From NCBI RefSeq assembly GCF_037975245.1, contig NC_092579.1:24039166-24103165 (forward strand): 64,000 bases of DNA, in the 5' to 3' direction. Source of the DNA: Apostichopus japonicus (lineage: Eukaryota > Echinodermata > Holothuroidea > Aspidochirotida > Stichopodidae). Positions 1 through 64,000 of this stretch are shown here, one piece after another. Position 1 is the first letter of the stretch; each line of letters starts with the position of its first letter. The notes under the pieces were generated by a model. That model was not told the origin of the DNA and made no database searches. It saw only the letters and a list, made by a program, of their open reading frames with translations. The position numbers and the translations under genes are program-made.

Positions 1-107
1 TTAAGTTGTGACCATCCTGCACTTCTCACAATCAGAAGCAGTTCCAATAGGCTTTAGTATTACAAACTGTTACATGTATTTGCTAAATGTGCTTTGTCGT
101 GGACCAA

Positions 108-599
108 GTCATGGAACAGCCTCAAGTGGGTCATGAAACAGCCTCATGTGGGTCGTAGAACAGTCTCATGTGGGTTTTAGAACAGTCTCATAGGTCATGG
201 AACAGCCTCATAGGTCATGGAACAGCCTCATGTAGGTCATGGAACAGCCTCATGTAGGTCATGGAACAGCCTCATATAGGTCATAGAACAGCTCATTTAA
301 GTTATGGAACAGCCTCATGTGGGTCATGAAACAACCTCATATAGGTCTTAGAACAGCCTCATAGGTCATAGAACAGCCTCATAGTTCATGGAACAGCCTC
401 ATGTGGGTCATGGAACAGCCTCATAGGTCATGGAACAGCCTCATGTAGGTCATGGAACAGCCTCATGTAGGTCATGGAACAGCCTCATGTAGGTCATGGA
501 ACAGCTTATGTGGGTCATGGAACAACCTCATGCATGTCATGGAATAGCCTCATATATGTCATGGAACAGCCTCGTGTAGGTCATAAAACAGCCTCATAG
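108..599. repeat. 22-bp minisatellite in GAA-like intron
   Basis: About twenty imperfect head-to-tail copies of a roughly 22-bp unit built on 'catggaacagcctcatgt', varying in length and in the final trinucleotides. It lies entirely in the intron left of the first visible glucosidase exon. Nothing suggests that it is coding. Confidence 0.93.
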
Positions 600-721
600 G
601 GCTGCAGGAAGTGTCAGATGAGTCAACACAAGAAACAAGCCCCAAACTAATTATCCCATGCTCTAACCAAGCTTCTTTGATATGAAATTAGTGATAATTA
701 ATTCTCCTCTATATATGATAG

Positions 722-12354
<11,633 letters not shown>

Positions 12355-12494
12355 TGAAACCCATTGCAAGGCTGTCAACCCTGACCCATGCAGCAGATTT
12401 CATGTTTTCATCATTCCAAAATATTGATATCATTTTATACTATTTGCATATATTAGTAGAAAAATTTTGCAATTTAATCTGACTATTTTGGATT

Positions 12495-12745
12495 TAACCC
12501 CTTGGATTAGAACCCCTATGAAAGTAATGTGTAAGGGATTAAAATCCCTCTAAAAGTAATGTGTAAGAGATTAGAACCCCTCTGAAAGTAATGTGTAAGG
12601 GATTAGAATCCCTGGGCAAGTAATGTGTTAGAGATTAGAACCCCTGGGAAAGTAATGTGTGAGGGATAAGAACTTAAAGTAATGTGTAAGGGATTAGAAC
12701 CTCTGGGAGAGAATTGTGTCAGAGATTAGAACCCCAGGGAAAGTA
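12495..12745. repeat. ~32-bp tandem repeat
   Basis: Seven to eight degenerate copies of a unit containing 'gaaagtaatgtgtaagggat' and 'tagaacccct', just beyond the glucosidase stop codon. It could be part of the 3' UTR or intergenic. Confidence 0.88.
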
Positions 12746-13612
12746 CTCTTGATGACTAATTAGTTTTAGATTTTTACAATTTGTAGCAGATGCTGAATGA
12801 TCTTTAAACTAAATACTAAAATATCATATTTCTAATTATTGCCAGATAAATTGACCATTGCCTCTAAACATGTATTCCTAGTCTGAAATAGCTTGTTTTT
12901 TTTTAGGGTTACCATATTTCTTTTGGTTAAAAATGGGAGACTGCATTGTGGGAAGGGGTGCATCATGGGACAGGGGTGTGAACTGTGAAGACAGGGCATG
13001 TTGAGGGCTACATACCAAATGGTGGCATGTTAACAGCTTTATGCACCAGTTTAGTTTAGCTTGAAACTTCCCAAACTTTCCATTTTTACCAGAATTGTTC
13101 TAGGCAAAGGTTGGTTAATTAGTATGGTTTCAGCCAAAACTGATTAAACTAGTTAATTTAACTCACCCCACATCTGTAGTTTAGTGCTTTTTGTCCCATT
13201 TTTGCATATCATTAAAAATATGGAACTTTTTAAATTCATTTTGTATTTTAAGACTTGTTCTGACTCTGAATGTCGTAACCCATTTGAGTATAAATAGAGT
13301 CAATTCCCTTTCATTAGAAATCAAAAATTTCTGATCACTTTCTACAGATGAACCTGTACTGTTGACTATATGTTAAATGAATTGACCACTTCTGTATTCT
13401 TATAAAGTGGACTATATCTCTACCTTAACCTTTAATCTCAATCCTTTGCTAACCAAATTCCTAGTTACATACCCATATTTGTTAATGCCTCATATTCATT
13501 GACCTTTGAAGCTATCACTCCATTGGAAATGTACACAATATTGAATACAAATTTACATTATCATTAATAGTGTTACCGGCCAGAGAATGATCTTACCTGG
13601 TGATTAATTTTT
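12746..13612. other. gene-free interval between GAA-like 3' end and minisatellite
   Basis: AT-rich DNA. I see no coding signal, repeat array or structured RNA here. Confidence 0.6.
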
Positions 13613-13613
13613 A

Positions 13614-13906
13614 ACAGCAGCAGAAATGTGGTACTATGCAGCAGAAATGTGGTACTATGCAGCAGAAATGTGGTACCATGCAGCAGAAATGTGGTACCAT
13701 GCAGCAGAAATGGGGTACCATGCAGCAGAAATGGGGAACCATGCAGCAGAAATGGGGTACCATGCAGCAGAAATGGGGTACCATGCAGCAGAAATGGGGT
13801 ACCATGCAGCAGAAATGGGGTACCATGCAGCAGAAATGGGGTACCATGCAGCAGAAATGCGGTACCATGCAGCAGAAATGCGGTACCATGCAGCAGAAAT
13901 GCGGTA
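13614..13906. repeat. 21-bp minisatellite
   Basis: About fourteen near-identical copies of a 21-bp unit, 'atgcagcagaaatggggtac' plus one base. Variants (tgtgg, tgggg, tgcgg) cluster in blocks, showing stepwise spread along the array. Because 21 is divisible by three and the unit has no stop codon in several frames, it creates long repeated reading frames on both strands. None has splice or codon context suggesting a protein. Confidence 0.96.
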
Positions 13907-13929
13907 CTTCCCTTGATTTCTTACCCAAA

Positions 13930-16233
13930 GAGATTTATGTTTACTAAACATGATTCAATCACTTCCATAAAAAAGGTGTAATTCAATTATTATTTTATGC
14001 AAAGATGGATATCTAAAGCTTTTTATGCCAATCTTGTTAAGTGTATAACTAGAAGTAATCTTTCTCATTTATCTGCATTTAACTGCTTATTTAGTAAGGA
14101 TTTTATCAATTGCAAAACAAAATTCAATAAATTAATTGTTAATTTTTTTTCTGTTTGTAATGTGACCATACCTAGTGCACTTTGTACATTTGATAATGAA
14201 GTCCTCTGTAACAACAGAATGGCCCAGAGTATATCAAGATAGTAACAGAGTGCCGACCTTTCCATAATTCTTAATCATATGGTCACCAGTCTGAGTTATA
14301 GCCTTAAATTTCTGTGATGTTTTCAAACTGTTTATGATTCTCCAGTCAGTTTTTGATTTTTCATGAATTTATTCTTTTTCACTATAGCAACAACAAGGCC
14401 CAGATCCTTCTCAAAACAAAGGGCCATTAATTAGAACTGTATTGATGAAACAGTGAAGGGACATTTCCAATTATTTATGAAATTTGGGGAAAAAAACAAT
14501 ATCCTGCTGGATACATGCAAATGCAAAATGTATATTTTATTTTTATCTGAGAACTTTGTGTGTTAAGTACATTAGGGGTTATTTTATTCATGACTCTATG
14601 CTTTGTCCATATTTGTAGTATAGAAAAGTTTTTCCACTGAAAAAAAAGTTATTGCGTACTTTTCTGCACCATTATTGCCAAGACAACTACTTTAAGAGAG
14701 GATTTAATTTTCTAGATTATTTTGTTATTTGATATAACCAAACTGTTGGTTCTCGCTGGTAATTCGTTCAACAGGGTTAGTTGTAGGGTAGTAGGTAGAA
14801 ACTATATATATATATCAGTACTAGATGGAATCTTTCCACAAACCCATGGGAGTTTAACATAGCACTACACTAAAATGCATGCCTACTTACAGGGATAAAT
14901 ATTGCTAAAATTGTTCATCACAGAGCAAGTAAAAAGAAACACATTGGTCCAACTCTTATTTTGATAGCTCATTCCATTGGTGAAAAAAAACAAACTTTTA
15001 TTCCATTTCATAACAATAAATTGTGATGCTACTCATGGATATAGCACATCAAACAGTCTGTTTTTCATTATTTTTCACTTTGCAAATGAGAGCCCCTACA
15101 CAATAGAAATCACTGTTCAGCTGTGATGAAGTTGCTTGATCACACATTACCAACAAAATACCCCCCAGTCACACAACTGAATTACTATTCAAGGTTATAT
15201 AATCATTTCAACTTTACAACAACGAAAAACAGTTTGAGGTGTGGTCCATCGGTGCCATCACATATTATTGTGCAATGAAGTATCTGAATAAAATTCTGTA
15301 TCTCAGCAAGGGCAAAAGCTGTAATCTGGGAGTTGGGTCAATGTGCTTTGTATCTCAGTGTTATATTTTAATTCTCAGACTTTGTTTGTATCCCTTTGTA
15401 AGGACATTTCCTTTCTATTATGAGTGAATGCAGTTTTTCTGTTGTGTCTTCCGATATTCAGACTGGGTCTAGTTAGTAGGTGCTGTAAGCTCTGAACAAC
15501 AATTCTATGCAATCTCTAGTATTTACTGTAAGTGTTTAAAACCTTGCCATGTTGAACCTTGCCAAGTTGAAATATGATCAATGCAATATAAATATTCTTT
15601 CAATTTTCTTGTTTGCTTTAAATTTGTTCTACTCCAAATGTGACCTGCTTCCAGTGTTTATTATAACTGCTGTAAAAAACACTTGAATGAAATTAAAATT
15701 ATGAATACGAAACAAACGACACTTCTCTTGCTTCGCTCTCTTTCATTATATTCTTCTCTCAGTTATATTCAACTTCAAGAAATAGTAAACTTTCACTATG
15801 TTATAACAAAGAGGAAATCCTATCTGAATGGAACTTTAAGATGAAAAAAATCCCAAGAATTGCCTAACAGGAGAATAAATTAAACCTTTCAACCACTCCT
15901 AAGTAAGTTCTTCCAGAAGTCCTTGTGTGACTGGTAATGATGGGCATAGGGTATGGTGGTGGACAATCATCCCACTAAAAAGACAATTTTTTTATACAAA
16001 TCAGGCATTTTTTTCTCCTGTACTTAACATTTGTGTGATTGGTTTTGGCATAAGAGACCAGAATTCAACTAGATTACTTTTAGAGGATGGCAAGCATAAT
16101 GTTGACCTGGCAGTGAAATCATCATGCCTCATCCAACCCCCACCTCTCCTCTTATCCCTCCTCCTTGACCCCCCCCCCTCTCACATTTGAAATCGGCTTC
16201 TACATCTATGATGGTAGTCCCTTTTCAAACTGT
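13930..16233. other. gene-free convergent intergenic region
   Basis: Lies between the 3' ends of the GAA-like and PALB2-like genes, which converge. Mostly AT-rich with no coding similarity recognised. It presumably contains both 3' UTRs, but I could not place the cleavage sites. Confidence 0.6.
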
Positions 16234-16432
16234 TCATTTACATATCAGGAATAAATGAGGATCCTTGCCATTTAGAACCAAGAATTTTGAAGAGCTAGCA
16301 ATCTGAGACGTCTCTTCGTCTGGGCATGGAACCTCGGCGAGTGGCTGTCCCGTAAAGATGTCCCAAATCAAGGCCTTCTGATTGGAGAATAAAACTGAAA
16401 GGAACCGTTCACTGATGGTAGTATCTACAATC
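16234..16432 (-). CDS. PALB2: PALB2-like last exon: final WD40 blade
   Basis: Encodes IVDTTISERFLSVLFSNQ, then ALIWDIFTGQPLAEVP and FLVLNGKDPHLFLICK-stop. The final human blade is IAIWDLLLGQCTALLP...[21 protein letters not shown], so this C-terminus is slightly shorter. The acceptor 'ctttttgcag' supplies the G that completes the split AGG codon. Confidence 0.88.
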
Positions 16433-19400
16433 CTGCAAAAAGAGAAATGTTTACAGAGCTCTGTGTAAAGATTACCATGACAACAGCCTTTCATTTCATG
16501 AATGCTTTGCAGTAAATATATTGTTCACTCAAGTTTTTGAACAATGTTTTATCGGATGCTTAAAGGATATTCAGGTAGTCACTGGAAATGATTCATTTTA
16601 GAATAAATCATCGCTTGATATTCTCAAATTTAAAATGCATGTAGGTAGACAGGAGAATATTTAATCAGTTGTACTATTCTGACCTCTGAAAAAACAAAGA
16701 AAGGGGTGAACGATTTATCAATTGTTCTTTTAAAGACATATTATCTGTATATATTGTCCTTCCATTCATGTGTGGAAAACTATCGAAATACTATCGAAAT
16801 GTTTAAATCTTTCTGTACATGTATTAGTAATTTTTCAACAAAATGATGAATAGATCAGTTGAATATCTTAACATTTTCCAGCAACTTAGCTCCTTACTTG
16901 TGATAAGCAAGGAATTCATTATTTTGTTGCAAAATGTCAAATTAATTAGTACTAAAAATTTCATCGACAAATTCTGAACATTTTGAAGCAAAGTGATGAA
17001 TGGTCCGCTTGTCTAATTTTACGACTGTCGGGAAACTTTTGAAACTATCATTATAATTTGAAAATTTCAATATCACATACTTATGTTTGAGTAGAATTTC
17101 ATCATGTTTTGGTAAAATGTCAAGAACTAAATCATATTTCTGCAAAATGTGAAATCATTTTGTTCTGAGTGAATCATTAAATGACTACTGTAAGTTGTAA
17201 AATTGCATAAAATGCCTGAGATGTGAACAACTTGTCATTTATTTAACAAATTTTAAGGTCGTTGCGATTGAACATATAATCAATACGATACCTTTCTGGA
17301 AGTTTGTTGAGGTAGAAATGAGCAATTTAACATGTTGCAGGCTGATATTTTAACAGTTTTTAACATCCCATAAAATGGCATACATGCAAGGTTCCAAAAA
17401 CAAATCTTTGATTGTTCACTATTCTTGGAAGCCAATAATTTGTTAGGAGAAATTTGGGGGGGGGGTGGTCACCTCTGGCTCTTAAGTTTATAGGACATGT
17501 ATCAATTCATCTAAACAGAGGTATAACAAATACCCCAAATAGATTTTCCAAATACTATTGGATTGCTGTCTGTGTTGATCATGGATTACATGAGAATGGT
17601 CGTTCTTAATATAGATTTGATTATTTTTGACACTGTTATCTACATAGGGATTGTTAAAGATACATACATTTAGACCTTCTATTGATTAGAAGTAACTTTG
17701 CCAGACAAACCTGAGCGACCGGTACGAGCATGGAGGCTTGAAACTGGTGATCTGAAGGACTGTCTTGGTAGCTGGATTAAGAACACTTAAGGATAAATTG
17801 GAAGGACCTTGCGATGAGATGATGAACAAAAGGCCCTGTATAGAAGAAGATAAAAAGCAACATTTAAGGAAAATGTATCTAATGAACATTGTATGGATAA
17901 TATCCTTGTGAGGGGAAGAAGTGTGAATTAACAAGGGAACATAACGACTGGATAAATTTAAGGAAAAAGTATCTAATGAACATTGTATGGATAATATCCT
18001 TGTGAGAGCAAGAAGTGTGAAGTAACAAGGGAACATAACGACTGGATAAATTTAAGGAAAAAGTATCTAATGAACATTGTATGGATAATATCCTTGGGAG
18101 AGCAAGAAGTGTAAGTAACCAGAGGAAATAATGACTGGATAAATTTAAGGAAAATGTATCTAATGAACATTGTATGGACAATATCCTTGGGAGGCGAAGA
18201 AGTGTGAAATAACCAGGGGTCATGACGACTGGATACATTTTAAACACAGGTAAGGAAACAGGGAAAGCTGTGTTTGAAAATTGAAATGTTGTGGTACCAA
18301 TTTTAGGAATGCCTGTCTGAACGCTTCGCCACTGATACCGCACAGAGGTTTGTCTTAAAAGTTTCCACTCCATAAATGATTGGGTCACCATTTATCATTA
18401 TCACCACACTGAGCTGTACAATGATCTCCTGCCTATAATCATTATCATCAGAGGTCATCACTCATAGTTCAGAAGAGTGACCGGTCGGGAGGGCAGACTC
18501 ACCTCTTCTGCCTTACTCCAGAGACACTGATCTACTTGAATCTTCCCCGGAGAATCTGCAAGGTTGACATTGAGAACGGGAGCATCACTCTCAGGTGTCC
18601 TGGGTGAAAGAGTAGATTCGTTTATGAAAAGCACCGTATCTGGTTTAAATAAAGTCAACATTTAATGGTATAATACTTCTGGTACCTCGCACAGACTCCT
18701 CTCAACAGTAAACACAAAGCTGAAGGGTCTTCCAGTAGTCTGAGACTAATAAATTCCTGTTTGGACATCCACAATTATCCTAGAGGTCATCTACGTACTA
18801 GATGACCAGTGGTTGCCAGTACGACTGCTCAGCCAAACACCTAAGTATATTACCTTACTTTATTGAACAGCCCATTTCCCATTTTTGAACAACTGAACGT
18901 CAAACTCGTTCAAATGATGGTCTCCATTTGGTTTTTGAAAATCAGCCCTGATACAGATGCTTTTGTAAAGTTTGCTGTACAATCCTAGAGAATGTATGAA
19001 CACCTTTATCTCTCTTATAGAAAGATAATCTCTTCCCTGACTCAAAGAAGCACTAGGTTTCATTGTCAGTCGCAAATAAATCTGTAAAATTGTCGCTGAT
19101 ATGCGGACTTCACTACCGGGTTGAATGCTATCCATTTCATATTTTTAATAGAGGGCTTTTCTGATGATGGACTTTAATGCTACCAAACCCTTACCTGAGA
19201 AAACTGCTCATTAAAGCAACCGCTTTTCTACTAGAAAAAACTGTGCAGATAAATATATTTCAGGGCCACTTTAGGCACAAAAATCAATTGTGATATGTTG
19301 TAGACCATTTAAAAAGCTCCGCTTGCAGTGGTGAGGTCAGTAGTCAGTTCCTCAGATGACACACACAGCTCAGTAGAAACACATACAACTATTACAACCG

Positions 19401-22400
19401 CAATGACATGTTAATATTGCACCACAAATTCAGAAGGAGAAGTGGTGTTGAATATTGTCCAAAGAGTGTTTCCATGTTTGTTATATTAAATTAAAATCAG
19501 CACGGTTTTAATGATTTATTATAATTTAGAACGTTAACATATAGTCCTGCACTGAGGAGCCGACCACATCGTCAAATTAGCCTAAGAAGAGTATTCTTGA
19601 GATTTAATATATTTTAAATATGAACATCCTGAAAAATGGAACAGATTCAAATCGACATAAGCAATAAATTTTTGGCTGTTTTAAATTGAGAATGAGGGTA
19701 TCATACTTAAAAGAAAATTCAAAGTCATCTTTAAATGTTATATGGATGGCCTGACTGTTCAATCCTTGTACGATCATCTTTACCCACAACCTGACAATAT
19801 CATAAGACAGAGGTTACTGGTGTTTAGAAACAAGTGGGTGGAACACACTTGTTAAATTCCAAAATATATCTAAGGTGGACTTTCAATAGTATTAGAGAAC
19901 ATTCTATACAAAGCAAACATAAAGCCATAGCTAAAAACTTAAACATTTTTAGCCCATTTGCAACTTTCCTCGGTTCAGTTTTTCTGTAAAAACCCTTACA
20001 TATCTTTTAAGAAGCTGCAGAAGTGCAAAATACACCTCTTTGTCATATGAATCTGCATTTGCTAGATATGATATGTATAAATCTTACCATAGAGAAAGGT
20101 GACACGATGAAAGACATAGATAGATGTTCGATGCACCCTTCACTGAAATGAAGCTATCAGCTTCCACTCCTTCCAAACATTTAACCCTGCGATAAATAAA
20201 AAAAACAATAAAATTAGCATAATGTGATACTCATGATGTGCTGCATCCTCTAAAAACCTGCACTTTTATACCCTCACCATAAAAGTGAACTGGCATTGGT
20301 TCTAATTGCACCTCAGTTTATACATTGGTCATGCAGGTTCAAAGTAGTTCTTAAAAGTGAACTGGTATTGGTTCTAAATGCACCTCAGTTTATACATGGG
20401 TCATAGGTCATTAGAGAGCTACAATACAGTTAAAAAACAACAAAGACATATTTTTCAATTAATCTTGACATTGTTGTGTAATTTACAAGATTTAAAAGGA
20501 AGTCTCATCATTGACAATATGGAGTTTTGCACTAACTTTAAGAAAGACAACAGAAAACATTCATACAAACTAAGTAAGTTGATATTATTGTTTTGAAATA
20601 TATAAGTAACTACAAAACCCAAAAGGAGAGTGTTATTGTATATCTGCTCTAAAGGTTAACCAATCTCAAAACAAAATGGCTTATTCACCTTTGATCCATT
20701 TCATATGTACATCATCAGTAGCTTAATTGCATTTTCTCTATTAAACACCCAAGCAAGAAGACATAAACAATGTCATTCTAGGCCATTTTGCTGATGGTCA
20801 ATCTTTTTGAGTGGATATATCATTTAATACTTTAACCAAGGAATATAAACTGGAAAACCTTTACAAGGCAGGAAAAATTGCTGTGGTTAAAGCACTATGG
20901 TTAAACTTCCTACTCTCTTGTTGAAAATGTAAATAGTATTGGTATGGTAGGTGCTGGGATAGTCCGAACTGTCATCTCTCAAACTGTATGCTGTGTAAGG
21001 TCATGGCACATGAACAACATCTATGCTTTGGTGACGTTAAGCATTACGCTAGGGCCTTTAAGCCTTATGGTGGCAAATTTGGTTTGTGTAAAGTAACTGG
21101 ATGAATTGCTTGTGGTATTGTTTTTTTGTTTGTTTATTTGATTTTCCACAGATAATAAATATATAAATGTGGAGGGAAGTCTTCTAAAAAGCCAATACAT
21201 TCTTAACAAAGTAAAGGACTCCCAAGAAAAAAAGATATACATGAATGCAAATATAATTAATGCCTTAATAAGGAATAATTAATAACATACAATATAAATG
21301 ATGTATCAATACTGAGAAATTACTTCTTTTGTTAGCGTTTTTCTAAATGTATATCTAGATGGTTTAGATTTGATTGCAGCAGTTAGAGAATTCCATGTCC
21401 TCCTAGCACGATTCTAAACCGATTCTAACACGGTATAAAACCATTAGCCATGTGTGAATATGCAACAAGTTGTCTGGGGCACGATGACAATGTTATTTAT
21501 TGATACCAAAATGGTTGTGTGGAATTATGTTTTAAAATGATTGAATAACTTTGTGGACTTACTGCCAGAGTTTGAAGTTGTCTTTGATATCAAAGAAGTG
21601 TATGTGACGATAGGAAGATCCAACATCCTCCATAACGGCTCCCTTGTCCGCACCGTTCAGGAGAACGCTGATGCTCTCTGCCTCTTGTAACCTTCCTGAG
21701 AGTTTTTCCATCGTCATCTTCTCTGTATCTTTTTCAAAGTTGTGAGTTACAAAGCTAGAAAAAAATTGAAACAAAGAATCGACCGATTGTAACGTCAAGG
21801 TTCATAAATGTGTCGATCATGATGTAGCATACAAAGCAATCAGTCTGGAAAAATAAGTTTTGAAATGACTTATTATTATTAATGACAGATATAACATTTT
21901 TTAGTTTGCTTTGCTATTGTGAGTTTGAGGCTCCAAGCTCATTTTATTCTCTCAAATAACTGTATTGATTAAGCCTTTGGTGGTATTAAATATTTGTGCT
22001 ACTGTAGTAACCGACGGATTTTGTGACACTTAAGTTTGGTGGCCGTACCTCCAAGTTTGAAACTAAAAATTGTAGTCAAAACGTTTTTCTTCATTTTGAA
22101 CCAATCACTGCATAAATGTCACTGAAACTGTGCCATATATTTTTTTTAAACTATTTTACTATTTACATACTTCTGACTTTGTTTTGGACTATATGCGTTC
22201 AGGTTTATTTGTTTTATATGTATCTTTTTTTATTATCGTTTAGTACAGGTGTATTTTGCTTTTACATTGTATGCCTTATTGGTTCTATATATTTAATATT
22301 TAGGTTTTTGTTACTATTTGTTTTTAGGTTTTGCATTTGTAAAGCGCTTTGAGTAGCTTTGCTGATTATGCGCTACATAAATATTACTTATTATTATTAT

Positions 22401-24092
22401 ATCCAACTAATAGCTAAATGAATGTACTAGGATACCTTATCATCCCGTCTTTCAAATAAATCGGAAAAAAGTAAAAAACAATTTTGCAGGACTCGAACAC
22501 AGTGACCTCTGGGTTACAGACCTTAGAGGTCACTGGTTCAAATCCCATTCTAGCCATTCATTTGTCTAAACTTAACCCAGTCAGTTTTTCCATTATTTCA
22601 TATACTGATATTTTCAAACCTCTTTGTTAAATGCAATGATATCTACCATTATCAACTTTAACACAAATCCCTTGATTTACATGGTTGTCAAGTGATCAAT
22701 TACACAATATGGATAAATATCTAAAGATGGCAAATAATTAGAAAAAAAATTTAAAAAATCTCAAGACTCCCATAGCAGCAATTCCAACTAAGAGTTGCTG
22801 GTATTAAACATTACAGTATAGTTCTAGTTTGTATTGTACAGTTTCGGCTTAGTATGCACTGAAGTAACACTGAACACTCACAGATGGAAACCAAAAGTCA
22901 TCCGATACGAACAGGGATGCCGTTAAACGTGCAATATTATATAACATCAAAATGAAAAGAAAATAACAGTAAACCAAAAGAAGGGCAAAGTATTTGTTTT
23001 AACCAAACACTGGTGGTTTTTTTACATCTTCTTTTCTTCATTTTTGTTATTCAGAATACTTTATCAAGCATCAAGAAAAACAAAAATCTAGTTAAGACAC
23101 TAACAAGCTAAAAGTCTGAATTTTTAGACTCACTGGTAAAAAGGTGCAACCCCAAGGCATCATGTACAAAGAGTCTCGCCAAGGTGAAAAATATGAGATC
23201 TTGTCTTTTTTGTTTACTGATGTGACCAAAAACATTGCAGCGAAATGGATTGCGATGTATCGAGAAATGATCAATTCGGGAAGAGAGAGAGAAGAAATTG
23301 GTAGAGTTTGAAATGTTCAAAAAAGATTTTGTTTGTGTCTGTCTTGCATTCATTTCTGGTCACTCCCATTCACTTTTGGTATTTTTTTAAAATTTTCATT
23401 AGATGTTTATATGATCTAGCTTTCTGACCCGTATTTCAAACTTCTTCGCATTCAATCTGATTATTGCCCTGTTTAACAGAGCTGTGAAGAGTCGTGAATT
23501 CAGCCACAAAATTTTCTATGTGAATTCTCCCCCACTCCAGATGGAGTTTATGATTTTTTGTAAAAAATTATTCATAATTAAAATGCAGTAAAACTGACTG
23601 AGTTGGTCTGAAAATGTAAGAAAGTTTTCAGATAACTTCGCAGTCAAAGTATCGCTTGTCGGTAAACAACTACATAAAGTAAGAGAAAATATGAACAACT
23701 GATCAAAAGAATATAATTCAGATAAAAAAAAAATTATTTTATTACCACAGTTCATTTTCAGATGTCTTCTTCAATGTAAATACAATGGAAAGCTGAGATT
23801 CAATGCTAGAATCTATTACAACATGAATAATTGAGACATCCTGGAGAAAGAAAAGAATAGCAGAGGTTAATTATGCAAACGCAGAGACAAAACAGGTAGT
23901 GTTTATGTTGTCTTTGCTGAATGAAACTGACGACGCACTCACAAAATAAAAAATATTAAAAATTGGGCATTTGTGAGGATAAATGAATTTGATTTCATAC
24001 TATCATCCATAAAATAAATACAGCTCAAGCTTAGAATAACATAATCAGACTTTACTACAAGCATCATTCACACAACATTTATATCCACTTGG

Positions 24093-24127
<35 letters not shown>

Positions 24128-27100
24128 GTAATGGAATTATTGTTGCAAGAACCAACCTTTATTAATAAAGTTCCTTTTTTCTTAATAGGTACACCTGCCA
24201 GAGAGTGCTTGAAATTACTAGAACGTCTTAAAGAGTTAACAATTTTGACCTTCCATCATAGAACTGTATGTACCTTTAAGTGTAGCTCATGGCTACCAAT
24301 ATGTTCTATATTGATTTTATACTTTAGTATGTTAGTGAAGTGTAAGGTTTCAATCAAAATTAAAAACAGAAGTGAAATAAAATAATTCGATTTTACAAAA
24401 AAAAAGTGTGTAATGGAATTATTGTTGCAAGAACCAACTTTTATAAATAAAGTTCCTTTCTTCTTAATAGGCACACCTGCCAGAGGGTGCTTGAAATTGC
24501 TAGAACGTCTTAAAGAGTTAACAGTTTAGACCTTCAATCATAGTTGTATGTACCTTTAAGTGTAGCTCAGGGCTACCAATATGTCTGAATAGATTTTATA
24601 CTTTAGTAAGTTAGTGAAGTGTAAGGTTTCAATCAAAATTTAAAACAGAAGTGAAAAAAAAACTGCACCTGATCAGCTGACCACTGACTTCTAGCCTCCC
24701 AAGTCTCTGTGTGTAGCCACAGTACAGCAGTTTGACTGTGGTGAACAATGAGAGCTGTATAGGAGGTTGCTGTATGTAAACAGATCCCATCCCAAGACAC
24801 CCATTTAAAAGATGGATCACATGTCTGGGAATAAAACATAGTCAGAAGGATTCATTACAAAATACTCACATCATGTGAATTAAATAAATATGAGAAATAG
24901 CGATAATAAAGTAGTAGAACATTTTAACACAAAATGAAGGGGTCAGCTGTGCTCCCCTATTCGGCACGAAAACTTTGGACTTTGAACTGAGATTACAATT
25001 ATCTATCCTATCAGCAAAAGTAAGTTTGTTCCCCAACTTCCCCACGCACCCTTCATTGAATATCTGTTACCTATCCTACCATGGTTACACAAGCTGTTTA
25101 CCCTGTCTACCTGGTTACATCATTGGCCTTACTTTACTATGTCTTCCTAATTACATCATTGGCCTTACTTTACTATTTCTTCCTGGTTACATCATTGGCC
25201 TTACTTTACTATGTCTTCCTGGTTACATCATTGGCCTTACTTTACTATGTCTTCCTGGTTACATCATTGACCTTACTTTACTATGTCTTCCTGGTTACAT
25301 CATTGACCTTACTTTACTATGTCTTCCTGGTTACATCATTGGCCTTACTTTACTATGTCTTCCTGGTTACATCATTGGCCTTACTTTACTATGTCTTCCT
25401 GGTTACATCATTGACCTTACTTTACTATGTCTTCCTGCTTACATCATTGACCTTACTTTACTATGTCTACCTGCTTACATCATTGGCCTTACTTTACTAT
25501 GTCTTCCTGCTTACATCATTGACCTTACTTTACTATGTCTTCCTGGTTACATCATTGACCTTACTTTACTACGTCTTCCTGGTTACATCATTGGCCTTAC
25601 TTTACTACTTCTTCCTGGTTACATCATTGACCTTACTTTACTACGTCTTCCTGGTTACATCATTGGCCTTACTTTACTATGTCTTCCTGCTTACATCATT
25701 GACCTTACTTTATTAAATTACCCTTTGTAACATCACTCTTCACACACAGGTTCTTTCAGTAACATGGACAGTTCTGCTGAAGGTAGTTTCTTTTCCAACT
25801 GATTAGACAATACATGTATGGTATTTTCCTCACGCCACCTCACCTTCAGAACTACCATACTTGTCACATTTACCTGTAAGACTCCCAGGTGTCTTAAGGA
25901 TAAATTATCCTTGGTATTCTTCACTTCCTCTTTTATCTCATTCACAGGGCGAGCCTCTCTCGGTTGCCTCCTTTCAGTGTTGCATGTAGATTCTGAGGTA
26001 GCACTAGGGGTACAGTTAGGACTCAACCCAACTTCAAGAGAGGGGGACCTTCTTTCATCCATGCAGCTATTACTGTCCTCTCCTGCGTTCAAATGGTCCG
26101 CTGCAGAATCAGTCTTTCTCCTCCTTCTCTTCCTCCTTGTGTTTTTGTTATGAGAAAGCCTGGACAGTTTTATAGATTGCTTATCTCCACAATCAATCTC
26201 TTTTGAATGTCCAGCACTTCCACTATGACATGACTTATTTTCAAGAACATCTATGGAAGATTGCACAGTCTCATGATATCTCATGATAAGACTCTCATGC
26301 CTATCAACAGACTGAGTGTCATCATGGTGGAATCCATCGGTCTCGTTCTCAATCGGACTGTCTTCCAGTTTGAAAGAAATACTCTTGCGCAATGATTTCT
26401 GGTTCGTCTTGCTGGATTTGCCAGTCATCTCTGCCTCGCTTCGATTCATTCTCTTTTCTGGAGAATCGATCGTTTGGTATGAACTCCCTGTAGGGTTTGA
26501 AGTAGTTTTAAAATACTGTTCGGGACTGGGAGCATTGCCCTGTTCGGCCACGATTCTTCGAACATGGTTTTTGGCATGTTTTCTGCTCTCAGATTTCTGT
26601 AAGGATGACACAAGTTCATTTTACCTCAAAAATATTCTACAGGTTGCACAGGTATAAACAATGTTAGACAGGCACATTGGGCAAAAGAGTCACTCATTTC
26701 AAAGCCCTAGACATAAATTCTGGCAATTTTTTACCAAACATAAAATTTGTTTGATAAATTGACCGAACATCTTGAAAAACTTAATGGAAGGAGATTCTTA
26801 TTAGAAATAACTTCCCAAATTATGAAAATGTTTGGTCATAAGATATATATTTAATATGTCATCCCTTACTTCCATTGAAGAATGCTCATTATTCGCAATC
26901 GTAAAATATTGTACTGACAAATCTACTTACAGACAACTCTACGTACAGACAAATGACAGTACTTACCGTCAACTTCTTCTGCATCTTAGCATATTTCATC
27001 TTCATCTCCTCGAGCTTCCTCTTGATCTGAAGAAACAAAGAGAGAAATCTCTTTGAAAACCCATGTCAAGTATTTGTCATTAAACCTTTTGAAGTCCATC

Positions 27101-27704
27101 ACAAATTCAGCATTGCAGGTTAAATTGTCCTATTCTAAAAATTTGAAACAGCCATCGCAGCTGGATGAAATTTAAACTTTAAAGCTATTTCTTTTCAATA
27201 AGAAGCAGACACTCAAGGCCTTTAAATTGACACATTAAAGGGTGTGAAGACTCGCGCACAACGTCAGATGCCTGTAATCTGTACAGTCAATGCATACAGC
27301 TATGGTCAATACCCACAACACAGTGGACATAGCAGCGATGGACATCTCAGGTCCAGATAATAGATAACAAGGTATCACGTTTCATTAATGTCTGCATTTT
27401 TTAGCGACAAGAAAAACACTTCTCTTGCAAGCAACGGAAAGTTAACTTTTTCAGAGGGCGGCACGCGGTTTGGGTCTTCAATGCCTTTAAAACAAAGTTT
27501 TCACTGCAACAAAAGCCTATTTATAGCCGTTTAGGTAACAAAGACATTGATAGTATCAGGTTGCATGTAGGGATATGTCCTCAATAGTTGCACATTATGA
27601 GAATTCACAAAACAAACTGGAAAAATTCAAAACAGAAACGAATCAGTTGGTTCTCTGTTTGTTTTGCTTCTTACCTCTTCTTTGTCAGTCAATTTAGTAT
27701 CCAT
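16234..27704 (-). CDS. PALB2: PALB2-like BRCA2 partner, 10 exons placed
   Basis: Human PALB2 links BRCA1 (through its N-terminal coiled coil) to BRCA2 and RAD51 (through its C-terminal WD40 propeller) in homologous recombination in the nucleus. Exons in transcript order: 27704-27675, 27026-26967, 26596-25874, 24824-24669, 23840-23746, 21754-21563, 20186-20088, 18639-18503, 17835-17711, 16432-16234. Coiled coil: KRKLEEMKMKYAKMQKKL, like human [18 protein letters not shown], followed by RRIVAEQ (human KKTVEEQ). WD40 anchors: GLLFIISS and VLNPATKTV (human GLLFIVLS, VINPKTTLSV); ALIWDIFTGQPLA (human AIWDLLLGQCTA). About 605 residues are placed against 1186 in human, so the disordered middle is much shorter. 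The join 20088 to 18639 is out of phase, so one exon is missing or wrong. Confidence 0.85.
16435..17710 (-). other. PALB2-like intron, no feature seen
   Basis: About 1.3 kb of AT-rich intron containing only a short poly-G tract near 17456-17466. Confidence 0.6.
17711..17835 (-). CDS. PALB2: PALB2-like exon: GLLFIISS blade
   Basis: Begins GLLFIISSQGPSNLSLSVLN and continues PATKTVLQITSF to RSLR. This is the clearest WD40 match to human PALB2 (GLLFIVLS...VINPKTTLSVG). Acceptor 'ctatacag', donor gtttgt, phase 0 in and phase 2 out. Confidence 0.9.
17862..18240. repeat. 94-bp tandem repeat, about four copies
   Basis: Copies begin near 17866, 17960, 18054 and 18147 with 'aaggaaaatgtatctaatga' or a one-base variant and run through 'ggataatatccttg' to 'cgactggataaattta'. 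It is intronic in the PALB2-like gene. The repeated open frame on the minus strand is a by-product. Confidence 0.95.
18503..18639 (-). CDS. PALB2: PALB2-like exon: probable WD40 linker
   Basis: Encodes TVLFINESTLSPRTPESDAP, then LNVNLADSPGKIQVDQCLWS and KAEE, leading in phase 0 into GLLFI. Human has ASVCHKAYSEM just before GLLFI, resembling DQCLWSKAEE. The exon enters with two codon bases, but the exon ending at 20088 leaves two, so these two cannot be joined directly. Confidence 0.65.
20088..20186 (-). CDS. PALB2: PALB2-like exon: WD40 blade strand
   Basis: Encodes VKCLEGVEADSFISVKGASN and then IYLCLSSCHLSL. It aligns with human [20 protein letters not shown]. Acceptor 'tttatcgcag', donor gtaaga. 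The first base completes the CAG codon left by the exon ending at 21563, a good internal check. It is too short to stand out as an open reading frame. Confidence 0.75.
20281..20410. repeat. ~71-bp direct duplication
   Basis: Two adjacent copies contain 'aaaagtgaactgg', 'attggttctaa' and 'tgcacctcagtttataca'. Intronic, with no function suggested. Confidence 0.85.
21563..21754 (-). CDS. PALB2: PALB2-like exon: acidic WD40 loop
   Basis: After the split TGC codon it encodes FVTHNFEKDTEKMTMEKLSG, then ESISVLLNGADKGAVM and HIHFFDIKDNFKLW. Human has [20 protein letters not shown] in the equivalent place. Acceptor 'ttttctag', donor gtaagt. Phases fit both neighbours. Confidence 0.78.
22333..22402 (+). 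repeat. retroposon 3'-tail motif
   Basis: 'gtaaagcgctttgagtag' is followed by 'gattatgcgctacataaata' and a TTATTATTAT tail. GCGCTTTGAG plus TATGCGCTA-TA-AAT plus (ATT)n is a common 3' end of LINE- and SINE-type repeats in invertebrate deuterostomes (family knowledge). The body upstream is not recognisable. Confidence 0.55.
23746..23840 (-). CDS. PALB2: PALB2-like exon: first-blade strand
   Basis: Encodes DVSIIHVVIDSSIESQLSIV and then FTLKKTSENEL; human has [21 protein letters not shown] then GNLEIREI. Acceptor 'ctttctccag', donor gtaata. Phase 0 in and phase 2 out fit both neighbours. Confidence 0.75.
24089..24660. repeat. poly(A) tract plus ~280-bp tandem duplication
   Basis: A run of over 30 As (about 24091-24123) precedes a unit starting 'gtttgtaatggaattattgt'. 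A second, slightly diverged copy starts at about 24407 and is itself preceded by a shorter A run. Both contain 'acacctgccagag' and 'gaacgtcttaaagagttaac'. It lies in an intron beside the exon at 24669-24824. The A runs at the boundaries suggest a retroposed or slippage-linked duplication. Confidence 0.88.
24669..24824 (-). CDS. PALB2: PALB2-like exon: start of WD40 domain
   Basis: Encodes TCDPSFKWVSWDGICLHT, then ALIVHHSQTAVLWLHTETWE and ARSQWSADQ. Human has [20 protein letters not shown] here; the LW...W...W spacing is the guide. Acceptor 'ttattcccag', donor CAG|gtgcag, phase 0 at both ends. Confidence 0.78.
25094..25716. repeat. 36-bp minisatellite
   Basis: About seventeen copies of a 36-bp unit made of 'cttcctggttacatcattgg' and 'ccttactttactatgt', with g/c and g/a variants shared between neighbouring copies. 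The unit is a multiple of three, so it makes repeated hydrophobic open frames (211 and 251 codons). These are artefacts inside a PALB2-like intron. Confidence 0.95.
25874..26596 (-). CDS. PALB2: PALB2-like large exon: coiled-coil end and disordered middle
   Basis: 241 codons. It opens KSESRKHAKNHVRRIVAEQ, continuing the coiled coil as in human RAEKIKHSIKKTVEEQ. A Ser/Asp/Lys-rich disordered stretch follows, with a basic patch TRRKRRRRKTDS that could be a nuclear localisation or DNA-binding segment. It ends at LGVLQ|gtaaat. Reading on to 25733 is open but intronic by this model. No MRG15-binding or ChAM motif could be identified with confidence. Confidence 0.82.
26967..27026 (-). CDS. PALB2: PALB2-like exon: N-terminal coiled coil
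   Basis: Twenty codons, IKRKLEEMKMKYAKMQKKLT, with leucine/methionine heptad spacing matching the human BRCA1-binding coiled coil ([20 protein letters not shown]). Acceptor 'tttcttcag', donor gtaagt, phase 0. It is too short to appear as an open reading frame. Confidence 0.85.
27235..27490. mobile_element. TTAA-flanked MITE, family A, short copy
   Basis: Bounded by TTAA at 27235-27238 and 27487-27490. Ends read AGGGTGTGAAGACTCGCGC and (reverse complement) AGGCATTGAAGACC. A longer relative lies at 40098-40466 with shared internal blocks such as 'gataacaaggtatcacgttt' and 'caacggaaagttaacttttt'. TTAA target duplication is typical of piggyBac-like elements; no transposase is present. Confidence 0.85.
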
Positions 27705-27714
27705 TTTGTAAAAC
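27675..27714 (-). CDS. PALB2: PALB2-like first coding exon
   Basis: ATG at 27704-27702 starts MDTKLTDKEE, ending at GAG|gtaaga (27675), similar in place to human MDEPPGKPLSCEEKEK. The bases 27714-27705 follow 'ttattttcag' and are probably 5' UTR, so a non-coding first exon may lie further right; I could not locate it. Confidence 0.75.
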
Positions 27715-27730
27715 CTGAAAATAATAATAT

Positions 27731-29180
27731 TTAATCATATCAACTTTGTCATTTTGTTATATATATATTGCGAACTTGAAAAGAAAAACAAAACATAAAA
27801 GAGATATATGTCCTAACAATTTGGAGTGTTGCTATCTATAAGAAAGCAAAAGCTACTTTGCATTAACAACAACAATGTATGTTAAACATTAATTACTTTT
27901 CTGTTCAAAGTAATTCTTTCAACCAATCAAGTCTTCCGTATAATTTCAAATCTACTGACGAATCCTACTGAATGATGTTTACGGTTTTAATTTTGAAGGG
28001 ACATTGTGAGTAATATTGTTATGCTGTTACTGCTATATATGGTGTTTTTATGAGTTAAACTCAAAATTATTAAATAAGGGTTCACAATCATAAGCCAAGT
28101 TCAACTGATGCCCTGTGAATAATTACCTGATATATACAGCATTTAAGTCCAAAGTTTGGCCCTCTATCAAGCATCCGTCACTTTTTCCATGGAATTCTCA
28201 GCAAATCAGGGAATAGAAAAGTACTAGCTAGGAATAAAAAAAAACTATGATACTGATAACAGTTCCTAAACTTTCAAGTATCAAAATTGGACAAGAGGAA
28301 AGTACTAAACATACTTTCTTTGTTTATGTTAGCTTGGTTTATGTTAGCATATGCAACAGTAAATAGCTGTTTTAATGTTCAATGTCCTTGTAATTGAATT
28401 GACATATTACTCAACAATTTATCCACAACGATAAATTTCCTCCAAAAAGAGTATAATCAAAATTAATGCTAATTCTTTTAAGTGAAACTAATTCCACCAT
28501 GGTTAGCAACATATGATTTTGTGTAACTACAGGTATTTTCTGCTATTTGTTACACAACCCAAAAGGCTCTTGCATTGCTCTTCCATAAATTAAAACCAAA
28601 TTCTCAGTTTGGTATAATACATGCTCTTTCGGCAAATATGAAATTGAATAGACTGGTTGAGGTAGCAAACCAAAAATATCTCAAGGTAATTGCACTGTTA
28701 TACCCTAAGCCCCTAAATATTCACAAATTTTGAACTTGAAATTAAACAACTAGGTACCTACCATCATATTCATAAATGTAGTCTAATCCTCAAGTATTTA
28801 GAGTGTGTGGTACAGTAGCAACCTTTATGGTTTGCCAAACAAGTTTGGAGGGTCACCAAGGGGAAAGAAATTGCCAATATTTGTGGGGGAAAAGTGGAAA
28901 AATCTTTATTACTATAATTTTGCAAATATAACACCATTTTGCAACTAATTCCCCCTAAATCATATAAAAATAACTCAAAGGAAAGACTCCACCACATATC
29001 CTATCTCAGAACAAATCTGCCACTGCGAGGTTGCCAAGGTGAAAATTGGGGTCACTAAGTATGAATACCAGTACTGTCGGTTTCTGATTTATTTAGACAG
29101 ACATTTTCTTATAAAATAATAAATTAACAAGGCCTTCTTGTCCTGTTCAATAGTCTAGATGGGAAATTATTCATAGGCCT
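27731..29180. other. gene-free upstream region of PALB2-like gene
   Basis: AT-rich DNA probably containing the first 5' UTR intron. No coding sequence or clear promoter element recognised. Confidence 0.5.
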
Positions 29181-29192
29181 AGCCTGGATCTA

Positions 29193-29815
29193 CAGTAGTG
29201 CCATTCCGCCATAGGTACATTTTGCCATACCTTCCCGCCATAGGTTTCGATCCTTTCCGCCAAAAGGCTTGAAACCTATGGCGGAAAGGTACACTTTAGG
29301 AATGGATTTTACCGTGGTGTACAGGAATATATCGGTGAAACTTTCTTTGGATCGTGTGGAAGGATAGGTACACTGTCTTCAAATGTAACGGTTTGCTGGA
29401 TAGACTGAATTGTAGTTAAGACAAGATTGGGGAATTGATTCACTGTCTTTAATGTACAGGTTGATAGAATAGTTTTAATTGTAAGTTTGTAAGACTAAGA
29501 TTTGATACACTGTATTCAAATATATAATAGTTGGTTGAATAAATCAAATTAAATTAGGCTGATTGTTTACTAAAAAGTCTGATTCTGATTGTCGATTTAA
29601 ATGTCCAATTTTGCATGCCTAGGTAGAGTGGAGAAAAATAATATACACTGGATATACAATGTAGTATGTACCCACAATAATGTGCTCTTTTCTGCCATAC
29701 AAAAAATGCATTACCACAATGGCGATAACATGGCGGAATGGCATTTCTTTCTATGGCGGAAAGAGCACATTTTCTATGGTGGAAAGTACAGATGGCAGAA
29801 TGACAAGGCCCCCTA
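29193..29815. mobile_element. MITE-like element with CCGCCAT palindromes
   Basis: The left end (GTGCCATTCCGCCATAGGTA) and the reverse complement of the right end (CTTGTCATTCTGCCATCTGT) are imperfect inverted repeats. Each end contains more copies of CCGCCATAG in both orientations, including a hairpin at about 29229-29286. Between them are three degenerate ~80-bp repeats (about 29350-29545). No clean target duplication was found, so the exact ends are approximate. Confidence 0.6.
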
Positions 29816-30099
29816 TTAGCCTTAGGACCATTTCACACATGCCTAAGTTAGGCTAACTTAGGATACACTTGGGCTATGCAGATAAGCCATGGTTATCGAC
29901 TTTGAGGATGGGAATGTAAAAAAAGCAAGACAAACCTACAACATACGCTAACATTCGTTACAATTGACTCGTCAAACTAGAGCTATCTTACTCATAACTA
30001 AGCCACAGGCAACATCTAAGCATTGAAGTCTTAACTAACGTCAGTTCACAGTACCCCAATACTGTATGGAAAGCGACGGTGCGAATTGGGATAGTTTGC

Positions 30100-30124
30100 C
30101 CATGGAGCTATTATAGCTCCATGG
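30100..30124. repeat. 25-bp perfect palindrome
   Basis: CCATGGAGCTAT, a central T, then its exact reverse complement. A close relative occurs at 49571-49601. Confidence 0.95.
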
Positions 30125-30309
30125 CTTGCCTAGGCTAGGTCTAGCCTACAATAGGCCTAGGCCTAATCTAAAAATTACCGATCATTTGATCATAACTAGA
30201 ACTGTTTCCTTAGGTTAAGATCTTGAAATATTACAAACCTAGTCACCTAAGTATTGCTATCGTGAATGCAAGTAAAACATCTGCTCCATTCGTGCAACCT
30301 AGACCAAAA

Positions 30310-31222
30310 TTTTCAGATATCTGAAATTGAATTCGAGATATCTTAAATAGATTTAGAGATATCTGAAATTCTAATTCAGATATCTGAAATTGAATTCGAG
30401 ATATCTGAAATTGAATTCGAGATATCTTAAATAGATTTCGAGATATCTGAAATTCTAATTCAGATATCTGAAATTCAATTCGAGATATCTGAAATTGAAT
30501 TCGAGATATCTGAAATTCTATTTCAGATATCTTAAATTTAATTCGAGATATCTGAAATTGAATTCGAGATATCTGAAATTGAATTCAAGATATCTGCAAT
30601 TCTAATTCGAGATATCTGAAATTGAATTCGAGATATCTGCAATTGAATTCGAGATATCTGAAATGCATATGCATAAATTTCCGAATAAATGTTAAAATGG
30701 CACGTATGGAAAGCCATTTTAACATTTAATCGGGAAATTTCAGATATCTGTAATTGAATTCGAGATATCTGAAATTGAATTCGAGATATCTAAAATTCTA
30801 TTTCAGATATCTGAAATTGAATTCGAGATATCTAAAATTCTATTTCAGATATCTGAAATTGAATTCGAGATATCTGAAATGGAATTCGAGATATCTGAAA
30901 ATGAATTCGAGATATCTGAAATTTTATTTCAGATATCTGAAATTGAATTCGAGATATCTGAAATTGAATTCGAGATATCCAAAATTCTATTTCAGATATC
31001 TGAAATTGAATTCGAGATATCCGAAATTGAATTCGAGATATCTGAAATTGAATTCGAGATATCTCGAATTCAATTTCAGATATCTGAAATTCCCTGGTAT
31101 TTCGAGATATCTGAAATTGATTTTAAGATATCTGCAATTATTTGTAGATATCTTAAATAAATTGGAGATATCTGTAATTTAATTTGAGATATCTGAAATT
31201 ATTTCGAGATATCTGAAATTCC
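30310..31222. repeat. 21-bp palindrome-rich satellite array
   Basis: About forty copies of a 21-bp unit, 'gaattcgagatatctgaaat' plus one base, alternate with variants such as TTTCAGATATCTGAAA, a perfect palindrome. Units occur in both orientations. The array creates reading frames (for example 30754-31182) that are not genes. Confidence 0.93.
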
Positions 31223-31251
31223 TTATTAAATGTTAAAACGGCTTTCCATAC
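30675..31251. mobile_element. inverted-repeat element with satellite core
   Basis: An end motif CGTATGGAAAGCCATTTTAA at 30703 recurs inverted near 31222-31247 (TTAAATGTTAAAACGGCTTT followed by CCATACG), so the right half of the satellite array lies between inverted repeats of about 28 bp. A third copy of the motif, inverted, at about 30675-30701 forms a hairpin with the left end. It could be two adjoining MITEs with satellite interiors. Confidence 0.6.
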
Positions 31252-32577
31252 GGTCGAATGTGTTGTTCAATTAGTGCATAAAAAAGAAAGGTATTGTGTT
31301 TTTTTCTTTCAAAGTCGATTCAATTGAATTATCGACTTAGTTGAGAGGTCCGTTAGTACCACATTAAAGTGGAAAGGTTTCTCTTTCACGTGGTATATCT
31401 CTACTAACGGTAACAAAGTCTATTTCTTGACCAAAAGTGGCATTACTTCTTAGAGAGTTGTTTGACTCTGTGGTCACTTACATCCTGGTAGCAGTAGGGA
31501 GAAGAAGCCTAATAGATCAGAGACCATAATCATCTTGTGTTGTGTCTTCTTTTTCCATCTTCCTTGGAACATTATACCCTTCCCCTTTAATTTGTTGATG
31601 CTGTAACGTTGTATTTAAATGGTGCAATATTTATTTACGGTATTTAGATTGAATATTCTTGTTGTGTATTTGACAGTATCCCAGTGTACGTTCTCCATTT
31701 CTCTGCCATTGGTTTTCTTTGCTCTGTATTTTCTATCTCTCCACCTAGCCTACACCTCCACATTTTTTTCTTCACTTTCTTTCTCTATCCCTTCATCTGT
31801 CTTTCACTCTTTCTTTTTTTCACCTCTTTCCTTCCCTCTGGCTATCCTATATTTTTTAGTTTACCGACAACCCCCTCCCCATCCCCAACAAAAATATGTT
31901 CACAGGTTGACAAGTCTTCCCTTGCTAGTCCCAATCTATACGCCGGTTGTGGTGAACGTTCACCATACTTACGGATCAAGACGAGTCAGTCGTGATGAGG
32001 TGCAGGGGTATCCCCATGGTGGGGCTGGGTGAACCCCCAAGCCCGTTGCGACTTTTTGGCATTTCGTTGGGAGCCTTTCGGAACAAGAAGCAGGATAATC
32101 AATTCTGGAGTACAGTACGCTGGAAAGCAAAACTCTGACGTGATTAGAGAACTTTTTTCTTTGCTTTGACGGCCGATGTTCAGCGACAGGTCACTTTTCA
32201 GTGGAAATAACTATTAATTTATTGTTCATTTCTTATTCCATTTTTGCCAATCCTTTCTGAAGAGGGTCGAGCCGCCCCTTATGGCAACGTCTTTTCCTTC
32301 CCTTTTACCGTTCAGTATTCGTTATTTTTTAATTCGGGTCACTCGGGTGCAAGGACTGGATTTACGTGCACCGGTTAGAAGGAGGGGTGCAGCTAGGGCA
32401 AGTGCTCGGGGATCGCCTAAAGGGCCCGTGGCCAGGAGCCAAAAAATAAGTAAATATACATATATATCTATATATGATATATGACATAACATTCTTTGTC
32501 TTCCCCCTATAACTAAAATTTATATATAAACTAAAATACAATGTAAGCTGTGATTGTGTCTATATATCTATATAGGC
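31252..32577. other. gene-free interval
   Basis: Contains pyrimidine-rich DNA (about 31700-31900) and a GC-richer stretch around 31920-32110 ('ggtgcaggggtatccccatg') that looks like an old repeat. No gene supported. Confidence 0.5.
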
Positions 32578-32822
32578 GGAGTGTATAGCCTAGTGGTTAA
32601 CGCCGGCGTCTCCCAGTCATGAGATCCCCGGTTCGATTCCCCGCCGACAGCAATGTGTGTCGTCTGGCAAGGGTGTTGTTCAATAACAACTTCCCGACAT
32701 GGACGTTAAATGGATGTGTGCCGAGAGATTGGCTTCGGTCAGCTTGCGAGTCTACAAGCCTCCATGGCTTCTTTCGCGAGTTCCTGCTTGCGGGAAGATC
32801 ACATATACATAACATACATATA
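32578..32822 (+). mobile_element. tRNA-derived SINE
   Basis: The head has an A-box-like 'tagcctagtggttaacgc' and a B-box 'ggttcgattcc' at the spacing of a tRNA, but its ends do not pair as a tRNA acceptor stem. A tRNA-unrelated body follows ('attggcttcggtcagcttgc', 'cgcgagttcctgcttgcggg') and an ATACAT-type tail. A truncated copy of the same body lies at 7104-7242, supporting a dispersed SINE family transcribed by RNA polymerase III. Confidence 0.82.
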
Positions 32823-35800
32823 TAATTCACACCTAAATTGGCTGAAATACCAATTGTTCACAAATGACGGACTTCATCAAACGTTCGATACCCAATGTTT
32901 TATATCACTTCAGTCAATTTCACACTTAATCGCGTTTGTTAGTTTTGTGGCACGAGTCAGTGTATATCAAAGACATATATTCACTATTAGTTTCTTGAGC
33001 TGTAAAAGAATGTCGACTTGCGACTTCAGTTACAATATTTGCAAATACTTTACTCCAGTTAGTACAAGACTCATCTATAAAAGTTTGAAATACACTTGTG
33101 TTTTACAGTAAAATTGCATTAGGTTACTGCACTTCTATAGGCTAAACTTTTGATATTCGATACAGCTTGCAGAGCGTTCCTAATGAGTGATCAACTACGA
33201 AACCAGGGCACTCGAACATGTTCGGACTTCGACTGCTCACCATGAAGGCCTAAAACTAGTCAAACCAGGGAGCTGCTAGAGTAGCACCTACCTGGTCAAA
33301 CTAAAAGCCTACGCCTGATGCAAAACCGCATACTACTGACACTGCCAAAGACAAGAAACTATGCAGGAATTTGGTCAAGGCCACCGCTTCAGGTACCCAA
33401 ACCCATATTATTGCTTACCGGTACTAGACGTAAATACGGGATTGCTAAGAATTTACGTGACAAACCAGCGGAGGGCAGTATTGATATTATTTTTGATTCG
33501 GGTGATGTGATGGACAGAATCTACGAGTGAGCCCACCTTTAATTGTATAGAAGTTGCCGTAATTTACGCCTTTCTCCACAAGTTTTGGTAACATCACAAG
33601 TTTAAGTTGACCATGGATGCAGATATCGTCCACCATTCCATTCTAGTATTATACCACATGAAAGAGCAACACCTCACGTCTCTTACGGTGCCATTTATAG
33701 CTTTTTACTGTATGCATAGCGTGAATTATTTTCGCTTTAAAACAGGTAAGACAAAGGAACCGTCTTGTTATTGTCTGCTAATATAGTCTGCCCTTAGTGG
33801 CTGCTGGGGATCCACTTTCCCGCCACAGCGTACCCAGCGCTCGTCACAGTGTACAATCGTCAGTGGCCAACGGCGCGTAACGTTGACGTATACACTGGGG
33901 CTGCTGTTAATGGCTGCTACCTTCAAACAGGTCGGTATTGTCAGCTAATCATGTATCCAGACATGAAATCTAGCATATTGTCGTCCTCTAGTACACTGCC
34001 AAGGTTAACCCTCCACGTCTCGATGTATTCGTCATTGATAGGTTCGGAGCGACGGTAGTGGTGGGTGTGAGGAGAGGGCAATCCCCGGGGTTCGGGTCAA
34101 TCAGGAGACCTTGGGAAAAGGGGATAAATAATACGTTCTTCTCATTTACTTGATATATTGTAATTAAAATTTATGTTGGAGGTTTAATAGTGGGTTCTCA
34201 GCCGTGGACGCCTGCGGCTCGTTTTTGACGACAAACAAAGTCAATACCAAATCCAACGGAAAGATTCCATTAACAACCGTTTCATCACAAATTTGTTAAT
34301 TTGAATAGGTCAAATGGATACTGGCCTGGTGTGTTTGTGAATTGGGAACCTAAAGGTTGTGGACATATCATCTAGCCGATGCACCGCTCCCGTTGACATC
34401 GTGTATCGAACTCGGTACACTCACGAAATATGATAGCTGTGTTGATACATGAATAAATAATACGTTTGTAATATCGGTTAGTGACATCATAAACAGAATG
34501 ACTTCAGCGGCATCGCCATCTTGAGACATCACCTACACATCAACTTCCGCCCAGGATCCATGGATAGCGGTGAAGTGCATGTCTTCCTTTCAAACCTCAC
34601 ACAAATATCCAAAAGTATTAGCACTTGAACTTTAGGGGTCGGGTGTCACGGGGTCTGGGGTTCCTCCCCCGGAAAGAATTGAAAGTTTAGACGTCAAGTG
34701 GTGTAATCTGATGGATATTCAGGTGCATATTAGTAGCTCAGTAAACACAAGATTGTGCTAATAAATAATAAAAAATCTTTCCCCTGACTAATGTAAGTTG
34801 TGATCTCATATCCTTCCCCGGCTGAATGCAAAATCCGCCGACTGAACCATTTCTCCCCGACTTACGATGGGATGTGGAGGCCATGCCTCCACCCCACCCC
34901 AGGCTCAACATCATCTTTGCGCACATGCACCACTGGTGTAACACATTACTGAGTGATAAAGAAAAAGAGCCATGCATGACATAACGTGCATTTATTTGTA
35001 GCATTCGTTTTGTCTCGGAAGATAGTTTCACGCCACAATTCAATTATAAAATGCAGTCGGTATCGCTCAAAATCATTTTAATTCATCACTAAAGTTTCCA
35101 GTTGAATCGATTTAGAGGCTGGCCGTGTACAATCATGCTAGTTATGTTGCACACATCCATGCAATACAGTACACTACTTATATACAGCTATTCAAGTAAA
35201 GAGGTATAGCGCCATTAATTAAATGCTAATTAATTACTGACGTCTTGGCCAAGAGTAAGACTAGGTCACGCACCAGGGACAATTATGTCAACGCCACCCA
35301 CCCCCCCCCCCCCGTCCCCTTGTACGTGTACTAATTTTGCCCCTTTTTTTTACGGAAAGAGAAAACACTATTCTTTATGCCATCATTTCCCGGGCCTCTC
35401 CATAGTTTTCCTGGGTCTCTAAATAAAACAGTCCCCCGGGTGAAAGCTCAAGGCTGACTTGCCCCGTACACACACCTCCCACACCCGTCTTGACTGGCCT
35501 GAACCAGTCTCCGTTTGCACATGCGAATTCGGTCAATATACCAAAGCGTCTGAGTCAGGCCTACAAATATTGCAGAAGCGAAGAATCGCGAAATCCAGTA
35601 AATTTAGGCCATGATTATATGTTAGATATCTTTGATTTTAAAAGTCAGGTTGTATTACACTTTCAACTGTAGAAATCAAATATCAATATTCTCTCTTGTT
35701 TAATCTGTTCATCGCTAAGGTTCACGCATACACGACAGTCTGAGCACAAATAGGCCTACTATTATAGTTATTGGAGAATAATGGGGAGAAAAAGAAGAAA

Positions 35801-38800
35801 GAAAACAAGTTGACTATTTAAGATTTTATTATAGTATAGTGCACCAAGTATGTACATACAGCTATGCGAAGAAGTACAAAAAACAATGCATATTGTGGCA
35901 ACTCTCAGAGGACCGGAATAGTTTATTAATACTAAGCTTATAATTTGTTAGGAGGCAACAAAGTTGGCCTAATTGAAGTAACGAACACCAGTCAGTCATT
36001 GATTGTCTCGCTAAACTTGGAGATTTCAATCTATGGAATTTTCATCATATCCCACAACTTGAGATATTCGACGAATGTTACATTTAATGTACGCCGAGTC
36101 ATGGGCTGTATATGGATATATAGATACGTGTATGTACACTACTCTAGCATAGTGTGTTACTCGGACATATATGTAATCATCACGGTAGAAATAGAGCTTG
36201 ACTATAGTTATCAGCTCTCAACTAACAACATGCAAATTTAAATACCTTTTTTCACTATTGTAATCACATCTTGTCGTTTAGTGTGTAACATTAAGGTGCC
36301 ACCTCATGCATGACGTTATATAACACAGAGTAACAATAAATGTCTGTACGTTACTGTTGATCAGTGTTACTATACCACAAATGAAATTATGATGTATTGT
36401 AAAGTTTTGTTTTGGTCGGTTGGAGGGTGAGAGGGAGGTGGGGGAGGAGGGGGGGGGCTGGGGAGCACTAAGTTTAAAAGTAACACATTTCAGGATTTAA
36501 ATGCAGCAGGTTGTCAGCTTAGGTCGGTAACAATTCGCCGAAAAACTAAGTTAAGTCTCAATACGATTTCTACGAGTTTCCAATACGAAACAAATTACAG
36601 CTTCCCAAAAATAAGACTGCTAACATTTTTCAAACATACGTTAATGTAGGCTATATGACCATCCACATTATTCAAAATTATTTGGGCATATGCATTGTGT
36701 CGCCGCGAGGAAACACATTTTCGACAAAGTTAAAGTAAATTTCCAGTTGAAAGATTGGTCATGAGTGACCATTACTTGAGGTTTCAGCATATTTAGCACA
36801 TAGCAGTAATGCTGATTGTCTTTATGGCCTTCATTATCCCGATGGATAAAACGACATTAGCTGAACAATAACCATTTAACAACAAGGACGTATCTCTACA
36901 TAATACCTTTCTTTCAAGTCTACAATTATAGAAAATATAGCTTTTCAATAACTGTCCATGAAATATATATATACAACAACATTAATAATATAGTTACTGT
37001 TTTGGCTTTCCAACCTTAGCATCGCGAATAGCCTAACTGTAGAGTTGACAAACTATGTATGTGCCGATTAGAAATAAAAAATTGGTCGAAATATTTCACT
37101 ATAGATATATCCACACAAAGTGATCTTAAATAAAAAATAAATCATAATGTTGAAAATTTCTATCAAACTGCTTGGTATTACAAATCAACGTGTTGGTTAT
37201 ACTGCATTTTGAAGTTTAAGCGATCACATGACGTCACTACAGCTGTTACAAATTGACAATTACATGTATATGTTGTATTTTCAAATCGAAAAGGATTGTA
37301 AACAAAATCTCTTGTGATGACGTAAACTACATTCATTAGAAACCAAATAAGAAAAATAGCATTTTTATGAGACATATTAAACGAAAGCAGAGGGCATGCA
37401 AAAAAAAACTGACTGCTTCTATATACATAACTACCACGAAAAACAGTGATTTGTATCACCATTATTCCACATAGATAACATATTGACAGCCAGTTGGGAC
37501 AATTTCCTAATGCTGATACCTCTCAAACTGTCCTTCCATATCATGCTTCAAAGTACTCGTACTGACAATCGAAGCAGTTCGGAACCTTTATCTGATAGGA
37601 ACATGATATTTGTTACTGCTCATACTGACACTATGAGTACTCTGAAAGCGGGACATACCGGTAACAGTACAGTATAGAAAAAAATTGTCCCAACTGGGTG
37701 CATACTGATGTGATACTATGCATATTCATATTTATGTGTGTATTCATACGAACTTGCCTCAAGAACGATGTCATTCAGAGATAATAAAGTTAGAATTAAT
37801 TATAATTACAGGATATAGTACGAAACGAATATCACTTTGTTATATAAGCAAGGTAATTGATTAAAACATAGACAAAATACTATAGTACAAACAGTTGCTT
37901 TAAAATCTTCCTATTGAATATGCATGAAATTTCTCTCTTTTAGTGATACCGTGCCGTTGAAATATTGCTTTTGTAACCTCAATGTATTTCCTTTTTCGAT
38001 TTCATTTTTTTTTATCAACTTTACTTTTTTCATTTTATTATGTGTTAATTTATGTCTTGAAACTTTGTGATGAAATATTTTCTTATATAATATATTTGCT
38101 TCGTTAATTACTTTCGTTTGAATTTTATATTTTCTTCTTCTTGCATATATAATGAGCTCGTGCTCAAGTTATATTGAAAATACCGTATTGTGCATGATCG
38201 TTACTTTCCAAGGAAACCCGTCGAATGTATTTTGAGCCTACAGGATGTAGAACACTCATAATCCAAGTGTAGTAGCACAAACCTTTGAGTGTTTCAGAAA
38301 AGCGATACGCGTCACTGCCGCCCTGGGGCAACTGTATATCAATTATTTCCGGCTGCATTTTAACTAATGAAAATGAAATTGGTTTTGGTGACAGATATTT
38401 CAACTTTCAGGCATTATGCAAATCAGTTGAATTCATTCCACCAATTTTAGCTTGTATTGAGAGGTGGAATAGCCTATACTTCGCTAGATCCTGAAGGTCT
38501 TGTAACGATGCTCTCAATGTATAGACTTTTGCACGATTCAATTAAAACGTTCAGTTTTAGCTTAATCATAATCACGTGGCGGCATTTCAGAAAGTTTGAT
38601 TTGAGAGAGAACTAAACTAAAATTGACAAACAACACAGTGACCGAGAATGTGCAAAATTAGTATATGTTATAGAAAGTTGGTCTTGTCAATTGTAACAAA
38701 TCACACTTTATCAGTGTACATTTTGTCTCTTTCAACAATTAAAAGTCTTTAACTGATTACCAAATGACATCGAACTCGTTTGATTTCGAACATGTCGTCA

Positions 38801-40097
38801 GTTACGCAATGCCATATGCAGCTATCTATGTATACTCTATATATGTATATCACGTTGTCCAAATGCAGAGATATCTGGAGTTTTTTAACTTCACAAATAT
38901 GCATGATTCAGTTTCCAGCTGTATACAACTAGTTGGCACTATATTTGCCCACACTCTCAGTTTTATTTAAACATAAGCTCCCGCATGTCATGCATGGTTT
39001 GCAGTAAACTAGATATTGTATAGCCTACCATAATGTGGAGCTATAGGCCTAAGCGGTGACTTTTTCGTTGGATTCATTAGCAACTGAAAATCGGTAACTC
39101 CAAAAACAGTTCAACAGCGATGAACCAACGTATGCACTTGGCATTTCTTCTAGATTCCTTGCCCATCATTTACACTCTTGCCGTGTATTTCCACGCCTGT
39201 AAGTTTGGTGCAGGGCATATCGATATATGCAATTGTCGTAAATTGTTAACATGGTATGTTTTCTGGAAATCTTTTGTTTCCGGAACAGTTTTATAAATCG
39301 TGCAGGTTTGATCCAGCAAACCGGACAAGAACATGCAACACAGTTATTGTTAAAAGTTATTAACGAACAAGTTAGACATATTTTAGCATCACCGCACACT
39401 ACTATATAGGAGTAAATATTGCACACTTTTCACAAGAAACTTGATATGACTGAGTCAAATTTATGATGTCTTTAACGTTGCCAGATTCAGAACATGTTTT
39501 TGGCTTTACTCACTTTCGAAACATGTTTCTTTTTCTTTACTTCATGATTTTTGTATTTTTTGTGTGTGTTTTATATCGAACTAGTCTGTATAGCGTTTAA
39601 AATACCACAAGAGCTACATTGTTTCACGCGCATATACTATACGTATATATGCTAAATGAAAATGCATTATTTTCTATGTACATCCTTCCATGTAAACAAA
39701 ATAAAACATTGCGTAAATAGTTCATAATACTGCTGACGAAAACTAGAAATAAAGAAAGAAATTTTAAAATATTTAATGTACAAACCTATAATTGCCCGAA
39801 AAGTTTCCGTGAAACGACGCACGATAACTTTCGTCATTCCCATTCGATATAACGCCATTAATTCTCTTGAGTAGTATAGCACGGTGTTCAATCTATACAT
39901 TAATTAATTGCACACTTCCTAATTGATGTTCCTGGTTTTGTCTCCCAATGTATCCAAAAGGGAAACCTTTCTCCTCTCTTTGGGACCCGTGTGGTCTTAC
40001 TTTGTGTGAAATGGATTACTGACAAAACAACTTCATTATCACGCACATGTCTGTATGCAACAGTGTAGCTGCCACGTATTAATGGTCCGCATGCTCC
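32823..40097. other. large gene-free interval
   Basis: About 7 kb with no coding similarity recognised. Contains poly-C (about 35301-35315) and poly-G (about 36440-36460) runs and short AT microsatellites. Open frames here are short and lack family resemblance or linked splice sites. Confidence 0.5.
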
Positions 40098-40466
40098 TTA
40101 AAGGGTGTGAAGACTCGCGCAAAAAAAAACGTCTAATGCCGTTAATCTGACCTGGTTTCGAATGATGTGTAATAGAAGTGTTAGACACCACCATCGATAC
40201 CAGAAAATACCCACACAACTTGCTACCGTTGGTAATTGGACACTAGTGTACAGTCAGTACATACAGCTGCGGTCAATACCCACAGCACAGTGTACAAACG
40301 ATACAGCGATGGACAACTCAGGTCCAGCTAAAGATAACAAGGTATCACGTTTCATTACTGTCTACATTTTGTAGCGAAAAGAGAAAAACTTCACTTGCAT
40401 GCAACGGAAAGTTAACTTTTTAAAGATGGCGGCACGCTGTTTGGGGCGAGTCTTCAATGCCTTTAA
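40098..40466. mobile_element. TTAA-flanked MITE, family A, long copy
   Basis: Bounded by TTAA at 40098-40101 and 40463-40466. Ends are AGGGTGTGAAGACTCGCGC and (reverse complement) AGGCATTGAAGACTCGCC. It matches the copy at 27235-27490 over most of its length but carries about 105 extra bases near its left end, so one copy has an internal insertion or deletion. Confidence 0.88.
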
Positions 40467-41184
40467 TTACTCTTGATTTATAACGCTATGATCCATATCG
40501 TGTTTTCAAGCTTCATATATACCATCGTATAGTTGACACTTATACAGGCCACTCGTCTTAACCTCCGTCAGTCATGTTATTGAATCTTTCCTAATCCATG
40601 ATATCAGAAAGTAACATTTATTATGACTGTGACCTTCATACTTCTGAACGGTCCATCAAATCAAATATGGAGTCAAGCAAAAGCAAAATGTCACAAAAAA
40701 CGAGTACCTCTTCGAGCAAACTTCTCTTTGTTATTATAATTCAATATGCGGATAGAATATGTGCGAATGTTATACGTGACTCTACTATACTGTCCCTTGA
40801 CGTGACCATCCATGAACGACGATACTACCATGCGCAGCTGAAATCAAGGGGCGTCATCTATTACGAGGGTTCCTGCAGCTAACGAGTCCCAACATGACCG
40901 TCATTCATTCTGCGCCATCTTGTGGACTCATAATTTGCATAAAGTGAACTGCTCGTTCCATAAAAGATATTCTTCTCGTTTGTTTCATAATGTATATAAT
41001 GTAAATCCTAATTATTTGGCGTCTCCATCTTCAGCATCAACCCGTCCCTCGTATTTGTGTGGTTTGATATCTTTCTTTCGCTTTCTTCTTTTTCCTTGTT
41101 TTCTTTTTTTGCGAAATGGTTGTAGGTTGAACCACAGAGCAGATTACCCGAATTACAAGAATTATCAAGAATTCTAAAATCCAT

Positions 41185-41190
41185 TTTATT
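41185..41190 (-). promoter_or_regulatory. possible polyadenylation signal, Ig-gene
   Basis: AATAAA on the minus strand about 700 bp beyond the stop codon of the Ig-domain gene. Position only; nothing else confirms its use. Confidence 0.25.
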
Positions 41191-41885
41191 GTTTTGATTG
41201 CTAATGATGATTTCATGATGGATGTATGACAATTATGTGATACTTGCAACCATCAATTTACTGTCACAATCATATATGCTTTAAAATACGATAAAAGGGC
41301 GTTTGCAGCGAAATCATATCACGATGTTCCCCATTGAACTTTGAGTTATTGCTGACTGATATTGGCGCACCACAACTAAAGGTATTGTTTTTTATCTTTA
41401 ATGGATTCACTTGGTACTTTTTTCATGCATAAACGCGATTGTGGTTGCGTTTTTCATAACGATTCACAAGGATTTACCAATGGCGTTTCATCACTTCGGA
41501 AGCACAATCATCATCAAAGGTTGAAACTTATTTCATCGAGTGTCCTAAGCACTGCTCGTCCAACCGTGTTCTATGATATATCCTATTGGTTTGAACAAAA
41601 AGACGCGTTTTGGCTCATTGCTGGTCTTGCTTTTTGTCTTCTCAGAGAGCAAACTAATTTTCAGCTCGCAAAGTACAGCTGTGTTCTTGACACTGAAATA
41701 CACAATCTTTAAAGCGGACGCACCTGTTATATATACCTATCCATTCATTATATCCGCGCGGTTAAATTTACAATACGCAGCACACGAAAGCTTTTTTTCT
41801 CATCTTCCGGTCAGTCAACGTATGCCGGGTGTACGATTCATAGCATCAATCACACGAGTTTGTATTGCAAGCGTAGATTCACGGC

Positions 41886-43733
41886 TTACTTTTTGCCTAT
41901 GTAGGCGTTACTCTCTGCGCGTTCCCTATAGAGATCCTCCAATTCTTGATAAGGGTCGCAGAACACGTCATCAAAATCCTGGTAATTTCTGTCTTGAGGT
42001 ACTTTGCCGCTGGGGTGGCGCTCTCTTTTCCTTGTTGGTCGGAATTTATTCATTTCAGTGACGTGTTCGGGCTCAATCTTCTCTGGTACCGGGAGGGTGG
42101 CTGAATAGTAAGACGGTGGCGGTAGTGAGCCCTCCTCACTGCTGTGCATATCCACGTAAGACACATCATGCGGTTGTTCGGCCTGCAGGGGTTGGGATGC
42201 GTTGTTCTCGGACACCGAGTCTAACCTCTTGAGGGGAACGTCTGGAAGAGTTCGGTGCATGGTCAACACAGATGATGGTCTGTCAGATGCGATACTTGTT
42301 TGCATAGCCCGTGGACCAAACAACAATCCTTCTTCTGTCATGAGGTATTTCTTTGAGGAGGATGAATCTATGCGGCTGTTCGCGTTTGGAAATCCCTCGA
42401 TTTGAGGGTATTTTCTTCGCCACACACAAACGATGCACTTGCCGATCAGATAAATTATGAAGACCATACCTAGTAAACTGAGAAGTATGATCAGGGTAAA
42501 TGTAAACTTGTGTTCTTTCCAGTAAAATGGAACATGAAGTGACATGTCAAAGTCTGCAAGAGTACAGGATTGATTTTGGTGGCTGGGGTATTCTTGTCGA
42601 GCAATCCGGATATCTGTCGATGCTTCAAGGGTAACACCATTATCGATTTGAACTTGGCATGATATAATTTGGACATCATCACTCATAGATGTGTTGGTGA
42701 GTTTCAATGCCTGCCCTTCGTGGCTGATCAAATACCTGTCGTTCGTGTTACTCTTCGATATCTTCCTCCCGGCGAAAAACCATTCGATGGGAAAGTCCTT
42801 TAAGACGTGTGAACGTGTGCAAACGAAAGATATCTCTCCACCCTCCACGACTTCTGGATCTTGAGGAAGAATTACGACTTCTGCGCCGTTCATTTTATCG
42901 TGATTTTCTACCAAAACAGTGATGCTCTTTACAGAGTTTCCGACCAAATTTTCAGCCGAGCATATAATTTCTGATCCGTTCCAAGATAGAGGGACATGTC
43001 TAATGGACACCTCTCCGAGCTCGTTACTTCTCAAAGAAACGTCAACATCGTCGGTTTGCGGAACACCGTTTTCATTCGTAAACTGTCGGTAGCATGACAG
43101 AGGCTTTCGTAGGGCTGGTCCTGCCATGACAAAAACAGAAAACTTTGTGGTTCCACCAAGGACAAAGCTTGGTTTCTCCGGGAACAATGAAATGCGAGGT
43201 TTGTTGACTACACACGAACGTTGGTCGACTATGTCCCCGTCGCTGTAGTAGAACCTACAGACGTATTCACCGTCAATTGACGACACGTTTGCAATGGTCA
43301 TGACATTCTCGTAGTACATATAATCCCGGAAAATGACGGAATTACTTTTTTCGATACCGTCGTGATACCAAACCAGTTTCGGAGGAGGAACAGATCTTTC
43401 AGCGTAACAATCAAGCTTGAGATTATCTTTTGCATCGCCTTCCCATGAAGCGGAACAAACTGGAAACTTTGCAGACGGTGGCGTCATCATTTCGAGCTTG
43501 TGTCTATTGGATCCAAGCCGCCATTCTGTGCCATCGAAAATCGCACACTGGTACACGCTTGCATCTTCTGGTATGACATCCTGAATCTGAAACTCAATTA
43601 CGATACGATCAGGGTTGCGGTAACCGCTAATCTGAAATCGCGATTCAGACACCGTGGTAGTAGACAGTGTCCATGTAGCTAGATATTGGTAATCCTCGCC
43701 TGTGTTCCTTCGGACAACCCTGATTGTTCCACC
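41886..43733 (-). CDS. Ig-receptor exon 2: Ig domains, TM, cytoplasmic tail
   Basis: The 615-codon exon starts [20 protein letters not shown] after acceptor 'ttcttatag' and runs to TAA at 41888-41886. The uninterrupted frame is far longer than chance, and it encodes most of the protein in a single exon. It completes the first Ig domain (DASVYQC) opened by exon 1. Confidence 0.93.
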   Translation of the reverse strand, partial: GGTIRVVRRNTGEDYQYLATWTLSTTTVSESRFQISGYRNPDRIVIEFQIQDVIPEDASVYQCAIFDGTEWRLGSNRHKLEMMTPPSAKFPVCSASWEGDAKDNLKLDCYAERSVPPPKLVWYHDGIEKSNSVIFRDYMYYENVMTIANVSSIDGEYVCRFYYSDGDIVDQRSCVVNKPRISLFPEKPSFVLGGTTKFSVFVMAGPALRKPLSCYRQFTNENGVPQTDDVDVSLRSNELGEVSIRHVPLSWNGSEIICSAENLVGNSVKSITVLVENHDKMNGAEVVILPQDPEVVEGGEISFVCTRSHVLKDFPIEWFFAGRKISKSNTNDRYLISHEGQALKLTNTSMSDDVQIISCQVQIDNGVTLEASTDIRIARQEYPSHQNQSCTLADFDMSLHVPFYWKEHKFTFTLIILLSLLGMVFIIYLIGKCIVCVWRRKYPQIEGFPNANSRIDSSSSKKYLMTEEGLLFGPRAMQTSIASDRPSSVLTMHRTLPDVPLKRLDSVSENNASQPLQAEQPHDVSYVDMHSSEEGSLPPPSYYSATLPVPEKIEPEHVTEMNKFRPTRKRERHPSGKVPQDRNYQDFDDVFCDPYQELEDLYRERAESNAYIGKK

Positions 43734-44021
43734 CTATAAGAAAATATTAAGAAAGGAAAAAAAATCAAAATAAAATGAAAATAAAATAAAACTGTTAGCA
43801 AACTGCTTATCCACTAGAGAGCCTGTGTAATAGAATGTGTAAAAAGCCTCTGAAGAAGATCCTGCTAGGATCGAAACGTCAGGCCAACTTACTTTTACAC
43901 AAAGGAAAAAATGATAGTTACAAAACTTTGTTTCACCTGACCAGCTATAGAACACAAAACAGCCCATACTGAAGACTGTTTATTATATTGCGAAGACGCA
44001 ACGCAACAATAATCATCGACA

Positions 44022-44096
<75 letters not shown>

Positions 44097-44313
44097 TAGG
44101 TTGGCGTCTATCTTGGCGCAGAGTGCTCTATGTCCATTGGACAGAGCGGAATATATGTTGATACTAGATGAGACTAGTGGAACACTAGTAGTTGTAACTC
44201 GGAGTTTCACGCTTTATTGCGATCTTCAGACAACTCTTTGTTGTCTGAAGATCGCAATAAAGCGTGAAACTCCGAGTTACAACTACTAGTGTTCCACTAG
44301 TCTCATCTAGTAT

Positions 44314-44406
<93 letters not shown>

Positions 44407-47400
44407 TGAGTTACACCCAACCCCACCCCAACCCCCTGATTAAAACAATTGTAATGGATGCTTTCCTCGCAAATATTCGTATAATCAGCTGATACTGTAC
44501 AGTATCCGTACACGAATTGTACAGTATCCATACACGAACTCTACAAGACTTGTAAAGGTTTCAATAAATGACAGTCACATGTCAACGAAATAATCTTTAA
44601 TAGATTAATTTTGTTATTTTGACCTGATTAATTTCGCAAGAGATATGTACAGAAATCGAACTATTTGCCCCTGAAAGTTCAAATGTTAAACTTGATGAGT
44701 CAACATGTGTGTCGTATAGGGTTCCTCTGCAAGTGAATCGCAGTCTCTATACCAATGTGTCATTGTCATTCACTTTAACTTTGGTTGTATATTGTTCAGG
44801 GAAGTGTTAGAAACGTTTGAATTTCTGTCAAAGTGGATCATTAGATCTTTAGATGAATTATATTCTTAAAAGTAGGTCATGTAACAATGAAAAGACCCTT
44901 TTGTACTGCAAAACAGCTGTCTGTGACAGACGCATATTATACACACGTCTTTTGAACAAAGGCGTTGTATAAGATAATATTTTTAAAGTTAGCCCTGATA
45001 TTTCGATCTGGACAAAGACGAGAGGCATGCTGACATTGATTACGCACAATGAAGGTCATAGCAATCAAATTCTTTTTCTTCTTCTTCATCTTATTTTTTT
45101 TTGTTTTTTTGCTCTTTGCCTTTTGTGACCCTGGGGTATATGAAGTCACTTCCAAACTGTATCGAATCGCTTCTTTGGATGTCAACCTCTACCGTAATCT
45201 CTCCGCTTTTGATGCAGTAAATCATCGGCTTTTCTTAGATTTAATTAGCCTAACACTCTTGAGGATGAGTCTAATTGAAAATGCTTTTATAGTCGAATTT
45301 CACCCTTTTTGAAATGCATTAATTGAAACTAAGAGCCGTATAATTGAAAAACAGTCTTTACTGCTTAATTTTTATAAACCCTATACTTTATTCTTTTTAT
45401 GTTACAGTTTGGAACATCAATTTCTTGATAGCTTTCTCAGTTGCATTTTCAAGTTTTGCTTCTTTAAAATAACTCGAGTCACGTGTCCTCGTTTCTTCTT
45501 TTTGGCGGGAAGACGTTATTTTAGTAGGTAGACTGACAGAGGGTGTCTGTCTAGAAAGGAGTAATAATTTACTGATTCGGAGGTTTGAATGAAAACATTC
45601 ATTGTTGAACTATATCATATGAGTGTACCCAAACAACGAAAAAGTCAACAGTTTATCCCACACATCAGTTTACATACAATTTTTGTTTATGTTAAGTTTG
45701 GTAAAAGTTTTCGATTTTTTTAAATATTATTTCATAAGCAATACAGTGTATTAGCATCACCATGAAGAATGTCAAATGTCAAATACTGAGAAGAAAGTCT
45801 AACATTATGGTTACAATTTCCGCTTTTTATTTTTGCACTTGATTAATCTAATAACATACATGCATGTTTAATAAGTATAGCAAACGCGTATTGACTTTTT
45901 AGACATGGGTTAAAGGTATTTGATCCGGGAACTCCTCGGGCAATAAACTAATGTGCATAAATCCTCTTGTGCGCGCAATAATTCTGCGTTTGCAATAAGG
46001 AACACATCAAATACATATAGTAACAATAACACTCTAACCTCCTGCATGGTTAATCAATTAATGACAATATGTATCAATTAATGACAATATGTACACAAAA
46101 CACAATGTATAAAGGAATACATTATAGCCTATACACATTGGTCACGAACAAGCGATCTGTTATAGCAGCTATGGAATACCGGTAGTTCATAACACGCGCG
46201 CAAGACTTGGTGTGCTGCTGCCATAATCTGGTTATTATCATTCAGTTTCAAGGCCGCATTCATGGGTTATTATACAGTCATTGAACCATTGTGTCTGGTT
46301 GCCAAAGGCTTATACATTGTAGTTACCAATTAAGTAGAATGTTCATCCGCTAATTACGTTCATTAGTACTAAACAAGTGTTTTACACGTTATATTATGTA
46401 TTGTGTTAACGTCTATAATGGCCATTACGCATCCCATGATCGCCTTATATACGCGTCATTAAAAGGATTGCCTCTATTCCCTATTTAATATTGGTTAAAC
46501 AAATAAATTCCTTCTCCTTACACTCTATACTAGCTCGTGACAAACAAAAGCATGATTTTTAGTTCCATTAGAATCATCACGAACTGATACGCAAAAAATG
46601 ACTAAGCCAGTTGATTTTGAAGGATGAGTTTCTAAAGTAGCAATGATGCTTGACGCTTTAAGATGCGAAAATTGAATCCAAATCTCTCCATCCGTGTGAA
46701 AGTTTTACATCAATTAACATTCCCATATCAGTCGGTCTTGACTTGTCGGAGTTTGTTTTTAACAGTGGCTGGATACAGAACGATACATTGCTTCTATCTT
46801 TCTTTCTCTTAAAGGATTGGTTCAGGTGTCTGACATGTCTATCTTGTATGAAAGAGCTTAAAAAGACAAACAGAATAGTGAAGAAACCACCATGATAGCA
46901 TTCTCCGTTAAGGAGATATCACATTTTGAAGATTTCAAAATTTCTTTGCAAATGACTGGTGTAGAAAGACTAACTGTGAGGGTGTGATGTCACATCCTCA
47001 CTTCCTTAACATGTGTCAATATATTTCATTAAAAACTAATTACATATATTTTCACAAATCTAAAAAAATATAATCAAGCATTCTTCAGATGCTAAATCTC
47101 AAATACTTCCCTTGACACATAAGAGATCTCCTGACGTATATTTTGGTTGTAAGTCATAAAATCTTACAAAATATTTTAATAAAGTAACAAAAACTTTTCA
47201 GGAATGTGAGGATATGACGTCACAGCTAGTCTGATTTCAGCAGTTTCTACACAATCAGATAGAACTTTAAACTTGAATATCTCCTAAACGGAAAAAGATA
47301 TTTGAATAATTTCTTCACTATTGGGTTTCTTTTATTGCCCTCTTTCATATAAGATAAACATTTGTGACACCTGAACTATCCCTTTAAGAGCTGTTTGTCT

Positions 47401-50142
47401 TGTGGTTTATAATTAAGGGTACCATGTAAAAACAATATAGCAACACGTTTTATCAGTCTACCGATCTACGTGCGGCACAATCATGAATAACAATGTGACA
47501 GAATAAACATTGTAGCATTGGAAAGACACTGCATGGTAACTAGCAAATTATTAGCTTGAAATTACGTTTATTGTCTATACCGCATAAAGGGAAATGTTGC
47601 CATAAGAAATCGTTTGAAAGCAGCTTTATGTGTTGATTTTTGATACAGTTCTTGATTCTGTCAGTTTTCAAACTCCCTCAATAAATGCTAGACATTGAGA
47701 AATGACTATACGTACCTTTCTTTTCAAATATTATATTAAAAGTCGAAAATTTTAAGAGAACAATACTATCCCACCTTTGTATTTTCATTTTTATAGGCAG
47801 TTTGATTAATCATAGGGCTACTAACATGTATAGCTGTATATGTGGAGAAATGCATGGTGAGGATCGAACTGAATGTATGTGATCATACAACGCTCCGAAT
47901 CTTCAACATGGTGCACTGAAATCATATAGGGCCGATGAATTAACTGATGTATATTGCAAACTTATAATTTGAGTAATTCTCTGTGGATTTGCGGAAATTT
48001 ACTACCAAACATAAACGTAATCAATAGAGCTCATTAAGCTTCTGAAATGATTCTTGAAGTGTTATGTTAATAGTCTTAATGTGTCATTTGGTACGGGATG
48101 TTTTTAACGCAGTCTATTGTACATGACGCAATACCCCAATACTTTGAGACTCTATATAGAACCTCCCTGCACGTTGTTGATTAATTACGTTACTTAATTT
48201 GAGCTTACTGATGTAAGATTTAGCCGGTAGCTTCAGTGTGTTAACACCTGCCATGCTGTTAAAACCTACATGCATTTTGTGGAATTCCTTTTATAATCTT
48301 TAAACTTGTGAAGTGGAAGTCATGGTAAAGTCCTCTCTTGACGTTCGCGTTTAGTCCTTCACTGGAATCTAAGATCAGGTGCTTGACACGCATGCCTTGT
48401 AGGGTGAAGATGATGGTACTAAACCTTACTACTGACAACATCCACTATATGGATTACAAGTTCCCGCCAAAATTTACAACTGAAACTTCTGCAGTCTGTA
48501 TAGTATCACTGGAAACTATATGCTATAATTTTTAAGTACTTACAACAATGCAATCGAGTTGTTTAGTGCCAAAAGAGCTTCTGCGCTTTGAACTCATAAA
48601 ACCACGAAAATCAAACATAAATTGTACCAAATTTAAGTGTAAAGTCTCTAGATTCCACTCGATTTTAAACAAAATGAGGGTTGCATGAAGTGTGACTGAA
48701 AGCGATATGAACGGTTGACAATTATCTTACAAATATTTGATGCACTAAACCCTCTTGAAAAGAATATTCTCGTCCACGTTTGATGGAAGAGTACTCAAGA
48801 GGAGATGAATAGGGTGTGAAGGGAGTGGCAGTCGGGTTGTAGTGTCAGGTATGTGGCAGATTCGAAGACGCGAGATATCTTTGATAATTTATTTTGCATA
48901 ATGTTAGATAAATCCTTGAAAATTCTCGTCATTTAAGACTCTGGTATGCAAAGTGCAGGTCCCGAATTTTGGAATGGTCGCCAAAAATTTCAGAAGAAAA
49001 TGAAAAAAAATTGAAGTTCGGGAAAATCATAAGTTGAAATTTTTTATATCATTTTGCAACAAACACCCTTATGAATAAACATTTCTCAGGGCGTCTCAAT
49101 ACCTCCAGTGGCGTGCGAAAAGGAGGAGAGGTTTGGGGAATACAGCCCTACCTCCATAGTCAGTCGGAAAAAAATTGACCAGATGGGGTATTTCATATAT
49201 TCAGCCGGGGAAAATTAGACCATTCCTCCAGGCGGCAACATTTTGTTATTTTTAAATTACGCGAAAAAAAAAACTCAATTTCATATATTAGCACACCACT
49301 GTGTTGTAGTCTTAATGCCCTTCCGAATGCACCATTTTGACGCCTAAGCTTTACATGGTTTAAGAACCCCGAGACCCCTCCCAACCACGAGAGTCGACTC
49401 CAACGAGCCCCCATGGCCACACCCCTCTTAAAATTCTTCATTCGTCTCGGGACGTTTCGTAAAGGTTTTTGACCCTAATAAAAATAAGCCGAGTGAAATT
49501 AAGAACCCAATCGCTTCTCCACATCTTTGAAATCCTATGCCCACCACTGCATCAGCTATACTTCCTTCCAGCATGGAGCTATTACGGTAATAGCTCCATG
49601 CTCCCAGTAAACACCTTTCCCGGGCAACAGCATCCCATTACTGGAGGGTCGCCAAGATGATACAGACGAAGAGTGGGTAGTTCGCCAACTAAAATATTCC
49701 CGGGATTTAGAACAGTCAAAATACTCAATTATATGCCTAAGGTGGTTGTTGTTGTTGTAATCCCTATCATACGAACAAAGAGGACAAAGAAAATAATGAA
49801 CGAGACCATTATTAATTAAGAGAGTTGGTGTTCACGACGTGTAACGACCTTGCCGCTTGGTTTGGTCTTTCATCTTCATGCCATGGTCTGTGATCTATTT
49901 ATCCCGTTACATTGGCTTACAACACTGCGCAGCAATGAAAGTGATGTTCAATATATTGTTAATTAGAGCAACAGACTGGAGAACGTTATCAAGTCCTTCT
50001 ATTAGCATAACAAATTCTGGCATTCATTTCCTATTTCCTGGTATTCTGATCATTTAAAATCGATTTTACATAATTAACTTACTCTCCAAAGTTAAAATAG
50101 AATGAAATATATAGCCCGCACGCAATTAAAGCATTCCCTTGG

Positions 50143-50218
<76 letters not shown>

Positions 50219-53200
50219 GATATAGATGTAAATATATAAATGTATATATTTATATTCATATATATATATATATATTCATATATATATATATATATATACA
50301 TATACATATTTACATCTGTAGCCCTATACACATGATGTCAGCTCCTATAAGCACTAAAAAGCCATATCCCGCATTTACACCGTGTCTCTCTCATCTATCA
50401 CGTGCGTCCACTCCACTTTGGAAAACACTAAAACAAGGGTATGTCTGCATGTATAGTGCTTCCCTATTGTTGAGAAATTTTAACACATGCAAGTGTGTGT
50501 ATTCTCCAGCTCGCAACATTCAAAAGGAGTATACGGGGACCGTCACAAGTAAAATCCTTTGTCCGCTTGTTTATACCTTGTCCGTAATGTGGAGACCATT
50601 AAAGGTTTTATTGCCTACTTTCTCTTACAACCATTAATGTGTAACCACAGGTTGAAGTACTAGGTGAACACATGTCACGTATGCAAGGTTAATTTTTATG
50701 TTAAGTTAAAAAAAGTTAATTAGTCATCATGAAGGCTTCAGGCCTACTTCACATTTACATCAATTATTATATTTCATAGCCCGAACTATAGTTTATGCAT
50801 TTCAAAGTTTGAAAGTTGAAAGCACTGAAATACAGTTGACAAAACTTTGGTAATATCTTGTTCAGAGATCAAATAAATTGAATTAGTCGACTCCTTTCCA
50901 ATATTTGCATACACAGAGAGGAAAATATTCAAAATTAAAAAATCAAGAGTTGAGCAAATATCTGTGGTTATAAGGGGCAATTAGAGATACCAGGTTCTAC
51001 ATATATATTCTCCCTCGCATTTTCATGTAGTAAAGACGATGTACTGGCTCGTTGTTGGGAAACTGTATCAAGCTATAAAATGCAGTACGTTTACAGTTTG
51101 CTCGATATTAATATTGATATTTTTATAACTTTCTTCAAAATTGACAAATCAGATCCCTGCAGGCTTTCCCACAGCACATCTGAAAATCCCGGAAGGTTGA
51201 TTAATCTCCAAGTTTTCATCTTAGCAAAACCGTACCCACTATAGTTTTCATAACATATATCAATAATTATCCCGGACAAGCCAAAGTGATGTGAACTACT
51301 TCAAACTATACTTTGAGGAACTTATCATCCACTTTAACAACCAACACTATGAAACTGTATTATCTTTACTTTCGTTTTCATCTCCTATTTTCCGGGTGTG
51401 TGTGTGGAGGGGGAAGGGGGGGGAGGTGGGGGAGGGGTATATATATTTATTGTTTCGTCAAGAGCGAAGGGCGCAAGAAGTGTGGTAGACAATGCTTTCT
51501 ATTCTAGTGTTTAAACGTTTCCATGTCAATCGTTGCATTTTGAAGTGGTCATATTTTGAGTGAGCCCTAATTTTGAGAACAATTTATGATATTAATAAAA
51601 CAAGGAAGTGCAATTAGAAGCTGCTGATTGGCCGAATTTGTTAATGAAAGTAAAAATGAGGAAAAGAAAAGTGAAGGATCCGGGGTTTGTGCATTTACTA
51701 GGGTCCAGATGCAACAGCTTTATAAAATTTCATTAAAAAATAAATGTTAACGGTCTCCAGAACTATTTACTTCAGTTAAGCCGATAAAAAAAATGTGTTA
51801 TAATAAAAACAAATTATTATACTAGTTCGGGCTGATCAAGTTATAATCTATTGTTTCAATTTATGAGAAAGAAATTTCCAAATTTTCAATTGAATTATTC
51901 AATTCATTCTAGAGCAAGAGCATTCGTTCTATTACATCAGACCGAAATTCATGATCTTAATTGATGTTAGTATGACAATTAGCTTGGTATAGGATTTATA
52001 TTAAAATAATCGATTGAAAATTCAATCTTTTTGATTAAATGTCAATTTTCAGAACATTATATATCTATCCAATTAGATTTGCATGTTTCTACCGAGTGGG
52101 GGAAAGCTATCGCAAGAAAGAGAAGGCCTATTTCATTGAACAGGTCGCTCGGTTTCATGTTCACACTAAGCCTTAAGATTCACGAAGTTCATCACGTTTA
52201 CTGTGTCAATACACAAACTTTCAATCGAAGTAATGTATAATGGAAAATTTCACTCACTTATTTATACAGTCATGGAGGTCTGTTTTACCTCCATGATACA
52301 GTAGCGTTTGAAGCAGAACGTCCGTTTTCACGAATTGGTATATGATTCACTTTTTTTCCTAGAATTAAGTTTAATTTCAGTGGGTATAAACGGACAATGT
52401 TCCATTTTTAATGGGTTGGCCTACTAATCTGATTGTCATTAGCAGAGCTTGAAAACGAAATGAACAAAATAATATCATGAAAATAAATGATGATTAATAA
52501 GAATTCTAGAGATTAAAATAAACTTTTTAATAAGAGAATTATGTAATACTTTGTCAATAGACCAATGTTATATATACCCACAACAAATTAACAATATGCA
52601 CAAGCATTGTTATATGCAGGCCTATCACTTAATATCGTGATAGGTAATACTTAATAGGGGTAAATGTTTTCGACGGAGACAAATATTTTGGGACTATTCC
52701 AGTGACTAGAGAAACACAAACCCCCATGTGCTCTGAACAAATAGAGAGGGAGAGGAAGAGGGGGGGGGTGGGGAGGGAATACAACTATAAATGAATAGAA
52801 AGACAATTAGTTTATGGAATGTTAAGCAATAGAACATATGAGTTTTTTTTAAATCTCACATACACATACACACTGATCATAATGATGTAGTTATTAGCGC
52901 TTCGTATAATATCAAGTTTTTTTCCAGCATACTGTAAGGAAAATGACTTCTTGAATAAGTTGAGTATATTCGAGAGTAAGTCAATTTGTTAAAGAAAGGA
53001 AATTTACAGAAAAGTGAACATTGGTGTAATAATCTCTAGATATGTATGTATTGTTAAGTAGGCCAAAAGTTCATTCGATATAAACAATGATCATTTTATG
53101 GCTCTGTTTCCTGTTGTTTCTTTAAGACCATTGTTATAATTGTGCCTCTTACCTGGCTAAAGAAATCGTTTTCCAGGTTCACAACCGTACAAGTTAAAAT

Positions 53201-53335
53201 CACCGTAGAACCCTGGCGTAAATGGTCGGTGGGACTCGAAATGGTCACTAAGGGTGTAATAGATACCACTGGTTTAAATACAAAAACGACAATTCCAAAG
53301 AGAATCGACCAAACAGGAGAAATAAGGCGGCCCAT
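41886..53335 (-). CDS. four-Ig-domain single-pass receptor, 2 coding exons
   Basis: Exons 53335-53153 and 43733-41886 join in phase 0 at FFSQ|GGTIR and give 676 residues. Seen: signal peptide [20 protein letters not shown]; four Ig domains with Cys pairs near 49/124, 169/220, 275/319 and 366/420; N-glycosylation sequons (NVS, NGS, NTS, NQS); a transmembrane segment about 471-499 ([20 protein letters not shown]) followed by RRK; and a cytoplasmic tail of about 175 residues. The tail contains YVDM (587-590), matching the YxxM class bound by PI3-kinase p85 SH2 domains, and PPSY (600-603), matching the PPxY class bound by WW domains, plus a tyrosine-rich end. The overall plan is that of an immunoglobulin-superfamily adhesion or signalling receptor (nephrin/Kirrel-like or immune receptor), but I do not recognise a specific orthologue. 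Function is inference from domains. Confidence 0.85.
43847..43885 (+). ncRNA. hammerhead-ribozyme-like motif
   Basis: CTGAAGA (43850-43856) fits the CUGANGA core. It is followed by a five-pair stem GATCC/GGATC with loop TGCTA, GAAA (43873-43876), then GTC (43878-43880) before AGGC, which pairs with GCCT before the core. One extra A sits between the core and the stem. The third stem is only ACGT and cannot close on itself. Motifs of this minimal type are known in Penelope-like retroelements. Activity is unproven. Confidence 0.5.
44020..44088. repeat. (AT)n microsatellite
   Basis: About 33 AT dinucleotides, left of the long inverted repeat at 44151-44323. Confidence 0.97.
44151..44323. repeat. 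84-bp-arm perfect inverted repeat
   Basis: Left arm 44151-44234 and right arm 44240-44323 are exact reverse complements around a 5-bp centre (TCTTT). AT microsatellites lie on both sides. Each arm, read outward, holds a hammerhead-like core: CTGAAGA, GCG/CGC stem, GAAA. Intronic in the Ig-receptor gene. Confidence 0.95.
44320..44403. repeat. (AT)n microsatellite
   Basis: About 40 AT dinucleotides, right of the long inverted repeat. Confidence 0.97.
44404..46808. other. Ig-receptor intron, no further feature seen
   Basis: AT-rich intron sequence with scattered homopolymer runs; no exon, RNA gene or dispersed repeat recognised. Confidence 0.5.
46809..47387. mobile_element. TTAA-flanked fold-back MITE, family B
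   Basis: Bounded by TTAA at 46809-46812 and 47384-47387. Ends read AGGATTGGTTCAGGTGTC and (reverse complement) AGGGATAGTTCAGGTGTC. Similarity between the arms continues inward for about 200 bp at roughly three-quarters identity (for example GTGAAGAAA, GGAGATAT, and GATGTCACATCCTCAC against GACGTCATATCCTCAC), so nearly the whole 579 bp is one large imperfect hairpin. No transposase. Confidence 0.88.
47388..49570. other. Ig-receptor intron, degraded repeats
   Basis: AT-rich, with old repeat-like DNA at about 49080-49440. CAGTGGCGTGCG (from 49110) and its inverted counterpart near 49290 hint at a decayed element but lack a target duplication. Confidence 0.4.
49571..49601. repeat. 31-bp perfect palindrome
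   Basis: GCATGGAGCTATTAC, a central G, then its exact reverse complement. It shares CATGGAGCTAT with the palindrome at 30100-30124. Confidence 0.95.
50143..50306. repeat. AT-rich microsatellite cluster
   Basis: Interrupted (AT)n tracts with TATATTCATA and TACATATA interruptions in the intron of the Ig-receptor gene. Confidence 0.95.
50640..53152. other. Ig-receptor intron, 5' part
   Basis: AT-rich intron with G runs near 51411-51435 and 52760-52775 and the hairpin at 52270-52296. No exon recognised. Confidence 0.5.
52270..52296. repeat. short palindrome, CATGGAGGT type
   Basis: Ten-base arms TCATGGAGGT/ACCTCCATGA around a short centre. Closely related to the hairpin at 59202-59230. Confidence 0.9.
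53153..53335 (-). CDS. Ig-receptor exon 1: signal peptide and start of Ig1
   Basis: The ATG at 53335-53333 sits in GCCGCCATGG, an ideal Kozak context, and opens a hydrophobic signal peptide, then [10 protein letters not shown] with the first Ig cysteine. An open frame continues upstream to about 53392 but has no earlier ATG. A possible acceptor (actttacag, ending 53376) suggests a separate 5' UTR exon. Donor CAG|gtaaga at 53153. Confidence 0.85.
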
Positions 53336-53399
53336 GGCGGCTAGAAGGCGTCCTAAAGGTTCATTAAGCCACAATCTGTAAAGTGTTGCCACTGGTATA

Positions 53400-54729
53400 G
53401 CCCAACTGTAAATGAGCTCAGCGTCGCTGAAGCTTGGTTAGAAGCGAAAACAAAATGATTTTGCAGGTAGATTGAATGGGTATGTTTATTAATTTTCCGG
53501 CGACGAACGAGGAAGCTGAAGTGTACTTTCATTTCCTAGCATGCTATGAAGGAGGGGAGGAGGGGCTGTTTCATTATTCATGAGATGCTGGTAATTTACA
53601 TATGAATGAATCGCCGCTGGGTGATATTTTCCAAGTGCGGTCTGCCTTAGACGTAGAGTAGAGTTTTTTCTTTAAGTTTGAAGTTTGGATTCTCGATTTC
53701 AACTTTTAACTATAGAAGGGTGCTTATGTTATATACCCTTTAGCATATACGGGAGCTCTAGAGGGAACTTGCTGATCTGTGTCTAGGCACCTAAAGGGAA
53801 AATAACAAAGATATGACCAAAGTGGTTTAAAAGTGAAAAAGAAAAAGGAAAAATATAAAATAAGGCGAAAGCTTAATTTTTTGGGCCATAACTGCATACC
53901 CACCGATAATAATATAATGATATGATGAAAATAGGAAAATATCAACGAAGAACTAACCAAATAAAACTGTTTACTTTAATTACTTCACGAATCTCGAACT
54001 TAACAGTAATATCATTTCTTACCACCGTTGTTCTAATTGATATAAGTTTTTTTCCCGGTGGAATGTGTGGAATTATTTATAAAATGATCCATTTAAAACA
54101 AGTTTATTCTTTGAAGATGACTCACATTCGTAGATATTGATTCAGGCAATATTTTATGTTTTGGTTATAGTTTGCGGTTATTGTAATTTAAATCTTTTTA
54201 TATAGTATGACGTGCTATGACGTAGTGTGACTTCACATAACGAGTTTTTCTTGCTTGTATTGAGTTGGAATTAGAGATTGGTATTGTAAAATGAATACCA
54301 AATTTCAACGATGACATTATTCCACATTCTGCATAGATGGAATATATGATTATGGAAATGTCATAAAGAGACATTAAGAAACATTCGACGCAAATCTACA
54401 GAAACTGATTTGGTATAAAAACATGTCGGTACAAGCTTCTATGTTAGGGCGTAAGGGGGCTAGATTTATAGACTAATGGCACGGGGAGGGGTTATAAGAG
54501 GATGGGGTTGGGGAAAAGATGCAGTCTTTTGCAACTTAAGAAAGAGCCTTTTTCAAGAAATTCCATTAACTCTTTCAGATTTACTTCAATTTGTTGAAAA
54601 TTAAGTTATATATTTAATTTTAATTATTTAATTATTCATTTATTATTTCTTTTGAATCCCCCCCCCCCCCCAATCCCTTTTTGATGCGCATGAAAGTGTA
54701 AAATTAAAATTGACAGCGATAAATTATCC
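53400..54729. other. upstream region of Ig-receptor gene, no feature assigned
   Basis: Should contain the promoter and any 5' UTR exon. I recognise no TATA box or other element with confidence. Confidence 0.4.
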
Positions 54730-56981
54730 GTAAATCTCAGCGACGTAGCCAGGAATTTGAAAGGGGGGGAGCACTTTTTGCGATTGATATGGATTTTCAA
54801 AGTTGTAGGCACGACTATCTGAGCGGAGCGCCACCATCGGTTGGCGCGGAGCGTACAAGAAAATTTTTGGTTTTACAAACCCCCCAGATGGCCGGAAACG
54901 GCCCTTCCCGAATGTTCATTCTGGTTCCCTGGCCTCTTGCTAACTTGAGACACCTCATTCAATATCACTTTTAAACCCAAAAAACAAACGAGTTAAAATA
55001 GTACGTAATTCAATAATACATAATGTATTAAAATTAGCAAGGTACACAAGGGCGGCGGAAGCACTTTTAATCTGGGGGGGGGGGGGGGCACCGACGTCAA
55101 AGGGCACTTTGCAGAAATTCGATTGGACTGATGTAGCCTGATATTTAGTACCCTTTATAAATCTTATTGTATTATCTTATTTGCGTATACACATCACTCC
55201 ATCAACGCCCCCCCCCCCCCTCCCCCCGTCTTAGTAGTCTTACTTTTCAACTTTTGATACTTGTAGATACAAAGATAGGCCAGAAATGTCTTTGATACAA
55301 CCATAGCCAGTAATTGTCTTTGATACAACTGTAGCTAGTAAATGTTTATCGAAAAGGCTGCTTTGGAACTTGGAACGCCGATCGTGACAACAACAGGCAA
55401 CAAAGTGCTGCAGCTCTATACAAATAAAGTCTCTTAATCAACGATAGGCTTATTTGACTGTGGAATGTTCTCAACTGAAATTTTATCTGCCTAAACGGGT
55501 TCTTAAGTAGATGTTAAAAAGCTGACAAGATCGTATCCTAGTCTTTTTCGGCGGGTAGAGTATTGAATGAAACGGCACGCAATATGAATGATAGCCTAGA
55601 TGACAGAAGAATAGGTCACCTAATTTAGCCATAATCTTGCTACGTTCATTTCAATAGTTTTTCCTGTCTAGACTCTTAAACTCGTCCAGCAAGCTTATGG
55701 ATTTGAATTATGGGTGTTTTAATAAAAAAGATAACTTGGCCAAAAAAGTGTAGGCCCGGGCCTACAGTGCTGCATACTGGCTACGCCCCTGATAGTTCTA
55801 AATTAGGATTAGATCTCTTACTGAAATATCGCTGACCTAATAAGGTGATCAAGAGTACAAGTTTTATGTAGTAAAAGGGCACATTTTTAACCTGAGGAAA
55901 AGTGGGGGGGGGGGGCACTTGCCCCCCGTGCCCCCCGGTTCCGCCGCCCTTGAAGGTACATGTACAGAGTAGTCTTACTCTTCAACTTCTGATACTTGTA
56001 GATACAAAGATAGTCCAGAAATGTCTTTGATACAACTGAAACTAGTAAATGTTAAAGTTAGCCTAATAAGAGAAGGCTGAGAGCTATCCAACAATTGCCA
56101 TCTGATGCAAATTTCTCAAGTGTTTTCTCAACTGAAATATTATCTGCGTAAACGGGTTCTTAACTACATGTTAAAAAACTGACAAGATCGGATCCTATAG
56201 TATTTTCGGCGGGTAGAGTGTTGAATGAAACTATCGTGCTACATACTGGTAACGCCCTGATCATTTGATATCATTATCAGCAGATTTTGTTTCCTGTTTA
56301 AATTCTTTTACATGTTCTTTTACATAATATATCAGAAAGACAAACATAGTGCTCTTTTACAAGTTTTCCAGTAGGATGATTCTTGTTTATTGTCCAATGT
56401 CTGGACTTTAATACATTTGACGAACTTAACTGAACTTAACTTAACTGACTTAACTGACTATAAACTTTCATATTTTGTAATACAGCCAGATATGCAGTGG
56501 CCTAAAAACAAATATCGTTATCGCAGTGTATTAGCAGTGTAATAATTATTTATAGGAAGTGCGTATCACGTACGATTGCTAGATTAGCTTCATAACATGC
56601 TGTTCGAGCAACAACTTAGGACGACTCATTGAACGAACGTTGTCGACTTTGTTGTGCATACAGTTCGTGACATTCCATAGAGTGCGGTTAGGTAGGCAAT
56701 ATGTATTTTATAACGCAGTGGCCAACTGTAGGCTTGTAATTGGCTATAAGCTAAATTTAGCTAATTGCATCTGCCAAACTAAGTAAGTAGTTGAATCAGT
56801 AGGCGTGAATGTTACTACGATTACAATCGAGTTAACGGAGCTGACGAGTATTCAAGATCAAAAGAGCACTGACAAAATACCATGCTAAAAAAACGACAGT
56901 TTAAAAAAAAAATCGACACTGAAAGGGGGGGGGAGCGGTCGCTCCCCCTGCTCCCCCCTTGGCTACGTCCCTGGTAAATCT
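54730..56981. mobile_element. 2.2-kb hAT-type element with 8-bp target duplication
   Basis: Element 54738-56973 begins CAGCGACGTAGCCAGG and ends CCTTGGCTACGTCCCTG, inverted repeats of the CAGGGACGTAGCC type. It is flanked by identical GTAAATCT copies (54730-54737 and 56974-56981). A second element is nested inside at 55047-55952. I see no transposase reading frame, so it is non-autonomous or decayed. Confidence 0.88.
55039..55960. mobile_element. nested hAT-type MITE with 8-bp target duplication
   Basis: Element 55047-55952 (906 bp) begins CAAGGGCGGCGGAAGCAC and ends TTCCGCCGCCCTTG. Identical AAGGTACA copies flank it (55039-55046 and 55953-55960). Its interior (about 55228-55590) is related to host-element sequence at about 55966-56240, both carrying 'tgatacttgtagatacaaag' and 'ttcggcgggtagagt'. 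Poly-G and poly-C runs lie just inside each end. Confidence 0.9.
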
Positions 56982-59201
56982 TGCATTCTCCACTAATATT
57001 ACTGAATACACATTCATTGTAACCCGAATGGACTGAACTCATGAAAAGCCATTGTGAGTGGACAGGCTCAATGTTAGGGTTGAGACTAATGGGTAAACTC
57101 GTTTCATTGGCGTTGTCGACATCTACATTGGATGCATTTGCTTAAATAAATTGTGAGTGAACTATAAGCATGCAGGGAAGTGACGTCAAGTTATTACTGT
57201 GCTGCCACCAAGCCTTCCCACCTCGTGTATGTGTACTAGGGTTAGTATTTATACCGTATATCTATTTACCTGAGATGACTGGGAAGTACGACGGTTGGAA
57301 AAATAAGAAAAAACTCTTTCCATAGTGATTGTGACCACGCTAAATATAGACTTGACGTATATAAGAACGAGTAGTTCCTACAACGGTGACAGTTTGCACC
57401 GAGTCCTATTTTTCATTGAAGGGCCCTCAGACCTCGTGATTTTTTGCTCGAACGAAATCTTAAGAATATTACATGTTTTTTGACGTCATTGCGTGTGAAT
57501 TAATTTGTAGTGTATACTGCTTTACTATGATATCGCAGTTAAGGAGTTCGCGCCGGTCGCATCGGCCTATTTACACCACTGCGACCCTTAACAGAAATCG
57601 CCAAATCCCACCAAAAACCAAACTTTAGGTTGCGTCCTATACGTTGAGAAACAAGGCGTTCAAAACATGACCCCAATTATCACCTTGACTGTCTTGTTGC
57701 CTGGAAAAGAGGCATACGGGCAGAAGGTATTCCCACTCATATTTGTGAAATTTGAATATGACTATAAGGTTGTTAGTTGCAGATTTGATAATTGGCAACT
57801 TTTCATATCCCCCCCCCCCTAAGTATCAACAACGTTTTCTTCTGTCGAAGTTTTGACGACCATCCAAATTTTTATGGGCAACCTATAAAAAAGTGCTGCG
57901 ACCCCAGTATGAGTACCAGGGCGTTAGGGTATTGTTCGACAGCATTCAATATTAGACTGCCCATGGTGTGTCACACGGTGCGGTGCGATTAAGTTTTGCA
58001 TGTCTTGGCTTCAATTGCGTAAAATACGCCGCGAAATGGAAAACTGAGTATTAATATCCTACATATGAGAAAGTGTAGCTATATTAACTCCCTTACCGGT
58101 ACTTAAAGTACTGTTGTCGAGGTTGCATTAACTGGTTAATGATATTCCCTACACGTATAGTCTTCAGCACAAATTGAGCTGCACTACATTACACGTAAAG
58201 GTGTTAAATATAACATATACATATACCTGAATACCCACAAGTAACAATAATGTAACATTTCTTTACTACCAGGAAAATGTTACATCTATTAAGGCTATGA
58301 ATCTCAATTTTATCTTTCTGTGATCACAAAGGCTATTTTAGTACCAAGGTATAGGCGGCTTATATAGTTATATAATTACCTGCGTTTGTAATAATTTCAA
58401 GAGATATTTTCTACCAGTCAAAATCCATCGCAGTAACACGTGGTTCTTATCTTCTTTTTTTTATATAGTTTTTTATATTCCAATAGCCGCTTGCTGCGAT
58501 TCATGGAGAAATCTTATATAGATAAGGTTCTGGTGTGGAAAACCGGAGAGATAATTTATGGCAAGGTGGATAGTGCTGATGTATACTGGTGTATGTCTGC
58601 CAGGCGGCTGACTAGCTACGCGTAGCTAGTCAGCCTTCCGGGTATATCATATATGATGAGGCAAAGACAAATTTTAGTCCCCATTTTAAGAGTCAGAGAA
58701 TTTCAGTTTTAATGAACAGTTGTATTGATATGAATTTCCATGAAGCCATATAGGCTCTACCGTCTATTCTTTGCAGGAATTGTAATGAAAATTAAAACTA
58801 GAATGCACAATAATGCACAATCCTACTCGTCATAAATCGACAGCTGCAGGGTCGGGTGAAAACGTCACTCTTTATGCACAATACAAATACGTTTTAAGGG
58901 TAACATATGTTATCGCTTTGTTGGTGAATTCAAGTTCTATAGTTCTGTATCCATTCAAACTCGTAATCAGACCAGTTTCTTTAACGGAGGGGACAAATTT
59001 TGGCTGGCGCCGTCCCGAGGAGTGAAAGAGTGAGTATTATGGTGCATGGTAAGAACGAATAACATACATTAAGGCTTGAGAAAAGGCCGGAAAGCAACTG
59101 TTTATATGCCTTCACTTCCAGCCATATGTCTGTCTATAATGTACGTTCTAACCGGAGCCTTGCATATAAAAGGGAAGGCTTGTTACCCTAGAACATTATA
59201 C
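56982..59201. other. gene-free interval
   Basis: No coding similarity recognised. Contains a poly-C run near 57810 and the perfect palindrome at 58606-58635. Confidence 0.5.
58606..58635. repeat. 30-bp perfect palindrome
   Basis: GGCTGACTAGCTACG followed immediately by its exact reverse complement, with no spacer. Confidence 0.97.
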
Positions 59202-59230
59202 CATGGAGGTAAAACAGATTTACCTCCATG
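59202..59230. repeat. short palindrome, CATGGAGGT type
   Basis: Twelve-base arms CATGGAGGTAAA/TTTACCTCCATG around ACAGA. Reversed, it matches the hairpin at 52270-52296 apart from a few bases. Confidence 0.93.
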
Positions 59231-59798
59231 ATTATACACACAAACATAAACCACTACACCCTCCACGTGTTTTCTTTTTTTCGTCTAACAAGGTACAGTT
59301 ATTCCAACAGCATATACATTGCCTTTTGTTTTAACCCGATAATCCGGTTATAAAATCTATAACAAATGACAATCAGTCCACTAACAAATGTTGCGTAGCA
59401 ATACCTTCCATCCGAAAGCCAATTTGGCGTGAACGATGCGTAACTGCGATGCAGTTAAGCCTATCTTGTTAATATGAGATTATACAGTGATATACTGCAG
59501 ACGATGATTGCCAATGACAAGCTGTTTTGTTCAAGTTTTGAACACATATGGGTCTGACTTCCTAAGAATCACTGTTGCGGAATAGATTCCGTACTATAAG
59601 CATCATTAATTCTTGGTTTTCAGGTAGTCGGTCAGCTCAGCATTCAATCTCGTGTTTCTTACCGGGGACCAACCGGGGATCTACTGAAGAAAAAACTAAT
59701 TAAGACTCGTTTTGGTAATTCCTCGACAGATTGTGTTTTTATCATTTTTTTTCTTCTTGGAACTCACCGGTGATTTTTTTCTTATAAACTTCGTCTTC

Positions 59799-59802
<4 letters not shown>

Positions 59803-59858
<56 letters not shown>
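59803..59858. repeat. (AT)n microsatellite
   Basis: About 28 uninterrupted TA dinucleotides. Confidence 0.97.
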
Positions 59859-59859
<1 letters not shown>

Positions 59860-59860
<1 letters not shown>

Positions 59861-62800
59861 TTTGGAGCTAGCATACTGCACGGTATATAGTTATATACGT
59901 GACACCATCAAATTTAATGACAATTCAATTGAGGTTCGCAGCAGTTTACGATACCGACTTGCTTGGCTAGTTTGATTAGGATGCATGACCTCCTTCATAA
60001 ATAGGTTTCAGTGATGGGAGGCCTTATAAATTCTGTTCGCTGTATGGCGAGTAGGCCTACTTGACTGTGTAGGCCCCTATACATTATAGCGAGAGATTTG
60101 ATATACAATACATGTGGATGTCACAAAATATAACGGGCATCGCAAATATTAGACGAATATTACGAAATTAGTTACATTTCTTTTCGCGTTTTATAATCCT
60201 ATACACTTCAAGAGAGATTAATTCAAGTTACTTTATGTAGTTTCCTCTCGCCCAAAATGGTGCAATTAATTTGCCTAAAAAGTAATGATAAGAAAATACC
60301 AACTTCAGCTACGATCCTAATATATAATGCATATGTGTATATTAGGTATATATGTGCTATGAATGTGCGATAGTATATTTACTGTAGTTGTAAAGTAGAG
60401 CAGACATTGTGTTCATCTACTTTAATATGAAAACAACTTACTTTCAAGATATAGTCTATTTTCAAATTTATTTGATATACTATACAATCTAGTGGCTTTT
60501 TACTGGTTAGGCCTATATGTGTATGCATGTGAGTATTTTAAACCGAGTCGGTTGTAAGTTGATCTATTGAGCATTATATCCATGTACCCTTATAGTTTAA
60601 TAACATATACTGACAGAATAGGAATAGTCAGCAGGAAATTCCCCCTACGCCTCCCTCCTCCTCTGAAACTGAAACTGAAATGCCCCTCCCAGCTGGTAAA
60701 TTCATGATCGATGCGTGTTACGGCCAAAACCCGAAAAGAAATAAGTCTCAGGAAATTCATGTCTACAAAACATGACCTTCGTCTAATTTTATGAAAGCAT
60801 CACGCGATGAGCTGAGTAAGTTATGTGATAGGTTGTTTTTCTTTCGTCTTAGAACCAACTCACTCATGACTGCATGACATTAACATTGGTCCCGGGTTGT
60901 GTTAGTTATTTATCGTTACACTTGAACCGCACTAAACCACAGTATACGGAATAACAGGTGAAAAAATCCCTTTTTAAATATTTATTTCAAATTAGTGTAG
61001 GATACTCATATAGACGAATCGCCAAAAACTTAAATGAAAGTATACTAGTTCAAGGCATAATCGTGATAACTTTGCTTGAAATGAGGAAGATTGCAAATTA
61101 TGATTGTCATGAATAAACATGAATTCTATCATATATATACATACAGCGTTTTCCTGATAGCTTTCATATTGTTCTTGAGTATATGTGTTGACATCAAGTG
61201 CGTTGTTCATATCCAATCAGCCCACAGGCATGGACAGTAAGTATGTTGTGATTGCCTTGGATTGGAGAGAAACACTGCCGTACATCTAATACTCAAGTGC
61301 TTATACATAACATGTATATTCGTCAATACGGTATGTTCAGTCATTTCAGCTGCCAACACCCCCCCCCCCCCCCGCTTCCATTATTTTCTTGTATGTGACG
61401 AGGTTCATCTCATACTTTATATGATAAACGGCTTCATCTTTATCCACGAAATATATTCAACCGAAGCGAAAATATCGTCGTGTTCTGAAGTTAAATTGTG
61501 AGACAACCTGTTAAGCATATTACTTTCCAAATTAACCTTAATGAATTAACAAAGCCAATCAGCTATGGGTGGTTATTGTCATTCCATGCTAAGAGAGTTT
61601 CTTTTTCATAAATATAACCGGAACATATATACACTAAACTACACTCAGTTGTGATCGACTAACTTGTTGCTGGTGGCGCTCCCAATTTAAACTCGTATAT
61701 AATAAAATACAATAATATAACCACTGCCCAGATTCTGCCGGCTCGGCATATGTATGTGCATACCGTAGGCTATTAAAGGTATACTCGGTCTTGGACTCAC
61801 AACATTTTAGAATGATCAAAGTCACTTTACATTTTAAATTAGCTCTATGTGGGGGACAGTCTGGTCTCTCCTAATTATTAACAGCCATTAAGGAGTGTAC
61901 AAGTAAACAATCAAATATCCCATTTAGGCAGAAAACTGTGACAGTAAAATGCTCGTTGAGGTTTGCTAAGCAGCATCACTGATGACCTTTACATTGTTTT
62001 AGGATATATTATGTAAATGTTCATCTTTCAATTTGAAATTGCATTTGGGAGAATCGCTGTTACCAAATTTGTTTCAGCTATTCATTAAGCTTTATATATA
62101 GTGTCATATGAGTTACAGTCGTGGCGGATGGTAATTTCACCTATAGCCTATAGTCATTTATTCGTCAATCGCCTTTTGGCATGCGTGACAGAACATTATG
62201 CATGGCATGGAGAACACCGTTTGTGTGCACAACTGTTCGACGCAGACTGACAGGCTGATATCCATAGTAATACGAATGGAGTCGATAATGTCTTTGGGAA
62301 TTTTATGTCCATGGTACGGGTTTTAAACTATACTCTGTGTGTTCCCGATACAGAATCTTTCGGAGCAATATATGTCCATATATGAATCGCTCGGACGTCC
62401 CTGATAAAGAGTCGATCAGAAGCTATATCTCTATTATGATACGGCTATAGATGCCGCCCGGAATTATGCATAGTGTTTAGATAAACTGGCAAAACCGCCA
62501 GTCAGTATTAATGAAAGGTATGAAAATAAACGACCCAAAAAGTGAAACAAGACTGTATTAATTTATAAGATGGATTTAGTAAATCACATGTCTTAAAATA
62601 TTTACAGTATTTGCACCAAAAAAAGAAAAGAAATACGAACTTAAATTATTTCCAGCACCTAACTTGCAATATTTCATAAACGTGACCAGGAAAACATGTG
62701 AGAGAGAGGGCGTGACAGGTGAACTTAAAAATTGGAATGTGGGGTGCGGAAACCCCCCCCCCCCCCCTTCAACACAACTACATGTTCAACGCAATTATGA

Positions 62801-64000
62801 AGATAGACTCCCTGTTTCCAATCTTTACCCCACCCAAGCCTTTTCTGCTCTCAGATGAAACAGTCTGCATGGAAATATTTCTTAAAGAAAGAAAGCTGAA
62901 CATCTGCTTTGTATACATTGGTATCCCTACTGGACCACATCTCTTCCCAAATAAAATAAATACTTAACAACACTTGCACACGAATTTAAATCAGGAAGAT
63001 TACATGTATTCATCGATATCCTTATATAGAGTAAGTACTCACAAATCTCAATATGTTTAAGAGAGCAAACATAATTGATAGAGGGAACTCAGATTGATAC
63101 AAAACTCTGCGCTAGACCCCATATTTTTGGAGTCTGCAGGCAACTAAATTTAGCACTTTATAAAGTTTTAAGAAACTGAGGGTAGATAGGCAATCCCTCC
63201 GTCTCCATTTTTCATATGTTAACACATCAACATTCCCCTTCCCCCAACCCCCTCACCCTCTCCTCCGCTCACAAAAAAAAATGATTATTTTTATAATCTT
63301 ATAATTATATAAATTCATTTATTTGCCAACATAATAGAACAGAAGACTTGAGACGAACTTAAATATTAAAGAAATAGATCATCAGTAACAATGGAATGAT
63401 AGTAATTATCATAATAATGTATAATATAATTGAATTTTGGGGCACTGAAGGCGGACAATCCTAACTTAATTTCGAAACAATTCCGGTTCATGTATGGTAT
63501 ACACTTGATTTAGGTAGCCGAGTTACCGACATCGCAAGCTCCTTGGACGTTCATACCGCATTTGTATATGGCCTCTTAATGACGTCAACTCTCTTAGAAC
63601 AAGTTCTCAACTATACCGGTACGGGATCCATGAATCAAACAAACTTCTGAACAGTTTAGATTAGAAATAAGTAAAGAATTAATCAGGATTAACTTGAATT
63701 GTCGAATAAGAATTGATGTTGATCAATTTTTAGTTTGCTTTAATTGATTACATGAATAGATAGGCCTACATGATTTTCCAATGATTAGTGTATTGTCTTC
63801 ACCAAGGCTCAATTGTTGGAACCGGACTATAATAGTTGCACCGGTGAGCATAAATCTGATACTTAGCTTGGTCATTCATTGACTCCGAAACAATTTTAAC
63901 TACTTAGGACACTAAAGATCGGGTATTCAAAGTAGATTGTATAGGCCAAAAAGTAATTGAAATACTGGAAAGCCTCAACTCAAGATAATGAAAGACCCAT
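59860..64000. other. gene-free right end of window
   Basis: AT-rich DNA with poly-C runs near 61360 and 62752. No exon, RNA gene or complete mobile element recognised. Confidence 0.5.

What the first reader, a model, noticed from the sequence alone, without database searches (positions are those of the whole stretch)
44151..44323. Perfect 84-bp inverted repeat carrying two head-to-head hammerhead-like motifs
The arms are exact reverse complements and are bracketed by AT microsatellites. In the right arm, GTTGT (44240-44244) can pair with ACAAC (44279-44283). CTGAAGA, a CGC/GCG stem with AATAAA loop and GAAA follow, then ACT-CCG-AGT as a short third stem, placing the allowed triplet GTT directly before the first stem. 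This is the layout of a minimal type I hammerhead, except for a T-T mismatch at the base of stem II. The left arm holds the same motif on the other strand. Perfect identity over 84 bp implies recent formation or active correction.
Basis: partly seen in the sequence, partly recalled or inferred. Interest (0 to 1): 0.72.

Follow-up and report, generated by a model that had tools for sequence, protein, structure and literature searches.

The report
Tiny palindromic Penelope retrotransposon insertion
The perfect inverted repeat is a very short, probably recent landing of a Penelope-type jumping gene, made of two back-to-back copies of its RNA start (which carries a hammerhead-like motif) inserted into a TA repeat, and hundreds of relatives elsewhere in the same genome show how such copies are made.

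Summary
In detail: 84-bp arms (44151-44234, 44240-44323), exact complements, 5-nt spacer. The unit is larger: a 57-nt 'tail' (44094-44150, minus) continues the left arm. The arm's 3' part has 793 matches in this 671-Mb genome, the tail core 518 (reversed controls 0). Arms lie head-to-head, nearly always with one tail per pair, inside (TA)n. In longer copies the arm adjoins a long frame with RT- and GIY-YIG-like motifs; one reads arm-tail-frame-arm. This is a Penelope-like element (PLE): arm = start of its pseudo-LTR RNA. The window holds a minimal insertion, most likely reverse-transcribed from internal sites on both cut strands, and probably inert. The hammerhead layout is partly supported: in 115 loci the core and stems hardly vary (except the arm's first four bases), and the five recurrent internal variants fall in N7, loop II or H17 (U/A). 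Against it: no Rfam hammerhead hit, a fixed T.T mismatch, no activity test; a transcript here would fold as an 84-bp hairpin. The commonest arm start (84 of 222) is one base before GTTGT, with an apparently untemplated G in 70 of 84, suggesting run-off at a capped RNA end; four loci start at the predicted cleavage site.

The parts
44021..44087 (.). left (TA)n microsatellite, part of the target
   Evidence: TRF; 82 of 90 sampled tails are followed by (TA)6 within 50 nt, window background 0.7%
44094..44150 (-). PLE 'tail', 3' continuation of the left arm (57 nt); in the longer copy L063 this stretch lies between arm and PLE frame (the open frame begins in its last 14 nt, the first ATG beyond it)
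   Evidence: a 39-nt core has 518 genome matches at <=2 mismatches, 0 in the reversed control
44151..44234 (-). left arm (tailed): start of the PLE pseudo-LTR RNA; on the minus strand it is preceded by A (44235, 'A0') and G (44236)
44191..44234 (-). hammerhead-like motif in the left arm; predicted cut between 44196 and 44195
44235..44239 (.). junction between the two 5' ends (TCTTT)
44240..44323 (+). right arm (untailed), same sequence in the other orientation; a 33-nt piece of its 3' part has 793 genome matches at <=2 mismatches
44240..44283 (+). hammerhead-like motif in the right arm; predicted cut between 44278 and 44279
44318..44403 (.). right (AT)n microsatellite, target; 66 of 69 sampled untailed arms are followed by (TA)6 within 50 nt

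Best explanation
The feature is a minimal insertion of a Penelope-like retrotransposon family of this animal. The PLE RNA begins at A0, one base before GTTGT, inside the pseudo-LTR (TATA-like box 32 nt upstream, CCA-GTT start), so the hammerhead-like motif is the first ~45 nt of the RNA. The element's endonuclease cuts both strands of a (TA)n target. Reverse transcription starts inside the RNA near its 5' end: at the end of the tail on one strand, and at the arm's own ATATAT on the other. Both cDNAs usually run to the RNA 5' end (often adding a G, probably read from the cap), and the two short cDNAs are joined, 5' ends facing. Result: (TA)n-tail-arm / arm-(TA)n. The window copy is an inert product; the hammerhead motif acts, if at all, on full PLE RNA. 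Shown: anatomy, copy number, orientation, one-tail rule, TA context, start positions, constraint pattern. Inferred: PLE enzymology, cap origin of the G, ribozyme activity.
For: Copies: 61 arm matches from 40 scored of 761 candidates; 793 arm-piece and 518 tail-core matches with 0 in reversed controls. Orientation: of 82 loci with one tailed and one untailed arm in view, 81 head-to-head, 1 tail-to-tail (139 loci examined); among the first 100 of 793 listed arms, neighbours within 4 kb are 29 head-to-head, one '+-', one '--'. Of those 29, 27 have exactly one exact tail, 2 none listed, 0 two (only exact tails were listed). TA context: 82 of 90 tails and 66 of 69 untailed arms, background 0.7%. 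PLE link: L063 holds, on one strand, arm-tail-821-codon open frame-arm, with FDIVEFYPSI, YRDD and CNC..CPL..C / IIY..YIG..R stretches (motif names recalled); 11 of 222 arms are preceded by the whole 75-nt piece that ends this frame. RNA 5' end: 84 of 222 arms start at A0, 70 of 84 preceded by G (A 10, T 4), whereas all 31 copies with matching upstream sequence (27 distinct) have C there. Literature: PLE tail optional on one of the inverted pLTRs, head-to-head palindromes, AT-rich targets (PMC3846280, passages); a PLE protein that cuts and extends both strands at AT-rich DNA, starts RT internally at two sites that define the tail, with an HHR at the pLTR-ORF junction (PMC11167929, main text).
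Against: No profile confirms the frame: Pfam no family up to E 10, NCBIfam only a weak ribosomal L23 match (E 0.014, far below cut-off), PDB nothing relevant up to E 10; RT/EN calling is by eye. Target-site duplications cannot be seen in TA repeats. The one-tail rule is stronger than the cited in-vitro work predicts (no start-site difference between strands was seen there). The G before A0 could come from an unseen master copy with G at that place; a genome count to test this did not complete. The G excess is weaker for arms starting at -1 (14 of 25) and absent for those at +1 (2 of 15). Of 89 sampled stretches, 6 showed no scorable arm and 16 only an untailed one.
Confidence: 0.86

Rival explanations
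1. Same PLE family, but the head-to-head form arises by self-priming or fold-back of one cDNA (or from an antisense template), as proposed for rotifer Penelope, not by two separate initiations.
For: Proposed in print for PLE palindromes (PMC3846280, passages). In 53 of 82 pairs both arms start within -4..6, 24 of these 53 at the same position; some truncated pairs are symmetrical (39/39 twice, 43/43, 46/46). Arms of a locus are more alike than arms of different loci.
Against: Of the 29 other pairs, 24 differ by more than 5 nt in start (0/24, 43/0, 54/0, 67/0 and so on; some starts are overstated where ungapped extension stopped at an indel). One tail per pair: a fold-back copy of a tailed arm should often copy the tail too. 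The untailed end nearly always meets (TA)n (66 of 69).
Confidence: 0.25
2. A fold-back DNA transposon or MITE with 84-bp terminal inverted repeats moved by a transposase.
For: Perfect inverted arms, short spacer, TA-rich target, hundreds of copies.
Against: The two outer ends differ (tail on one side only), inner ends are variably truncated, and arm and tail are parts of an element with a long RT/EN-like frame.
Confidence: 0.03
3. A retrozyme-type or satellite ribozyme element: a small self-cleaving circular RNA with its own life cycle.
For: Type I-like hammerhead in a small repeated non-coding unit of an animal; retrozymes are thought to be moved by PLEs (PMC7229834, passages).
Against: Pairs are head-to-head rather than tandem, there are no canonical loops, and the arm is contiguous with a PLE-like frame.
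Confidence: 0.04
4. The hammerhead resemblance is accidental or decayed: a PLE promoter-proximal sequence without ribozyme function.
For: No Rfam hit; fixed T.T at 10.1/11.1; predicted hammerhead fold only -2.0 kcal/mol against -4.7 for the best fold of the 44 nt; a published PLE HHR did not cleave without protein and was not needed for insertion in vitro.
Against: Recurrent variants (minor base in >=3 of 115 loci) at positions 5-44 are five, all at permissive places (N7, loop II x3, H17 as U or A): chance 0.0007-0.002 if the five are independent, which subfamily descent may break. Four loci (L042, L059, L082, L124) start at the predicted cut (P about 0.002-0.02).
Confidence: 0.3

Closest known systems
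Penelope/Poseidon PLE of Anolis carolinensis, PAc (PMC11167929, main text read)
   Same: HHR at the pLTR-ORF junction, AT-rich targets, RT start inside the RNA near its 5' end, tail between two RT start sites, both strands cut and extended
   Different: Here hundreds of short head-to-head copies, nearly all sampled pairs with exactly one tail; the HHR-like motif lies before, not across, the start of the frame; target is (TA)n
Penelope families of the rotifer Adineta vaga (PMC3846280, passages read)
   Same: Inverted pLTR head-to-head with palindrome, optional tail on one of them, TATA box and initiator-like sequence in the pLTR, frame of similar size (842 aa there, 821 codons here)
   Different: Very low copy number there; palindromic junctions were read as self-priming; the word hammerhead does not occur in that text
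Minimal hammerhead ribozymes of PLEs and Terminons (Cervera and de la Pena 2014, not held; described in PMC6155905 and PMC7229834, passages read)
   Same: Minimal type I layout without the loop-loop contacts
   Different: Those usually lack helix III; here a 3-bp helix III can form; invariant T.T at the base of stem II; no Rfam match
Metazoan retrozymes (PMC7229834, abstract and passages read)
   Same: Small non-coding repeats with type I hammerheads, possibly PLE-moved
   Different: Tandem and circular there; here head-to-head and part of a PLE

Membership tests
Penelope-like element | single ORF with telomerase-like RT and GIY-YIG endonuclease | tested here: inconclusive
   821-codon open frame between the arms of L063 with RT- and EN-like motifs by eye; no relevant Pfam, NCBIfam or PDB match
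Penelope-like element | pseudo-LTRs: direct copies around the ORF and/or an inverted copy head-to-head | tested here: met
   arm-tail-frame-arm in L063; 81 of 82 one-tailed pairs head-to-head
Penelope-like element | optional 3' tail on one of the inverted pLTRs | tested here: met
   27 of 29 pairs with exactly one listed exact tail, 2 with none listed, none with two
Penelope-like element | insertion into simple AT-rich DNA | tested here: met
   82 of 90 tails and 66 of 69 untailed arms next to (TA)6
Penelope-like element | target-site duplication | not testable with these tools
   hidden by the TA repeat; no empty sites held
Hammerhead ribozyme type I (minimal) | core CUGANGA ... GAA A ... UH | tested here: met
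   present; the 9 core columns scored hold 2 minor bases in 9 x 115; H17 is U (90) or A (25)
Hammerhead ribozyme type I (minimal) | three helices, with a closing pair 10.1-11.1 in stem II | tested here: not met
   stems I-III can form, but 10.1/11.1 is T.T in 115 of 115 loci
Hammerhead ribozyme type I (minimal) | match to a curated hammerhead model | tested here: not met
   no Rfam hammerhead hit up to E 10
Hammerhead ribozyme type I (minimal) | self-cleavage at H17 | not testable with these tools
   only indirect: four loci begin at the predicted cut
Metazoan retrozyme | tandem non-coding repeats with canonical type I HHR, no ORF | tested here: not met
   head-to-head, contiguous with a PLE-like frame
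Fold-back DNA transposon/MITE | identical outer termini (TIR ends) | tested here: not met
   one end bears a tail, the other does not

The most novel reading that the evidence does not exclude
The hundreds of tiny palindromes are a natural record of PLE integration: each joins two cDNAs made on the two cut strands, one started at the tail end and one at the arm end, and their inner ends record the 5' ends of the RNAs used: mostly the capped start (A0 plus a cap-derived G) and occasionally the end left by hammerhead cleavage. That would show in vivo which RNAs, capped or ribozyme-cut, serve as PLE templates.
Probability: 0.4. Interest if true: 0.7.

Novelty: new member of a known kind. Interest (0 to 1): 0.48.

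Why it matters
PLE integration is poorly understood: why copies lie head-to-head, what the tail is, and what the conserved hammerhead does are open. A family with hundreds of minimal, near-identical insertions turns these into countable junction statistics: the one-tail rule, the RNA start site, an apparently untemplated G, and a few starts at the ribozyme cut site. It also shows that a perfect hairpin with ribozyme motifs can be an ordinary integration by-product.

Tried and rejected
Rejected: miRNA precursors (Rfam matches to MIR9555, MIR395 and others, all below their gathering scores and of the kind any long hairpin gives). Rejected: assembly fold-back artefact (the flanks of the two arms differ and many loci share the form). 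Rejected: my first reading that the PLE frame runs into the hammerhead (note); its stop codon ends 7 nt before A0 (my notes say 8). Dropped as not real cut-site starts after inspection: L002 (ACAAC shared with the other arm) and L141 (altered full arm). Led nowhere: IMG/VR pattern scans for the arm (0; one 29-nt match, L031, looked at and not pursued) and for the second motif (0); the search for related loci with the PLE frame (none). ARAGORN on L016, L021, L023 and L058 found one tRNA-like hit, in the flank of L016, and none in the SINE-like units. Searches of the held paper library for PLE-moved SINEs and for start sites, caps or template jumps in PLEs, of which I saw listings only, showed nothing on point. 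For untemplated bases at retroelement 5' ends I saw passages of PMC5860796 on LINE-1; the cap explanation itself is recalled.

Limits: only 40 of 761 and 40 of 774 first-look candidates were scored; pattern listings show the first 100 places. The 89 stretches L066-L154 cover 90 of the 100 tail places listed; the other 10 were already held. Positions 1-4 of the arm were left out of the constraint test because they vary (5 to 10 of 115 loci each) and lie at the truncation edge; that this is the cause is inferred. Counts of loci are not counts of independent events.

Full report
What is there. The window (0.32-0.44 G+C in 2-kb steps) lies at G000:C19:24039166-24103165 of a 671.6-Mb genome in 35 contigs; Ig domains on a minus-strand frame at 41886-43733 fit an animal (inference). 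The arms 44151-44234 and 44240-44323 are exact reverse complements with TCTTT between. Rfam has no hammerhead hit: 0 families at gathering threshold in the window, none among the 37 matches up to E 10 in 43700-44500, none in the 55-nt motif.

Copies. The 89-nt right arm finds 61 places in the genome (40 of 761 candidates scored, so a lower bound); those spanning the arm are 98-100% identical. A 33-nt piece of the arm's 3' part occurs 793 times and a 39-nt core of the adjoining tail 518 times at up to two mismatches, with 0 in reversed-pattern controls. In 50 distinct loci from the first two searches, 32 read tail-arm-arm or arm-arm-tail with arms head-to-head. With 89 more stretches, 82 of 139 loci hold one tailed and one untailed arm: 81 head-to-head, 1 tail-to-tail; the rest show a single arm (46), no scorable arm (7) or other forms (4) within the view. 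Independently, among the first 100 of 793 arm places listed, neighbours closer than 4 kb are 29 head-to-head, 1 the other way, 1 parallel.

One tail. Of those 29 head-to-head pairs, 27 have exactly one exact-match tail (14 right, 13 left), 2 have none listed and none has two; with independent tails at one half this has probability 8e-7. Only exact tails were listed, so tails with mismatches are not counted there. In the window the tail is 44094-44150, on the left arm. Tail ends and untailed arm ends abut TA repeats: (TA)6 within 50 nt at 82 of 90 tail sites (of the other 8, 4 run on into the frame start and 4 have broken TA or TC/TA runs) and 66 of 69 untailed arms, against 0.7% of random window stretches.

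Identity. In L063 one strand reads arm (from position 10), tail, an 821-codon open frame (beginning in the tail's last 14 nt, first ATG beyond it), full arm, TA repeat. The frame holds FISFDIVEFYPSI and YRDDG (RT motifs A and C, recalled) and CNC..CPL..C ... IIY ... YIG ... R (endonuclease-like, recalled). A second, diverged family in the same genome aligns to it in the YIG part at 49% over 57 residues. Eleven of 222 arms are preceded by the whole 75-nt piece in which this frame ends. Pfam, NCBIfam and PDB sequence searches give nothing relevant, so the protein is named by motif and by element anatomy. That anatomy matches Penelope-like elements as described for Adineta vaga (inverted pLTR head-to-head, palindromes, tail optional on one of them, simple AT-rich targets; PMC3846280, passages) and for the Anolis element PAc (PMC11167929, main text). 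Minimal hammerheads in PLEs are established (PMC6155905 and PMC7229834, passages).

How it works. The tail lies between arm and frame, so reverse transcription that yields arm+tail or arm alone must start inside the RNA, close to its 5' end, as PAc does in vitro at two sites that define its tail. PAc also cuts and extends both strands. Two such short cDNAs joined at their far ends give the observed form. The arm carries ATATAT at its 3' end, which matches a (TA)n primer; this could place the untailed start (inference).

RNA 5' end. Of 222 arms, 84 begin exactly at A0 (one base before GTTGT), 25 at -1, 15 at +1, 11 at -3. The base before A0 is G in 70 of 84 (A 10, T 4; C cannot occur by construction), while all 31 copies with matching upstream sequence (27 distinct, since L062-L065 overlap earlier loci) have C there. 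G also precedes 14 of 25 arms starting at -1 and 10 of 11 at -3, but only 2 of 15 at +1, where T prevails (12 of 15), so the pattern is not uniform. A TATATATT box begins 32 nt before A0 in the four loci printed (L017, L018, L034, L049), and the start reads CCA-GTT. The simplest reading is a transcript starting at A0 whose cap adds a G to the copy; the cap reading rests on recalled knowledge of other retroelements, and an unseen master with G there is not excluded.

Hammerhead. In 115 loci (one full-length arm each) the recurrent variants inside positions 5-44 are five: N7 (A 105, C 9, T 1), loop II positions 17, 19 and 22, and H17 (T 90, A 25); stems II and III and the scored core bases have 0 or 1 minor base per column, and T.T is invariant. 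The first four bases of stem I vary in 5 to 10 loci each; they lie at the truncation edge and were left out. All five falling in hammerhead-permissive positions has chance 0.0007 (11 of 40 positions) to 0.002 (13 of 40) if they are independent. A working or recently working ribozyme would show this, but positions 45-73 are almost invariant too, so the family is simply young as well. Of 33 loci with an arm start between 15 and 72, six were called at 39/40; four (L042, L059, L082, L124) stand after inspection and L002 and L141 were dropped. Poisson chance is 0.002 for one position, 0.02 for two: suggestive only. In PAc the HHR needed protein and was dispensable for insertion in vitro.

At this locus. 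A transcript through both arms folds as a perfect 84-bp hairpin (-153.7 kcal/mol), and the hammerhead fold of the 44 nt alone is weak (-2.0 against -4.7 for the best fold). The window copy should therefore be an inert insertion about 0.4 kb from the Ig-type frame. Arm identity needs no correction: the arms of one insertion differ by 0.96 on average against 2.41 between loci (24 pairs).

Two initiations or fold-back. In 53 of 82 pairs both arms reach the RNA start region; of the other 29, 24 differ in start by more than 5 nt, which favours two separate copies, but five agree within 5 nt and fold-back remains possible for those. Some of these starts are shifted where the ungapped extension stopped at an indel.

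Noticed in passing
window 43846-43884 (+): A second hammerhead-like stretch, GCCT CTGAAGA ..GATCC-TGCTA-GGATC.. GAAACGTC AGGC, without helix III, of the minimal kind described for PLEs; 0.2-0.3 kb from the insertion. Rfam gives no hammerhead hit, IMG/VR none; a genome count did not complete.
   Followed up: partly
L021 330-1222, L023 976-1369, L058 1216-1400: A SINE-like unit (tRNA-like A/B boxes by eye; ARAGORN finds no tRNA there) joined at its (ATATC)n end to the last ~12 nt before A0 plus the arm of the PLE: 19 exact junctions genome-wide, 88 matches of the unit's core, some spaced ~375 bp in tandem. Possibly a SINE moved by a Penelope element rather than a LINE.
   Followed up: partly
L065 8772-9655 (-): Fragments of a second, diverged PLE family (endonuclease-like part 49% identical over 57 residues) right beside a copy of the first.
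   Followed up: no
window 41886-43733 (-): Long frame with several Ig domains (Pfam) and, by eye, a membrane segment; the insertion is about 0.4 kb from its upstream end.
   Followed up: no
window 13617-13907, 25097-25712, 30315-31220: Minisatellites with periods of 21, 36 and 21 bp (multiples of three) that are open over long stretches in one or more frames.
   Followed up: no
loci L038, L044, L079, L153: Four different sites share the same odd truncation (arm starts 46 and 56), centred on the ACTAGTGTTCCACTAGT hairpin of the arm; may be a fold-back product class.
   Followed up: no
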